Assembly: GCA_945861585.1 (NCBI GenBank) | Contig: CAMAVC010000005.1 | Coordinates: forward strand, 1-64,000 | DNA length: 64,000 bases | Reading direction: 5' to 3' | From: Planctomicrobium piriforme | GTDB lineage: Bacteria; Planctomycetota; Planctomycetia; Pirellulales; UBA1268 | Shown here: in pieces, positions 1 through 64,000 of the stretch | Layout: each line of letters begins with the position of its first letter | Position numbering within the stretch: the first letter of the stretch is position 1 | The notes under the pieces: model-generated | Told to the model about the DNA's origin: nothing | The model's input: the letters and a program-made list of their open reading frames with translations, nothing else | The model's database searches: none | Made by a program: the position numbers and the translations under genes

Positions 1-260
1 TGACTCGTGGGTTTTGCTCAGACGCCGATAGTCCTCAACGACTCCCTTCGTCTGCGCGTGCCCACCGACCGACTCCGCCGAAAGTTCTGAGCGCCTACGA
101 GTTGAGGAGGCTTTGGGCTCCCTGTGTCCCGCTCGCCGGCGTATTTGACCAGCGGAGCCATGGATGGCGCAGCGCAGGCAAATCCGAGTGAGCCGGAGCC
201 TGGAGGGCGGAGGCGAACGTCCGGCGACGGGATATGGGGAGCCCGAAGCCAGCCCGTCGT
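1..260 (+). repeat. Dispersed structured element, copy A (core 109-250); probably extends upstream of the window
   Basis: Bases 1-108 match 16304-16411 closely. 109-141 (GGCTTTGGGCTCCC..TCGCCGGCG) is complementary to 218-250 (CGTCCGGCGA..GGGAGCCCGAAGCC). Internal sequence is shared with 4870-5037, 16412-16552 and 20203-20344. Confidence 0.85.
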
Positions 261-328
261 CTATCAGCGCAGGATTGTCATGGACGGCGTTTTTCCCCTC
301 CGGCTACAGTGGTGCCAGGAGTGTCTGC

Positions 329-1216
329 ATGCCTGAATCGCCATTGACCCGCTTCGTGAAGATGCACGGTGCGGGCAACGATTACGTCTATATCGACTGC
401 TTTACCGAGCAGGCGCCGGCCGATCCGGCTCGGCTCGCGCCGCGGATCGCCGATCGCCACCGCGGCGTCGGGGGCGACGGGCTGATCCTCGTGCGGCCGT
501 CCACGAAGGCGGCCGCCCGGATGCAGATGTTCAATGCCGACGGCAGCGAGGCGGAGATGTGCGGCAACGGCATTCGGTGCGTCGCGCATCTCGTGGTGGC
601 CCACGGCCACGCGCCGGCCGGGCAGGTGGCGATCGAGACCGGCCGCGGCGTGCTGACCGTCGACGTGCGGCCCGAGGGCCCGCGGCGCTCGCTCGTGAAG
701 GTGGATATGGGTGAGCCGATCCTGGAGGCGGAGCGGATTCCGGTGACGGGAGCTGGCAGTGGCCGCATCGTCGACGCGCCGAGTCCTGCGGTCGGCCCCG
801 AGGAGCCGTGGTGGAGGGCCGCCGGCCTCGATCCGCGCATGACGTGCGTGTCGATGGGCAATCCGCACGTCGTGTATTACTGCCGCGACGTGGCGGCCGT
901 GCCGCTGGAGATGGTTGGCCCGATGATCGAGCGGCATCCGTCGTTTCCCCAACGGGTCAACGTGCACTTCGTGCAGGTGCGGTCGCCGGAGCGAGTGGTG
1001 ATGCGCACCTGGGAGCGAGGCAGCGGGATCACGCAGGCCTGCGGCACCGGGGCCGCGGCCGTGTGCGTGGCGGGCGTGCTCACCGGGCGGTTGGCGCGCC
1101 ACATCGTCGCCGAACTGCCGGGTGGGGAGCTCGAGCTCGAGTGGACGTCCGACGGTCACGTGGTGATGACGGGGCCCGCCGAAGAAGTCTTCGAGGGGAC
1201 GTGGCGCGACGCCTGA
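329..1216 (+). CDS. dapF: Diaminopimelate epimerase
   Basis: MPESPLTRFVKMHGAGNDYVYID..FNADGSEAEMCGNGIRC..ERGSGITQACGTGAAA; internal ATG start of the 164-1216 ORF. Confidence 0.95.
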   Translation: MPESPLTRFVKMHGAGNDYVYIDCFTEQAPADPARLAPRIADRHRGVGGDGLILVRPSTKAAARMQMFNADGSEAEMCGNGIRCVAHLVVAHGHAPAGQVAIETGRGVLTVDVRPEGPRRSLVKVDMGEPILEAERIPVTGAGSGRIVDAPSPAVGPEEPWWRAAGLDPRMTCVSMGNPHVVYYCRDVAAVPLEMVGPMIERHPSFPQRVNVHFVQVRSPERVVMRTWERGSGITQACGTGAAAVCVAGVLTGRLARHIVAELPGGELELEWTSDGHVVMTGPAEEVFEGTWRDA

Positions 1217-1244
1217 CGCCGCACGTGACGAAGGGAATCCACGC

Positions 1245-2066
1245 GTGAAGTTTGCATCTTCGCTCACGATCGGGGCCACGGCACTCGCCGCAACGGCGAC
1301 GATCCGCCACTGGATGGGAACGCTCGACTACCGCGTCGAGTTTGGCGACCCGACGGTCGATCCGGTGCACCCCGAGTATCGCGGCGCGAAGATCTACGTG
1401 TTCTGGCACGAAAACATTCTGTTGCCGCTCTATCTGCGCGGGCATTCCAACATCTCGATGCTGCTCTCACGGCACGGCGACGCCGACGTCCTCGATCGCG
1501 TAGCGCGCATGAATGGCTTCGGCGTGGTGCGCGGCAGCACGTTCAACGGCGGGTCGGTGGTGCTCAGGCAGCTCGCGAAGCGGGCGGAGGAGGGCAATCT
1601 CACGATCACGCCCGACGGCCCGCGCGGGCCCCGGCGGCGGCTGGCCCCGGGCTGCGTGTTCCTGGCGAGCACGCTCGGGATCCCGATCGTGGCGATGGGG
1701 CTCGGCTACGACCGGCCGTATCGCTTCGGCACCTGGGATCGATTTGCCCTCCCGCGGCCGTTCACGCGGGCGCGTGGGATCGTGAGCCGTGCGATCGCCG
1801 TGCCGACGGAGCTCGATCGCGACGGCATCGAGACGCATCGTGCCGGGATCGAACGGCTGCTCACGCACTTGTCCGACGAGGCTGAGGCGTGGGCGACGGC
1901 GGGCACTCACCGGCCGGGTGCGCGGATCGTGCGCAAGGAGCCGTCACGGGTGGCCCGCCACGCCGCCCGGCTTGCCGGGCCGCCCGGCGTGACGCTGGGC
2001 GAGGAACTCGACCGCGTCGGGCTTGCGCCGGCTGACGTTCGCGGCGACGAACGCCCGGCGGCGTGA
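1245..2066 (+). CDS. DUF374-type lysophospholipid acyltransferase family protein
   Basis: FWHENILLPLYLRG..SRHGDADVLDRVARMNGFGVVRGS..LTITPDGPRGPRRRLAPGCVFLAS motif set. Confidence 0.8.
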   Translation: MKFASSLTIGATALAATATIRHWMGTLDYRVEFGDPTVDPVHPEYRGAKIYVFWHENILLPLYLRGHSNISMLLSRHGDADVLDRVARMNGFGVVRGSTFNGGSVVLRQLAKRAEEGNLTITPDGPRGPRRRLAPGCVFLASTLGIPIVAMGLGYDRPYRFGTWDRFALPRPFTRARGIVSRAIAVPTELDRDGIETHRAGIERLLTHLSDEAEAWATAGTHRPGARIVRKEPSRVARHAARLAGPPGVTLGEELDRVGLAPADVRGDERPAA

Positions 2067-2067
2067 C

Positions 2068-3093
2068 CTACTCCTCGGGGCCGACGAGGGCCCGTTCGAG
2101 CGGCACTTCGAGCGATTGCAGCGACACCTCGGCGCGGCGCTGCTCACCGCCGGGAAGAATGTATTGGAGCGTGACCGGCCGACCGATCGGGCCGCGAGTG
2201 ACGAGTTGCGTCAGCTCATTGGGCGACCGCACGGGCTGGTTGTCGAGCGCCACGATCACGCTGCCCGGGGGCACGCCGGCCTTCGAAGCCGGCAGATCAT
2301 GGACGACGCCGATCACGAGCGCTCCGGACGGCTGCGTGAGCTTGAATCGCTCCGCCACTGCCGGGTCCACCGGCATCGTGCGCACGCCGAGGGCGGTGCG
2401 GCCCGTGCCGGCGGCGGCTGCTTGGGGCAGGGGGCTGGCGGGAGGGGTTCGTGCCGGGGCGGCGACCGCCGGGGCGAACGCCGGCGGAGGCTCACGCACG
2501 ATGACGGGCTCGGTGGGCTCTGCCTTTTGCCATTCGCGGGCCAGTGGCTTGGCTGGGCGGGCCGTCGCTTGCAGACTCACCTCGTCGATGCGATCGCCAC
2601 GGCCGATCGCGACCTTCACGGTGCTGCCCGGAGCGATGGCCGCCAGCGCCGCGGCAAGTTGGTCGGCCGACCGCAGCGGCACGCCATCGATCGCGAGCAG
2701 ATGATTCTGAACACGGACGCCTGCCTGGTCGGCTGGCCCCGCCGCTGCCACGTCGACCACCACGAGCCGGCCCGTGACGAGTTTGTCGTCGACCGTGAGG
2801 CCGATCCAGCCGTTGCCGGCCGCCGGTGGCTCCGCCGAGGACACTTCGGGCGCTACGCGCGGTGCCTCGATCGTGGGCGTTGCGGCGGGGGCCGCGATGC
2901 GCGGCCGCGCGGGCAGTTGCAACGGCTCGCCGATCGAGATTTCACCTGGCTGAAACGGCGTTGAGGCCGAGTCGGATTCTTCGGCGGCCCACGTGCCGCA
3001 TGCCGCCGCGACCACGCAGCACACGACACTCGACCTGAAAAGCATGCGTGAAAACGCCATCCTGGCCGCCTGGTGCCGGTGAAGTGACAGCAT
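2068..3093 (-). CDS. Secreted protein with two PDZ domains
   Basis: N-terminal signal-like segment (MAFSRMLFRSSVVCCVVAAACG) and PDZ-like blocks (GWIGLTVDDKLVTGRLVVVDVAAAGPADQAGVRVQNHLLAIDG; GALVIGVVHDLPASKAGVPPGSVIVALDNQPV). Confidence 0.7.
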   Translation of the reverse strand: MLSLHRHQAARMAFSRMLFRSSVVCCVVAAACGTWAAEESDSASTPFQPGEISIGEPLQLPARPRIAAPAATPTIEAPRVAPEVSSAEPPAAGNGWIGLTVDDKLVTGRLVVVDVAAAGPADQAGVRVQNHLLAIDGVPLRSADQLAAALAAIAPGSTVKVAIGRGDRIDEVSLQATARPAKPLAREWQKAEPTEPVIVREPPPAFAPAVAAPARTPPASPLPQAAAAGTGRTALGVRTMPVDPAVAERFKLTQPSGALVIGVVHDLPASKAGVPPGSVIVALDNQPVRSPNELTQLVTRGPIGRPVTLQYILPGGEQRRAEVSLQSLEVPLERALVGPEE

Positions 3094-3197
3094 GTTTTGG
3101 ATCCCTCCAAAGCGCGTGCAGGCCGCGTTCAATTTCAAGCGTCGGCAGTATAAACGATCTCCCGAGTCAGCCGTTCGGCACCCATTGCCAGCATGGT

Positions 3198-3225
3198 TTG
3201 ACAGCACTGCATGCACCCCTATACT
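3198..3225 (+). promoter_or_regulatory. Sigma70-like promoter for dnaA
   Basis: TTGACA (3198-3203), 16-nt spacer, TATACT (3220-3225), 55 bp before the ATG at 3281. Confidence 0.65.
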
Positions 3226-3280
3226 CGCGCCCGTTCGGCCCCGGGACGAGTCACGGATCGACGCGGGAATACTCACGGAT

Positions 3281-4816
3281 ATGAGCAAACGCCTGGTGCA
3301 GGACGTGGCTGCGGCGCGTCACTCCGGCGGAGTGACGCCAATCCGGGCGAATGGCAGCCGCGAGGCTGCTGGGCCGGCACCAGACGCCCTGAAAGCGACG
3401 TTGTGGGACGCCCTCCGCGAGCGAATCGGCTCCGAGCGGCACGCCGTCTGGTTCGGCGATGTGCCGCAGGTCGAGATTCTGCCCGCCGCTGACGGCGGCA
3501 TGGTGGCCGTGCTCTCGGTGGGCGACGGCCGCACCCACGAGTGGCTCCGAAAGATGTTCAAGGCCGATATCGAGGCGGCCGTCCGGCAGGTCTGCGGATC
3601 GAATGCCACCGTCGACTGGCTGGCGGCTCCAGCGGACGCCGCCCCCCTCGCTCCTCCGGCAGTGAGCGCCACGTCGCCGGAACATGCCGGCCAGCCGTCT
3701 CGAACAAGCCGCCGCTCGGCCCCGCGGCCGGAGGCCCCTCCGTCATCCGTGCGGCCTGCGTCGGGGCCAGCCCTTCCCACGCGGCCCGCGCCCCGTCTCG
3801 AGACGTTCGTCGTCGGCCCGGTCAACCGGATGGCCCACGCGGCGATCGAATTGGCAGCCACGCGGCCAGGTGAAATGTCGCCGCTCGTGCTTCACGGCCC
3901 CACCGGCACCGGCAAAACGCACCTGCTCGAAGGCATCTGCCACCGGTTTCGTACGCTCCATCCGCGGGCTGCGGCCGTCTATCTGTCCGCCGAACAATTC
4001 ACGACGACGTTCCTTCAATCGCTTCACGGCACCGGCCTGCCGGGCTTTCGCCGCACCTGCCGCTCCGCCGACCTGCTCGCGATCGACGATCTGCAGTTTT
4101 TCATCGGCAAGAAAGCCACGATCGTCGAGCTTCAGCAGACGATCGACGTGCTCCAGCGGCAGGGTCGCCAGCTCGTGTTCGCCTGCGATCGCGAGCCGGA
4201 ATCGCTCGTCGACCTCGGTCAGGATTTGCTCGTGCGGCTCCGTGGTGGCATGACCGCCCGTGTGCTGCCGCCCGATGAAGACGTGCGGCGCGGAATTGTC
4301 GAATCGATCGCCGCCCGCCGCGGCATCGCCGTGCCGACCGACGTCGTGCAGTTTGTCGCCTCCCGGATGACCCGCCATTCCCGGGAGTTGGCCGGCGCCG
4401 TCAATCGGCTCGAGGCCACGAGCCACATGCTCGGGCTGCCGATCACGCTCGCCATGGCCGAGGAGGCGCTCGCCGACCTCGTGCGGGCCAGCGCCCGCAG
4501 CGTGCGCCTCGCCGACATCGAGCGGGCCGTCTGCGCCGCCTTCGGTATCGCTGCGGGCACGCTCCAGTCGGCCCAGCGCGGCAAGAAGGTGAACCATCCG
4601 CGGATGCTCGCCATGTTTCTGGCCCGCAAGCACACGCCCGCCCCGCTCACCGAGATCGGCAGCTACTTTGGCCGCCGGAGCCACTCGACCGTGATTTCGG
4701 CGCAGAAGGCGGTCGACGAATGGGTGGCAAAGCAGTCGCGGATCGTGCTCGCCGACGCCACCTGGGACGTCGCCGACGCGATCCGCCGCGTCGAAGAATC
4801 GCTCCGCGCGGGGTGA
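3281..4816 (+). CDS. dnaA: Chromosomal replication initiator protein DnaA
   Basis: Walker A GPTGTGKTHLL, Walker B DLLAIDDLQFF, C-terminal DNA-binding signature-like YFGRRSHSTVISAQKAV. Confidence 0.85.
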   Translation: MSKRLVQDVAAARHSGGVTPIRANGSREAAGPAPDALKATLWDALRERIGSERHAVWFGDVPQVEILPAADGGMVAVLSVGDGRTHEWLRKMFKADIEAAVRQVCGSNATVDWLAAPADAAPLAPPAVSATSPEHAGQPSRTSRRSAPRPEAPPSSVRPASGPALPTRPAPRLETFVVGPVNRMAHAAIELAATRPGEMSPLVLHGPTGTGKTHLLEGICHRFRTLHPRAAAVYLSAEQFTTTFLQSLHGTGLPGFRRTCRSADLLAIDDLQFFIGKKATIVELQQTIDVLQRQGRQLVFACDREPESLVDLGQDLLVRLRGGMTARVLPPDEDVRRGIVESIAARRGIAVPTDVVQFVASRMTRHSRELAGAVNRLEATSHMLGLPITLAMAEEALADLVRASARSVRLADIERAVCAAFGIAAGTLQSAQRGKKVNHPRMLAMFLARKHTPAPLTEIGSYFGRRSHSTVISAQKAVDEWVAKQSRIVLADATWDVADAIRRVEESLRAG

Positions 4817-4827
4817 ACTGCTTCCGT

Positions 4828-5146
4828 GTAGGACAGGCTTCAGCCTGTCGTGCCCTTCTCAATCGCGCCGGCTTCGGGCTCCCCATATCCCGTCGCCGGA
4901 CGTTCGCCTCCGCCCGACCAATCCGCCTGCGGCGGATCGGTGCCCGGCTCCGGCTCACTCGGATTTGCCTGCGCTGCGCCATCCATGGCTTCGCTGGTCA
5001 AATACGCCGTCGAGCGGGACACGGGGAGCCCAAAGCCTCCCTGTTTGGAAGCCCGAGGCGTGAGCCGAAGGGAATACGCGTCGTGTTTCGCCACCGGGGC
5101 ATCCTCTCGGCTTACGCCTCGGGCTTTCGTTGAGGAGCCCGAAGCC
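4828..5146 (-). repeat. Dispersed structured element, copy B (core 4870-5037), joined to an inverted pair of GAAGCCCGAGGCGTAAGCCGAAGG REP units (about 5047-5131)
   Basis: GTAGGACAGGCTTCAGCCTGTC at 4828-4849. The reverse complement of the core is almost identical to copy A. A GATCCGCCGCAGGCGGATT hairpin is inserted in one stem. Confidence 0.85.
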
Positions 5147-5150
5147 GGCG

Positions 5151-5978
5151 TTACTGCAGCCGCTCTTCGAGGCTCGCCTTGTAGCGGACGCTCGATTCGG
5201 GGCCGCTGAAGCCGACGACGCGGCGGTCGACGCCCGTCGAGCGGCGGAGGAGTCGGCCGCGGGTCACGTCGAACTCGATCTCGCCATCCCAGATCCGTTC
5301 GAGCAGCCGGGCCTCGAGCCGCGGGTCGTCGAGCGGCGTGAGCACGGTGGTGTCGACGTGGATCGTGGCCACGCCGTCGCGGAGGGCGTCGACTCGGTAG
5401 CGGAGGCGGGTCTTCACGGCTTTGCGCGGGCCGTTCGGCACCTCCACCACCACCTCCTGCGGCACCGTCCACTCGGTGCCCACGGAAGCGGGCTCGTCGG
5501 GGAGCGGCACCACCATGAGGTCGCCGGTGCTCGAAGGGGGCGTGGGCTTGAAGTCGCGGCGCCCGAGGACGCGGCCGGTGGTATCGACCTCGACCCGCGA
5601 GAGCGGCACACCGAGGCTCTGCGTCACGGCCTCGTAGTCGGGCGGCACGGGGCCCGGGTCGCGGCTGCTCCAGCGTGTCTCCCCCTTGTCGCTCGTGCGC
5701 GACGTCATCGTCACGTCGCCCACGGAGTGTTCGATCGTGGCATGGCCGTCCGCATCGACGGCCACGACGGTCCAGATCTTCGTGGAGTCGGTGGCCGTTT
5801 CGACCGATTGTTTCGTGGCGCCGATCGTCGTTTCGGTGAGGGCGCGGTGGGCCACGTCCATTGTGATCGTTTCGCCCGGCTCGAAACGGTAGCGGAGCGC
5901 CACGCCGTCGGCGCCGAGCGCGGCCGCCGCTGCCAGGCAGCCCGCCACCACGGCGAAAAATGACGCAGCGCGGTTCAT
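5151..5978 (-). CDS. DUF6263-like secreted hypothetical protein
   Basis: Signal peptide MNRAASFFAVVAGCLAAAAALG followed by YRFEPGETITMDVAHRA..; family assignment tentative. Confidence 0.6.
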   Translation of the reverse strand: MNRAASFFAVVAGCLAAAAALGADGVALRYRFEPGETITMDVAHRALTETTIGATKQSVETATDSTKIWTVVAVDADGHATIEHSVGDVTMTSRTSDKGETRWSSRDPGPVPPDYEAVTQSLGVPLSRVEVDTTGRVLGRRDFKPTPPSSTGDLMVVPLPDEPASVGTEWTVPQEVVVEVPNGPRKAVKTRLRYRVDALRDGVATIHVDTTVLTPLDDPRLEARLLERIWDGEIEFDVTRGRLLRRSTGVDRRVVGFSGPESSVRYKASLEERLQ

Positions 5979-6931
5979 GACGCGTCGGGGCTTGCCGAGG
6001 GGCGGCCGCCCGCGCCCCGGAGGCCGCCGCTCCATTCGAGCTTCTCTCGCAGCGTGCGGTAGTAGCCGTGCTGCGCGGTTTCCACGAGCGTGAACCGCGG
6101 CGTGGCACGGCGGATCGACACCCGGTCGCCCGCGACGAGCCCCGTGACGACGCGGCCGTCGACGACGCAGGCGGAGCCCGCGTTGGGCCGCGACACGGCC
6201 AGCTCGTACGACCGGCTCGCCGAGTCCACGACGGTGCGGATGGTGAGCGTGTGGGGATTGAGCGGCGTGAACACGAAGGCGTCGAGGTCCTTGCGCACGA
6301 TCGGCCCACCCGCCGAGAGGTTGTAGGCCGTCGAGCCCACCGGCGTGCTCACGATCAGGCCGTCGGCCCGGTAGGTGGTGGCGAGCTCGCCGTCGACATG
6401 GAGGGCAATCTCGATCATCGTGAAGGGAGGGCCGGCCAACAGAGACGTCTCGTTGAGGCCGAGCTCACGGTGGATCACCGCGCCGCCCCGCGTCACTTCA
6501 CACTCGAACATCAGGTGGTCGACGCAGCGGAAGTGGCCGACAGCGATCGCGGCGAGGGCGGCGTCGGCTTCCGCGGGCCCGCAGGCGGCCAGAAAGCCGA
6601 GCGTGCCGAGATTGACGCCGAGGACGGGCACCTGGCCGTAGCCCATCCAGCGGGCCGTGCGCAGGATCGAGCCGTCTCCGCCGAGCACCACCACGAGATC
6701 GACGCCGACTGTGGTTTCTGGATCGACGCCGCCCTCTTCCCACGTGTCACGGGCCGCCAGTCGCACGCTCACGGTGTGGCCGTGCCCCACGAGCAGGCGT
6801 TCGATGCGCCGCGCCTCGGTGTCGACGCCGGCGAGCCCTGCGGGGCCGACGATCAGTACCGTCAGGCCGGCCGGGGCGGGCTGCCCCGGGCGAAGCCGCG
6901 ACTGCATCGAGCCGCCGGGAGCGCCACTCAT
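5975..6931 (-). CDS. nadK: NAD kinase
   Basis: VVVLGGDGSILRTAR..GVNLGTLGFLA..TTYRADGLIVSTPVGSTAYNLSAGGPIV. Confidence 0.93.
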   Translation of the reverse strand: MSGAPGGSMQSRLRPGQPAPAGLTVLIVGPAGLAGVDTEARRIERLLVGHGHTVSVRLAARDTWEEGGVDPETTVGVDLVVVLGGDGSILRTARWMGYGQVPVLGVNLGTLGFLAACGPAEADAALAAIAVGHFRCVDHLMFECEVTRGGAVIHRELGLNETSLLAGPPFTMIEIALHVDGELATTYRADGLIVSTPVGSTAYNLSAGGPIVRKDLDAFVFTPLNPHTLTIRTVVDSASRSYELAVSRPNAGSACVVDGRVVTGLVAGDRVSIRRATPRFTLVETAQHGYYRTLREKLEWSGGLRGAGGRPSASPDAS

Positions 6932-8853
6932 GGGCAGCGTGCACCCGTCGACACCGTGTGCGACAGCGGTCGGACAGCCTGGGCGAGCCCGCGGCAGGTG
7001 GACGCGATGCCCGCGGCATCGAGGCCGAGCTCGGCGAGCAGCTCGCCGCGTTCGCCGTGCTCCACGAACCGATCGGGGAGGCCGAGCCGCACGATCGGGC
7101 CGCACGCGAGCCGGGCATCGCTCACGGCCTCGAGCACGGCGCTGCCGAAGCCCGTGGGCAGGGCGTTTTCCTCGACGGTCACCACCCACGGCGCGGCTTC
7201 GATCCGTTCGAGGATGCCCCGGGTGTCGAGTGGCTTCACGAACCGGGCGTTGATCACACCCACCTCGAGCCCCTCGTCACGCAGACGCTTGGCCGCGTCG
7301 AGGGCGGCACCGAGCAACGTGCCGCAGGCGAGAATCAGGCCGTCGGCACCCTCCACGAGCGGCTCGCTGCGGCCCGCGACGATCGGGGCCCGGGGGCCTG
7401 CGTGTCGTTCGACCACGGTCTTGGGATAGCGGATGGCCACGGGGCCTGGCTGCTCGAGCGCCCAATCGAGCATTGCCACGAGGTCGTGCTCGTCGCCCGG
7501 GGCGAGCACCGCCATGTTGGGAAACAGCCGCATGTAGCCGAGGTCGAAGGCGCCGTGGTGCGTGGGGCCGTCGGGGCCCGTGAGCCCGGCGCGGTCGAGC
7601 ATGAACACCACCGGCAGATTCTGCAGGCAGACCTCCTGAAAGATCTGATCGAACGACCGCTGCAGAAACGTGCTGTAGATGTCGACGATGGGCCGGCAGC
7701 CGACCTTGGCCTGCCCGGCAGCAAACGCCACCGCGTGCGACTCGCAGATGCCGACGTCGAAGAATCGCTCGGGAAATTCCTCGCGGACCGGCTCGAGCTT
7801 GTTGCCCTGACACATCGCCGCCGTGAGCACCGTGACCTTCGGATCGCGCCGCATGCAGGCCCCAATCGCGGTGCTCGCGATGTCTGTATAGGCCTTCGCC
7901 GACGACTTCTTGATCGACACGATGCAGTCGTCGTCGTCGCACTCGAAGGGCGCGGGGGTGTGGAAGAAGACGGGATCGGCCTCCGCCGGCTTGAAGCCGT
8001 GGCCCTTTTCGGTGAGCACGTGCAGGAGCACGGGGCCCTCCTCGTCCTTCAAGAGCTCGAGATAACGGATCAGGTTTGGCAGCGAGTGCCCTTCGACCGG
8101 GCCGAAGTACCGCACGCCGAGCGCCTCGAAGAGCATGCCTCCATGGAGCGTGGCCTTGAGCGAGTCTTTCGCCTTGCCGAGCATCCGCTCCATCTGCTCG
8201 CCCACCATCGGCACGCCCTTGATGAGCTCGCCGGCCTGCTGCTTGAGGCCGCGATACCAGGGATTCGTGCGGACGGTGTCGAGATACTCGGCGAGGGCGC
8301 CCACGCGAGGGCAGATCGACATCTTGTTGTCGTTGAGGATCACCAGCAGCCGCTTCTTGAGGAAGCCGGCGTTGTTGAGCGCCTCGAAGACGATGCCCGA
8401 GGGCAGTGCCCCGTCGCCGATCACCGCGACGGAATGGCGGTCGCCCTGGCCGAGTAGATCGTCGCCGCTGGCGAGACCGAGCGCCGTCGAGACGCTCGAG
8501 CCGGCGTGGCCCGTCATGAACAGGTCGTAGGGGCTCTCGTCGGGGTTCGGGTAGCCCATCAGGCCACCCTTCGTGCGGATCGTGCCGAAGCGGCCAAACC
8601 GGCCCGTGATCAGCTTGTGGGGATAGATCTGGTGGCCCGTATCCCAAATGAGGCGATCGCGGCTGAAGTCGAAGACGCGATGCAAGGCGAGGCAGAGTTC
8701 CACGACGCCGAGATTCGAGGCGAAGTGGGCGGTGCGGGTGGCCGCCACTTCCGTGAGGGCCCGACGCATTTCCGCGGCGAGTTGCTCGAGTTGGTCGATG
8801 GAGAGCCCGGCGAGATCGCGAGGCGAGATGACGGAAGGCAGGATGTCGGCCAT
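6928..8853 (-). CDS. dxs: 1-deoxy-D-xylulose-5-phosphate synthase
   Basis: DRLIWDTGHQIYPHKLITGR..VIGDGALPSGIVFEALNNAG..DRAGLTGPDGPTHHGAFDLGYMR; start overlap with the upstream gene order consistent. Confidence 0.95.
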   Translation of the reverse strand: MADILPSVISPRDLAGLSIDQLEQLAAEMRRALTEVAATRTAHFASNLGVVELCLALHRVFDFSRDRLIWDTGHQIYPHKLITGRFGRFGTIRTKGGLMGYPNPDESPYDLFMTGHAGSSVSTALGLASGDDLLGQGDRHSVAVIGDGALPSGIVFEALNNAGFLKKRLLVILNDNKMSICPRVGALAEYLDTVRTNPWYRGLKQQAGELIKGVPMVGEQMERMLGKAKDSLKATLHGGMLFEALGVRYFGPVEGHSLPNLIRYLELLKDEEGPVLLHVLTEKGHGFKPAEADPVFFHTPAPFECDDDDCIVSIKKSSAKAYTDIASTAIGACMRRDPKVTVLTAAMCQGNKLEPVREEFPERFFDVGICESHAVAFAAGQAKVGCRPIVDIYSTFLQRSFDQIFQEVCLQNLPVVFMLDRAGLTGPDGPTHHGAFDLGYMRLFPNMAVLAPGDEHDLVAMLDWALEQPGPVAIRYPKTVVERHAGPRAPIVAGRSEPLVEGADGLILACGTLLGAALDAAKRLRDEGLEVGVINARFVKPLDTRGILERIEAAPWVVTVEENALPTGFGSAVLEAVSDARLACGPIVRLGLPDRFVEHGERGELLAELGLDAAGIASTCRGLAQAVRPLSHTVSTGARCP

Positions 8854-8875
8854 GGGGCGTCCTTTGCGGTGGTCG

Positions 8876-9799
8876 TCAATGATCGCGGGCGACGATCCAG
8901 CGTGCCAGCGCCTCGAGTGCGGCGGCCTGGCCACCGAGCCCGTGCACGGCCTCGGCCGCCTCGGAGGCGAGCGCCGCGGCCCGGCCCCGACTCTCCTCGA
9001 GGCCCACGATCGTCGGGAAGGTGAGCTTGCCGCGGCCGGCGTCCTTGCCCACGCGCTTGCCCATCGTCACTTCGTCGCCTTCGGCGTCGAGGATGTCGTC
9101 GGCGATCTGGAAGGCCAGCCCGAAGGCCCGGCCGTAGGCGGCGAGCATGGCGAGTTGGGCCACGGAGGCGCCCGCTGAGAGGCCTCCCAGCTCGAGGGCC
9201 GCGAGAAACAACGCGCCGGTCTTGCGGCGATGGATGCGCTCGAGCCAGGCCACCTGGTCGCCCGCCGGAGCAGCCGTCATGTCGGCGATCCAGCCGCGTT
9301 CGGCCGCGAGGTCGTCGGCCTGGCCTCCGACGAGCGCCTCGGCACCCGCCGCCCGGGCGAGCACCAGGCAGCCGCGGGCCGCGGTGGCCCGCGGCATCTC
9401 GCGGGCGAGCGTTTCGAAAGCGAGCGCCTGCAGGGCATCGCCGCAAAGGATCGCCGTGGCTTCGTCGAAGGCCTTGTGGCAGGTGGGCTGGCCGCGGCGG
9501 AGATCGTCGTCGTCCATCGCCGGGAGGTCGTCGTGGACGAGCGAGTAGGCGTGGATCATCTCGACGGCGATCGCCGCGCCGGCAGCGTCGGCCCAGGAGC
9601 CGCCGCAAGCGTCGGCCGCCCACAGCACGAGCGCCGGCCGCAGGCGCTTGCCCGGCGCGAGCAGGGCGTGCCGCATCGCCGCCACGAGCCGCGGCGCCGC
9701 TTCACCGGACAGGTCGAGAGCCGCTTCGAGCCGAGGTTCGACGAACGCCCGCGCGTCGTCGAGGGAACGGGTGATCGGCGGCGCCGCGGAAGCAGACAT
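8876..9799 (-). CDS. Polyprenyl (farnesyl/geranylgeranyl) diphosphate synthase
   Basis: EMIHAYSLVHDDLPAMDDDDLRRGQPTCHK (FARM) and FQIADDILDAEGD (SARM). Confidence 0.92.
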   Translation of the reverse strand: MSASAAPPITRSLDDARAFVEPRLEAALDLSGEAAPRLVAAMRHALLAPGKRLRPALVLWAADACGGSWADAAGAAIAVEMIHAYSLVHDDLPAMDDDDLRRGQPTCHKAFDEATAILCGDALQALAFETLAREMPRATAARGCLVLARAAGAEALVGGQADDLAAERGWIADMTAAPAGDQVAWLERIHRRKTGALFLAALELGGLSAGASVAQLAMLAAYGRAFGLAFQIADDILDAEGDEVTMGKRVGKDAGRGKLTFPTIVGLEESRGRAAALASEAAEAVHGLGGQAAALEALARWIVARDH

Positions 9800-9907
9800 G
9801 TCGGGCCCGAGAAGCATGGACGGACTGCCGGGCGCCAAACTGCCGGGAGACACCGGGCAGCCTGCCATGATCGGGCCCCGCAGAGGATCGAAAGGACCCT
9901 GAAAAGT

Positions 9908-10312
9908 CTAGGCTTCGGCCGAGGAATCGTCCATCCCGGGGAGCGTCTGTGATCGGGTGGCCTTCCGAGGCGAGGCCGCCCGCGCTGCCGACCTCCGGCC
10001 CACCCGTTCGCCGCCGCCGTTTCCCGGCAGGTCGGCCGGCGTGCCGTCGTGTGCATCGGAGAAAGGCTCGGTCGTCGGCCGTCCCTCGTCGTCGACCGCG
10101 GTAAGCACGCGAATTCGTTCCTCCGCGCGGGCGAGTTCCTCGTGAAGGCCGCGCAGGATCACCACGCCGCGCTCGTAGGCCGCGATCGAGTCGGTGAGCC
10201 CGAGGCCGCCTCCTTCGAGGCGATTGACGATGTCGGCGAGTTGGGAGAGCCCGTCTTCAAACGAGGGCGGCTGCGTCGAGTTTGCGGGCGTGGTGTCACT
10301 GGGGGCTGGCAT
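9908..10312 (-). CDS. xseB: Exodeoxyribonuclease VII small subunit
   Basis: SFEDGLSQLADIVNRLEGGGLGLTDSIAAYERGVVIL; directly downstream of xseA. Confidence 0.88.
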   Translation of the reverse strand: MPAPSDTTPANSTQPPSFEDGLSQLADIVNRLEGGGLGLTDSIAAYERGVVILRGLHEELARAEERIRVLTAVDDEGRPTTEPFSDAHDGTPADLPGNGGGERVGRRSAARAASPRKATRSQTLPGMDDSSAEA

Positions 10313-11531
10313 GGTGCGCGATCCTTTCCTGCGTGGCGATCGGAGTCGAGTCGATCGAGGTGACGGTGCTCGTGAGCCGGCCGTCGGCAAGCTGCGTGAC
10401 GATCGTCGAGCCGGCAGCCAGCACTGCGATCGAGGTGAGCGGCGCGGTTGCTCCCTCCGACGTGGTGACGGAGTAGCCGCGGGCGAGCAGTTTGAGCGGA
10501 CTGCCGGCGTCGAGCCGCGCGACCCCGGCCCGCAGGCGCTCGCCGGCCCGGTCTACGGCGGCGCGGGCCAGCCGTTCGAGCCGTGCGGCCCGCTCCGCGA
10601 CGAGCGAGCGTCGCTCCGTGACGAGCCGTGTGGGGTCGGCGAGGATGCGCGACCGGGCGAACTGACCGAGCCGCTCGCGGGCCATTTCCGCGCGCCGGGC
10701 GAGCCCGCTCTGCAGCCGCGCCGCAAACCCGCCGAGGGCCGCCGTCACCTGAGCCCGGTCCGGGGCGATCCGGATCGCAGCATCGGTCGGTGTGAGGGCC
10801 CGGACGTCGGCGGCGAGGTCGCACAGCGACACGTCGATTTCGTGCCCCACGCCCGACACGATCGGAATCGGTGAAGCGGCGACCGCCCGCACGAGCACCT
10901 CTTCGTTGAACGACCAGAGGTCTTCGAGGCTGCCTCCGCCCCTGACGAGCGCCACGACATCGACCGCGGGTACGATCCGTGCCACGAGGGCGAGCGCCGC
11001 GGCGAGCTCGTCCGCCGCGCCTGCCCCCTGCACCCGCGAAGGCACGACGAGCAGTTCGCAACCCTGCCAACGGCTGCGAAACGCCTCGAGGAAATCGGCG
11101 ACTGCGGCACCGCTCGGGCTCGTGACGACGGCGACACGGCGGGGAAATGCCGGGAGAGGCCGCTTGCGTTCCGGCAGGAAGAGCCCCTCGCGCTCGAGCT
11201 CCGCGTGCAGCTTGCGCAGCCGCGCTTCGAGCGTGCCGGTGCCGACGGCATGCAGCCGGTCGATCGTGAGCTGATAGGAGCCGCGGGGAGGGTAGACCTC
11301 GAGCCGGCCGTGGCAGATCACCTCGAGCCCATCGGCCGGCTCGATCGCGAGCGTGGGCACCGTGCCGCGCCATACGACCGCCTTGAGGATCGCACCGTCG
11401 TCCTTGAGCGACAGATACAAATGCCCCGACGAGGCCCGCACGAGGTTCGACACCTCGCCGGCCACCCACACATCGGCAAAGCCGGTCTCGAGCACCTGCT
11501 TGACGCGGGCGGTGACCTCTGAAACGCTCAT
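10296..11531 (-). CDS. xseA: Exodeoxyribonuclease VII large subunit
   Basis: VSEVTARVKQVLETGFADVWVAGEVSN..VALVRGGGSLEDLWSFNEE..VSGVGHEIDVSLCDLAADVRALTPTDAA. Confidence 0.95.
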   Translation of the reverse strand: MSVSEVTARVKQVLETGFADVWVAGEVSNLVRASSGHLYLSLKDDGAILKAVVWRGTVPTLAIEPADGLEVICHGRLEVYPPRGSYQLTIDRLHAVGTGTLEARLRKLHAELEREGLFLPERKRPLPAFPRRVAVVTSPSGAAVADFLEAFRSRWQGCELLVVPSRVQGAGAADELAAALALVARIVPAVDVVALVRGGGSLEDLWSFNEEVLVRAVAASPIPIVSGVGHEIDVSLCDLAADVRALTPTDAAIRIAPDRAQVTAALGGFAARLQSGLARRAEMARERLGQFARSRILADPTRLVTERRSLVAERAARLERLARAAVDRAGERLRAGVARLDAGSPLKLLARGYSVTTSEGATAPLTSIAVLAAGSTIVTQLADGRLTSTVTSIDSTPIATQERIAHHASPQ

Positions 11532-11614
11532 GGCCTCCGCAGGCCGGTCGTCTTCGGCGTTTCGTCGGCGATCGCGCATGGCCGAAGTCTAGCAGTTTCG
11601 AGGCAGCGTTCCGC

Positions 11615-12928
11615 ATGGCCAGTGACCCGTCGGCATCGACATCTGCAGCCGCGGGGCCGCCGCGCGGCGCCTTGCTCGTCATCTTCCTCACGGTCTTCAT
11701 CGACCTGCTCGGCTTCGGCATCGTGCTGCCGGTGATGCCGCGGCAGGCCGAGCCCTATCTGGCGGCCCTCCAGCTCTCGCCGCTGGCCGGCGGCCTCGTG
11801 ATCGGACTCCTGTTCTCGGTGTTCTCGCTGATGCAGTTCCTGTTCAGCCCGGTGTGGGGCCGGCTCTCCGACCGAGTCGGTCGGCGGCCGATGCTGATCC
11901 TGAGCCTCGTGGGATCGGTCGTCTTCTACGCGCTCTATGGCTTTGCCGTCACGCTGCCACCGGAGCGGGCGCGGCTGGCGCTCGGCCTGATGATGCTCGC
12001 CAGGATCGGGGCCGGCATCGCCGGGGCGAGCGTGGGCACGGCGGCCGCGGTGATCGCCGACTGCACGACGCCGGAGAATCGGGCCCGGGGAATGGCGCTC
12101 ATCGGCATCGCCTTCGGCGCCGGCTTCACGCTCGGACCGCTGATCGCCTACTTCGGCCTCGCGCTCTTCGCCCGCCAGCCCTGGGGCGTGGGGGCGCTGG
12201 CCTCGCTGCTCTCGTTTGTGGCGCTCATGATCGCCGTGGCCGTGTTTCGGGAAACGCGCCGGCCCGACTCCCGGGCCGCGAAGGAGTTTTTCAGCCTCTC
12301 GCGCACGGCCGGTGTTCTGGCGCTGCCGGCCGTCGGTGCGCTCGTGCTCATCTATTTTCTGTCGATCTTCGCCTTCGCCAACTTCGAGGCCACGCTCGCG
12401 CGGTTCACGAAGGAGGGGTTCGGCATGAGCGACGACGGCAACTTCCTCTTGTTCGCCGGGATCGGGGCGGTGCTGATGGTCGCCGGCGGGCTCTACCGCC
12501 CGCTCGCCAAGCGGCTCCCCGAGACGCGCCTGCTGGGCACGGGGCTCGTGGTGCTCATTGTCGGCATGGCTGCCATCGGCGTGGTGGCGTGGCTCGTGCA
12601 TCGCGACGTCGAAGCCGGCCAGACGGTGGGGGCACCGCTGCGCTGGCTCTTCTATGCGGCGTCGGCCGCGGCCGTGGCAGGCTTTGCGTTCGTGAATCCG
12701 TCGGTGTCGGCGTTGATCTCGAAGCATGCCGATCCGGCGCGGCAGGGAGAGGTGCTCGGCGTGAATCAATCGTTCGCGTCGCTCGGCCGGATCCTCGGGC
12801 CGTTCGCCGGGTCGCTCCTGTTCACGCTCCACCCCTCGCGCACGCTTCCCTACGCCGCGGCTGTGGCCACATTGCTCGTCGTCGCCATGCTCCTGCCGCG
12901 GGCGGCGGCCGGGAGCAGCCGGCCGTGA
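11615..12928 (+). CDS. MFS transporter (TetA/Bmr-like)
   Basis: FLTVFIDLLGFGIVLPVMPRQAE..PVWGRLSDRVGRRPMLILSL; 12-TM pattern. Confidence 0.88.
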   Translation: MASDPSASTSAAAGPPRGALLVIFLTVFIDLLGFGIVLPVMPRQAEPYLAALQLSPLAGGLVIGLLFSVFSLMQFLFSPVWGRLSDRVGRRPMLILSLVGSVVFYALYGFAVTLPPERARLALGLMMLARIGAGIAGASVGTAAAVIADCTTPENRARGMALIGIAFGAGFTLGPLIAYFGLALFARQPWGVGALASLLSFVALMIAVAVFRETRRPDSRAAKEFFSLSRTAGVLALPAVGALVLIYFLSIFAFANFEATLARFTKEGFGMSDDGNFLLFAGIGAVLMVAGGLYRPLAKRLPETRLLGTGLVVLIVGMAAIGVVAWLVHRDVEAGQTVGAPLRWLFYAASAAAVAGFAFVNPSVSALISKHADPARQGEVLGVNQSFASLGRILGPFAGSLLFTLHPSRTLPYAAAVATLLVVAMLLPRAAAGSSRP

Positions 12929-13803
12929 CGAATCCGGCGCCGCGTTCGGCATCGTCGCGTTTGGCCGTCGTGCGGGGCCTCGGCGCGGCGGTCGCGACGC
13001 GGCCCGAAGTGATCGCAAGCCTCGGGCCCGGGCGTGGCGTGGTGATCGTCGGGCATGGAACGGCCGATCCGGTCGGGGCCGCTGAGACCCACGCCGTCGG
13101 GAGGCTCGTGGCGGACATGCTGCCCGGCGTGCCGGTGGAGGTGGGGTTTCTCGAGGTGATCGGTCCATCGATCGGCGACGCTCTCGCGGCCCTGGCAGCC
13201 CGTGGCTGCCGGCGAGCGGTCGCGGCGCCGTTGATCTTGTTCACGGCCGGCCATGCCAAACGCGACATTCCCGAAGCGCTCGATGCGGGCGGGCGAGCCG
13301 CGGGCGTCGTCGTCGAGCAGGCGGCAGCACTCGGCTGCCATCCCGCGATCGTCGGGCTCGCCCGCCGCCGTCGGCGTCACGCCGTGCGCGGGCTCGAGCC
13401 GGTGCCACCTGCGGCGACGGGGCTCGTGATGATCGGCCGCGGTTCGAGCGATCCACGTGCGGCGAGCCAACTCCTCGAGTTCACCGCAGCCACGCTCATG
13501 GCGGACGTGGCCACATGCCCGCAGTCGCTCACGGCCTGCCGCATTGGCCTCGGGTTCGTGGCCGCCGCACGGCCGGCGCTCGCCGATGCGATCGACGCGG
13601 CCGCGCTGGATCCCGGCATGCGCCGCGTCGTCGTGCAACCGCACCTTCTGTTTCGCGGACACGTCGAGGAGCAGGTGGCGGCTGCCGTGGCCCGGGCCGG
13701 CGAACGTCATCCGGCAGTCGAGTGGCTGCTCGCCGCGCGGCTGGGTGCCGAGCCCGAGGTGGCGGAGGCGCTCGTCGCCCGCGTCGCGGAAGCGGTGTGC
13801 TGA
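12925..13803 (+). CDS. CbiX/sirohydrochlorin chelatase-like protein
   Basis: GTG start overlaps the MFS stop (GTGA). VIVGHGTADPVGAAET..APLILFTAGHAKRDIPEAL..GLVMIGRGSSDPRA. Confidence 0.85.
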   Translation: MTNPAPRSASSRLAVVRGLGAAVATRPEVIASLGPGRGVVIVGHGTADPVGAAETHAVGRLVADMLPGVPVEVGFLEVIGPSIGDALAALAARGCRRAVAAPLILFTAGHAKRDIPEALDAGGRAAGVVVEQAAALGCHPAIVGLARRRRRHAVRGLEPVPPAATGLVMIGRGSSDPRAASQLLEFTAATLMADVATCPQSLTACRIGLGFVAAARPALADAIDAAALDPGMRRVVVQPHLLFRGHVEEQVAAAVARAGERHPAVEWLLAARLGAEPEVAEALVARVAEAVC

Positions 13804-13880
13804 ATCCGGAAGCCCGAGGCGTAAGCCGAAGGAATGCTTCTGAATCTGGAAGCCCGAGGCGTAAGCCGAAGGGATGCTTC
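13801..13880 (+). repeat. Two tandem 40-bp REP-like units TGAATCyGGAAGCCCGAGGCGTAAGCCGAAGGrATGCTTC
   Basis: 13801-13840 and 13841-13880 are almost identical. The first TGA is the stop codon of the upstream CDS. Same motif at 5047 and inverted at about 5131. Confidence 0.9.
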
Positions 13881-13978
13881 CGGCGGCCTGCGTCGCCGAA
13901 AAGAAACATCTCGCCACGAACGTCGCGAAGTGTCACAATGCTGGGATCGACCCAGGAGCCCGTGCGCGGGACGCAGTC

Positions 13979-16156
13979 ATGAGCGGTATGCCGAGACGAG
14001 AGGGAGCGTTCGATCCACGGAGCCTTGGTGGGCTCCTGACAGGCCTGGCCGTGTGCCTCGCGCTCTGCCCGCCGAGGCCGGTTGCCGCCGAGCAGCCGCC
14101 CACTGCCGTCGCCGCACAGCCGGCGCCCGCCGCGCAGCAGACCGCCGCCAAGCCCGGCCCCAACGATCGGCAGATCACGCTCGCCGTGCGCAGCTACCTC
14201 GAGCGCGAGCACTTCACTCGCCGGCCGATCGACGACGAGATCGCGCGCCGCTGGTTTGGCATCTTCCTCGAGTCACTCGACCCGATGAAGGTCTACTTTC
14301 TTCAGAGTGACGTCGACGCCTTCATGCAGAAGCGCGACTCGCTCGACGACCTCGTGAAACGGGGCGACGTGAGCTTCGCCTACGAGGTCTACAACCGGTT
14401 TCTGGAGCGGGTCGACGCCCGGCTGCCGCTCATCGAGAAACTGCTGGCCACGCCGCAGGACTTCACGAAAGACGAATCGATCGTGGTCGATCGCGACGAC
14501 ACGAAGTGGGCCGCCAGCGAAGCCGAGGCCGAGGACATCTGGCGGAAGCGGATCAAGTACGACCTGCTCGTGCAAAAAATGGAGAAGACGCCCGTGGAGG
14601 AAGCGAAAGACAAGCTGCTCCGCCGGTATCGCAGCTTCGCCAAGCGCATGCACCAGATGACGGCCGACGAGCTCCTCGAGACGTACCTCTCGTCGCTCAC
14701 GAGCAGCCTCGATCCGCATACGAGCTTCATGTCGCCCGGAACGCTTGAAAACTTCGAGATCGGCATGCGGCTTCAGCTCGACGGCATCGGCGCGTCGCTG
14801 AAGGGCGAGGACGGCTACACGACCGTCGCAGAGCTCGTGCCGGGCGGCGCGGCCGACAAGGACGGCCGGCTCCAGAAAAAGGACCGTGTCGTCGGCGTCG
14901 GCCAGAACGCAGAGGGGGAGATGGTCGATGTCGTCGACATGAATCTCAACGAGGTGGTGAAGCTGATTCGCGGCAAGCGCGGCACGATCGTGCGGCTCAA
15001 GGTGATCCCGGTCGGCCAGACCGCTCCCAAGATCTACGACATCACGCGGGCGAAGATCGAACTCAAGGACAGCGAAGCCCGCGGCGAGGTGATCGAGGAG
15101 GGCCGTAAGGCAGACGGTTCGCCCTTCCGCATCGGCGTCATCAACCTGCCGAGCTTCTACATGGACATGGCCGGAGCCCGGCAGGGGCAGGCCGAATACA
15201 AGAGCAGCACCCGCGACTGCAAACGGCTGCTCGACGAGTTCAAGCAGAAGGGTGTCGATTGCGTGGTGCTCGATCTGCGCAACAACGGCGGCGGCTCGTT
15301 GCCGGAGTCGATCTCGCTCACGGGCCTGTTCATCGACACCGGCCCCGTCGTGCAGATCAAGGACGCCGACAAGCGGGTGCAGCAGTACGACGACGTCGAT
15401 CCGGGCACGTCGTGGGATGGACCGCTCGTCGTGCTGACCAACAAGTTCAGCGCGAGCGCGAGCGAGATCGTGGCCGGAGCCATCCAGGACTACCGCCGCG
15501 GCCTCGTGATCGGCGACAAGGCGACCCACGGCAAGGGCACGGTGCAGAGCCTGCTCGATCTCGGCCGGCAGCTCTTCCAGCGGCTGCCAAACGCCCCCTC
15601 GCTCGGCGCGATCAAGATCACGATGCAACAGTTCTACCGCCCGGGCGGCCTGAGCACGCAGCTCGAGGGCGTGAAGAGCGACGTCGAACTGCCGAGCCTG
15701 ACCACGCACCTGCCCGTGGGCGAAGGAGACCTCGACCACGCCATCGCGTTCGACAAGGTGCCGGCGGCCACGTTTCAATCGAGCGGCCGCGTGAGCGACG
15801 ACATGCTGAAGACGCTGCGCGATCGCTCAGTCGGTCGCGTGCAGCAGAACGACGAGTTCAGCAAGGTGGCCAAGGACATCGCCCAATACGAGAAACGGAA
15901 ACAGGAAAAGACGATCTCGCTCGTGGAGTCGGAGTTCGCCCGCCAGTGGAACGAGGGCAAGGCGGCCGAAGACGAGGAAAAGAAGCTCGCCGAGGTCGAA
16001 GACCCGAAGCGGCCGATCGTGAAGCGCGACTTCTACTTCAACGAGGCGATGAACGTGGCGGTGGACTACCTCAACATGCTCGCCGGCGGCGCCGCCGGCC
16101 TCGCCCGCACGACCCCCGCTGCCGAAACGCAACGCCTCCAGCCCGTCGCGCCGTAG
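13979..16156 (+). CDS. Carboxy-terminal processing (tail-specific) protease, S41 family
   Basis: PDZ (EDGYTTVAELVPGGAADKDGRLQKKDRVVGVGQ) and catalytic KFSASASEIVAGAIQDYRRGLVIGDKATHGKGTVQ. Confidence 0.92.
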   Translation: MSGMPRREGAFDPRSLGGLLTGLAVCLALCPPRPVAAEQPPTAVAAQPAPAAQQTAAKPGPNDRQITLAVRSYLEREHFTRRPIDDEIARRWFGIFLESLDPMKVYFLQSDVDAFMQKRDSLDDLVKRGDVSFAYEVYNRFLERVDARLPLIEKLLATPQDFTKDESIVVDRDDTKWAASEAEAEDIWRKRIKYDLLVQKMEKTPVEEAKDKLLRRYRSFAKRMHQMTADELLETYLSSLTSSLDPHTSFMSPGTLENFEIGMRLQLDGIGASLKGEDGYTTVAELVPGGAADKDGRLQKKDRVVGVGQNAEGEMVDVVDMNLNEVVKLIRGKRGTIVRLKVIPVGQTAPKIYDITRAKIELKDSEARGEVIEEGRKADGSPFRIGVINLPSFYMDMAGARQGQAEYKSSTRDCKRLLDEFKQKGVDCVVLDLRNNGGGSLPESISLTGLFIDTGPVVQIKDADKRVQQYDDVDPGTSWDGPLVVLTNKFSASASEIVAGAIQDYRRGLVIGDKATHGKGTVQSLLDLGRQLFQRLPNAPSLGAIKITMQQFYRPGGLSTQLEGVKSDVELPSLTTHLPVGEGDLDHAIAFDKVPAATFQSSGRVSDDMLKTLRDRSVGRVQQNDEFSKVAKDIAQYEKRKQEKTISLVESEFARQWNEGKAAEDEEKKLAEVEDPKRPIVKRDFYFNEAMNVAVDYLNMLAGGAAGLARTTPAAETQRLQPVAP

Positions 16157-16602
16157 GACAGGCTTCAGCCTGTCACCTCAACTCGATGATCGCCGGTTAC
16201 GGGATTGTCCCAGGTCGCGCCGTGCAACGACAGGGCAGGCGGCAACAGCCCGCATTCGCAGCCGGCGGTAGGCATGCTCGAATCCGGTCGTCTTGAGAGT
16301 CCACAACTCGTGGGTTTGGATCTGGCGCCCATAGTCCTCAAGGACTCCCTTCTTCTGCGCGTGCCCACCGACCGTCTCCGCCGAAAGTTCTAGGCGCCTA
16401 CGAGTACGGGAGGCTCGGGGTTGCCCCTGCCGTTGAGACGGCGTATTTGACCAGCGCAGGCAGGAAGCCGGAGCGCAGGCAAATCCGAGTGAGCCGTAGC
16501 CTGGAGGGCGGAGGCGAACGTCCGGCGAGACGGTACGGGGTAACCCGGAGCCGGCTTGGGCGCGTTGAGAGAAAGCACCACAGTCCAGACGCCCGTCCTA
16601 CA
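16153..16602 (+). repeat. Dispersed structured element, copy C (core 16412-16552)
   Basis: Left terminus GTAGGACAGGCTTCAGCCTGTC at 16153-16174. Core stem GGCTCGGGGTTGCCCC..ACGGCG / CGTCCGGCGAGACGG..GGTAACCCGGAGCC. Degenerate right terminus GCCCGTCCTAC at about 16588-16600. Confidence 0.85.
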
Positions 16603-17440
16603 CGATCGCATCGATGCCGCGGAAGGAGTCGGGATACGCGAGCGTGAGCGGGATGTCGCGGAAGAGGAGCGACGGGTCGACGCGTTTGTCGGCGCCGCGC
16701 GTGCGCTCGGCGGCGGTGTCGAACGTGGGCGGCGGGCTGCCGGTGCGGGCGGCGAGGTGGGCGTACCAGTCGCGGCGGCGCACCGGATGGCCGTCCGAGA
16801 CCACGTAGAGTTGGCGGGCGTGCGGCGCCGCGGCGACGGCGACGACGATCCGGGCGGCGTCGTCCACATGGACGAGATTGAGCCAGCTGTCGGGGTCGGC
16901 GGCGATCGGCCGGCCGGCCTTCAGGTCGTCGAGGCGTGGGAGCCGGTCCGGGCCGTAGAGGCCGGCGAATCGGAGGGCCGTGCCGCGGTCGCCCGTGCGG
17001 GTGTGGAGCATCGCCTCTGCCTCGAGGAGCACGCGGCCCGCCTCGCGCGTCGGATGGGCGGGCGTCGTTTCATCGACGACGCTGCCGTCTTCGGTGCCCC
17101 ACACACCCGTCGAACTTGCGAACACGACGCGGGGAGCCCCGGGAATGGCGTCGAGCACGCGGCCGAGGCCCGCGACGTGCACGTCGCGATACGACGCTCC
17201 GGAGGCACGGTCGAAGCCGACCGCCCAGAAGAGCGTGTCGATGGCGGGGAGGTCGGGGAGCGCGGCGGGGGCGGTGACGTCGCCGATGATCGGATCGAGC
17301 CCTTCAGCGGCGAGCGATCGTGCCCGCTCCGCCGACCGGGTCACGGCATACACGCGGGCTCCCGCGTTCCGCCAGAGTCGTGCCACGCGCAGGCCGAGGT
17401 AGCCGCAGCCGACGACGAGTTTCACACCGGATTCGCTCAT
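16598..17440 (-). CDS. NAD(P)-dependent epimerase/dehydratase-like (extended SDR) protein
   Basis: MSESGVKLVVGCGYLGLRVARLWRNAGARVYAVTRS..VVFASSTGVWG. Confidence 0.8.
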   Translation of the reverse strand: MSESGVKLVVGCGYLGLRVARLWRNAGARVYAVTRSAERARSLAAEGLDPIIGDVTAPAALPDLPAIDTLFWAVGFDRASGASYRDVHVAGLGRVLDAIPGAPRVVFASSTGVWGTEDGSVVDETTPAHPTREAGRVLLEAEAMLHTRTGDRGTALRFAGLYGPDRLPRLDDLKAGRPIAADPDSWLNLVHVDDAARIVVAVAAAPHARQLYVVSDGHPVRRRDWYAHLAARTGSPPPTFDTAAERTRGADKRVDPSLLFRDIPLTLAYPDSFRGIDAIV

Positions 17441-17916
17441 CCGTCGAGGGCCCCGGGGCGGGCGGGCGTGGCGCCGGCTGCGTGCGCCTCCATCCATGCC
17501 GTGAGCAGGATCTGGGCGGCGATCGAGTCGGTGCGGGCCTTCTTCTTGCCGCGCGAAAGACCGAGGCCCGCGAGTTTGCCCGCGGCTTCGACCGACGTGT
17601 AGCGCTCATCGTGGAACGTCACCGGAAGTCCGGTGGCGACCGCGAGCCAGGCGCCGAACCGCTCGACCTCCACCGACATCCGACTGTCGCTGCCGTCGGC
17701 GTGGACGGGCAGGCCGACCACGAAGCCCATGACGTCTTCGGCGGCCGCCAGCTTCCGGAAGAAGGCCGTTTCTGCCGCCTCGTCGCCGGTCGGCATGTGG
17801 AAGGGCAGGGGGCTCGCGATGATCCGCTCGGCATCACAGATGGCGATCCCGATCCGCTTGCGGCCGTAGTCGATGCCGGCGACGCGGCCGGCGGGGATTG
17901 TGGCCCGGTCACTCAT
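17437..17916 (-). CDS. ruvX: Holliday junction resolvase RuvX/YqgF family
   Basis: GIDYGRKRIGIAICD..VVGLPVHADGSDSRM..FHDERYTSVEA. Confidence 0.9.
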   Translation of the reverse strand: MSDRATIPAGRVAGIDYGRKRIGIAICDAERIIASPLPFHMPTGDEAAETAFFRKLAAAEDVMGFVVGLPVHADGSDSRMSVEVERFGAWLAVATGLPVTFHDERYTSVEAAGKLAGLGLSRGKKKARTDSIAAQILLTAWMEAHAAGATPARPGALDG

Positions 17917-18895
17917 CGGCCGACCCGTCGGGCGCCGCCTCGGCAGCCGGGGCCTCGAACCGGCCTGTCCGCAGGAACGAAACCGTCGCCCGCTGGACGT
18001 CGTCGTTCTTCATCATCGCGGCATGGCTCACCGGCAGAAGGAGGAAGTCGCAGGCGCCATCGAGCTTTGTTTCCGCGACGCGCACGACGGCGTCGTCGTC
18101 TCCGGCGAGCAAGGAGCTGTAGCCGCGGTCGTCGCCCTTGCCACCCGCCACGATGCCGAACTCGCAGGGCGGCACGGCGAGCGACTTCGAGATCTCGGGC
18201 CAGTGCAGCACGAGGTCCTTCGCCGCGCCGTGCGCGAGCTTCGAGAGCAGCCACACGTTCGCCGTCATCCGGGCGAGGTCCGATCCCTGATTCGGCGCAC
18301 CGAGCATCACCATCCGGTGGACGCGGGCGAGGTCGGCCGCCGGCGCCTGGTGCATCCAGCGGCGCACGACGATGTTGCCGAGGCTGTGGCCGACGAAACT
18401 GAGCCGAGTGGCCTGGGGCAGCCCGGCGACGACGCGGCCGAGTGACGCGCCGTGGCCGTCGATGCCGGTCCGCGGGCTCGCGTAGCCGACGGTGAGCACG
18501 GTGGCGTCGAGCCGCGTGCGCAGATGCTTGACGAGCGGCCGCATCGAGGCCCGGTTTTCACCGAGGCCATGCAGCACCAGCACCGCCTCACCGGACACGC
18601 ACGGGATCGTGCCGGCTGTCTCGAGCCGCGCGAATTCGTCGCGGCAGGCCTCCTCACTTCCGGCGTGCACGCACGTCTCGTGGGGGTCGAGGATCCGCCA
18701 GTCGTCGGTGCCGGGGCTGCGCTGCAGCCGCCAGTCGTGCCGCACGAGCTCGTCGGACCACGCCAGGCCGTCGGCCGCCAGCGTGAGCTTCGTGAGCCAG
18801 GCGGTATCGCTGCCCGGCGGTGCCGGCTCGGCGGCCTGCGGGCGCGATGCGAGCGCCACCGCGATCAGGCACGCCGCTACAAAAACTCTGACCAC
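17909..18895 (-). CDS. Alpha/beta hydrolase (lipase-like), secreted
   Basis: EAVLVLHGLGENRASM..RLSFVGHSLGNIVVRRW (GHSLG nucleophile elbow) with N-terminal signal peptide. Confidence 0.8.
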   Translation of the reverse strand: MVRVFVAACLIAVALASRPQAAEPAPPGSDTAWLTKLTLAADGLAWSDELVRHDWRLQRSPGTDDWRILDPHETCVHAGSEEACRDEFARLETAGTIPCVSGEAVLVLHGLGENRASMRPLVKHLRTRLDATVLTVGYASPRTGIDGHGASLGRVVAGLPQATRLSFVGHSLGNIVVRRWMHQAPAADLARVHRMVMLGAPNQGSDLARMTANVWLLSKLAHGAAKDLVLHWPEISKSLAVPPCEFGIVAGGKGDDRGYSSLLAGDDDAVVRVAETKLDGACDFLLLPVSHAAMMKNDDVQRATVSFLRTGRFEAPAAEAAPDGSADE

Positions 18896-19959
18896 CCGCG
18901 CTTCTCCAATTCGGCCACCACCTTCCGCACCGCTTCCTCGTGGGCACGGTTGGCCACGAGCGTGGCGTCGGGTGTGTGTACTACCAGCATATCCTCGAGG
19001 CCCATCGTGACGACGAGGTGTTCGGCCCCGGAATGCACGATCGTGCGGACGGAGTCAATCCCGAGGTGCCGCCCCACGATCGTATTGCCCTCTGTGTCGG
19101 CCCCCCGCTGCCGGGCCACTGCCGACCAGCCGCCGAGATCATCCCACTGGAACGGCGCCTCGATCACGACCACGTCGGTGGCATGCTCGAGCACGGCGTA
19201 GTCGATCGAAATCCCCTTGATCGCCGCGAACTCGCGGTCGAACACCGCGTCCCGCTCGGGCGTTTCCCAGGCGGCGACGATCGCCTCGAGGTGGGCGAGA
19301 CACTCTGGCTGCCGGGCAGCCAGAGCTTCGAGGATCGTCGAGGCTTTCCAGACGAAGATCCCCGCATTCCAGAGAAAGTTGCCCGCGGCCAGATACTCCT
19401 GCGCCACGCTCGCCGGCGGCTTCTCCTTGAACTTCGCCACCGCGTGCGCCGGCGCCGCTCCATGGGGCTGCGCGAGCGGCGCACCCTGTTGGATGTAGCC
19501 GAAGCTCTCGGCCGGATACGTCGGCTTGATGCCGAAGGTCACGAGCCGCCCGGGCTTCTCGGCGACGAGGGCCGCCGCCTGCTCGATCGCCTCGCGAAAC
19601 CTCGTCGTCGGCGCGATCACGTGGTCGGAGGGCATCACGGCCATCGTGGCGTCGGGATCATGCCGGGCGACGAGCAGCGCCGCGAGCCCCACGCAGGGCG
19701 CCGTGTCGCGCTTGCAAGGCTCGCCGACGAGCGCACCCGCGGGCAGCTGTGGCAACTGTTTCTGCACGGCCGGCAGCAACCGCTTCGACGTGACGATGAG
19801 CGTTCGCTCTGGCGGCACGAGCCCCGTGAGCCGGGCCACCGTGTCTTCGAGCAGCGTCTTCTCACCGGCCAGCGGCAGCAGCTGCTTCGGCAGCCCCGCG
19901 CGGCTCGCGGGCCAAAACCTCGTGCCGGATCCCCCGGCCATCACGATCGCATGCAGCAT
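18877..19959 (-). CDS. Mannose-1-phosphate guanylyltransferase
   Basis: MLHAIVMAGGSGTRFWPASRAGLPKQLLPLAGEKTLLEDTVARL..VMPSDHVI..NAGIFVWKASTIL. Confidence 0.92.
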   Translation of the reverse strand: MLHAIVMAGGSGTRFWPASRAGLPKQLLPLAGEKTLLEDTVARLTGLVPPERTLIVTSKRLLPAVQKQLPQLPAGALVGEPCKRDTAPCVGLAALLVARHDPDATMAVMPSDHVIAPTTRFREAIEQAAALVAEKPGRLVTFGIKPTYPAESFGYIQQGAPLAQPHGAAPAHAVAKFKEKPPASVAQEYLAAGNFLWNAGIFVWKASTILEALAARQPECLAHLEAIVAAWETPERDAVFDREFAAIKGISIDYAVLEHATDVVVIEAPFQWDDLGGWSAVARQRGADTEGNTIVGRHLGIDSVRTIVHSGAEHLVVTMGLEDMLVVHTPDATLVANRAHEEAVRKVVAELEKRGWSEFL

Positions 19960-20004
19960 GGTGGAGTTCCTTTCGGGCGTAATGTAGCGGATACTAAGAA
20001 CCCT

Positions 20005-20388
20005 GTAGGACAGGCTTCAGCCTGTCATTCGCTGTCGCGCCCAATCCGGCGTCGGAGCCGGCGGTACGCTGCTCCATCGCCGAGGGCGATCGCTAGCCCC
20101 TTCTCAACTGTGATGGTGCGCTCGGTGTAAGCCGCGTATCTGCCCGTCGGCTCTTCCGCATCGCACCGACCGTCTCCGCCGCCTCCCCTTTTCTAGTTGA
20201 GGAGGCGAGGGGTTACCCCTACCGTTGAGCCGGCGTATGTGACCAGCGCAGGCAGGATGCCGGAGCGCAGGCACATCCGAGTGAGTGAAGCCCAGGATGG
20301 GCGCAGCGAACGTCCGGCGAGACGGTACGGGGTAACCCCGAGCCGGATTGGGCTAGTGCAGGCAGCGACAGGCTGAAGCCTGTCCTAC
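20005..20388 (+). repeat. Dispersed structured element, copy D (core 20203-20344), with both termini intact
   Basis: GTAGGACAGGCTTCAGCCTGTC (20005-20026) and its exact reverse complement GACAGGCTGAAGCCTGTCCTAC (20367-20388) bound the element. Core stem GGGGTTACCCCTACCG..CCGGCG / CGTCCGGCGAGACGGTACGGGGTAACCCC. Confidence 0.92.
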
Positions 20389-21815
20389 AACCCGCGGATC
20401 ACGCGGGGCGTGTCGATGTGCGTGCCGCGCGGGAGCACGGCGGCGATGTCGGAGGCGTCGAGGATCGTGGCCGCGTCCAGTTCCACGTCGATGCCCTCGG
20501 CGACGGTGACACCCGCTTCGGCGAGGAGGCGGCGGGCGTGATCCACGAGGGCGGCGTGGACGTGCTCCGGGGCGTCGGCCGCCGAGCCGGCGGGGTTCTT
20601 GAGCGGGGCGAAGCCGTCGCGGGCCTCGATTTCGACCACGGTCACGCGGTCGGCCAGGGGCATGAGATCGAAGATGAACCGCTCGAATTTGATCGCGTTG
20701 GGGGCGGTGGGGCGGATGAGCGTGCCTGATTCGTCGAGGAAGGGCACGACTTTGTGGGCGAGATGCAGGGGGAGCGAATCCTCGCGGGCGGCCGCGCGGT
20801 CGAGGAAACGCTTCGTGAAGCAGTGCACGGCGATCGAGCCGGCGTGAAACCGGAGGCGGCCGTCGGGACGGCGTTCGGCGGCGAGCGGCGCCGGGAGATC
20901 GCTGTATTCCACGACGGCGTGGCGGCCGGCCTGCTCCACGACGATGCCGACCCGCTCCTGCGGCTCGCGCTTGAGCACGATCTGCGTGGAGAAATCTGCC
21001 TGCGACAACGCGTGGTACCCGAGGAATTCGCAGTCGAGGGGCAAGGCCAGCGGGTTGTCGACCTGGAAGCTCGTCAGATGCTCGACACCGTGGCGGGCGA
21101 ACCAGTCGAGGCCGCCCGATTCGTGGAGCGCCACGAGCATGCCGCCGTGGCCGTCGGGTGCCATGGCGAGATGGTCGGGGGCATCGAGCAAGAGCGTGCC
21201 CGTCGCGGCGTCCAAGGCGGGGAGATCGTGCTGCCGGAACACGTGGACGAAGTCGGGGTCGAGGCCTCCGAAGCCCGAGTCGCGGAGGAACTGCCGGGTG
21301 TCGGCATCGGTGGCGGAGCTCGTCATGATGGCCAGCGGCACCTGCCGGCCGAACCGCCGGTGGATCGCCCGCAGCTTGCCGAACAGCAGATCGAACAGCG
21401 TCGCGCCCGACACGGGGCCCACCCGCACGAGCCCCTTCGGGCCAGTGCACCCCAGCCGCGTGCCCTGGCCACCCGCCACGAGAATCGCGCCGACGAGCCC
21501 GGAGGCCAGGAGGCGCTGGCCGGCTGCGACAGCGGCCGCCGGGGCGATCGGGTTCGCGGGATCGCGCAGGGCCAGGCAGGGGGGCGTGGTGGCGGCGGCA
21601 AGGTCGAGCGGCGGCGGCACGGGGGTGGCATGCCGTGCGCGGGTGAGCTGCCGGAGCGTCTCGAACTCTCGCCAGTCGATCACGGCAAGCTGCCCGAGCA
21701 GGCGTGCTCGGCCGGCCCCGTCGAGTGTGGGCCAAAACCGGAGGACCTCGCGCTGGCCTGCCCGCGCGAGTGCCTCGACGAGCGGCGTGGGAACGGCGGT
21801 GCTGGCGTCTGTCAT
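20385..21815 (-). CDS. UDPGP type 1 family nucleotidyltransferase (UDP-N-acetylglucosamine pyrophosphorylase-like)
   Basis: GAILVAGGQGTRLGCTGPKGLVRVGPVSG..PLAIMTSSATDADT..FQVDNPLALPLD. Confidence 0.9.
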   Translation of the reverse strand: MTDASTAVPTPLVEALARAGQREVLRFWPTLDGAGRARLLGQLAVIDWREFETLRQLTRARHATPVPPPLDLAAATTPPCLALRDPANPIAPAAAVAAGQRLLASGLVGAILVAGGQGTRLGCTGPKGLVRVGPVSGATLFDLLFGKLRAIHRRFGRQVPLAIMTSSATDADTRQFLRDSGFGGLDPDFVHVFRQHDLPALDAATGTLLLDAPDHLAMAPDGHGGMLVALHESGGLDWFARHGVEHLTSFQVDNPLALPLDCEFLGYHALSQADFSTQIVLKREPQERVGIVVEQAGRHAVVEYSDLPAPLAAERRPDGRLRFHAGSIAVHCFTKRFLDRAAAREDSLPLHLAHKVVPFLDESGTLIRPTAPNAIKFERFIFDLMPLADRVTVVEIEARDGFAPLKNPAGSAADAPEHVHAALVDHARRLLAEAGVTVAEGIDVELDAATILDASDIAAVLPRGTHIDTPRVIRGL

Positions 21816-21919
21816 CCGCGCACCCAGCTCCAAAACAAAAAGCAGAGCAGGGGAAAGCCGACGAAGATCACGCCGTAGGTGAAGATCGTCGTCCAGAGAT
21901 GGTCGGGCCAGCGTGCCAT
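21812..21919 (-). CDS. 35-aa predicted small membrane protein
   Basis: Reads MARWPDHLWTTIFTYGVIFVGFPLLCFLFWSWVRG*. Its stop overlaps the next gene's start (ATGA, 21812-21815). Below the ORF-track length cutoff. Confidence 0.6.
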   Translation of the reverse strand: MARWPDHLWTTIFTYGVIFVGFPLLCFLFWSWVRG

Positions 21920-21935
21920 GGGAGTGTGTGCGGGG

Positions 21936-22748
21936 TCAGACGGGCGCTCGTGCGATCACATCCACGGGAATCTCGATCGGCTCGTCCGTGGGCTCGTCGA
22001 GCCGGCACTCGATCCGCACGCCCCAGGGAACGATCTCGGCCGCAGTGACGATCGCCTCGACCCCATCGTACGACGTGCTCGCCTCCACCTGCGGAACCTG
22101 GCGAAACGACGGACAGAAACCGACGTGGCCGTGCGCGGTCCGCGATCCCTCGAGCACGGTGAGCGTCAGCGTGCCTTGGAGGCAGTCGAGCCCGTCGAGT
22201 TCATACCGCTCAAATCGCTGGATCAAGTGACCAGGGCAGCCGATCGCGGGCCGCGGCACCGCCGCGGCCGGCTGCGTGATCCGGGAGCGACCGTCGCGGA
22301 GCACGCCGCTCCCGCCACGGGGAACGAGTCTGCTCGGGAGCCAACGGCGGGGCGTGCCGCGGAGAAACGGGCCGACGACGACGGCTCCGGCGAAGCACGC
22401 GCCCGCGACGAGCAACGCCGTCTCGAGCCCCCACGGCGCCCGAAACGGCATGGCGACGGCGGCGAGGGCCAGCAGGTAGCCGGCCCGCGCCGCATGTCGC
22501 CAGGCGGTCGAGAGCACCACGCCGCGAGCCAGCGCGTCGCAGCCGAGCACGAGCAGGCCGCCCAAGACGGCGACCACCAGGCTTGCCGTCCCGCCGACGG
22601 GCTCGAAACCACCGCTGACACGACGGACGACGAGCACGACGCCGCACGCGGCGAGGAGCGCCGCCACGAGCGCACCGGCCGCCACCACGAGCGCTCGTTC
22701 GAGCGGCTCGGCTGGTTTGGCGGCGGCTGTCGGCCCGTGGGCGAGCAC
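21936..22748 (-). CDS. Hypothetical membrane protein
   Basis: Several hydrophobic N-terminal segments, then a soluble domain (HLIQRFERYELDGLDCLQGTLTLTVLEGSRTAHGHVGFCP..); gene order consistent. Confidence 0.6.
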   Translation of the reverse strand: MLAHGPTAAAKPAEPLERALVVAAGALVAALLAACGVVLVVRRVSGGFEPVGGTASLVVAVLGGLLVLGCDALARGVVLSTAWRHAARAGYLLALAAVAMPFRAPWGLETALLVAGACFAGAVVVGPFLRGTPRRWLPSRLVPRGGSGVLRDGRSRITQPAAAVPRPAIGCPGHLIQRFERYELDGLDCLQGTLTLTVLEGSRTAHGHVGFCPSFRQVPQVEASTSYDGVEAIVTAAEIVPWGVRIECRLDEPTDEPIEIPVDVIARAPV

Positions 22749-22754
22749 GCGACG

Positions 22755-23933
<1,179 letters not shown>

Positions 23934-24056
23934 GGCAGATGCCTCGTGCGTGAAGACGTGAAAACGATCGTCCGAAAACCGGACCCTGGCCGCGGCCTTC
24001 GGGCCGCCCCTGTGTGAGAACCGGATTATCGGGATTCGGCCCGCACTCGGCAACCG

Positions 24057-25358
24057 TCACCGTGTCATGCGGCCCAGGGTGAGTCGCTCGATGATCTCCC
24101 GAGCCGTCAGGGCCGTGGCTCCGCGGTGCGCCTCGACCGTGGCTGCCGCCCGAGCGCCGAGCGCCGCGGCCCAGCCGGGCTCGGCGAGACATCGGTCGAC
24201 GAAACGGCGCAGGGCCGCACCGTCGGCCACCACCCGTGCTGCGTCGGCCGCGAGCAGCGTCTCGACCTCGCGGGCGAAGTTGCGGGTGTGGGGGCCGAAG
24301 CAGACGGCCACCCCGTAGGCCGCCGGCTCGAGCATGTTCTGCCCGCCACGTTTGCCGTCGAGGCTGCCGCCGACGAAGGCGATCGTGGCGGTGCCCCACC
24401 ACCATCCGAGTTCGCCCGTCGTGTCGACCAGCAGCACGCGGGCCGCGGCGTCGAAGCCAGTGCGTTCGCGCTCGCTGCGGCGTTGCCAGCGCACGCCCGA
24501 GCGATCGAGCAGGGCGGCGATCTCGGCGGTGCGCTCCACGTGTCGCGGCACGATCACGAGCCGCAGCTGCGGGCAGGCCTGCTCGGCCGCCCGAAACGCC
24601 TCGAGCGCGAGCGACTCTTCCGGCGCCTGCGTGCTGCCCGCGAGAAACACGACCGCCTCGTCGGAGAAGCCGGCGAGGGTGCGCAGTCTGGCGATTTCGG
24701 GCGCCGCGCGGTCCCCCCGCACGCCGTCGAACTTCATCGAGCCGGCCACCTTCACATGCGGTGCACCGAGCGCCGTGAAGCGTGCGCCATCCTCGGGCGA
24801 TCGCGCCACGACGGCCGTCGTATGCGCGAGCATGCGTCGCACGAGCGGCGCGATCCGGGCATAGCCTGCCGCGCTCCGCGGGCTCATGCGGGCGTTGGCG
24901 ACCACGATCGGGATGCCACGCCGGGCCGTGCGGGCGAGCAGGTGCGGCCAGAGTTCGAGTTCACCGAGCACGAGCAGGTCGGGCCGAGTTCGGTCGAGCA
25001 CGCGGTCGACCGCCCAGGTGAAATCGAGCGGGCAGGGAAACGTCCGTTCGTCTCCAAACCGCTTCCGAGCCACCTCGAGGCCGGTCGTCGTGGAGCTCGA
25101 TACGACGCAGTCGATGCAGCCGCCGGCCGCCTCGGCCTGGCGGCGAATCTCGGCCGCGAGGCCGGCGAGCAGCTGGACCTCGCCCACGCTCACGCCGTGC
25201 AGCCAGACGCGCGGGGATTGCGAAGCGGGAGGGGGGGCGATCGCGCCGGTGAACCTTGTCCACGGCGCCGCCACCGGTCGGCCGCCGGAAAGCTTCCGCC
25301 ACGCGACCCACGGCAGGGCGGCGAGGACGGCCAGAAGATAGACGAGGTCGAGCAGCAT
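24057..25358 (-). CDS. waaA: 3-deoxy-D-manno-octulosonic acid transferase
   Basis: VWLHGVSVGEVQLLAGLA..PCPLDFTWAVDRVLDRTRPDLLVLGELELWPHLL..FVGGSLDGKRGGQNMLEPAAYGVAVCFGPHTRNF. Confidence 0.93.
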   Translation of the reverse strand: MLLDLVYLLAVLAALPWVAWRKLSGGRPVAAPWTRFTGAIAPPPASQSPRVWLHGVSVGEVQLLAGLAAEIRRQAEAAGGCIDCVVSSSTTTGLEVARKRFGDERTFPCPLDFTWAVDRVLDRTRPDLLVLGELELWPHLLARTARRGIPIVVANARMSPRSAAGYARIAPLVRRMLAHTTAVVARSPEDGARFTALGAPHVKVAGSMKFDGVRGDRAAPEIARLRTLAGFSDEAVVFLAGSTQAPEESLALEAFRAAEQACPQLRLVIVPRHVERTAEIAALLDRSGVRWQRRSERERTGFDAAARVLLVDTTGELGWWWGTATIAFVGGSLDGKRGGQNMLEPAAYGVAVCFGPHTRNFAREVETLLAADAARVVADGAALRRFVDRCLAEPGWAAALGARAAATVEAHRGATALTAREIIERLTLGRMTR

Positions 25359-25551
25359 CGGCTTGAACGTATGCCGGACGGCTGGCCGGCGACCAGCCCA
25401 GCTCCCGAGCAGGACGCCGCAGGTCGGGACCGTCAGGTCGCAGTGCCCCATGCGCGGGCGTCTCGCCTACACTGCATCGAGCCCGTCCGCGTGGACTCGT
25501 GGGCGGGATGACGGGCGTGCGGCAGCCCGTGAACGAGGAGATCCGGAGCCC

Positions 25552-25944
25552 GTGACTTCCGATCGGCGGAGTGTTTACCCAGGCGCCCTCTTCTTCGCCT
25601 TGCAGGGCGTCGCCACGCTCGCGTGGTGGGCGCTCATCGCATGGTCGCCCGCATGGCGGCGCTGGTTTGCCTTTGGCGACGACGGTGCGTCGCTGTGGAT
25701 GTTTTTTCCGTCCGACATGCTCCTCTGGTGCGCCGGATCGCTGGCAGTGGCCTGGGGAATGTGGCGGCGGAAGCCCTGGGCTGCAACGCTTGCGTGGGTG
25801 CTGTGCGGCGCGATCGCTGCGTCGGTGCTCCATGCAGCGACGCTCGCGATGCATGCCCGCGCCGGTTGGTCCGGCGTGCTCTTGATGGTGCCCGCTCTCA
25901 TCCTCACGGTCTTCTTCGCATGGCATTCGACCCGCGCTGCCTGA
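25552..25944 (+). CDS. Small integral membrane protein
   Basis: Multiple hydrophobic segments from a GTG start (TSDRRSVYPGALFFALQGVATLAWWALIAW..). Confidence 0.55.
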   Translation: MTSDRRSVYPGALFFALQGVATLAWWALIAWSPAWRRWFAFGDDGASLWMFFPSDMLLWCAGSLAVAWGMWRRKPWAATLAWVLCGAIAASVLHAATLAMHARAGWSGVLLMVPALILTVFFAWHSTRAA

Positions 25945-26492
25945 TGCCGAGCGGCCCGCGCGTGGCCCGGCCCGCCTCGCGCGGCTGGAATTCGCTCAAG
26001 ACCGTCGCCCAGATCGCGGTCATGTGGGGCCTTTTGCTCGGCGTGCTTCCCCTGGGCATCGACCTCGTCGAGCGGTGGCTCGGATCGCCCCGTCTGCCGG
26101 CGTGCCCGGGGCTCGGGGCCATGCTCTTTGCGGTGGCCAGCCTGCTCGGCCTCGCCACGGCCAACGCGCTCGTGCGCGACGGCGAGGGCACGCCCCTGCC
26201 GCTCGACACGGTGCGCAAGCTCGTCGTCAGCGGCCCCTACCGGCACGTCCGCAACCCGATGGCGATGTTCGGGTTCGCGCAGGGATTCGCCGTCGGCCTG
26301 TGGCTCGGCTCGCCGGCCGTGCTCGTCTATACGGCGGCGGGCATCATGATCTGGCAGGGGCTCGCCCGGCCCTGGGAAGAGGCCGATCTCGAACGGCGGT
26401 TCGGCGACCGCTACCGCTGCTACCGTGCCGCCGTGCACTGCTGGATCCCACGGCTGACGCCGTTCACGGACGACGCGGTCAGCCCGCCGTGA
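25920..26492 (+). CDS. Isoprenylcysteine carboxyl methyltransferase/PEMT-like membrane methyltransferase
   Basis: VSGPYRHVRNPMAMFGFAQGFAVGL..RPWEEADLERRFGDRYRCYRAAVHCWIPR. Confidence 0.8.
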   Translation: MAFDPRCLMPSGPRVARPASRGWNSLKTVAQIAVMWGLLLGVLPLGIDLVERWLGSPRLPACPGLGAMLFAVASLLGLATANALVRDGEGTPLPLDTVRKLVVSGPYRHVRNPMAMFGFAQGFAVGLWLGSPAVLVYTAAGIMIWQGLARPWEEADLERRFGDRYRCYRAAVHCWIPRLTPFTDDAVSPP

Positions 26493-26503
26493 CGCCGCTC
26501 GAC
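26471..26503. repeat. 33-bp exact repeat, copy 1 (CGACGCGGTCAGCCCGCCGTGACGCCGCTCGAC)
   Basis: Identical to 57288-57320; contains the stop codon of the 25920-26492 CDS. Confidence 0.85.
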
Positions 26504-26539
26504 GCCGGTGTCGAGATCGTCGGTCTGCACAACCAGATA

Positions 26540-26735
26540 AAGCAACACTCCTTCTGTAAATCGCCGGTGTGTTCCTGACCGAGGCGATCGCAAGCGAGCT
26601 GAGGGCTTGCACCTACCGGCGGCTCGATTTGAAGAGGTGGGTCATCGAGGTTTTCTTGGAAGTGCTTACTCCACCAAGAATGAACCTGCGATGACCCACC
26701 TCTGAAAACCCGGATTTACAGAAGGCGTGTTGCTT
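26540..26735. mobile_element. MITE-like non-autonomous element, 196 bp, flanked by TA
   Basis: Terminal inverted repeats AAGCAACACtCCTTCTGTAAATC / GATTTACAGAAGGcGTGTTGCTT. TA on both sides (26538-26539, 26736-26737). Internal inverted repeat GAGGTGGGTCATCG (26634-26647) / CGATGACCCACCTC (26689-26702). Confidence 0.85.
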
Positions 26736-26799
26736 TAGCGATTGTGATACGAGGGGTCGCGGGTTCGACTGTCGTGAGCCAACGGTTCGATGTTTCCGC

Positions 26800-28041
26800 T
26801 CATTTCCGAGCACTGCCGAGGTCCAGCTTCTTCAGCGTACAGCCGATGAGCTTCTCCCGATTCTCGGCCGAGAGCGGGCCGTTGTCTTTGAAGGTGAGCG
26901 ACTGCAACGTCGGCATGGAGGCAATGGCTCCGACCGACGCCTCCGTGACACCGGTCTCACGGATGGAAAGCTCCTTGAGGTTTGGAAGGCCAGCGATCAG
27001 CTGCACGGTGGCATCGGTCATCCGCGGCGCGCTCCAGATGTCGAGCACCTCCAACTCCTGGGCCGATGCAAGGTGACGCAAGCCCTCGTCACCCAGGCCG
27101 GCCAGCTCGTGCAGGTAGAGCCGCTTGAGATGCGGCAACTCGGCGAGCACCGCGAGCGCCGAATCGCCGATATCGGGCAGATCACGCAGCGTCAGGCGGG
27201 CGAGCCGCATTCCCGCAAGCGCGAGGACTCCCTCGGAGCCGAAGCCCTGGCAGCGAAAGATCTCGAGCGAGGAGAGTTTCCCCAGCTTCGTGAGGTCTCG
27301 CCCCGCGGCGCTCGTGATCGCGAAGTCCTGCATGAGCAGCGATTCGAGCGATTGGCTCGCCGCGAGATCGGCGAGGCCCGAGTCGGTGACGGCTGTACTT
27401 CGATGCTTCAGGGCGGTGAGATTCGGCAGTTTGCCGACCGTGGCAAGCGTCATGTCGCCGGCCTCCATGTTGCCCCGCAGGTCGAGCGAGCGGAGCTGAA
27501 GCATCTTGGAGAGACGGCGCGTGTTGAGATCGTTGAAACGGTTCTGGAGCAGCGTCAGTCGCTCGAGCTTCGTGAGACCGGCGATCGTCTTCAAAGCGGC
27601 GCCGGTCAGGTTGGTATTGGATGACAGGTCGAGTTCGACCAGATTTGGGAACAACTGCACGATCGCCTGGATGCCTGCATCCGTGATCCCGCTATTGGTG
27701 AGCGCGAGCACCTCGAGCTTTTCGAGACCCGCGAGCCGGCCCACCATCGCGTCGTCGAGTTCACGGAAGTTTTGGATTCGCAGCGCGCGGAGGTCGCTCA
27801 GCCGACCGAAGAGCGCGACGTCGTCGGCCGTGAGTTCCGCGCCATCCTCGATCGTTATCTCGGTCAGCTTTCCTGCTTCGTCGAGCCGGAGCTTCGCCCG
27901 CTTGCCGAGCGAGTCGATCCGTGATTTCGCCAACTGCTCGTCGTCGGCCGTCGCCGGCTCGGCCACCGCGTGCTGCGCGCCGACGGCATGCACCCCACAC
28001 ATCGCGAAAAGCACGAACACCACCCGCATCAGATCCGGCAT
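26800..28041 (-). CDS. Secreted leucine-rich-repeat protein
   Basis: Repeated LxxLxxLxLxxTxITDAGLxxL-type units (LEVLALTNSGITDAGIQAIVQLFPNLVELDLSSNTNLTGAAL..). Confidence 0.8.
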   Translation of the reverse strand: MPDLMRVVFVLFAMCGVHAVGAQHAVAEPATADDEQLAKSRIDSLGKRAKLRLDEAGKLTEITIEDGAELTADDVALFGRLSDLRALRIQNFRELDDAMVGRLAGLEKLEVLALTNSGITDAGIQAIVQLFPNLVELDLSSNTNLTGAALKTIAGLTKLERLTLLQNRFNDLNTRRLSKMLQLRSLDLRGNMEAGDMTLATVGKLPNLTALKHRSTAVTDSGLADLAASQSLESLLMQDFAITSAAGRDLTKLGKLSSLEIFRCQGFGSEGVLALAGMRLARLTLRDLPDIGDSALAVLAELPHLKRLYLHELAGLGDEGLRHLASAQELEVLDIWSAPRMTDATVQLIAGLPNLKELSIRETGVTEASVGAIASMPTLQSLTFKDNGPLSAENREKLIGCTLKKLDLGSARK

Positions 28042-28065
28042 GACGCCCTCCTTGATTTGTAAGCC

Positions 28066-29586
28066 CTAGTCGAGCCGGTAGCCGGAAGGGTAGGTCGGCT
28101 TGATCAGGTCGGCCACGCGGGGAGTCTTGAGGTTGACGAGATTCGTTACCTGCAGGTTCTTGGCATCCCACTCGATCTTCTCCCCCCACTCGCCCATCGC
28201 GCCGTTGGAGCCCCCTTGGGCGGCCGCCCAGACGGCGAGGTTGCCGAGCAGGATCGTCTCGGTCAGCGGCCCGCCGCGATCGACGAAATTCGAATGGCAG
28301 ATCTTCGGGTTGCCGGCCTGCTTCGCTCGGAACAGCTCAAACATGTTGTTCACGTCGTTGCCCCTGCCCTTGTCCTCGGGGGCTTCGAAATCGGCGTTTA
28401 CCTTCTCGACGCCGCAGAGACGGTAGTTGCCGCAGTAATCGTCGGAGCTGTAGAAGGCCCCCTTCTCCCCCACGATCAATACGCCGCTGTCGGAAACGTC
28501 GGTGATGCCCCACTTGTCGAACAGCTCCGCTGGCGGCTTGTTGCCCTTGCGGTCGTACCACCAGAACGGGATCGCCGGCCGCTCGGCCGTCTCCGGAAAC
28601 TCAAATTTGATGATCGAGCTGGCCGGGAAGCTGTCGAAATCGTGGCCGGTGGTCTTCGCCACCACCGAAACCGGATCGCGGAGGCCGCAAGCAGCGAAGG
28701 GGACCGTCAGCATGTGGCAGGCCATGTCGCCGAGCGCCCCGGTGCCGAAGTCCCACCATCCGCGGTGCTGGAAGGCATGGTAGAGGCCGGGCCAGTATTC
28801 CCGCGGCGGCGCCACGCCCAGCCAGTTTTTCCAGTCGAGTAGCTCGAGCGCGCGGCCAATCTCCTTCTGCTTTTTCTCGACGAGCTGGGTGACGATCTCG
28901 ACGACCTCCTCAGCGGTCGTCGTGGGATCCTCCTCCTCGTCCACCTGCTGCATCGCCTCGGTCTGATACTTCCGTACGTTCATCCGCCGATTCGGCCCCT
29001 GGGCCCAGACGGGCCGATTCGACCAGGCGTAGACCTCCTTGAGGGACCCGAGCACGCCCGTGCGCAGCTGTGCGATCGCCTCGCGGGAGGAGGGCAGGGC
29101 GGTGCCTTGGTTGCCCATCTGGGTGCAGACGCCTGTTTCCTGGGCGACTTTGGCCAGCAGCCGAGCCTCGTAGATCGTGCGCGTCAGCGGCTTCTGCGTG
29201 TAGCAGTTGATGCCCATCCGCATCGCGTCGAGCGTTATCGGGGCATGCATGTGGTCCGGCGTGCTGATCACGGCGATGTCGATGTTCTTGCCGTGCTTGG
29301 CAAGCAGTTCGCGGTAGTCGGTGAACTGCTCTGCATCCTTGAACCTCTCCGATTTCCCCTTGCTTTCGAGCGTGTTGCGGTCGACGTCGCAGATGGCGAT
29401 CACTTTGCCGAAGAGGGCCGCGTTGTCGGAGTCGCTACTCCCCTTTCCGCCCACGCCGATGCAGGCGATGGTGAGCTGCTCATTGGCCGATTGGCTCCAG
29501 GCGGGGCGGCCGCCGGCGGCGACGAAATAGCCGGCGCCGGCCAGGGATGTGGCCTGTAGGAAGCTACGACGCGTGGTGGCTGACAT
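28066..29586 (-). CDS. Gfo/Idh/MocA family oxidoreductase with Tat-like signal
   Basis: MSATTRRSFLQATSLAGAGYFVAAGG..TIACIGVGGKG..AICDVDRNTLESKGKSERF..VISTPDHMHAPITLDAMRMGINCYTQKPLTRTI. Confidence 0.9.
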   Translation of the reverse strand: MSATTRRSFLQATSLAGAGYFVAAGGRPAWSQSANEQLTIACIGVGGKGSSDSDNAALFGKVIAICDVDRNTLESKGKSERFKDAEQFTDYRELLAKHGKNIDIAVISTPDHMHAPITLDAMRMGINCYTQKPLTRTIYEARLLAKVAQETGVCTQMGNQGTALPSSREAIAQLRTGVLGSLKEVYAWSNRPVWAQGPNRRMNVRKYQTEAMQQVDEEEDPTTTAEEVVEIVTQLVEKKQKEIGRALELLDWKNWLGVAPPREYWPGLYHAFQHRGWWDFGTGALGDMACHMLTVPFAACGLRDPVSVVAKTTGHDFDSFPASSIIKFEFPETAERPAIPFWWYDRKGNKPPAELFDKWGITDVSDSGVLIVGEKGAFYSSDDYCGNYRLCGVEKVNADFEAPEDKGRGNDVNNMFELFRAKQAGNPKICHSNFVDRGGPLTETILLGNLAVWAAAQGGSNGAMGEWGEKIEWDAKNLQVTNLVNLKTPRVADLIKPTYPSGYRLD

Positions 29587-29727
29587 GCAAACTCTCCTCG
29601 ACTGTTTGTTTCGGTTCGTGAGGTGTTGAGCCGGCTCAGGCTCAGATCCGCATGGTAATCGAAGATCTTTCTTGTTGAGATCGAACGCCGGCTTGCTGTT
29701 GGCACGTCGGACCGCCGCCATGAAGGA

Positions 29728-31110
29728 CTATCGAGTGAGCCGGCGGGCCACAAGGTCGTCCCGCATCGTCCGACACACGCCCTCGGTCAGGCCGTAGAGG
29801 CAAAATACGCCCGCCAGCAGGAGCAATCCCACCGCCGGGATCGGGCTCATCATCAGCAGGATTCCCTGCTTGGCGTTTGCCGATAGTTCGACATTGGGCA
29901 CGTAGCCGTAGTGGTCGAGCAGGAAGCCCGCGCAGGCGGCACCAATGCCCATGCCCGCCTTCTGTGCGCATGTCGTTGCCGAGAAGATGATGCCGGTGGT
30001 GCGGGCGCCAAACTTCCATTCGGCGTAGTCGGCCGTGTCGGCTACGAGCGTCCAGTAGAGCGTGGCGTTGATACCCGCCGCGACCGTGCCCAGCAGGTGG
30101 AACGTGAAGATCAGGCCGGCCTGTTCGGGGAGCAGGCCGTAGAAGGGAATCGCCGTCAGCGCCGTCGCCGCCATGCTGGCGATGAAGGCCCGCTTCTTGC
30201 CAATCGCCGACACCACGAATCTCGTGAGCATGGCACCGCCGATCATGGCAAGACCGCCGAGAAAGAAATAGAGCGGAATCGCTGGAAAATAGCCCAGCAG
30301 CCGCACGTTGTCCCAGCCGAGGTAGTTCTTGAGGTAGTAGATGCCGGCCGACCCCCGGACCACCGCGAGCGCGATGTTCACTGTCCCGACGAGGAACATC
30401 ATGATCCAGTGGGGATTCGCGAGGAGCGTGCGAACATCGTCGATCAACCGCGTCTTTTGAGCCGCGGGCGGCTGAATCCGTTCGCGGGTTGCGGCAAAGC
30501 ACACCAGGAACAGTGCCACCGCCGCGAAGCTGAAGGCGAGTACCGTGAGCTGTGCGCCGCGAGCCGGGTTGCTGCCACCCAGGAGGGCGACGAGCGGCAG
30601 GAACCCAGTGTTGGCGATGATTCCACCAACTTGGGCCAGGCCCATGCGGTAGGCGTTGAGGCTCGTCCGCTCGAGCGGATCGTCGGTCATCACGCCGGAG
30701 AGGGCGCCGTACGGGATGTTGATGGCGGAGTAGGTGAGCATCAAGAGGTTGTAGGTCACCCACGCCCAGACGAGCTTCTGTCCGCCCGTCAGACTCGGGG
30801 TCGTGAAGGCCAGCACGAAGACGATCGCCAGCGGCAGGCATAGCCAGAGCAGCCACGGTCGGAAGCGTCCCCAGCGGGAATGCGTGCGGTCGGCCACGGC
30901 ACCTACGAAGAAGTCGAAGAAGCCGTCGGTCGATCGGGCGAAGAAGAGCATCGTGCCGGTGGCAGCGGCGGTGATCCCGAAGATGTCCGTGTAGTAGTAC
31001 ATGATGAAGTTCATCATCAGTGCCCACACGAAATTGCTCGCCGTGTCGCCCAGGCCGTAGCCAAACTTTTCGCCGAACGAGAGTTTCATGCCGCCGGAAC
31101 GAGCCGCCAT
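29728..31110 (-). CDS. GPH-family (glycoside-pentoside-hexuronide:cation) MFS symporter
   Basis: LSFGEKFGYGLGDTASNFVWALMMNFIMYYYTDIFGITAAATGTMLFFARSTDGFFDFFVGAVADRTHSRWGRFRPWLLW. Confidence 0.88.
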   Translation of the reverse strand: MAARSGGMKLSFGEKFGYGLGDTASNFVWALMMNFIMYYYTDIFGITAAATGTMLFFARSTDGFFDFFVGAVADRTHSRWGRFRPWLLWLCLPLAIVFVLAFTTPSLTGGQKLVWAWVTYNLLMLTYSAINIPYGALSGVMTDDPLERTSLNAYRMGLAQVGGIIANTGFLPLVALLGGSNPARGAQLTVLAFSFAAVALFLVCFAATRERIQPPAAQKTRLIDDVRTLLANPHWIMMFLVGTVNIALAVVRGSAGIYYLKNYLGWDNVRLLGYFPAIPLYFFLGGLAMIGGAMLTRFVVSAIGKKRAFIASMAATALTAIPFYGLLPEQAGLIFTFHLLGTVAAGINATLYWTLVADTADYAEWKFGARTTGIIFSATTCAQKAGMGIGAACAGFLLDHYGYVPNVELSANAKQGILLMMSPIPAVGLLLLAGVFCLYGLTEGVCRTMRDDLVARRLTR

Positions 31111-31251
31111 GCGATCTTCTTCCTGGGATGCGAGCCGAGTCGCACGGCACGGCGAACGATCGCCCCGTGCGGCCGAGAACGTCGCCACTCGCATGGGTCG
31201 AAGGCGTGTTGCCTGCGACAACCTGCCCGCTGCCGTCCCTTCCCCCCGCGC

Positions 31252-31737
31252 TCATTCCTCCAGCGCAAGATTGACTGTATTTCGTCCACCGGTCACCGTC
31301 GCCTGAAAACCGGATGTATTCGCCGCCTTGTATTTTTCCGGCAGATGCTCGGTGATCTTGGGTGGCGGAGGATACCTACCAAAGTTCTCTCGATTCCGCG
31401 ACCACTGCTCGGCTTCAGCGGCGGAAAGTCCACCACTGGCCTCCGTCTTGCTCACGGCAATCGCGTAGGCGCCGGGAAGGGCGCCATCGCCAGGATCTTT
31501 CGTGGTGAGCCTGAATCGTCCAGTGGCGTCGGTCGTCCCAACTGCTGCCCGCTTGCCAGCCGTCGCGGGAACAAAGACCACGGATGCCCCTTCAACAGGC
31601 TTACCCCGAAACGTCACGGTTCCCTCAACGGGAGCCAAGCCTTCGAGCCTCGTTCGTGGGCCGCAGCCCGCTATACCGACAAACCACAGGCCGACACAAA
31701 GGAAAACGGTGCAACTCGCCCATTCATTGGTGTTCAC
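31252..31737 (-). CDS. Putative lipoprotein with carboxypeptidase-regulatory-like domain
   Basis: Lipobox-like GIAGCG; VEGTVTFRGKPVEGASVVFVPA..GTTDATGRFRLTT; GTG start assumed. Confidence 0.65.
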   Translation of the reverse strand: MNTNEWASCTVFLCVGLWFVGIAGCGPRTRLEGLAPVEGTVTFRGKPVEGASVVFVPATAGKRAAVGTTDATGRFRLTTKDPGDGALPGAYAIAVSKTEASGGLSAAEAEQWSRNRENFGRYPPPPKITEHLPEKYKAANTSGFQATVTGGRNTVNLALEE

Positions 31738-31772
31738 CTTCACTGGTCTCGTTTCAAAGCGGTAATCGCCGA

Positions 31773-32810
31773 TCACTGAATTGTCTCCGACTCGCCGCCA
31801 CTCCTCGATCCCATGGCACCCCAGACACCATACGGCGAACGGCCGCTTCGCGGGCATGGCCGAGAAAGGTCGCCCGTGTCGATTGTGTCGAGGAGGAAGA
31901 CCACCGAACCGTCGAGTCGCAGGGCATTCACTCCGCCCGGATGGTAACTGGTCGGTGGGGCAAGGCCACGATTGGCATCCGAGCCGCCCTCCCAGCACGA
32001 CGGTCCGTTGGGACCGATGATCGTATTGAACGAAACGAATGCCGGCCTTCCATCGTTCCATCGCCGCCCGGCCCACACGTGGGTGTTGCCACCGGCGACA
32101 TAACGCCCACCGGCCCCGATCTGAGACAGGCAGGCAATCGGGCTGGCAGTATCTGGATTCGACGTCAGCGCGCTGTAGTGCTCGACGATCCCGCCTTTGA
32201 GCGAACCACCGTCGACGCCGACGCAGCGCTCGCTCATGGCGAGTGTCTTGCTCAGCCCGTCGGAAATCTGGTGAAACGCGAACACGCGTCCGTTGTTTGC
32301 AAGATCACCTCCGCTGTAGTCAAAAGGGCCACGATTTTCTTCGTCCCCCACCCATTCCCAGGGAATGGTATCGCCGACGCTGAACACATAGTTCGTGCGA
32401 CCATGCTCGCTTGGCTGCTTCGTGCCGGCTGCACCATCACTCGGGCACAGAAAGCCGACGACCTGGGTCTGCCAGTGAGCAGAGCCATCCCACGGCCAGG
32501 GGCCGAAGTTGTTCGCCGCGATCCTGTCAAACAGCGGTGTCTGCTCGAGGAACGGAAGCAGCAAGACAAGCCCACTCATCCGGCACGAGCTCTGAGACCA
32601 CAATCCTCCTTGGCGGTAGGGTAGGCGCTTACGCGCTTCATGATAGCCGTGGAGTGCGAGGCCCAACTGTTTTTGACTGTTATTGCACTGCATTCGCCGG
32701 GCGGACTCGCGGGTTGATTGCACCGCCGGCAGGAGCAGCCCGATGAGCACCGCGATGATCGCGATCACAACCAGCAGCTCCACCAACGTGAAACCGTGAT
32801 GCTTTTTCAT
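31773..32810 (-). CDS. DUF1559 family prepilin-like protein
   Basis: MKKHHGFTLVELLVVIAIIAVLIGLLLPAVQSTRESARRMQCNNSQKQLGLALHGYHE. Confidence 0.92.
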   Translation of the reverse strand: MKKHHGFTLVELLVVIAIIAVLIGLLLPAVQSTRESARRMQCNNSQKQLGLALHGYHEARKRLPYRQGGLWSQSSCRMSGLVLLLPFLEQTPLFDRIAANNFGPWPWDGSAHWQTQVVGFLCPSDGAAGTKQPSEHGRTNYVFSVGDTIPWEWVGDEENRGPFDYSGGDLANNGRVFAFHQISDGLSKTLAMSERCVGVDGGSLKGGIVEHYSALTSNPDTASPIACLSQIGAGGRYVAGGNTHVWAGRRWNDGRPAFVSFNTIIGPNGPSCWEGGSDANRGLAPPTSYHPGGVNALRLDGSVVFLLDTIDTGDLSRPCPRSGRSPYGVWGAMGSRSGGESETIQ

Positions 32811-32846
32811 GAGACAACCGCTGAAACCAGCTCTTCTGGGGTCGAA

Positions 32847-35237
32847 CTAGACACGCCGGCGGCGGGCCCAGACGGCGGCGACGACGCCAACGCCGAGCAG
32901 CGTGAGGGCGGTTGGCTCGGGCACGACACTGACATCGCCCGTCAACTCGCTGAACTCGAGCGTTTGGCCACCGGACTGGAGCGACCAGATGTCACCCGAT
33001 ACCGACCACGTGCCACTGTAGAACCCGGTCGATGCCACGCTGCTGAAATCACCGTCCGAAACGCCGGAGAAGTCGAACAGGTTGAACACGTCCGTGTTGC
33101 CGAAGGCCGACGCGTTGCCAAACACGAGTGACAGCGTGCCGCCGTAGGTGGGACCGGTGCCGCCGGTGATGTTCAAACCGTCGTACTGTGTGCCCCGCGT
33201 CGTGCCGTCGATCTCGAAGATCGACGTGCTCGCGCCACCCAAGACGAGCGCATTCACCGAGAGCACCCCCGGACTGGTGCCAGGCGACAACACGCCGTCG
33301 ATGGTGGCCGTCCCGCCGATCACGCCTGAGCCGCCGAGCGTGGCGCCGGCATCCACCTGCACCGCGCCATTGGCGAGCGCGCCGTTGACAAAGAGCATTC
33401 CGGCCGTGACGGCGGTGGCCCCCGAATAGGTATTCGCCGCACTCAATGTCAGGCTGCCGGCCCCCGATTTTTCGAGTCCGCCCGAGCCGCCCAGAGCTTG
33501 GCTGGTGGCGACGTTGAATCCGTTGCTGTCGATCTTGATCCCGCCGGCCTGCACATTCGCCACATCCAGGTTCGCGATGAAGGCCCCCTGGTTCTCCCGG
33601 GCTTTCAGCATGCCGCCATTGAAGTTGACGGTCGCACTGCCGGTGCCGCCTTCGACCTTTTTCGTCGTCACGGTGCCGCCATTGAGATTGAGGGTGCCCG
33701 TGGCATTGTCGCGGCCCACGAACACCTCGTTGCCGACATTCAGTTCCGCCGAACCACTGAGCGTGTAGGTGCCCACGGATGAGCCGCTGTTCTCATTGCC
33801 GATATAGACCTCGTTCTGCACGTTCACGGTGCCACCGCTCTGGGCGAGAAGTCCCGTCGCCTGGTTGTGGCCGATCTGCAGTTTGTCGCTCGTGCTCATG
33901 GTGCCGCCGGTCATCGTCATCGTGCCGGAAGAGCCCAGCTCCTTGCCGATGAAGATGTTGTTCGTCGCTGCCAACGAGCCTCCGCTCAGGTTGTAGGAGC
34001 CGGTGCCGATCTTGTTGTCGTCTCGCGTTCCCACGCCAAACTCCTTGATCACGCTGATCACACCGGCCGTTTGATTCAGCGTTCCGGTGCCGTTGCGGCG
34101 GCCGATGTACATGTTGCCATTGCCGGTGGTGGTGATCGTGCCGCCGTTCACGTTCAAAACGCCTGTGCCACTTTCCCGGCCCACGACGACCTCGTTCGCC
34201 ACGCTGAGCGATCCCGCCCCGCTCAGCGTGTATGTCCCCGACGCACCGGCGTTTTCATTGCCGATGTAGAGTTCGTTGTTGATGCTGATTGCCCCGCCGC
34301 TTTGCGCCACGACGCCCACGCCATTGTTGTGGCCGACGATGAACTTCTCGTCGCCGGTCTTCGTGATCGTGCCGCCCGTCATGGTGAGCGCGCCCGTGCC
34401 GCTCTCGCGGCCGACAACAAAATCCCGCCCGATGTTCAGCACTGCATTGCCGCTGATGGTGTAGGTGCCGTTCGCCCCTCCGCCCTGCCCCACGTAGAGA
34501 TTGTGGTTCAGCGTCACGGTGCCACCGCTCTGAGCAAGCGTTCCCGTGCCGTTGTCGCGGCCCACGAACGTCTCGTCGCCGCCGGTCTTCGTCAGCGTGC
34601 CGCCCGACATCGTCAGCGTGCCGACGCCCCGGTTGTTGCCCACGAAAATCTTGTTGTTGGCGGTCAGCACACCCGTTTCGAGGCTGAAGTCGCCCACACT
34701 GTTCTGCGAGTCGCCGATGAAGAATTCCCCCGACACCGCGAGCGTGCCACTGGTGTTCACCCGCACCGTCCCGGTCCGACTGTCGCCGAAGGCGCCGACG
34801 AGCAGGTTGCCCGTGGCATTGAGCGAGCCGGTCCCTTGGGCAAAGCCCGTGATGCCGCCCCCTGCCGAGCCGGTATTGGCGAGGTTGTAGGTTCCCGCCG
34901 TGTTGTTCTGGCCTACGAACATCCAGTTGCCGCCACCGGTGCCGGCGGTTCCCGCCGTGTGATCCAGGCGGCCGCCGCCCCGCACGACGATGTCGTTGGG
35001 CGTTGCCGAGATATCCGCGGAGATGGTGGCGATGTTCGCCGGCGCGGTGTCGACGATCGCGTTTTGCCCCGTAGGGACATTGCCGAGGCTCCAGTTTGCC
35101 GCGGTATTCCAATCCGTGCTGGTTGTCCCGGTCCAGAAGTTCTCCTGCGCGTTGGCGGCGGAGAGAGCGCACGACACCGCAATCAACGCGGGTAGCATCA
35201 CCAGCCATGACGGACCCGCTTGAGTAGCAATTCTCAT
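32847..35237 (-). CDS. PEP-CTERM protein with beta-helix/autotransporter-type repeats
   Basis: Repeated VGRxxGTGTLxxxGGTxx units, autotransporter-associated block (LEKSGAGSLTLSAANTYSGATAVTAG), C-terminal VVPEPTALTLLGVGVVAAVWARRRRV. Confidence 0.88.
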   Translation of the reverse strand: MRIATQAGPSWLVMLPALIAVSCALSAANAQENFWTGTTSTDWNTAANWSLGNVPTGQNAIVDTAPANIATISADISATPNDIVVRGGGRLDHTAGTAGTGGGNWMFVGQNNTAGTYNLANTGSAGGGITGFAQGTGSLNATGNLLVGAFGDSRTGTVRVNTSGTLAVSGEFFIGDSQNSVGDFSLETGVLTANNKIFVGNNRGVGTLTMSGGTLTKTGGDETFVGRDNGTGTLAQSGGTVTLNHNLYVGQGGGANGTYTISGNAVLNIGRDFVVGRESGTGALTMTGGTITKTGDEKFIVGHNNGVGVVAQSGGAISINNELYIGNENAGASGTYTLSGAGSLSVANEVVVGRESGTGVLNVNGGTITTTGNGNMYIGRRNGTGTLNQTAGVISVIKEFGVGTRDDNKIGTGSYNLSGGSLAATNNIFIGKELGSSGTMTMTGGTMSTSDKLQIGHNQATGLLAQSGGTVNVQNEVYIGNENSGSSVGTYTLSGSAELNVGNEVFVGRDNATGTLNLNGGTVTTKKVEGGTGSATVNFNGGMLKARENQGAFIANLDVANVQAGGIKIDSNGFNVATSQALGGSGGLEKSGAGSLTLSAANTYSGATAVTAGMLFVNGALANGAVQVDAGATLGGSGVIGGTATIDGVLSPGTSPGVLSVNALVLGGASTSIFEIDGTTRGTQYDGLNITGGTGPTYGGTLSLVFGNASAFGNTDVFNLFDFSGVSDGDFSSVASTGFYSGTWSVSGDIWSLQSGGQTLEFSELTGDVSVVPEPTALTLLGVGVVAAVWARRRRV

Positions 35238-35570
35238 GACCGATTCCCCCCAGGAAGAAAAGATTTTGCCGACGCTCCGTCGGGGGCCGAACAACCCCGT
35301 GAGGAACGCCGTTCGTTGAGTCTCGCAGCAGAGCGTACCAAGCGGCAGTAAGCAAGGCAACAAAAAAACAACATGGTGCACGATAATTTGACTTTGAAAA
35401 CGTCTCGGATATGTTTAGACGCGGATTGTTGCACAATGTTGCATCACCTCTGGCCCGGCGGCTTCCCAGTTCTGAAGCCGGGGGTGGATTGGCTCGTGGA
35501 GGGTCGGCAAGGCGCTTGCGGCTAAAATCGCGGGTTGCGTGCCGTTGGCGGTTTTTAATCGTTTCGAAGC

Positions 35571-37535
35571 GTGATCGTGTCGCCACACTGTGCACCGGCT
35601 GCCGTGCTGCGAGGTCTTCTGAGACGCGTTGCGCACACGACGGTCGCCACGACGGTCGCATTGTTGGTGGGGGCAGGTGGGGTGCCGGCCGCCGGCCCGG
35701 CTGCCGATTTGCCGTGGATTCGGACGAGTGAGGAGCGGTTCGTCGATGCCGCGAGTGAACCGGTGCTGCTCCGGGGATGCAACCTCGGAAACTGGCTCTT
35801 GCTCGAGATGTGGATGCTGGCGGTCGATGAGCGGGAGTTCCCCGATCAGCACGCCTTCGAGACCAACCTCGTCGAGCGTTTCGGCGAGGACGAGAAGAAC
35901 CGGTTGATGCAGCTGTATCGGGCCAACTGGATCACGCCCCGTGACTTTGATGTGATCCGCTCCTTCGGTTTCAATGTTGTCCGCGTGCCCTTCGACCACA
36001 GGCTCGTGGAGGATCAGGAGCATCCGGGCACCTGCCGCGAGGACGGCCTCGCCTGGCTGGACCACGCCGTCGGGATGGCGGAGACGGCCGGAATCCATCT
36101 GATCCTCGACATGCATGGCGTGCCGGGTGGCCAGAGCATCGATCACCCCACCGGTCGGATCGGCCAGAACCGACTCTGGAGTGATCCCGACTGCGTGGCC
36201 CGCACAGTCTCGCTCTGGCAGACGATCGCAGAGCGGTACCGTGACCACCCGTCGGTGGCGGGCTACGACGTGATCAACGAGCCGTTTGGAGACATGAAGA
36301 CCGACGTGCGGCCCCAACTCAGGACGATCTTCGAGGAGATCTATCACGCCATCCGGCAGGTCGATGCTCGGCACATCATTTTTGCCCCGGCGCCACTCTG
36401 GGGAGGTCACGGCTTCTACGGCAACCCGCACGAGCACGGCTGGACAAACGTCGCGTTCACCGAGCATCACTACCCGGGGATCTTCGGCTCCCCACCCACC
36501 CTTCGCACCCACGCGAACTTCATCCACCGGTTGCTCCCCGAGAAGCAGGCGGAGCTGCGGGCAGTTCAGACCCCGATGTTGATCGGCGAATGGAATCCGG
36601 TCTTTGAGCGGCTCGGAGGCGGAAACCTCACGCGACGGTACTTTGACGAATATGGCAAGCTCGGCTGGGCCGCCATCATGTGGTCGTACAAGTTGCTCGA
36701 CCGCCGGGGCGGCGTGATCGACGACAACTGGCACCTGGTCAGCAACGCCCGGCCTCTCGAGCCGCCTGATTTTCGAAGCGCCAGCAGCGAAGCGATCGCG
36801 GACTACTTTCGCTCCTTTGCCACGATGGAGTATGTGATTGACGAACCGTTGCGGCTGGCGCTGACGCGGGACGAACCCGTTGCCGTGCCCTTGCCCGTCC
36901 CGCCGCGCCCTCTGCCCGCGGCGCCCCACGAAGATGACATCGCCGGCTGGACGCCAATCGATATCGGTGATGCCGTTCCGGGCGGCCAGCGGCTCGACGC
37001 CGACGGCGTCCTGGCCGTGTACGGCGGAGGTTCCGACATCTGGGGAGAGGCCGACTCGTTTCGATTTGTGCACCGACCGGAAACTGGTGATTTCACGCTC
37101 ACGGCCACCGTCACGAGCCTCGGCGACACCGACGACTTTGCCAAGGCGGGGCTGATGGTTCGCAGCGATCTCTCGCCCGAAGCCGCGCACGTGATGGTTC
37201 ACGTGATTCCGGATGGCCGGGTGATGCTCGGACATCGTGACCGGCCTGGCGGACGGATGGCCGAAGAGTCGGTCGAAGCCGTGCCGCTCCCCACACGATT
37301 GCGGCTGAGCCGGCGCGGTGACGTGATCGTCGGCGAGTATCTTGCCGGAGACGACGGCTGGCGGCACGTCGGCCTCCCGCTGACCGTGCCGGCACTCGCG
37401 GGGCCATGCCCTGTCGGAATCGCCGTGCTCAGCCATCGGAGGGACGGACTCACCGAAGCTATCTTCACAGGGATCGACGCCGATCATCCTGCCGCCGAGG
37501 GCCCGCCCCCCACTTCTTCCTCGAGGAACCCATGA
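35571..37535 (+). CDS. Glycoside hydrolase family 5-like protein with C-terminal DUF1349/concanavalin-like domain
   Basis: LLRGCNLGNWLLLEMWM..FNVVRVPFDHRLVED..IHLILDMHGVPGGQS..GYDVINEPFGD; C-terminal FRFVHRPETGDFTLTATVTSLGDTDDFAKAGLMVRSD. Confidence 0.85.
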   Translation: MIVSPHCAPAAVLRGLLRRVAHTTVATTVALLVGAGGVPAAGPAADLPWIRTSEERFVDAASEPVLLRGCNLGNWLLLEMWMLAVDEREFPDQHAFETNLVERFGEDEKNRLMQLYRANWITPRDFDVIRSFGFNVVRVPFDHRLVEDQEHPGTCREDGLAWLDHAVGMAETAGIHLILDMHGVPGGQSIDHPTGRIGQNRLWSDPDCVARTVSLWQTIAERYRDHPSVAGYDVINEPFGDMKTDVRPQLRTIFEEIYHAIRQVDARHIIFAPAPLWGGHGFYGNPHEHGWTNVAFTEHHYPGIFGSPPTLRTHANFIHRLLPEKQAELRAVQTPMLIGEWNPVFERLGGGNLTRRYFDEYGKLGWAAIMWSYKLLDRRGGVIDDNWHLVSNARPLEPPDFRSASSEAIADYFRSFATMEYVIDEPLRLALTRDEPVAVPLPVPPRPLPAAPHEDDIAGWTPIDIGDAVPGGQRLDADGVLAVYGGGSDIWGEADSFRFVHRPETGDFTLTATVTSLGDTDDFAKAGLMVRSDLSPEAAHVMVHVIPDGRVMLGHRDRPGGRMAEESVEAVPLPTRLRLSRRGDVIVGEYLAGDDGWRHVGLPLTVPALAGPCPVGIAVLSHRRDGLTEAIFTGIDADHPAAEGPPPTSSSRNP

Positions 37536-38617
37536 CCACCGTCCGAGAGATCGCAACTAATCTTGGGGTTGCGCCGTCGACCGTTTCCCGTGCCCTCAGC
37601 GGATCGTCCCGGATCAGCGAGCGGGTTCGCGACCGTGTCTTGCGGGAGGCCCGCCGCCTCGGCTACGGCCGCGGCCGGTCGGCCCCGCGGGTGGGCTCCG
37701 TCACCCTCGGAGTTGCGTTCCTCAACAAATATGCCTGGCCGCAGTTCACGGGCTACGATTCTCTCATCCTCGCCGGGATGGTGCGGGGCGCGCGCGAAGC
37801 GAGGGCCGACGTCATGTTTGTCGACCTTCAGCAGCGGCTCCACGGCGAGTCCTACCGCTCATTCCTTGCGGGCCGTGGGGTTCACGGCCTCATTCTCCGG
37901 GTCGATGACGAAACGCACCACGTCGCGATCGATATCGCGAAAGACGGTGTGGACGTCGCGGTGATTGCCGACCGCTACGACGAGGAAGACGTCAACTTCG
38001 CCTGCTGTTGCTCTCGGAATGCCGCCCAAGATGCAGTGCAGCACCTGATCGGCCTCGGGCATCGACGGATCGGATTTTGCCGCAACAATGTCATGGATCG
38101 CGACCACCGGGACAGGTACGACGGGTACCGAGCCGCGCTGGAGGGCGCGGGGATCGAGTTGGACGACCAACTGCACATCAGTCGGCCAGCCGACGTCGCC
38201 GGCGGCGCGGCAGCACTGAATGCATTCCTGTCGAATGCGGCCCCGCCGACGGCGATTTTCTTCACGGATCCCCTGATGACCGCGGGTGCCCTCCGCCGGG
38301 CGGTCGAACTCGGGGTCCGCGTGCCGGATGAACTGTCGATCGTCGGTGTCGACGACGGGGACGACACGCGGCACATGACCTATCCGATCTATACGGCCGT
38401 CTGCCAACGTTCCTCCGACCTGGGCGAGCGGGCGGCCCGCTGGTTGGCTCGCCGCTGCGGCGGGGACCAACGTGGTGAGGGGCCGTTTCAGCTCCTGCTC
38501 GAGGCCTATCTCGAAGTGAACCAGTCGACGGCTCCCCCCCCGGCCCAGCCGGTGCGGGTGACCTCAAAGAGTCAAGAAAGGGAGAGGACGTTCAACGGTA
38601 CTCCCGCAGGCGTTTGA
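37532..38617 (+). CDS. LacI family transcriptional regulator
   Basis: MTTVREIATNLGVAPSTVSRALSGSSRISERVRDRVLREARRLGY; start overlaps the GH5 stop (ATGA). Confidence 0.93.
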   Translation: MTTVREIATNLGVAPSTVSRALSGSSRISERVRDRVLREARRLGYGRGRSAPRVGSVTLGVAFLNKYAWPQFTGYDSLILAGMVRGAREARADVMFVDLQQRLHGESYRSFLAGRGVHGLILRVDDETHHVAIDIAKDGVDVAVIADRYDEEDVNFACCCSRNAAQDAVQHLIGLGHRRIGFCRNNVMDRDHRDRYDGYRAALEGAGIELDDQLHISRPADVAGGAAALNAFLSNAAPPTAIFFTDPLMTAGALRRAVELGVRVPDELSIVGVDDGDDTRHMTYPIYTAVCQRSSDLGERAARWLARRCGGDQRGEGPFQLLLEAYLEVNQSTAPPPAQPVRVTSKSQERERTFNGTPAGV

Positions 38618-38820
38618 CTGGTGATGACAGCATGATGCGACGACGCCGCGGTCGGTTCCGGCGGCGTGGGTGCTCTTCCGAGCCCGGAAACTCGCCCAAG
38701 CGACTGCGGGCCGGGCCGGTTTTTTCCTTGGCACTCCCCGCCTCTGAGTCCAGCCTTCAGGCGGGGGATGTGCGGCTGGTTTGACATCTGGTCCGCTCCG
38801 CTCGGCCGACGCTGGTCGAA

Positions 38821-40491
38821 GTGCCATTGGCCGACCTATCCTTTGGTCCTCAGGCACATTGTCGCCCAGCGGAGTTCGATTTCATTTCCACTCCGGCGAA
38901 CGCACCTGTCGTCACGACACGGCGCACCGACCTCGATGCCCTGCGCAGCTTCGCCATGCTGCTGGGCGTCGCCCTGCACGCGGCGCTGAGCTTCGTGCCG
39001 TTTCCCTGGCCCGTGCGAGACGTCGAACGGAGCGACGTGCTCGTCCTGTTGATCGCGGCCGTACACGGCTTCCGGATGCCGCTGTTCTTCCTGCTGAGCG
39101 GCTATTTCACGATGCTCGTCTTTCGCCGCCGCGGGCTCGCGAGCCTGCTCGAGCAGCGGTTCATGCGGATCTTCCTGCCGCTGATCATCGCCACGGCGAC
39201 GATCGTGCCGCTCGACACGGTGATCGAGGGCTATGCGCTGCGGACGAACCAGCGCGATCCCACCGTTGTCGACCTGCTCTCAGGCGACGAAGCAGCGGTG
39301 CGCCGGCGGCTCGCGGCCCCCGGAGCGGCCGATCGCGAGGACGCTCTCTGGGGCCTCAAGCCACTCGACTGGGCCACGATGCGGGGCGACCCGGACATCG
39401 TGGCAGCCGTGCTCGACGCCGGCGGCGAAGCCAATAGCTGCGATCGCACCGGCAACGCGCCGCTCCACCTGGCCACCTACTTTGGCCGGGACAAAGCGGC
39501 GAGGCTCCTCATGGAGCGGGGCGCGGACCCGAACGCCACGAACATCGTCGGCCGGCTGCCTGCGGCGATGATGAGCCAGCCGGCCGATCTCGTCAGCGAA
39601 TTCGCGCCCCTCATCGACATGAATCCGGTCGGCGTCGAGGAGATCCTCGCCGGCCGCGAGCGACTGCGTGACTGCCTGCCCCCGGGGCCGAATCCACAGG
39701 GCACCCTCGGCGGCCCACTCGACCGAGCGACGCTCGCCTGGTCCGAGATCCTGTCGGCGGAATGGCTCCGCCTGCGAGTTGGTTCGTGGTCGGTGCACCT
39801 CGTGCAGACGAACATCTTCCACCACCTCTGGTTCCTGTGGTTCCTGTGCTGGCTCATCGTCGCATTCGCGGCGCTCGCCTGGACGGGCCTTGTGCCGACG
39901 GGCCGCCGACGCTGGTGGCTGGTGGCGGCCTCGTGCGTGCCGCAGATGGTGATGGGGATGTCGATGGCGGTGGGCTACGGCCCCGACACGTCGCTCGGGA
40001 TTCTCCCGCGGCCACACCTGCTTGCCTTCTACGCCTGCTTCTACTTCTTCGGCGTCGCCACGTTCGCCGCGGAGGGCCTCGATACGCGGCTCGGCCGCCA
40101 CTGGAAGCTGCTCCTGCCGACGGGGATCGTGCTCTTCCTGATCGGCATCGCCACCATGAACGACCGGCTGCTCGCGAGCGTGCTGCAGCCCGCCTACGCA
40201 TGGGCGATATCGCTGGGACTGATCGGGCTGTTTTCCCGATTCTGCTCCCGGCCCAGCCCGCTCGTGTCATGGTTGGCCGACGCCTCGTACTGGATGTACA
40301 TCGTGCACCCGCCGGTGGTGATGGTGGCGCAGATGATCGTTCGCCGGTGGGCCGTGCCGGCAGACCTGAAGTTTCTCGTGGTCATGGCGCTGGTGACGCC
40401 GGCGCTGCTCCTGAGCTACCGCTACGGCGTGCGCTCCACGCCGATCGGCAGCCTGCTCAACGGCCCGCGCAGGGCCTCGTCCGGCAGCTAG
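38821..40491 (+). CDS. Acyltransferase-3-like membrane protein with inserted ankyrin repeats
   Basis: TRRTDLDALRSFAMLLGVALHAAL..RMPLFFLLSGYFTMLVFRRRG, then ANK block (RTGNAPLHLATYFGRDKAARLLMERGADPNATNIVGRLP), then C-terminal TM helices with YWMYIVHPPVVMVAQ. Confidence 0.8.
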   Translation: MPLADLSFGPQAHCRPAEFDFISTPANAPVVTTRRTDLDALRSFAMLLGVALHAALSFVPFPWPVRDVERSDVLVLLIAAVHGFRMPLFFLLSGYFTMLVFRRRGLASLLEQRFMRIFLPLIIATATIVPLDTVIEGYALRTNQRDPTVVDLLSGDEAAVRRRLAAPGAADREDALWGLKPLDWATMRGDPDIVAAVLDAGGEANSCDRTGNAPLHLATYFGRDKAARLLMERGADPNATNIVGRLPAAMMSQPADLVSEFAPLIDMNPVGVEEILAGRERLRDCLPPGPNPQGTLGGPLDRATLAWSEILSAEWLRLRVGSWSVHLVQTNIFHHLWFLWFLCWLIVAFAALAWTGLVPTGRRRWWLVAASCVPQMVMGMSMAVGYGPDTSLGILPRPHLLAFYACFYFFGVATFAAEGLDTRLGRHWKLLLPTGIVLFLIGIATMNDRLLASVLQPAYAWAISLGLIGLFSRFCSRPSPLVSWLADASYWMYIVHPPVVMVAQMIVRRWAVPADLKFLVVMALVTPALLLSYRYGVRSTPIGSLLNGPRRASSGS

Positions 40492-40547
40492 ACTGCTTCA
40501 GAAACCTTGATCATCAGACGGTCTCTCACGTACCTCCGCCCGCACCC

Positions 40548-42230
40548 ATGACACCCGTCACCCCTAGCGCAGGCCCGCCGAACCGCGGCTCCCTCGACGA
40601 CTTCCTGGCAGCTGACGAGATCGGGCCGCTGCCCAAGCTCTCCGACCGCGACTGGGACGCGCTGCGGCGGAAGGTCGGCAGCCAACTGGCCTGGCGGTTC
40701 TGCACGATGCGAAACCTCGTCGCCCACCGAGGGCGATTCGCCTTCGACGCCATGGGCTTCGCCTGGGGCGGCATCTATCGGACGCTCCTGGTGAGCTCGA
40801 TCGTGACCACGTCGTTTCGCAACGAAGGCCATTTCCGCGCCGGAGAGCGGATCGGCGGTACCAGCGATTTTTTTTCGGGGGCGTTTGCGTTCTCCCGGGC
40901 ATCCGCAGAGTTCGACGAGATCGTTCGGCTGGTCAACCTCAGGCACCACGTCGCCGGCGTCGTGACGCCGGTCAGCGACGGCCGCGTCTGCGTCGTGCCA
41001 GGCTACGAGGCCGACTACGCCTATGTCGCCACCGCCTTCATCGAGTCGATCCGCCGCGGGCTGGGCCTCTGCGGACTCGCCTCCGACAGCCCCGCCGGCC
41101 GGGTGCTGGCCGGCCAGGTGTGCACGATCCTCTATCAGCTCGCCGGCTCCACCGGGCTGACTCGGGTGCCGCGCGACCTGGCCGCCCACGAGCGGTTTCG
41201 CGACGCCTACGACCAGCGGCTTCGTGAGCGGCCCCCGTCGCCTCGTGTTCGACGGATGGCCCAGGAAATCGCCCACCGCATCGTGCCCTTCACGGCCTTC
41301 ATGTCGGGCTCGACCGCCGCTGCCCACGTCGCGCGGCACATCGACCCCGAGACGAGGCAGTTCCTGTTTCCAGACGGCGAGGTTCCGGAGGAACTGGAGC
41401 GGCGGCGGCAGGAATGGCACCGACGGCAGAAGCGACAGCGAACCCTCGCTGACATTCGCGGCAAGTCGCAGGCCCGGCAGGCGCTGGCCCTGCGACCCGA
41501 TGTGGCCGCGCTCCACCTGGCGTATCACGAGGCAGTGCACGTCAACACCGACGACGCGATCGACGACCGGCTCGTGGGCGCGATCCTGCTCCATGCCCTC
41601 GACGCCGACCCCTCCTGCACCCCGCCGCTCGAGCGGCGGTCGATCGAGCTCGCCCCCGGTGAGGCACTCATCCGACAGGGACAACAGGTGGGCGAGATGT
41701 ACGTCGTGCTCTCCACGACCGCACCCCTGGTCGTCATGCATGCCCGCGACGACGCGGAGCCGCGACAGGTGGCCGTGCTCGCCGCGCCCACCGTGCTCGG
41801 CGAGATCGGGATGTGGCGGGGCCAGCCGGCCGTGGCGACCGTGACGACCCGGGAACCCAACCGCCTCGAGATGCTCGTGATCGATGCGGTGCGGTTCGCG
41901 GCGCTCAAGAAGGAGCCCGGCTTCCGCGCCGCCACCGCCGCCGAGGTGCAGCGTCGGCTCGCGCTCAACTCGGCCCTCCTCGGCACGCTGCTCGACGATG
42001 CCGCCGCCAGCACCAAGAGCCCGCTGGTGGCGTCGATTGCACAGCTGTTCCGCTTCCTCACAGGCGACTCCCACGTCGCGCTCGACGTGGTCATCGGCCT
42101 GCCCGAGCAGGCCACCCCCGATGAATGCGTCGAGGCGCTGCGGACCCAGGTGGACGAGGCCATCCGGGCCGGCGGCCTGCCGCCGGAACTCGAACGGCAC
42201 CTCGCCACCGTGGTGGCCACCATCGGCTGA
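40548..42230 (+). CDS. Two-domain protein: N-terminal DUF2236/MpaB-like oxygenase domain (tentative) and C-terminal cyclic-nucleotide-binding-like domain
   Basis: N-terminus RTLLVSSIVTTSFRNEGHFRAGERIGGTSDFF..RLVNLRHHVAGVVTPVSDGR; C-terminus IELAPGEALIRQGQQVGEMYVVLSTTAPLVV..APTVLGEIGMWRGQPAVATVTTREPNRLEMLVID. Confidence 0.6.
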   Translation: MTPVTPSAGPPNRGSLDDFLAADEIGPLPKLSDRDWDALRRKVGSQLAWRFCTMRNLVAHRGRFAFDAMGFAWGGIYRTLLVSSIVTTSFRNEGHFRAGERIGGTSDFFSGAFAFSRASAEFDEIVRLVNLRHHVAGVVTPVSDGRVCVVPGYEADYAYVATAFIESIRRGLGLCGLASDSPAGRVLAGQVCTILYQLAGSTGLTRVPRDLAAHERFRDAYDQRLRERPPSPRVRRMAQEIAHRIVPFTAFMSGSTAAAHVARHIDPETRQFLFPDGEVPEELERRRQEWHRRQKRQRTLADIRGKSQARQALALRPDVAALHLAYHEAVHVNTDDAIDDRLVGAILLHALDADPSCTPPLERRSIELAPGEALIRQGQQVGEMYVVLSTTAPLVVMHARDDAEPRQVAVLAAPTVLGEIGMWRGQPAVATVTTREPNRLEMLVIDAVRFAALKKEPGFRAATAAEVQRRLALNSALLGTLLDDAAASTKSPLVASIAQLFRFLTGDSHVALDVVIGLPEQATPDECVEALRTQVDEAIRAGGLPPELERHLATVVATIG

Positions 42231-42336
42231 ACGCGGCCGGGAGCCGACTCGGTGCCGCGGCAACCGCTGGCGGTCGGGCCGTTGGCAGGGCTATGCTTCC
42301 GAGCTGCTCACCCACATCCACCGCGGGTCTCACATC

Positions 42337-43143
42337 GTGTTGAAAGCCTACGCGGGTCACTGGTGCCTTATCACCGGGGCCTCCTCGGGGATCGGAGCCG
42401 AGTTCGCCCGGCAGCTGGCGGCGCGGGGCATGCACTGCGTGCTGGTGGCCCGGCGTCAGGATCGCCTCCAGGCCTTGGCGCAGGAACTCGAGGCGGCCCA
42501 CGGCACCCGCTGCGAGATCGTGTCCGCCGACCTGTCCCAGCCGCGTGCGGCACAGGAGCTGCTCGCCGAGGTTGCCCGCCGGGGCATCGCGGTGGAACTG
42601 CTGGTCAACAACGCGGGGTTCGGGATGGTGTCGGCAGTGGAGGAGACCGACGTCGGGCGGGCCCTGGAGTTGATCCAGGTCAACGTCACGTGCCTGACCG
42701 AGTTGACGCTCTCGGCGGCGCAGGAGATGGTCCGCCGCGGGCACGGGGGAATCATCAACATCGGGTCGATCGTGTCGTTCCAGCCCGTCGCCTACATGGG
42801 GGTGTACGCGGCGAGCAAGGCCTACGTGCTGCACTTCAGCGAGGCCCTGTGGGCGGAACTGCGGCCTCGCGGGGTCACCGTGACGACGCTCTGCCCCGGA
42901 ACGACGCGGACCGAGTTCTTCGACCATTCCGGCGTTCCCGGCTGGGCCGAGCGGAAGCGCGGGCAGGACGTGCAGACGGTGGTCAGCACCGGGCTCGCGG
43001 CGTTCGACGCGGGTCGGCAGTACGTGATCTCGGGCTGGATGAACTATCTGGTGTCCCTCGCGGTGCGGCTGGCCACGCGGGCCACGGTGGTCGAGTGGAG
43101 CCTGTCGATCTTCCGCCCCCAGCGCGGTCGCGAAAGACATTGA
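42337..43143 (+). CDS. Short-chain dehydrogenase/reductase
   Basis: CLITGASSGIGAEFARQLAARG..ELLVNNAGFGMV..YAASKAYVLHFSEAL; GTG/TTG start. Confidence 0.9.
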   Translation: MLKAYAGHWCLITGASSGIGAEFARQLAARGMHCVLVARRQDRLQALAQELEAAHGTRCEIVSADLSQPRAAQELLAEVARRGIAVELLVNNAGFGMVSAVEETDVGRALELIQVNVTCLTELTLSAAQEMVRRGHGGIINIGSIVSFQPVAYMGVYAASKAYVLHFSEALWAELRPRGVTVTTLCPGTTRTEFFDHSGVPGWAERKRGQDVQTVVSTGLAAFDAGRQYVISGWMNYLVSLAVRLATRATVVEWSLSIFRPQRGRERH

Positions 43144-43150
43144 CGCCCGG

Positions 43151-43230
43151 CGGATCTCGCGGTCATTTCCACTTCGCCGAACGCACCCGCCGCCGCAACG
43201 CGGCGTGCCGATCTCGATGCCCTGCGCAAC
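43151..43230 (+). pseudogene. Remnant of the acyltransferase N-terminus
   Basis: 80 bp aligned without gaps to 38870-38949, about 63/80 identities by eye. Translates ISTSPNAPAAATRRADLDALRN* versus ISTPANAPVVTTRRTDLDALRS. Confidence 0.75.
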
Positions 43231-43369
43231 TGACGTTCTCCCCGGTTCTTGATCCATCCGGGATGTTCGGTTTTTACCTTCGACATCACCGGAATGGATG
43301 GGTTTTTCCGCTAAGCAATGATCTGCCAGTCATGATGGGCGATCTCCCGGTTCTGCTATCTTTTTGGCA

Positions 43370-44401
43370 TCAGGAATTGCTCGCGGGCTTCCTCGGCAGG
43401 AGCACCGCAGGATGCTTTCTGAGCGCGGCCGCGACCTCTGGACTGACAGTGGTCAGACCCATGAGGTGGAGCCGGCCTTTGTGTGTAGCCAACGCAGCTG
43501 CCGTCGGGGAATCCAGATCGGTGATCCCCTTGAGGACGAGCTCGCCGGAGAACCTCGCCAGCGCTGCGGCGGATTCCACGGAGATGCGGGTCAGACCATT
43601 CAGGACGAGCGTGCCGGGGCGATTGAGTTTGCGGTTGCCGACGCGTTTGGCGAGCGCGGCAGCCACCTCGGGATCGAGTGAGGTGAGGTCGTTGAGCACG
43701 AGCACCCCTTCGTGCGCAGCGAGTGCCTCGGCAGTCTCGGGAGTGAGTGATGCGAGCCTGTCGATGCGCAGCACGGAGACGGCCCGGTCGATGCGATGCT
43801 GCGGTCCTTCCTTCTTCGAGACTTCCGTGCCGCGGTGCTTCGCGAGTTCTGCCGCGATCGCTGGCGAGAGTTCCGTAAGGCCCAGCCGCAATTCGCCCCA
43901 CTGCCGGGCGAGCTTCTGCGCGAGCGGCACGGAGTTGAGCCTCTCGAGCCCGTACAGGAGCACCATGCCTTGGTGCGCGGCGAGCGATTTGGCCGCCTCG
44001 GGAGCGAGCCTTTTCAGTCCATTAAGCCGCAGGTCGGCTGTGCCGAAGGCGGGCGATGCGGCGTGGTCGGCGAGCACCTTTGCCGTTTCCGGTGAGAGTT
44101 CTGTCAAACCGTTGAACGAGAGATTCACCTTCGGCTTCACGAGCACCTCCGCCACCTCGGGCGTGAGGCTCGTCAGCGAATCGAACCGCCAAAAGTAACC
44201 ATCCAGCCCGGCTATCGTCGCTGGCTTCTTCGCCGCCAACTCGGTCGCCTGCTCGACCGTGAGCGTGGTGAGCTTCGACACGTCCCGGGCAACGGCGACA
44301 CTGGCGATGCCGGGGTACACGGCGAGCAAGGCACATGCGGCTAGGGCGACGACGAGGCGACGACCGCCAGCCATGGGCACGTGCATCATCGGCGGCCTCA
44401 T
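43370..44401 (-). CDS. LRR-like repeat protein with units of type LxGLTxLSPEvAxALAxHxGxL
   Basis: At least ten recognisable units (LSFNGLTELSPETAKVLADHA; LRLNGLKRLAPEAAKSLAAHQG; LVLNGLTRISVESAAALARFSGE..). Confidence 0.75.
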   Translation of the reverse strand: MRPPMMHVPMAGGRRLVVALAACALLAVYPGIASVAVARDVSKLTTLTVEQATELAAKKPATIAGLDGYFWRFDSLTSLTPEVAEVLVKPKVNLSFNGLTELSPETAKVLADHAASPAFGTADLRLNGLKRLAPEAAKSLAAHQGMVLLYGLERLNSVPLAQKLARQWGELRLGLTELSPAIAAELAKHRGTEVSKKEGPQHRIDRAVSVLRIDRLASLTPETAEALAAHEGVLVLNDLTSLDPEVAAALAKRVGNRKLNRPGTLVLNGLTRISVESAAALARFSGELVLKGITDLDSPTAAALATHKGRLHLMGLTTVSPEVAAALRKHPAVLLPRKPASNS

Positions 44402-47040
44402 TTTTGAATGAGCAGATCGCTCTCGCAGCAGAGCAGCACGAGATCGCGAAGCCGGAAGCCGTCGGCCGCGTCACGGTCCACGATTGCGCGGATGGCAGGC
44501 CGATCCGCCGCCGTCAATTCACGGCCAAGCATGTGGATGAGCAGCTTCTCCACAAGGCAACGGGCAAACTGCGGCTGCCGCTGGAGCAGTTGGTCCTTGA
44601 AGCCGGCCACGCCCTTGAACGGCACGCCATCGAATTCTCCACCCGGATCGAGGGGCAGGCTCTTGTCGGTGGCTGGGTAGTAGTAGCTGCTGCGGAACGT
44701 GCCGATGGCGTCGTAGCTTTCGAGGGCGAACCCGGGGGGATCGATGTGGCGATGGCAGGAATAGCAGGCAGGATTGTCGCGATGCGCTTGGAGCCGGGCA
44801 CGGATCGTGGTCGTGCCCCGCACGTCGGGCTCGACGACGGGAATGTTCGGGGGCGGAGGTGACGGCGGGGCGCCAAGGATGTTTTCCAGCACCCAGGCCC
44901 CGCGGACCACGGGAGACGTGTCGACGCCGTTGGCGGTGAGCGTGAGCACGCTTGCCTGCCCGAGCACGCCGCCGCGGCGCCGGTCGGGGAGCTTCACCCG
45001 CACGAAGCCCTGCGAGGGCGCGTGGCCCGCGGCGTCGGTGCGGAGGTCGTCCGCCGTGAGCCCGTCCACGGGCTTGCCGAGGTCGGCCTCCGTCGTCTTC
45101 CAGTCGAGCCTGTAATGCTTCGCGAGGGCCCGATTGACGAACGTGTAGTCGGAGTCGAGCAGGTCGGCGATCGGGCCGTTGGTCCGCAGGAGCCGCTTGA
45201 AGAACAGCCGCGTCTCCTTCCGCATCGCCGGCTCGAGTTTGTCGTTGGAGTAGACCTCGAAACCAGACGGCGCCATCGAGCCGAGCTTCTGCAGCCGCAG
45301 CCAGCCGTCGAGAAACTCGTTGACGAAGGTGTCGGATCGGGGATCGTCGAGCAGCCGCTCCGCTTCCTGCCTGCGCACCTGCGGCCGGACGAGATCGCCT
45401 GCGACGGCGTGGGAGAGGAGCGCGGCATCCGGCGGGGCCGACCAGAGAAAATACGACAGCCGCGAGGCGATCTCATGGCCGTCGAGGAAGTCACCCTTCT
45501 CCTCACGGAAGAGGAATTCCGGCGCGCAGAGCACCGCCTGAATGCCCTCCACGATCGCCTGCTGCGCGGCCTGCTCGGCAGGCGTGCCGGCCTTCAGGGC
45601 GGCCTGTTCGCCGGCCCGCACGAGATCCAGGATCGGCGCCACGTCGTCAGCCGCCACCGGCCGCCGCCAGGCCCGTGCGGCGAATGACCGCAGCACGTCG
45701 CCCGCGGCCGCCGACTCGTAGGGCCTGTCGCCGAAGATGGCGCGGTGGCTCGGAGGCGGCCACTGGTCGTTGAGCGGCCCCGTGACCTCGGCTTTGTGCA
45801 CGCGGATTCGTGGGGTCTCGAAAAAGATGGGCGTGGCCCAGCCGAGCGGCTTGTCCGCGGCCTCGAAATCGGCAAGCTGCTGTTTGTCGAGCAGCGTGTA
45901 GCGGTTTTCGGAAAGGTAATAGTCCATCCGATAGTCGCTGTTCGTCGGGCCGTTCACGTATTCGAATTTGGGAAACTGCCCGGCCTCCATCCACACGCGG
46001 CATTCGAGCCACGTGGGCACATCGTCGGGAACGTCCCACACCGCGACGGGCTGCCCGTCACCGCCGCGGCCGCGGGGACTGATCAATTCAGTCCGGATGG
46101 CGTCGCGGTTCGCGGGGTCGATGCCCACGAGCGATCCGAGCGTCATCGACAGCCGCAGCGGCTCCGCGGGATCGAACAGCGACTTGTCGTATATCTTGCC
46201 GGGGTCCATGTCGCCCCGGCGAAATTTCGCTTCGGCGAGCACGCGGATCGAATACCACCCGGCAACGAGCACGCCCTGTCGCATGTTCCAGAGCGGAATG
46301 CAGCCGCCCCGCAGATCGAGCGTGGAATACGGCCGCGCCCAGGGGGATTTTGCGGCGGCAAGTTCCCACTCGGCATAGCGAATGCCCCACGATTCCGCGT
46401 CGAACGGCGGCTTGAGCGTGATCGCTCGCTCCTCGGGCCGGGGTTCGAAATGCACGGCCCGACCGACGACATCCTTCGCTGCGGCGAGATACTGCCGCAG
46501 GAGGAAGTTCGAGGTCACGAGCTTTTCACCATCGGACGCGAAGCCGTGTGAGAGTGCGTCGTCAGGAAAGACGCGGGTCGGGTCGCGGCCGCTCAGATCC
46601 AAGTCGAGAAGTTCTTCGAGCGTGCGGCGGTATTCGGTGCGGTTGAGCCGCCGCAGCACGGCCGTGTCGCGGGCGGGCTTGCTCCGTGCATGGGCCACGA
46701 CTGCCTGCTCGAGCGCGAGCGCCGCGGCCTGTCGCTCGGCTGAGCCCGGCTGCTCCTCCTCGGGCGGTGGCATCGTGCCCCGCTCGATCTGCTCGAGGGC
46801 CTTGAGCCAGCCGGCAGCCGTGGCGTCGGTGACGGCATTCCCGAGCGATTCGAGCGACACGCCGTTTTCGCGGGTGGCGTCGTCGTGGCAGGCCATGCAG
46901 TGCTTGGCCATGAAGCCCTGAACGCAGCTGTCGATCGCAGCCGACGGACCGGCTGGCGTGCGTCCGGTGGCCTCGGCAGCGCTGCCCACGGCTGATGCGG
47001 CGAATGCCACCAGAGCCGCGCCGAGCAGCCGCACGCTCAT
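44398..47040 (-). CDS. DUF1592-type (DUF1587/1592/1588/1585) c-type-cytochrome-like protein
   Basis: Two CxxCH motifs (HCMACHDD; CYSCHRHIDPPGFALESYDAIG), RRLNRTEYRRTLEELLDLD. Confidence 0.9.
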   Translation of the reverse strand: MSVRLLGAALVAFAASAVGSAAEATGRTPAGPSAAIDSCVQGFMAKHCMACHDDATRENGVSLESLGNAVTDATAAGWLKALEQIERGTMPPPEEEQPGSAERQAAALALEQAVVAHARSKPARDTAVLRRLNRTEYRRTLEELLDLDLSGRDPTRVFPDDALSHGFASDGEKLVTSNFLLRQYLAAAKDVVGRAVHFEPRPEERAITLKPPFDAESWGIRYAEWELAAAKSPWARPYSTLDLRGGCIPLWNMRQGVLVAGWYSIRVLAEAKFRRGDMDPGKIYDKSLFDPAEPLRLSMTLGSLVGIDPANRDAIRTELISPRGRGGDGQPVAVWDVPDDVPTWLECRVWMEAGQFPKFEYVNGPTNSDYRMDYYLSENRYTLLDKQQLADFEAADKPLGWATPIFFETPRIRVHKAEVTGPLNDQWPPPSHRAIFGDRPYESAAAGDVLRSFAARAWRRPVAADDVAPILDLVRAGEQAALKAGTPAEQAAQQAIVEGIQAVLCAPEFLFREEKGDFLDGHEIASRLSYFLWSAPPDAALLSHAVAGDLVRPQVRRQEAERLLDDPRSDTFVNEFLDGWLRLQKLGSMAPSGFEVYSNDKLEPAMRKETRLFFKRLLRTNGPIADLLDSDYTFVNRALAKHYRLDWKTTEADLGKPVDGLTADDLRTDAAGHAPSQGFVRVKLPDRRRGGVLGQASVLTLTANGVDTSPVVRGAWVLENILGAPPSPPPPNIPVVEPDVRGTTTIRARLQAHRDNPACYSCHRHIDPPGFALESYDAIGTFRSSYYYPATDKSLPLDPGGEFDGVPFKGVAGFKDQLLQRQPQFARCLVEKLLIHMLGRELTAADRPAIRAIVDRDAADGFRLRDLVLLCCESDLLIQK

Positions 47041-48287
47041 GACAGTGCCCCGAACGTGCCGGTGCTCTTGCCGAATGACTCCGCCTCGACGCCAAACCGC
47101 TGCGCAATCGACAGATAGAGGTTTGAAAGCGGCACCCGCTTTCCCTTCTCGGCCGGCAGGATCACGTGCGTGGCGTGCTTGTGGCCGCCGCCTGCGAGCA
47201 GAACCGGGAGGTTTTGGTTTGTGTGGGCGCTGCCATCCCCCATGCCGCTGCCGAAGAGCACCTGCGTGGTATCGAGCAGGCCGGCCTGTTCGAGCCGGGT
47301 CAGAAACTTCGCGAGATGCACAAGCTGGTAGTGCTCCACCTTCCGCAGGCCGGCCATGAGCGTCGGATCCTTTCCGTGATGCGAGAGGCCGTGGTAGTGC
47401 CCTGCCACGCCCACCGCCTTGGCGTCGAACGAGCCCGGAACCTCGATCGTGGCCACGCGGGTGGTGTCGGTCTCGAGGGCGAGCGCAATGAGGTCGAACA
47501 GGATCGGAACCTGCTGCGTCACGGGGCCGTCGGTCGGCTCCTTGAAATCGACCCGCGGCCGGCTCTTCGAGAGCCAGGCTTTTTCCATGGCGATCGACTT
47601 CTCCACCTCGCGGATGGCCGTGAAGTATTGATCGAGCTTCGCCCGATCGCGGCCCGACAGCCGGCGGTTCATTCGGGTGGCCTGCCCAGATACGGCGTCG
47701 AGGATCGAGTCTTGTCGGTCGTAGTCCACCGCTTGCTGCGCCGTCTGCTCGGGGGGCTGCTCCAGGAACAGCATCTTGAAGACCTGCGACACCTTCATGA
47801 TCGGCGGCACGGCGACGCCCGTGCGGGTCCAGCAGAGTTCCACGGCACCTTCTGCCGCCGGCCCGGCAGCCGTGTTGACCACCGGGAACCGCGTCTGGCC
47901 GGCCACGCTTCGCGCGAGGAACTGGTCGAGCGAAATGTTGCCGTCCGGCATCCCCGGGGCCTCTGACGACTTGACGCCGGAAAGGAACGTGTGCGTGAGT
48001 CCGTGGCCGCCGGAGGTGCCATGGTCGAGGTTCGAGAACACGGTGAACTTCCCGCGCAGGGGCTCGAGCGGGGCGAGGTTCGTCGGGAGCGTTGCTCCGA
48101 GGCCTTGCTCAGTAGGGAAGAAGGCATCGGCGACCATCCCGAAGGGATTGGCGACGCACACGAACCGCTGCACGGCTGCGGGCTCCGCTGCCCGCGACAG
48201 CGTTTCCATCCAAGGCAGCGCGATGCTCACGCCCGCGCCACTTAGGAAGTGCCGGCGGGAGAAGACCGGGCTGCGAAACGGTGTCAT
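47037..48287 (-). CDS. DUF1552 domain-containing protein
   Basis: SRRHFLSGAGVSIALPWMETLSRAAEP..FSNLDHGTSGGHGLTHTFLSGVK; start of the next gene overlaps (ATGA). Confidence 0.9.
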   Translation of the reverse strand: MTPFRSPVFSRRHFLSGAGVSIALPWMETLSRAAEPAAVQRFVCVANPFGMVADAFFPTEQGLGATLPTNLAPLEPLRGKFTVFSNLDHGTSGGHGLTHTFLSGVKSSEAPGMPDGNISLDQFLARSVAGQTRFPVVNTAAGPAAEGAVELCWTRTGVAVPPIMKVSQVFKMLFLEQPPEQTAQQAVDYDRQDSILDAVSGQATRMNRRLSGRDRAKLDQYFTAIREVEKSIAMEKAWLSKSRPRVDFKEPTDGPVTQQVPILFDLIALALETDTTRVATIEVPGSFDAKAVGVAGHYHGLSHHGKDPTLMAGLRKVEHYQLVHLAKFLTRLEQAGLLDTTQVLFGSGMGDGSAHTNQNLPVLLAGGGHKHATHVILPAEKGKRVPLSNLYLSIAQRFGVEAESFGKSTGTFGALS

Positions 48288-48360
48288 GGGTGCGGTCGCT
48301 CTCGTGGCTGGAGTGGTATCGGTCTCTCTTCAATGAAACCGCCAACGAAAACGGTGGCAA

Positions 48361-48376
48361 CTGGCCGTGGGGACAG
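48361..48376. promoter_or_regulatory. Near-palindromic motif site 1 (CTGGCCGTGGGGACAG)
   Basis: 74 bp upstream of the 48287 start; weakest match to CTGKCCGCGCGGMCAG. Confidence 0.5.
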
Positions 48377-48453
48377 GTTCACTGCAACCACGTGTTCCCG
48401 GGCCGTCGTCGCGATCGACGTGCTCGCGGCAGAGTCGCCCGACCAGCGAGAAA

Positions 48454-51400
48454 CTAGCTCCGTCGCTGCCGGCAGGTCATCCATCCGGCAAGAGCGGCAC
48501 CGAGGCCAGCCAAGGCAAATGTGCCCGGCTCCGGCACGACGACCACGTTCACCTGGTTTGCCGTGGCCGTGGAGATCTGGAACGACTGTCCCGCGGCGAG
48601 CGTGGGTGCCGTGCGGATTGCGAGGCCGTTGTTGGTGAGCGTGCCGGAGTAATTGAACAGCCGCCACGACGAGCCGTTGGTGACGTTCGTCCAGTCGCCC
48701 GAGCCCGTGATATCGAGGAATCCGCCGAGCGTGAGATTCGTCACGCCGGTGATCAGGTCGTTGATCCCGCCTCCGCTCGTCGTGTTGGCCGCGTTGAGTT
48801 CGAACGCCAAGACCGACGTGCCCGCCAAGGAGAAGGCGTCGTTCACCGTGAGCGTGCCGGGGCTGTTGCCCGGTCCCACGATGCCTCCAGCGAGGACGTT
48901 GACCGGCCCGCCGATGACGCCGGAACCGGCAAGCACCGCCCCCGACGACACGCTGACACCACCTGCCGCGAGCGCACCGTTGACGGTCAACTCTCCGGTC
49001 GAAACGGTCGTCAGACCGGTGAACGTGTTGGAGCCGGAGAGGATAAGCCGACCTGCACCGGTTTTTGTAAGGCTGCCCGCCCCGCTCATGGAAGCAGCGA
49101 TCGTATTCGTGATGCCGGGGCCGAGGTCGATCGTGCCGCCACCGGCGTTGAGGGCGACACCCGTGAGGTTGCCATTGAGGAGCGTCGCGCCGTTCGTCAG
49201 GCCGCGGAGTGTACCGCCGGCGAAGTTCACAAACGCGGAATTATTCGTGCCGCTGCTCGTGGCTTTCGCGATGCCGGCAACGGTCTCAAACAGGCCGCCA
49301 TTCAGGTTGATCACGCCTGCCGTATTCGACGCGCTGCTCCACGCACCGAGCCGGAACGTGGAATTGGAACCATCCGCATTGACGGTCACTGTGCCCGACG
49401 CGACGGTGAATGTGCTCGTGCCGGTCGTGCTGCCGGTGGCACGGCCGACGGAAAACTGGCCGAAGTTGTTCGTGACCGTCAACCGACCGCCGTTGTTGGT
49501 GAACGCCCCGAAGCCGCCGTCGCCGATGATGAACGAGTCGATCGTCATGGCACCATTCGCATCATTCGCGAACGTCGTGAGAGCACCACCAGACGTTCCG
49601 TTCAGCCGGAAGAAGTTCAGGTTCATCGTGCCGGTGTTCTGCCCCGCCCCGGTGCCGTTCACTTGGAAGTACGAGCCATTGCCCATCGTCATCGTGCCGG
49701 AGTTGACAACGCTGGCACCCGCTGCCACCGACAAGCTGCCGACAAGTTGATGCTGCCCCTGGTTGGTGTAGGTGCCGCTGTCCACGCTGACGTTGCCCGT
49801 GTTGCCGCCACTGCCCGTGGAGAGCGAGCCCGTGTTGAGCAATGCACCCGAGGTCAGCATGATGCCGTTTCGGATCACGCTGCCGTTGCCGGAGAGCGTG
49901 AGCACGCCGCCTACGCCGACCTTCGTCACCGAGCCGGTGCCGGAGATCACGCCGGCATAGGACTGGCTGACCGTCGAGTTGAATGCGAGCGTGCTGGTGT
50001 TTGACAAGACGACATTCCCCGGCAGGCTGCCCGCAAGCGACGAGCCATCGCCGATCTGGAGCGTGCCCGTCGAGACGGTGGTGTTGCCCCCATAGGCATT
50101 GCTCGAGCCGGTCAGAATCAGCGTGCCAGAGCCGGTCTTCGTGAGGCCGCCGGCGCCGGTCATGTTCGCGGCGATGGTGTTGGTGATGCCGGAGCCCAGG
50201 TCGATCGTGCCGCCGCCGGCATTGAGATTGACAGCCGTCATGTCGGTGCCAAGCAGCGTCTGGTTGGTCCGCGTGCCGCGAAGCGTACCGCCGCCGAAGT
50301 TCACGACGTTGGCGTTGTTGGTGCCGGTGCCGAACGTCGAGCGGATGGTCGTTCCTGATTGGAACACGCCGCCGTTGAGATTCAGCTGTGTCGTGGCGTT
50401 CGAGACGGTGCCGGAGATCGAGAGGGTGATCGCGCCGCCACTGCCCGCGGTCACGGTGCCGGACGTTACCGTAAACGACGTGGTCCCCGTCGCTGTACTG
50501 CCGTTGCTGCGGCCGATCGTCAACCCACTGCTCACCGTGTAGGTGCCACCAGCGTTTGTGAATGACGAGAACTTCGCGCCGTTCCAACCTGTATCACCCG
50601 TGGAAAAGTTGCCACCGGGATTGTTCGTGAATGTAGAAAGTTCGTACGTCGTTCCGCTTCCTTGCCCGGCGAAGAATCCGCCGTAATTGATGCGGCCGGA
50701 GTTCACAACGGCAGCATTTCCGGAAAGGAAAAGGTTCGAGTAACCGGATTGCGAAAACGTACCGCTATTCACGAGCGTCGCGTTTCCAGCCACCGAAGTG
50801 TCTTGATTCGTCGTGTTGACGACCCCGGGATTATTCAACGTGCCACTTGTGATCGAGTTCGTGTTCCCCGTACTCCCTGCCGAGATCGAGCCGGTGTTGA
50901 AAACTGTGTAGCCGGCGTCTGTGCCGATCCTGAGGCCACCGCCGAGGGTGCTCGTGCCGGAAAGTGTCCAGCCGACTGCACCAGATGTCTGCAGCCTCAC
51001 GACACCGCCGCTCGTGCCGTTCGTGATTGCCGCCGTCACGAAGTTGTTGGTCGCTCCGGTGAAACCGCCGAGCGTGAGCGTTGATACCGAGCCAGCGGTA
51101 CCGGTGCCCGCGATGGCGTGGTTGAGCTCGATGCGGCTCGAGGCGGCCTGTGTCACCGTCATGTTGCCCAGCAGCCGTAACGGGGCGTTGATCGTCAGTG
51201 GGTTATTTGTGTTGCTCGCGCCGACGTAGATCGAGCCACCTGCACCGAGCGTCAATGCGTTGCCCGCCGTCGTACCGATCGTGTAGGCGCCTGCGTTCGT
51301 GTCCGTGCGGAGCACGTTGAGCGTACGGCCGGCATCGATGAGGATCGGATTGGCCGTCGTGCCGTAGGTGCCGCTCGACGTCGCCGCCAGCCACGCCGTG

Positions 51401-51618
51401 CCCGTGACCGTCGTACCGCTCGTCACACCTGGCACCACACCGCCGACCCAATTCGTGGTCTCCGACCAGAGTGCGCTGGTCGTGCCCGTGTTGAGCCAGG
51501 TTCCGCTCTGGCTGAACGCTGTGGATGGACACAGGAGGCTCGAAAACGTTCCTGCAAGTACGAAGCCTATCGACCGTAGGTTTCGTCGCATCAGCGTTCG
51601 CATCGACGCCCTCCTCAT
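48454..51618 (-). CDS. PEP-CTERM protein with autotransporter-associated beta-strand repeats
   Basis: Repeated GAGGLTKTGSGTLILTGSSNAYGGNTTVSTGTLQIGDG-type units; C-terminal VVPEPGTFALAGLGAALAGWMTCRQRRS. Confidence 0.9.
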   Translation of the reverse strand: MRRASMRTLMRRNLRSIGFVLAGTFSSLLCPSTAFSQSGTWLNTGTTSALWSETTNWVGGVVPGVTSGTTVTGTAWLAATSSGTYGTTANPILIDAGRTLNVLRTDTNAGAYTIGTTAGNALTLGAGGSIYVGASNTNNPLTINAPLRLLGNMTVTQAASSRIELNHAIAGTGTAGSVSTLTLGGFTGATNNFVTAAITNGTSGGVVRLQTSGAVGWTLSGTSTLGGGLRIGTDAGYTVFNTGSISAGSTGNTNSITSGTLNNPGVVNTTNQDTSVAGNATLVNSGTFSQSGYSNLFLSGNAAVVNSGRINYGGFFAGQGSGTTYELSTFTNNPGGNFSTGDTGWNGAKFSSFTNAGGTYTVSSGLTIGRSNGSTATGTTSFTVTSGTVTAGSGGAITLSISGTVSNATTQLNLNGGVFQSGTTIRSTFGTGTNNANVVNFGGGTLRGTRTNQTLLGTDMTAVNLNAGGGTIDLGSGITNTIAANMTGAGGLTKTGSGTLILTGSSNAYGGNTTVSTGTLQIGDGSSLAGSLPGNVVLSNTSTLAFNSTVSQSYAGVISGTGSVTKVGVGGVLTLSGNGSVIRNGIMLTSGALLNTGSLSTGSGGNTGNVSVDSGTYTNQGQHQLVGSLSVAAGASVVNSGTMTMGNGSYFQVNGTGAGQNTGTMNLNFFRLNGTSGGALTTFANDANGAMTIDSFIIGDGGFGAFTNNGGRLTVTNNFGQFSVGRATGSTTGTSTFTVASGTVTVNADGSNSTFRLGAWSSASNTAGVINLNGGLFETVAGIAKATSSGTNNSAFVNFAGGTLRGLTNGATLLNGNLTGVALNAGGGTIDLGPGITNTIAASMSGAGSLTKTGAGRLILSGSNTFTGLTTVSTGELTVNGALAAGGVSVSSGAVLAGSGVIGGPVNVLAGGIVGPGNSPGTLTVNDAFSLAGTSVLAFELNAANTTSGGGINDLITGVTNLTLGGFLDITGSGDWTNVTNGSSWRLFNYSGTLTNNGLAIRTAPTLAAGQSFQISTATANQVNVVVVPEPGTFALAGLGAALAGWMTCRQRRS

Positions 51619-51696
51619 TTCGCAGGATCCCGGGGTCGAGGACTACTGGGCTCAACCCCTTGAGCAAAAAGTAGGTCGCGGTTCCAGTCCCCACAA

Positions 51697-51712
51697 CTGG
51701 CCGCGCGGACAG
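51697..51712. promoter_or_regulatory. Near-palindromic motif site 2 (CTGGCCGCGCGGACAG)
   Basis: About 80-95 bp upstream of the PEP-CTERM gene start. Confidence 0.6.
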
Positions 51713-51805
51713 GGCGCGTCCACTTTTCAACCCGTTTTCCTGGACAAAAACCGTCCCAGCGTCGACGACCATCCCATGCGGGGGGCGCGGCCGTGGCGAT
51801 GGCAG

Positions 51806-52456
51806 TCAGCGGACGGTGGGCTGGAGCAACCCCAGATCGAAGGCCTTGACGATGGCCCCCATGCGGTCGGCGGCGTCGAGCTTTTCCAGGATCGCAGCGA
51901 TGTGAAACTTCACGGTGCGATGCGTGATGCCGAGCGAAGCGGCGATGTCGGTGGTTGTCCGGCCGTCGCGCAGCAGATGCAGGACTTCGAGTTCGCGCGG
52001 CGAGAGCGGGCCGCCCAGGCTGGCAGGCTGCCGCGGGGCCGCGGCGTTCGACACGCCGCAGCGGATACCGCGAACGCCGCCATGCACACGGCGTATGGCA
52101 TCCAGGAGGGCGTCGTGCTCCACGTTCTTCGCCACATACCCGCAGGCCCCTGCCGCGAGCGCACGGTCGGCGTCGGCCGCGGCTTCCGACGACGTGAGAA
52201 ACAGCACGAGCGACGTCGGCGCGGCCTTCCGCAGGAGTTTGAGCGTCTCGAGGCCGTCGAGCTCCGGCATGTAGAGATCGAGCAGGCAGACATCGGGCCG
52301 GCAGTGCTGCCACATGCGCAAGGCGGCTGCTCCCGATCCAGCCTGGCCGACCACGATCATGTCGGACGCAGTACGCAACAGACTCACGAGGCCGGTGCGA
52401 AACACCGGATGGTCATCCACGAGCATCACACGGATCGGTACGACGCCGGCTGTCAT
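51806..52456 (-). CDS. NarL/FixJ-type response regulator
   Basis: IRVMLVDDHPVFRTGLVSLL..DVCLLDLYMPELDG..LSPRELEVLHLLRDGRTTTDIAASLGITHRTVKFHIAAILEKL. Confidence 0.93.
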   Translation of the reverse strand: MTAGVVPIRVMLVDDHPVFRTGLVSLLRTASDMIVVGQAGSGAAALRMWQHCRPDVCLLDLYMPELDGLETLKLLRKAAPTSLVLFLTSSEAAADADRALAAGACGYVAKNVEHDALLDAIRRVHGGVRGIRCGVSNAAAPRQPASLGGPLSPRELEVLHLLRDGRTTTDIAASLGITHRTVKFHIAAILEKLDAADRMGAIVKAFDLGLLQPTVR

Positions 52457-52469
52457 GATGCTGCTCACC

Positions 52470-54710
52470 CTACGCATCAAGGCCGTCGGGCGACACTGGT
52501 CGCGCGGACAGGGCCGCACGCGACCGCTCCGCCGGCACCGTCGCCGTGACGGTCGTGCCTTCGCTGCGGCTGCTCTCGACGGTGACCCGCCCGCGCAGTC
52601 TACGCATCCTCTCGCGCATGCCGGCGAGCCCAAAGTGCCCCGGTGGCTCGGTGCCCTCGGTCGCCACGTGAAAGCCGGCGCCGTCGTCGTGGATCACCAC
52701 CCCGACGCTGTCGTCGTCGTAGAGGGCCATGGCGTCGATCGTCGTCGCGCGGGCGTGCTTGAGCGCGTTGTGAATCGCCTCCTCGGCGAGCAGGAGCAGG
52801 TTTCCCGACACGATGTCGGGCATCTCGCGCTCGACGCCCGCCACGTGGACGACGATCCGCGGGGCCTGGCCCACCTGGAGCCGCGCGGCGAGGGCTTCAA
52901 GCGCTGCCGGAAATGTCTGGCCCTCGCGCGGCATCATCCGCATCGACCACACCTTGCCGCGCAGCTGATGCACGGCGTGCTCGACCATGCGCTGCGCCGT
53001 AGCAAGGCTTTCGGGATCGGCAGCGAGCGGCTGCTCCGCGGCCTGCTGCACCGACTTGAGCTGATAGCCTATGCCGGTGACCGTCTGGAGGACCGTGTCG
53101 TGGAGGTTGGCGGCGAGCCGGCTGCGTTCCTCGAGGGCCGCCTCGAACTCGATCTCCGCCCGCTGCCGCTCCGTGATCTCCGCCGCCAGGCGGCGCGACT
53201 GCACCGCGACTTCGCGACGCAAGAGCCCGACCCAGCCAAGCGCGACGGCGAAGGCGACTGCGAGCATCCCAAGCACCGCGAGCAGGCGACGCGGCGTCCA
53301 CCACGACGGCCGGCTCACGACGGTGATATCGGCAGCAGAGGGCACGAGGAGCGTCATCCGCCCCAAGCGCGGCAGGGTGCCGGCGACGGGCGGCTCGAGT
53401 TCGAACTGCACGATGCCGCGCACCACGAGCTCGCAGCCCGGCTCGAGCGCCGCGACATCGCTGCGGACGTCTTCCGAAAGCGTCGCCGTGAGCGCGGTGC
53501 TGCCGGCGATGAGCGGGATGATGCCGTCGGCGTCGGCCCGCAGGTCGCCCACGCGGGCACGGCATTCGATGAGGCAACCGTCGTAGTCGCCGGGCTCGGC
53601 CAGGCGGCCGTTGCGCTGGGCGGCCCGATTGATCTCGACAATCCGGTCGGGTTGGATGACGGTGGCGGTCGGTCGGCTCGACCGCCCCACCACCTTGACG
53701 ACCGCGTTCACGATGCCCGCGGCCTGCGACAAGCCCGCCAAAACCCGCTCGCGATCCAGAAACCCCGACACCTCCACCATGTCGCCGGGCCGCACGTCGG
53801 CCGTCTCCGACGCCTCGACGCGAACGCCGAGCGCCCGCGACTGGAGGTAGAAGAGCCCCGTCTCGGACGCGTAGCTGACGGTGCCCCGGGTGCGGATCCG
53901 ATGTCGCACGTCCACGCCTGGAATCAGCCGTCCCAGCCTTTCGAGCGGGATCTCGGGTGCGTCGAAGGCGGCCGTCGGGGCCGGGCTCACCACGCGCATG
54001 TCGCACGACCGGGGCACCATGATCGTCGGCAGGACGAACTGCCCGCGCGTCGTGTAGCTCGTCGTGGCGACGCCGGTGACCTGGAGCGTCGCATCGACCA
54101 TGAGCGAGGGCGTCGGGGAATCGGCGTCCTTCGGCGCCCTGATGCGAATGCGGCGTCCGCCCGCTTCGAGCGTGATGAGCCAGCGGCCCCGCTGCTCGGC
54201 GAGCCCCTGCACCACCCCTTCGATCGTGATTCGCTGCGAGTCGTCGAGCCCGCTGAAGAGCCTGTCTGCCGTGGTGGGGAGGGCGGCCGGCAGTTCGACG
54301 TCGGTCGGCGGGGCGAGCGGCTTGATCGCGAGGGGAACGATCTGGGGGGCGAACGTCTGGTCGTCGCGGTCGCGCACGCCCTCCACCTCCACAAGCATGC
54401 CCGGCTCTACGGTCCGCCACGCGTCCTCGCCTTGCCATGTGCCCGAATCCTTGGCCCGCTGCACGTCGAGCCAGATGCCGGCGGTGTCGTCCTGCACCGC
54501 GGCGTATTCATTGCCGCTGCGTCCGCGGGCCACCCAGGTCAGCCGGCCGCGAACGACGACGTTTTTCGGGCCCACTCGCGACGCCGGCGCGCGGAGCGTG
54601 GCAATGGGCGATATGCGTGCGGTCGGCCCGCCGTCGTCCGCCCTGGCCCCCACCGCGAGCGCGATCGCGAGCGCTGCGAGCCACACGCCCTTCCGCCTCG
54701 AGGCCACCAT
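52470..54710 (-). CDS. Sensor histidine kinase (HisKA_3 type) with a long N-terminal domain array that looks OB-fold-like
   Basis: RSRLAANLHDTVLQTVTGIGYQL..EEAIHNALKHARATTI..DDGAGFHV..FGLAGMRERMRRLRGRVTVES; single TM near WWTPRRLLAVLGMLAVAFAVALGWVGLL. Confidence 0.85.
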   Translation of the reverse strand: MVASRRKGVWLAALAIALAVGARADDGGPTARISPIATLRAPASRVGPKNVVVRGRLTWVARGRSGNEYAAVQDDTAGIWLDVQRAKDSGTWQGEDAWRTVEPGMLVEVEGVRDRDDQTFAPQIVPLAIKPLAPPTDVELPAALPTTADRLFSGLDDSQRITIEGVVQGLAEQRGRWLITLEAGGRRIRIRAPKDADSPTPSLMVDATLQVTGVATTSYTTRGQFVLPTIMVPRSCDMRVVSPAPTAAFDAPEIPLERLGRLIPGVDVRHRIRTRGTVSYASETGLFYLQSRALGVRVEASETADVRPGDMVEVSGFLDRERVLAGLSQAAGIVNAVVKVVGRSSRPTATVIQPDRIVEINRAAQRNGRLAEPGDYDGCLIECRARVGDLRADADGIIPLIAGSTALTATLSEDVRSDVAALEPGCELVVRGIVQFELEPPVAGTLPRLGRMTLLVPSAADITVVSRPSWWTPRRLLAVLGMLAVAFAVALGWVGLLRREVAVQSRRLAAEITERQRAEIEFEAALEERSRLAANLHDTVLQTVTGIGYQLKSVQQAAEQPLAADPESLATAQRMVEHAVHQLRGKVWSMRMMPREGQTFPAALEALAARLQVGQAPRIVVHVAGVEREMPDIVSGNLLLLAEEAIHNALKHARATTIDAMALYDDDSVGVVIHDDGAGFHVATEGTEPPGHFGLAGMRERMRRLRGRVTVESSRSEGTTVTATVPAERSRAALSARPVSPDGLDA
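52497..52512. promoter_or_regulatory. Near-palindromic motif site 3 (CTGGTCGCGCGGACAG)
   Basis: Inside the 3' end of the kinase CDS, 41 bp upstream of the response-regulator start. Confidence 0.45.
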
Positions 54711-54838
54711 GCAGGCACGATTCCTTCCGCCGTGTTCTGCCACACCCCTGATCCTAGCCTCGGCCGCCGCGGTCACAATCGGCCGCGCTCACGACTCCTG
54801 TGTTGACGCCCCGCTGGGAATGTCTATAGCATGGATAC

Positions 54839-55126
54839 ATGCAAAAGATACAGATTTTGTTTCCCGATCCGGTGATGGATCGCCTGCGGGCCGTGGCGCG
54901 GCACCAGGATCGACCTGTCAGCGAACTCGTGCGCCGGGCTGTCGATCGACTGCTCGAGCAAGTCCCCGAGAAGCCATTGTCGCCGCCGCGTTCCTTTCCG
55001 ACGTTTCACGGCGGCGGCGTGCTTGTGGATGCCGGCCGATTGAAGGACGTGCTCCACGGCTTCGATGATGATGCCGGAACGAAGGGTGGCGATACGTGCC
55101 GCAGGGCTCGGCGGCGGAAACGCTGA
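54839..55126 (+). CDS. Ribbon-helix-helix (CopG/VapB-like) antitoxin
   Basis: MQKIQILFPDPVMDRLRAVARHQDRPVSELVRRAVDRLLEQ; adjacent to a PIN gene. Confidence 0.75.
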   Translation: MQKIQILFPDPVMDRLRAVARHQDRPVSELVRRAVDRLLEQVPEKPLSPPRSFPTFHGGGVLVDAGRLKDVLHGFDDDAGTKGGDTCRRARRRKR

Positions 55127-55127
55127 C

Positions 55128-55562
55128 ATGAAGAGCCTCGACACAAACATTCTTCTCTACGCCGCCGACCAAGACTGTCGTGAGCACGACGCTGCGATTC
55201 GATTGGTCAATGCCGCCCTCGGCTCACCCACTGAATGGATGCTGTCAGACCAGGTGTTGTTCGAGTTGTACGCTGGCCTACGTCATCCGGGAGTCTTTGC
55301 CAAACCTTTATCGGCGGCAGAAGCGGCGAAAAGAGTAGCTTTTCTCAGGGATGAGTCGGGGTTTTCGTTTTGCTGCTACGAACTGCGATCCTGGCCGACG
55401 ATCCGCACCGGCCTCGCAACCCCGGCCTTTCCTCGGCGGCGCATCTATGACTTCGTGCTGGCGGTGACGCTCCGCAGCAATGGCGTGGACGAGTTCTACA
55501 CCCGGAATATCGCAGATTTTCGCGATGCCGGTTTCAAGCACCTCATCAATCCGATCGACTGA
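55128..55562 (+). CDS. PIN-domain (VapC-like) toxin
   Basis: MKSLDTNILLYAADQDCREHDAA..LSDQVLFELYAGLRHP..IYDFVLAVTLRSNGVDEFYTRNIADF. Confidence 0.88.
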   Translation: MKSLDTNILLYAADQDCREHDAAIRLVNAALGSPTEWMLSDQVLFELYAGLRHPGVFAKPLSAAEAAKRVAFLRDESGFSFCCYELRSWPTIRTGLATPAFPRRRIYDFVLAVTLRSNGVDEFYTRNIADFRDAGFKHLINPID

Positions 55563-55611
55563 CCAATTGACGCGGCGTGGGCCACGCGATTGGCACCGTC
55601 GCTATGGAGCC

Positions 55612-56073
55612 TCAGCGGGGGGCCGCAGGCTGCGTCTCGACCGCGATGTCGATCTCGTTGTGGCCGGGCTTCACGATCTTGCGGAGCGTGGTCTCGCGGC
55701 CGACGGAATCCGGCAGCCGAATGCCCCGCAGCGGCTCCGGAACCTGGGGGGCACCAGCGCCCGCGAAATCCATTGGGATCGAGAGCCGCACGACGCTCTC
55801 GCCCGGAATCACGCCGAGCATGTTGACGTTGAATCGCATTACGTAGCGGCCATCGGCGTCGGTGTAGCCCGTCGAGGACGAACCGCCCGCCACTTCGGGT
55901 TGGTAGTCGATACGAATGCCAGGCGGGGCTGGCTGGCCGTCGATCGTCACCCGGCCCGACACCGTGGCGCCGTTGGACCGCCCGCAGCCTGCGAGCACGG
56001 TCACGGCGAGTGTCACCACGACGGCGCGCCATGCGGACTGCTTGACGCGCCGGTGGGAGGTTTCACAGGGCAT
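55612..56073 (-). CDS. Putative lipoprotein with carboxypeptidase-regulatory-like domain
   Basis: Lipobox VLAGCGRSNGATVSGRVTIDGQPAPPGIRIDYQPE; overlaps the 3' end of the DUF1559 gene. Confidence 0.65.
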   Translation of the reverse strand: MPCETSHRRVKQSAWRAVVVTLAVTVLAGCGRSNGATVSGRVTIDGQPAPPGIRIDYQPEVAGGSSSTGYTDADGRYVMRFNVNMLGVIPGESVVRLSIPMDFAGAGAPQVPEPLRGIRLPDSVGRETTLRKIVKPGHNEIDIAVETQPAAPR

Positions 56074-57046
56074 CGTTGGTGATGGCGTTGCCGTCGGCAC
56101 GGGAGGAGAGTTTTTGGTACACGCCCAGATTCGCAGCCCGGGCCTGACCAAGCCCCCAGGTCACCGACGCAGCGCTGCTCGCATCGACCGCCCCGATCAG
56201 ATTGCCGGGGTTGTGCTCGATGAACTCCGAGATGAATCGCACCGCGCCGTCGCACATCGCGAAATGGGCGCCACCCGGATGCGCACTGCCAAACGAAAGC
56301 GTCTCGCCGGAATTGATTTTGTCTCTGGTCGTCCGCTGCAGTCCTGAGGCGGAGTTCGCGATGTTGTAGTCGGCGACCCAGGTGCCAGGCATGATCGCGT
56401 CGTTGGCAGAGTTGAGTGCTTTGCCCCCTCCCTCTCCGATGAGAAGCGTCTTGGAAAGACCGTCGGTGATATCGCGCAGCCGGATCCCCGTCTTGCCACT
56501 TTTAGCCTTCCCGAGCGTTCCCTGCCCGACGTCGCCATCGCCGCCCCACGAGGAGATCGGCCCGCCGTTGCCCAGGTAGTTTGTCTTGCTCGACCGCAGG
56601 GTGGCCCAGCCCCCATTCGCAGTCTTCAGCCAGGCCGCAGGCGCGAGATGCGCGACCTGACAAGACGGGCAATTCAGAGCGGGCACACGCGTCTCGCCAA
56701 TGAGTGCATTCGCCCCAGATAAGTAGACCGGCGACGGATTCGCAGCCATCACCCCGTCGGCGAGTTCACGCATCTCCATGTAGGGCATCGTCATCACGAT
56801 GAACGACCAGGCCCCATTGCCCGAGGAATGCATCGTGCCCCCCTTCGGCAGCACACCCCTGGCGTCGGCATGGGTGTGGATGCCCAAGGCGATCTGCTTG
56901 ACGTTGTTGGTGCACGAAGACCGCCGCGACGATTCGCGGGCCGCCTGCACCGCAGGGAGAAGCAGGCCCACGAGCAGCCCGATGATCGCGATCACCACCA
57001 GCAATTCCACAAGCGTAAAACCGCGATTGTGGCGAGAAAACACCAT
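56063..57046 (-). CDS. DUF1559 family prepilin-like protein
   Basis: MVFSRHNRGFTLVELLVVIAIIGLLVGLLLPAVQAARESSRRSSCTNNVKQIALGIHTHAD. Confidence 0.92.
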   Translation of the reverse strand: MVFSRHNRGFTLVELLVVIAIIGLLVGLLLPAVQAARESSRRSSCTNNVKQIALGIHTHADARGVLPKGGTMHSSGNGAWSFIVMTMPYMEMRELADGVMAANPSPVYLSGANALIGETRVPALNCPSCQVAHLAPAAWLKTANGGWATLRSSKTNYLGNGGPISSWGGDGDVGQGTLGKAKSGKTGIRLRDITDGLSKTLLIGEGGGKALNSANDAIMPGTWVADYNIANSASGLQRTTRDKINSGETLSFGSAHPGGAHFAMCDGAVRFISEFIEHNPGNLIGAVDASSAASVTWGLGQARAANLGVYQKLSSRADGNAITNDAL

Positions 57047-57114
57047 GTTCCCCTCATCGGACAAGGCGACCGGAAACCTCCAGAAATCATACGTCGCCAT
57101 CGTCGAGCGACCCA

Positions 57115-57130
57115 CTGGCCCCGCGGACAG
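57115..57130. promoter_or_regulatory. Near-palindromic motif site 4 (CTGGCCCCGCGGACAG)
   Basis: 69 bp upstream of the DUF1559 start at 57046. Confidence 0.55.
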
Positions 57131-57295
57131 GTTGCACGCCCATTTTCGCGTTCAAAAGGGCCAACGTCTTCCAAGCGTCGCCCGTTTCACCGCCCACGAC
57201 CGGGCCACGGTGGCGGCGAGCCGGCTGCTCGGCACGACGGCGCCCCCGGCCCGTAAGGCGATCGAGCTTCTCGAACAATGTCACGGGCGACGCGG

Positions 57296-60619
<3,324 letters not shown>

Positions 60620-60919
60620 TGGAGACCGTGGCGGGGCGAAAGGTGGGCCAATTCCGGATTCTCACGGCCGCGAGCCACATGGGTCAAGGCACAAGTCGGC
60701 CCCCGAGGGCCGCCTCACCGCGGCATCACGCGGCCGAAAACAGGCTTTGTGGCGGCAATTTCGCCCCGCCGATTTTTTCGACTACCCAGAATTTCCCGTG
60801 GCCCGCTAGGGTGCTCGTCAATTGGTGGCCCGTGGGCGTCCTGCGGGCCGCGGCCGCGTGCGGTGTGTCCGAATGTGGATGCCCTGCGACGCGGTCCCGT
60901 TTCTTACGAGGAGAATCTC

Positions 60920-61309
60920 ATGATGCGTCTTCCCACGATCTTCACCGTCCTGTGTGCCGTCGCCGTCAGCCTGATGGTCGCCGACACCGCCTCCGCTGCC
61001 GGCCGCGGCCGCCGTGGAGCCTCCAGCTGCGACTGCGCCCCGGCCTGTGCCGAGCCCGCCTGTGCCGCCGCCGAGCCGGCGTGCTGTGCGGCCGAGCCCG
61101 CCTGCGCTGCAGCCGAACCGGCCTGCTGTGCCGCCGAGCCCGCCTGTGGCGCCGAGCCGGCTTGCTGTGGGACCGCTCCCACGCACCGTCGTGCCCGTCG
61201 CGGCCTGTTCTCCGGCCGGCGTGCCCACCACGGTGGCAGCACGAGCGGCTGCGCGAGCTGCTGCGAAGAGCCGGCCTGCTCGGCCGAGCCCTGCTGCAAC
61301 GCGGGCTGA
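60920..61309 (+). CDS. Secreted Cys-rich repeat protein (AEPACCAAEPACA repeats)
   Basis: RBS-like GAGGAG before the ATG; signal peptide MMRLPTIFTVLCAVAVSLMVADTASA; tandem AAEPACC/AAEPACA units. Confidence 0.75.
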   Translation: MMRLPTIFTVLCAVAVSLMVADTASAAGRGRRGASSCDCAPACAEPACAAAEPACCAAEPACAAAEPACCAAEPACGAEPACCGTAPTHRRARRGLFSGRRAHHGGSTSGCASCCEEPACSAEPCCNAG

Positions 61310-61354
61310 TCGAGCCAGCGGTCAGGCATCCGCCTGAATCCGGTGCTCACGAAC

Positions 61355-61383
61355 GCGGCGGGGGACACGACGTCCCCCGCCGC
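61355..61383 (+). terminator. Intrinsic-terminator-like hairpin
   Basis: GCGGCGGGGGAC-ACGAC-GTCCCCCGCCGC, 12-bp perfect stem followed by TGTCTTT. Confidence 0.7.
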
Positions 61384-61392
61384 TGTCTTTAT

Positions 61393-61532
61393 GGCATGTC
61401 TCGACATCCTGTCGAACATGCCTTGGCGGGCCTCCGCCCGCTGGTGGTGACCCGGCCGGCTGTGTTCACGGCACGTCTCGACATCCTGTCGAACGTGCCT
61501 TGGCCGGCCTCCGCCGGCTGGTGGTGACCCGG
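61393..61532. repeat. Two copies (77-bp period) of a double-hairpin REP-like unit
   Basis: 61393-61455 and 61470-61532: GGCAyGTcTCGACA-TCC-TGTCGAACrTGCC followed by CsGGC-CTCC-GCCsG and GCTGGTGGTGACCCGG. Confidence 0.85.
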
Positions 61533-61590
61533 GCCTCCGGCCCTGGTGCGTTTGGGCGGGGTGCGTTCGAGTGGTGGTAGTCTGTCGCGC

Positions 61591-63627
61591 ATGGTGAACC
61601 GACTTTTCGGCGGGGCGATCGTGGCGGCGGTGCTCGTGTCGGCGGCGTGTGGCGTCGCCGACGGGCCCGCGGACAATCTGCCTGGGAGCGTGCGGCCGAT
61701 TCCGCCGCCTGGGATCGAGCTCGATGAGGCCACGCAGCGGCGGCTGCTCGATGGCGCTTCGGCCCTCGTGCGCGACGTGGCTGCGGTCGAAGAGGCCGCC
61801 GCAGCTGACCGTGCTGAAGCGCTCGTCTTCGCCCGCGCCGTCCGGCTGGCCGTGGACGAGCGATTTCTCTACTCGGACAAGGAGGTGGAGCAGGCGGAGC
61901 GGCTGCTCGATCGCGGCCGCGAGCGGCTCGCGGCGCTGCGAGCCGGAGCGAGCGGAGCGAGGCTGGTCCTGTCGGGCAGCGTGCAGGCGAGCGGGCCGCG
62001 GCTCGCCGTCGGCGGCTTTCGCTCAAGCATCGACGGCTCGGTGCAGCCCTACGGCCTCGTGCTGCCGGCAGATGTCGATGCAGCCGACGCCCGCCCGCGC
62101 CGGCTCGACGTGTGGCTCCACGGCCGCGACGAGCAGGTGAGCGAGGCGATGTTTCTCGCACGGCGGCTCGCGATGGTCGGCGAGTGCGCGCCGCCGCACA
62201 CGATCGTGCTCCATCCCTACGGCCGCTATTCCAATGCCTTCAAGTTCGCCGGTGAGGCCGACGTGCTCGAGGCGATCGAACACGTGAAGACGCTGTTTCC
62301 GATCGATGACACCAGGATCGCGATCCGGGGCTTCTCGATGGGAGGCGCCGGCTGCTGGCAGTTCGCCGTGCACTTCCCCGGCATGTGGCTCGCCGCCACG
62401 CCGGGGGCCGGGTTTGCGGAGACGCGCGAGTTTCTGCGGACGTTCCAGCAGCAGGCGTTCGAGCCCACTGCCGCCCAGGCTCGGCTTCTTCACTGGTATG
62501 ACTGCCCCGACTGGGCGAACAACCTCCGGCACCTGCCGACGATCGCCTACAGCGGTGAGCTCGACAGGCAGAAGCAGGCGGCCGACGTGATGGTGGCGGC
62601 CTGCGCACAGCGCGGCTTCGAGACCCCACACATGATCGGGCCGCAGACGGCGCACAAACTCCATCCCGAATCGAAGGTCGAGATCGAGGCGTTCGTGGCC
62701 CGGGCTGCGGAGCAGGGGAGGCCTGTCGCGCCGCGCGAGATCGATTTTACCACCTACACGCTCCGCTATCCCACGCACACCTGGCTCACCATCAACGGCC
62801 TCAGCGAGCATTGGCGCGAGGCGCGGGTGCGGGCGGCGGTCGCTTCGCCGCGCGCGATCGAGATCACGACCACGAACGTCACGGCGCTCGCGCTCGACAT
62901 CCCGCCCGACGCCCAGCTCGTGGATGCGAGCGCCGCAGTCGCAGTGCGCATCGACGGGGCTGCGCTCGACGTGCCGCCCACGAGCGGGCCGCGGTGGCGG
63001 GCGGCGCTCACGAAAGCGGATGGCGCGTGGCGGCTCGACACCGCCGTGGATGCAGACGGAGCCTTGCGAAAGCGGCCTGGCCTGCAGGGGCCGATCGACG
63101 ATGCCTTCATGAGCGCTTTCCTGTTCGTCGGGCCGGCGCCGGGGCACGAGCCGGCATCGCCTGCGGATCGCTGGGTGGCCGACGAGTTTGCCCGGGCGAA
63201 GCGGGAGTGGCGGCGGCACTTTCGCGGCGACGTGGTCGAGCGGCTGCCGGAAGATCTTTCGGCTGACGACATCGCCACGAAGCATCTCGTGCTCTTCGGC
63301 ACTCCCGAGTCAAACCCGCTCGTCGCGAAGGTCCTGCCGGGCCTGCCTGTGAAGCGCGAGAGCGAGGCATGGGTCGTCGGAGCCACGCGGTCGCCGGCGG
63401 GCACGAGCCTGCCGGTGCTCGTGTACCCCAACCCACTCAACCCGGAGCGGTACGTCGTCTGGAACAGCGGCTTCACGTATCGGGAGTATGCCTACCTCAA
63501 CAACGCCCGGCAGATACCCATGCTGCCCGACTGGGCGCTCGTGAGCACGGTCGAGGGGCGGGATTCACAGTTCCCCGGCACGATTCTGGCCGAGGGATTC
63601 TTCGACGAGCGCTGGCAGCCGCGCTAG
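61591..63627 (+). CDS. Secreted alpha/beta hydrolase/esterase-like protein
   Basis: Signal peptide MVNRLFGGAIVAAVLVSAACG; DDTRIAIRGFSMGGAGCWQFAVHFPGMW (GFSMG nucleophile elbow). Confidence 0.75.
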   Translation: MVNRLFGGAIVAAVLVSAACGVADGPADNLPGSVRPIPPPGIELDEATQRRLLDGASALVRDVAAVEEAAAADRAEALVFARAVRLAVDERFLYSDKEVEQAERLLDRGRERLAALRAGASGARLVLSGSVQASGPRLAVGGFRSSIDGSVQPYGLVLPADVDAADARPRRLDVWLHGRDEQVSEAMFLARRLAMVGECAPPHTIVLHPYGRYSNAFKFAGEADVLEAIEHVKTLFPIDDTRIAIRGFSMGGAGCWQFAVHFPGMWLAATPGAGFAETREFLRTFQQQAFEPTAAQARLLHWYDCPDWANNLRHLPTIAYSGELDRQKQAADVMVAACAQRGFETPHMIGPQTAHKLHPESKVEIEAFVARAAEQGRPVAPREIDFTTYTLRYPTHTWLTINGLSEHWREARVRAAVASPRAIEITTTNVTALALDIPPDAQLVDASAAVAVRIDGAALDVPPTSGPRWRAALTKADGAWRLDTAVDADGALRKRPGLQGPIDDAFMSAFLFVGPAPGHEPASPADRWVADEFARAKREWRRHFRGDVVERLPEDLSADDIATKHLVLFGTPESNPLVAKVLPGLPVKRESEAWVVGATRSPAGTSLPVLVYPNPLNPERYVVWNSGFTYREYAYLNNARQIPMLPDWALVSTVEGRDSQFPGTILAEGFFDERWQPR

Positions 63628-63651
63628 GCACGGCCTACATTCGGCGGTGCC

Positions 63652-64000
63652 ATGAGCCCGGGAGCCCACGTCGACGTCGCGGACGCCCTGCCGGTGCGGG
63701 TCGAGGGCGTCGTCAAGCGGTATGGCCGGCGGACTGTGCTCGATCGCGTGGCCTGCACCGTGCCGCCGGGGATCACCGGGCTCGTCGGCCCCAACGGCGC
63801 CGGCAAGAGCACGCTCGTGCGCTCGATCCTCGGCCTCGTGCGGCTCGCGGCGGGCAGCGTGCACGTGTTCGGCGTCGATGCGGCGCGGGAGCCGCGGGCC
63901 GTGCGCAGGCTCGTGGGCGTGGTGCCGGAAGACGAGTGCACGGTGCCAGGGCTCGCGGGCGTGGAGATGGTGCGGTATGCCGCGCGGCTCTCGGGTCTGC
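63652..64000 (+). CDS. ABC transporter ATP-binding protein (truncated by the window end)
   Basis: VEGVVKRYGRRTVLDRVACTVPPGITGLVGPNGAGKSTLVRSILGLVRLAAGSVHVFG (Walker A). Confidence 0.9.
   Translation, partial: MSPGAHVDVADALPVRVEGVVKRYGRRTVLDRVACTVPPGITGLVGPNGAGKSTLVRSILGLVRLAAGSVHVFGVDAAREPRAVRRLVGVVPEDECTVPGLAGVEMVRYAARLSGL

Follow-up and report, generated by a model that had tools for sequence, protein, structure and literature searches.

A three-hairpin repeat with covarying stems and conserved loops in planctomycete bacteria, probably a REP/BIME-like mobile element

Downstream of a gene for a Cys-rich repeat protein, the window – the whole stretch of 64,000 nucleotides that was analysed – contains two neighbouring hairpin-rich sequences, whose stems differ in sequence and stay paired. 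The question raised by this locus is what keeps the stems paired: the function of an RNA, a mutational process, or the spread of a DNA element that is recognised by its fold. The Cys-rich gene (plus strand, about 60922-61309) follows a minus-strand gene named SecA from its sequence (57296-60619), and an S9-peptidase-like hydrolase gene (61591-63627) lies downstream of the hairpins. The product of the Cys-rich gene comprises 129 aa with AEPACCA repeats and a likely signal peptide, and is without a Pfam match. 3' of this gene, a separate strong hairpin with the 100% complementary arms GCGGCGGGGGAC/GTCCCCCGCCGC occupies positions 61355 to 61383 of the plus strand; it lies outside the repeat described below and was not seen upstream of its other copies.

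The original prediction of a duplicated double hairpin holds at this place: two 74-nt copies (61382-61455 and 61459-61532), which are 91% identical, follow each other at a spacing of 77 bp. They differ at seven positions, three of which belong to the 5' flank; the other four constitute exactly two complete, pair-preserving double changes, as had been claimed: a T-A pair of stem 1 is replaced by C-G, and a G-C pair of stem 2 likewise by C-G. Four stem changes at random would yield two complete, correctly matched pairs with a probability of approximately 1.6e-4. On either strand, the predicted fold of the region is far better than that of dinucleotide shuffles (z = -6.2 and -6.9). More base pairs make up stem 1 than initially described: it consists of 7 bp, a bulged C, 6 further bp, and a TCC loop.

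Both sequences are assigned, on the plus strand, to one module of three hairpins (H1 to H3) by a covariance model that was derived from 29 copies. Copy 1 (61388 to 61463; 77.5 bits) consists of H1 (GGCATGT-C(bulge)-TCGACA-TCC-TGTCGA-ACATGCC, 61393 to 61422), H2 (GCGGGC-CTCC-GCCCGC, 61426 to 61441), and a vestigial H3, CCGGCCGG; the same tandem form, H1-H2-CCGGCCGGCTG, also occurs at L002, L003, and L037. Copy 2 (61465 to 61549; 106 bits, E-value 3.5e-21 in the genome) is complete, with H1 (GGCACGT-C(bulge)-TCGACA-TCC-TGTCGA-ACGTGCC, 61470 to 61499), H2 (GCCGGC-CTCC-GCCGGC, 61503 to 61518), a linker GGT-GGTG-ACC (61520 to 61529), and H3 (GGGCC-TCC-GGCCC, 61531 to 61543). H1 and H2 are covarying helices in both copies. 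H3 had been noted as a hairpin following directly; it is indeed present, but as the third helix of the module itself, so that the feature, originally given as 61393-61532, extends to about 61549. That H3 belongs to the module is indicated by its third pair: among the 88 copies with letters there (alignment A2, see below), 59 have C-G and 27 have G-C. The short GGT/ACC pairing of the linker is conserved, each pair being kept in 26-27 of 29 sequences; with zero compensated changes among these 29, it provides no evidence of covariation.

The complete module is about 85 nt long and comprises H1 with 7+6 bp, H2 with 6 bp, and H3 with 5 bp. Its consensus reads CTRKN, followed at the junction by TTCAC-[7 bp]-C-[6 bp]-TCS-[6 bp']-[7 bp']-TTG-GCSGRC-CTCC-GYCSGC-TGGTGNTNACCC-GGSCC-TCC-GGSCC-TGRCGC. 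Conserved are the loops (TCC/TCG in H1, CTCC in H2, TCC in H3), the linkers, and the one-base bulge in H1, which is retained in 128 of 133 distinct copies (C in 110, A in 15); the stem lengths are fixed as well. The 5' foot is TTCAC, which is preceded by words similar to CTRKN. Unlike those of a MITE, the ends of the module (TTCAC...GGCGC) do not form an inverted repeat. In the window's own genome (G000, a MAG of 3.67 Mb), tandem forms are spaced by 77 bp and lack a looped H3 between the units. In one of its five congeners (G001-G005), namely G003, many units alternate with the palindrome GGACAGGCTTCAGCCTGTC in tandem arrays at a distance of 122 bp. Overall, the arrays are mosaics resembling the BIMEs of E. 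coli.

What appeared to be a local duplication is a dispersed family: a BLAST search with the window region gave 43 matches in G000, and the covariance model found 81 (about 80) matches there, 104 in G003, 106 in G004, and 29-32 in each of the remaining three congeners. The module occurs in 16 of 23 genomes of the same planctomycete family and in none of 124 others of the order. A scan of approximately 85,000 species genomes with a degenerate pattern gave matches in MAGs labelled planctomycete only, some of which bear the label Candidatus Kuenenia. The hosts of the module are freshwater planctomycetes belonging to one group. Candidatus Kuenenia stuttgartiensis is the label of the MAGs that carry it at L228, L231, L235, L236, L241, and L263; these labels may be wrong, and apart from these MAGs it was seen in only one other planctomycete family. 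Carriage by a phage, plasmid, or virus was rejected, as the sets of viral contigs, plasmids, and phages contained zero matches.

The original prediction was to be refuted if the stems failed to covary in more copies. Among 172 aligned copies, however, stem covariation is massive, while loops, bulge, and linkers are fixed. In alignment A2 (97 distinct copies), 96.8% of the cells are paired versus 77.7% after shuffling, 408 two-sided pair-preserving changes compare with 115 in shuffles, and the covariation score is 0.442 versus 0.123 for shuffled and at most 0.075 for slid partners; in A3 (69 distinct copies), 95.7% of the cells are paired, with 308 two-sided changes and a score of 0.468. A2 and A3 were fitted to the model and are thereby biased in favour of the structure, and copies that are related do not count as independent; A1, which was aligned by MAFFT and not fitted to the model, yields the same covariation result. 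The outer stem of H1 alone occurs in 58 different words, and the modules reassort. We read this pattern as indicating that the shape of the hairpins matters in the module and that the sequence of the stems hardly does.

In G000, 31 of the 32 copies that were mapped are situated outside predicted genes; 14 copies have convergent neighbours and only 2 have apparently divergent ones, with the window copy as one of these two owing to a missed gene call. Insertion sites and copy sets differ between the congeners. At one orthologous site, the module follows a TAG stop codon in G000 and is absent in G001-G004, where the next gene is close by; at a second site, G000 and G002 carry it, and G001 and G003 do not. 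A comparison of empty and filled sites at these two loci shows flanks that are too diverged to define a target-site duplication. Amplification is species-specific, and the module sets are concerted within species: the copies of G003 are near-identical, with H2 being GCCGGC throughout and H1 being mostly GGAAAAT or GCAAACA. At sites shared between species (G000/G002, G000/G004, G000/G003), multiple compensated changes separate the stems, or H1 stems have been replaced in their entirety, which fits gene conversion or replacement.

At a probability of roughly 0.6, the module is a lineage-specific, non-autonomous, REP/BIME-like mobile palindromic repeat of three short hairpins. Its mobility we infer; the original prediction, structural selection or hairpin-dependent mobility, is supported by the covariation in many copies and by the insertion differences at orthologous sites, with hairpin-dependent mobility as the best explanation. 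A protein would recognise the folded single strand, with its bulged H1, NTCC loops, and conserved linkers, during replication or repair. Such a protein would accept any stem sequence that folds, so that the stems could vary freely yet stay paired, and copies ceasing to fold would cease to spread or to be converted. Both the hairpin-recognising protein and active transposition are inferred here, and some copies, which are old and orthologous and whose stems changed in place, may also reflect a host function or gene conversion.

A host function at the RNA level is the rival that fares best, and we regard it as rather unlikely. It holds that the module is a 3'-UTR element which stops or stabilises transcripts, bidirectionally between convergent genes, and that selection on RNA folding keeps the stems. 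Its genomic placement would suit this role: the 32 mapped copies are found mostly 3' of genes, in 14 convergent, 9 co-directional, 5 opposite, and 2 apparently divergent gaps. Eight of the 32, all mapped in G000, begin 0-2 nt after a predicted stop codon; where a stop precedes the module, it is frequently a TAG or TGA that occupies -4 to -2 relative to TTCAC. Moreover, conserved loops and linkers together with covarying stems are the usual mark of a structured RNA. The orientation relative to the genes argues against an RNA function. Genes were called by a simple codon-score finder, which missed the gene at 60922-61309, so that the window copy counts as co-directional and not as divergent; the resulting 9 or 10 co-directional versus 5 opposite placements are not a significant bias. 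At one shared intergenic site, the module is even inverted in G002 while carrying the same H1 word. Nor is there a U-tract after any of the hairpins, as expected of an intrinsic terminator; they are followed by TTGG, TGGTG, and TGRCGC. No Rfam family was found in the window at the gathering score; the best sub-threshold match at a relaxed E-value, Xoo2 with 27 bits versus a cut-off of 45, was read as chance and rejected.

The mismatches also bear on this rival. Selection for pairing in a single RNA strand would be expected to tolerate G.U more readily than A.C. The core pairs, counted after leaving out four pairs adjoining the bulge or a loop, comprise 2516 Watson-Crick, 23 G.U, 20 A.C, and 33 other pairs; G.U, accounting for 0.9%, is not preferred over A.C (p = 0.76). 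Inclusion of the edge pairs gives 38 G.U and 45 A.C, with opposite leanings at the loop-closing pairs of H1 (10 G.U, 1 A.C) and H3 (3 G.U, 19 A.C). In a very small control, the 63 pairs of tRNA acceptor stems from the same loci, there were 4 G.U and 0 A.C. Since G.U is as rare as A.C, the pairing seems to be constrained symmetrically, as in hairpins of single-stranded DNA or cruciforms, and the constraint looks like one on DNA and not on a single RNA strand; for this reason, we lowered our estimate of an RNA-only reading. RNA termination or processing, originally named as something to check, thus gives way to pairing that is DNA-level or strand-symmetric, in view of the G.U count, the missing U-tract, and the inverted site. 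The comparison of G.U with A.C mismatches offers a simple way to separate covariation at the DNA level from that at the RNA level.

A second rival dispenses with selection and, as we judge it, is improbable: template switching within the hairpin during replication (quasipalindrome correction) would copy one arm onto the other and so restore the pairing, and gene conversion between dispersed copies would distribute the outcome. Template switching is favoured by the two-sided changes, many of which exchange G-C for C-G; intermediates are few, and neither strand is preferred. Stem words shared within a genome by reassorting modules fit conversion. The copying of one arm would, however, erase the bulge in H1, which nearly all distinct copies keep; the loops are equally fixed in sequence and the stems in length, and template switching alone leaves new insertions unexplained. 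Both processes may act alongside mobility.

If the module is a mobile repeat, a Y1 (HUH) transposase comes to mind as the mobiliser, and two Y1_Tnp genes were found in G000. The first (C106:4551-5066; motifs EHVH, WWTEGG, YVKECQ) resembles class 3 and is flanked by AAGCCCGAGGCG... palindromes; a module copy lies 88 bp downstream. Homologues in G014, G018, and G022 possess flanking palindromes of their own, similar in form and matching the description of class 3 (PMC6006769), and a divergent module copy (43.7 bits) was detected about 220 bp upstream of the G014 gene. The only Y1 genes with a module copy at a distance of a few hundred bp or less are those class-3-like genes of G000 and G014, and the two class-3-like genes of G022 have none within 1.5 kb, although this genome contains at least 30 copies. 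The class 3 foot CnGA is likewise not typical of the module: of 161 copies, only about 8 have CTGA in front. No Y1 transposase was found in G002-G005, draft MAGs from which repeat-flanked genes may be missing; because G003 and G004 nevertheless have over 100 copies each, we read the proximity in G000 and G014 as chance in repeat-rich gaps. None of the Y1 genes found is flanked by the module in the manner of a REPtron; a Y1 or RAYT mobiliser was rejected, as different palindromes accompany both sides of these genes, and it is very improbable that the module is the cognate repeat of the class-3-like transposase. The second Y1 gene of G000, which is RAYT-like (L075 on C9, about 4657-5340), has ATTCGGTGCCTGGCACCGAAT palindromes on its flanks, a textbook REPtron layout. 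In the window, AAGCCCGAGGCGYRAGCCGA palindromes at 5052, 5107, 13813, and 13853 are the same as those flanking the class-3-like gene, and a related sequence is found inside H2 of some module copies (L090:8251, L091:8102).

Conserved stem and tag sequences are the usual basis on which REP-type repeats are recognised. With REP/BIME elements mobilised by a RAYT (TnpA-REP), the module shares that it is a short, intergenic palindrome with a bulged hairpin, present in high copy number downstream of genes, clustered or in mosaics. It differs in having three hairpins in fixed order, with stems that are free in sequence but paired, and no RAYT has the module as its own flanking repeat. GTAG or CGTC tags define the superfamilies of REPs, of which the CGTC type is without a dedicated transposase (PMC3733652). 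The module has neither a GTAG/GTGG nor a CGTC foot, and GTAG was not seen at this position in 161 junctions. The TnpA-Y1 class 3 structures (PMC6006769) are likewise planctomycete DNA secondary structures of high copy number adjoining a Y1 gene, but the class-3-like genes considered here have their own palindrome, and the module is not their regular flank. The repetitive hairpin and double-hairpin elements of mitochondria (PMC2800124) also are repeated hairpins which invade intergenic DNA without a known enzyme, and the insertion differences at orthologous sites are analogous to their behaviour. In the sponge elements, the stems are conserved and the loops vary (PMC2800124); the module is their opposite, with conserved loops and covarying stems, in a different genome and without a known sequence relation. 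In open-access papers, a search found no bacterial example of such a pattern. We tentatively consider, while leaning against it, that the module is a bacterial mobile DNA that is recognised almost purely by shape, often sits exactly at a stop codon, and is spread by an enzyme that is neither a known RAYT/Y1 nor any other recognised transposase. Its spread without a detectable Y1 enzyme raises the question of what moves it. With more than 50 interchangeable outer stems and a fixed bulge and loops, the family constitutes a natural test of a protein reading the shape of a DNA hairpin alone.

Further repeats were noted. The REP-like palindrome GGACAGGCTTCAGCCTGTC, often after GTA or GTG (a GTAG/GTGG foot), occurs in the window at 4831, 16156, 20008, and 20366. 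Pieces of larger composite intergenic repeats, GGCGTATTTGACCAGCGGAGCCAT + TAGTCCTCAACGACTCCCTTCGTCTG, are located at 29, 138, 4985, 16332, 16440, and 20232, and such composites flank the module elsewhere in the genome. At L275, L276, L277, L278, L279, and L280, a series of hairpins follows the stop codon of a gene whose product ends with ...FKPEYYRY and is probably an adenosylhomocysteinase; the sequences differ among congeners and the hairpins persist, which may represent a conserved 3' UTR structure.
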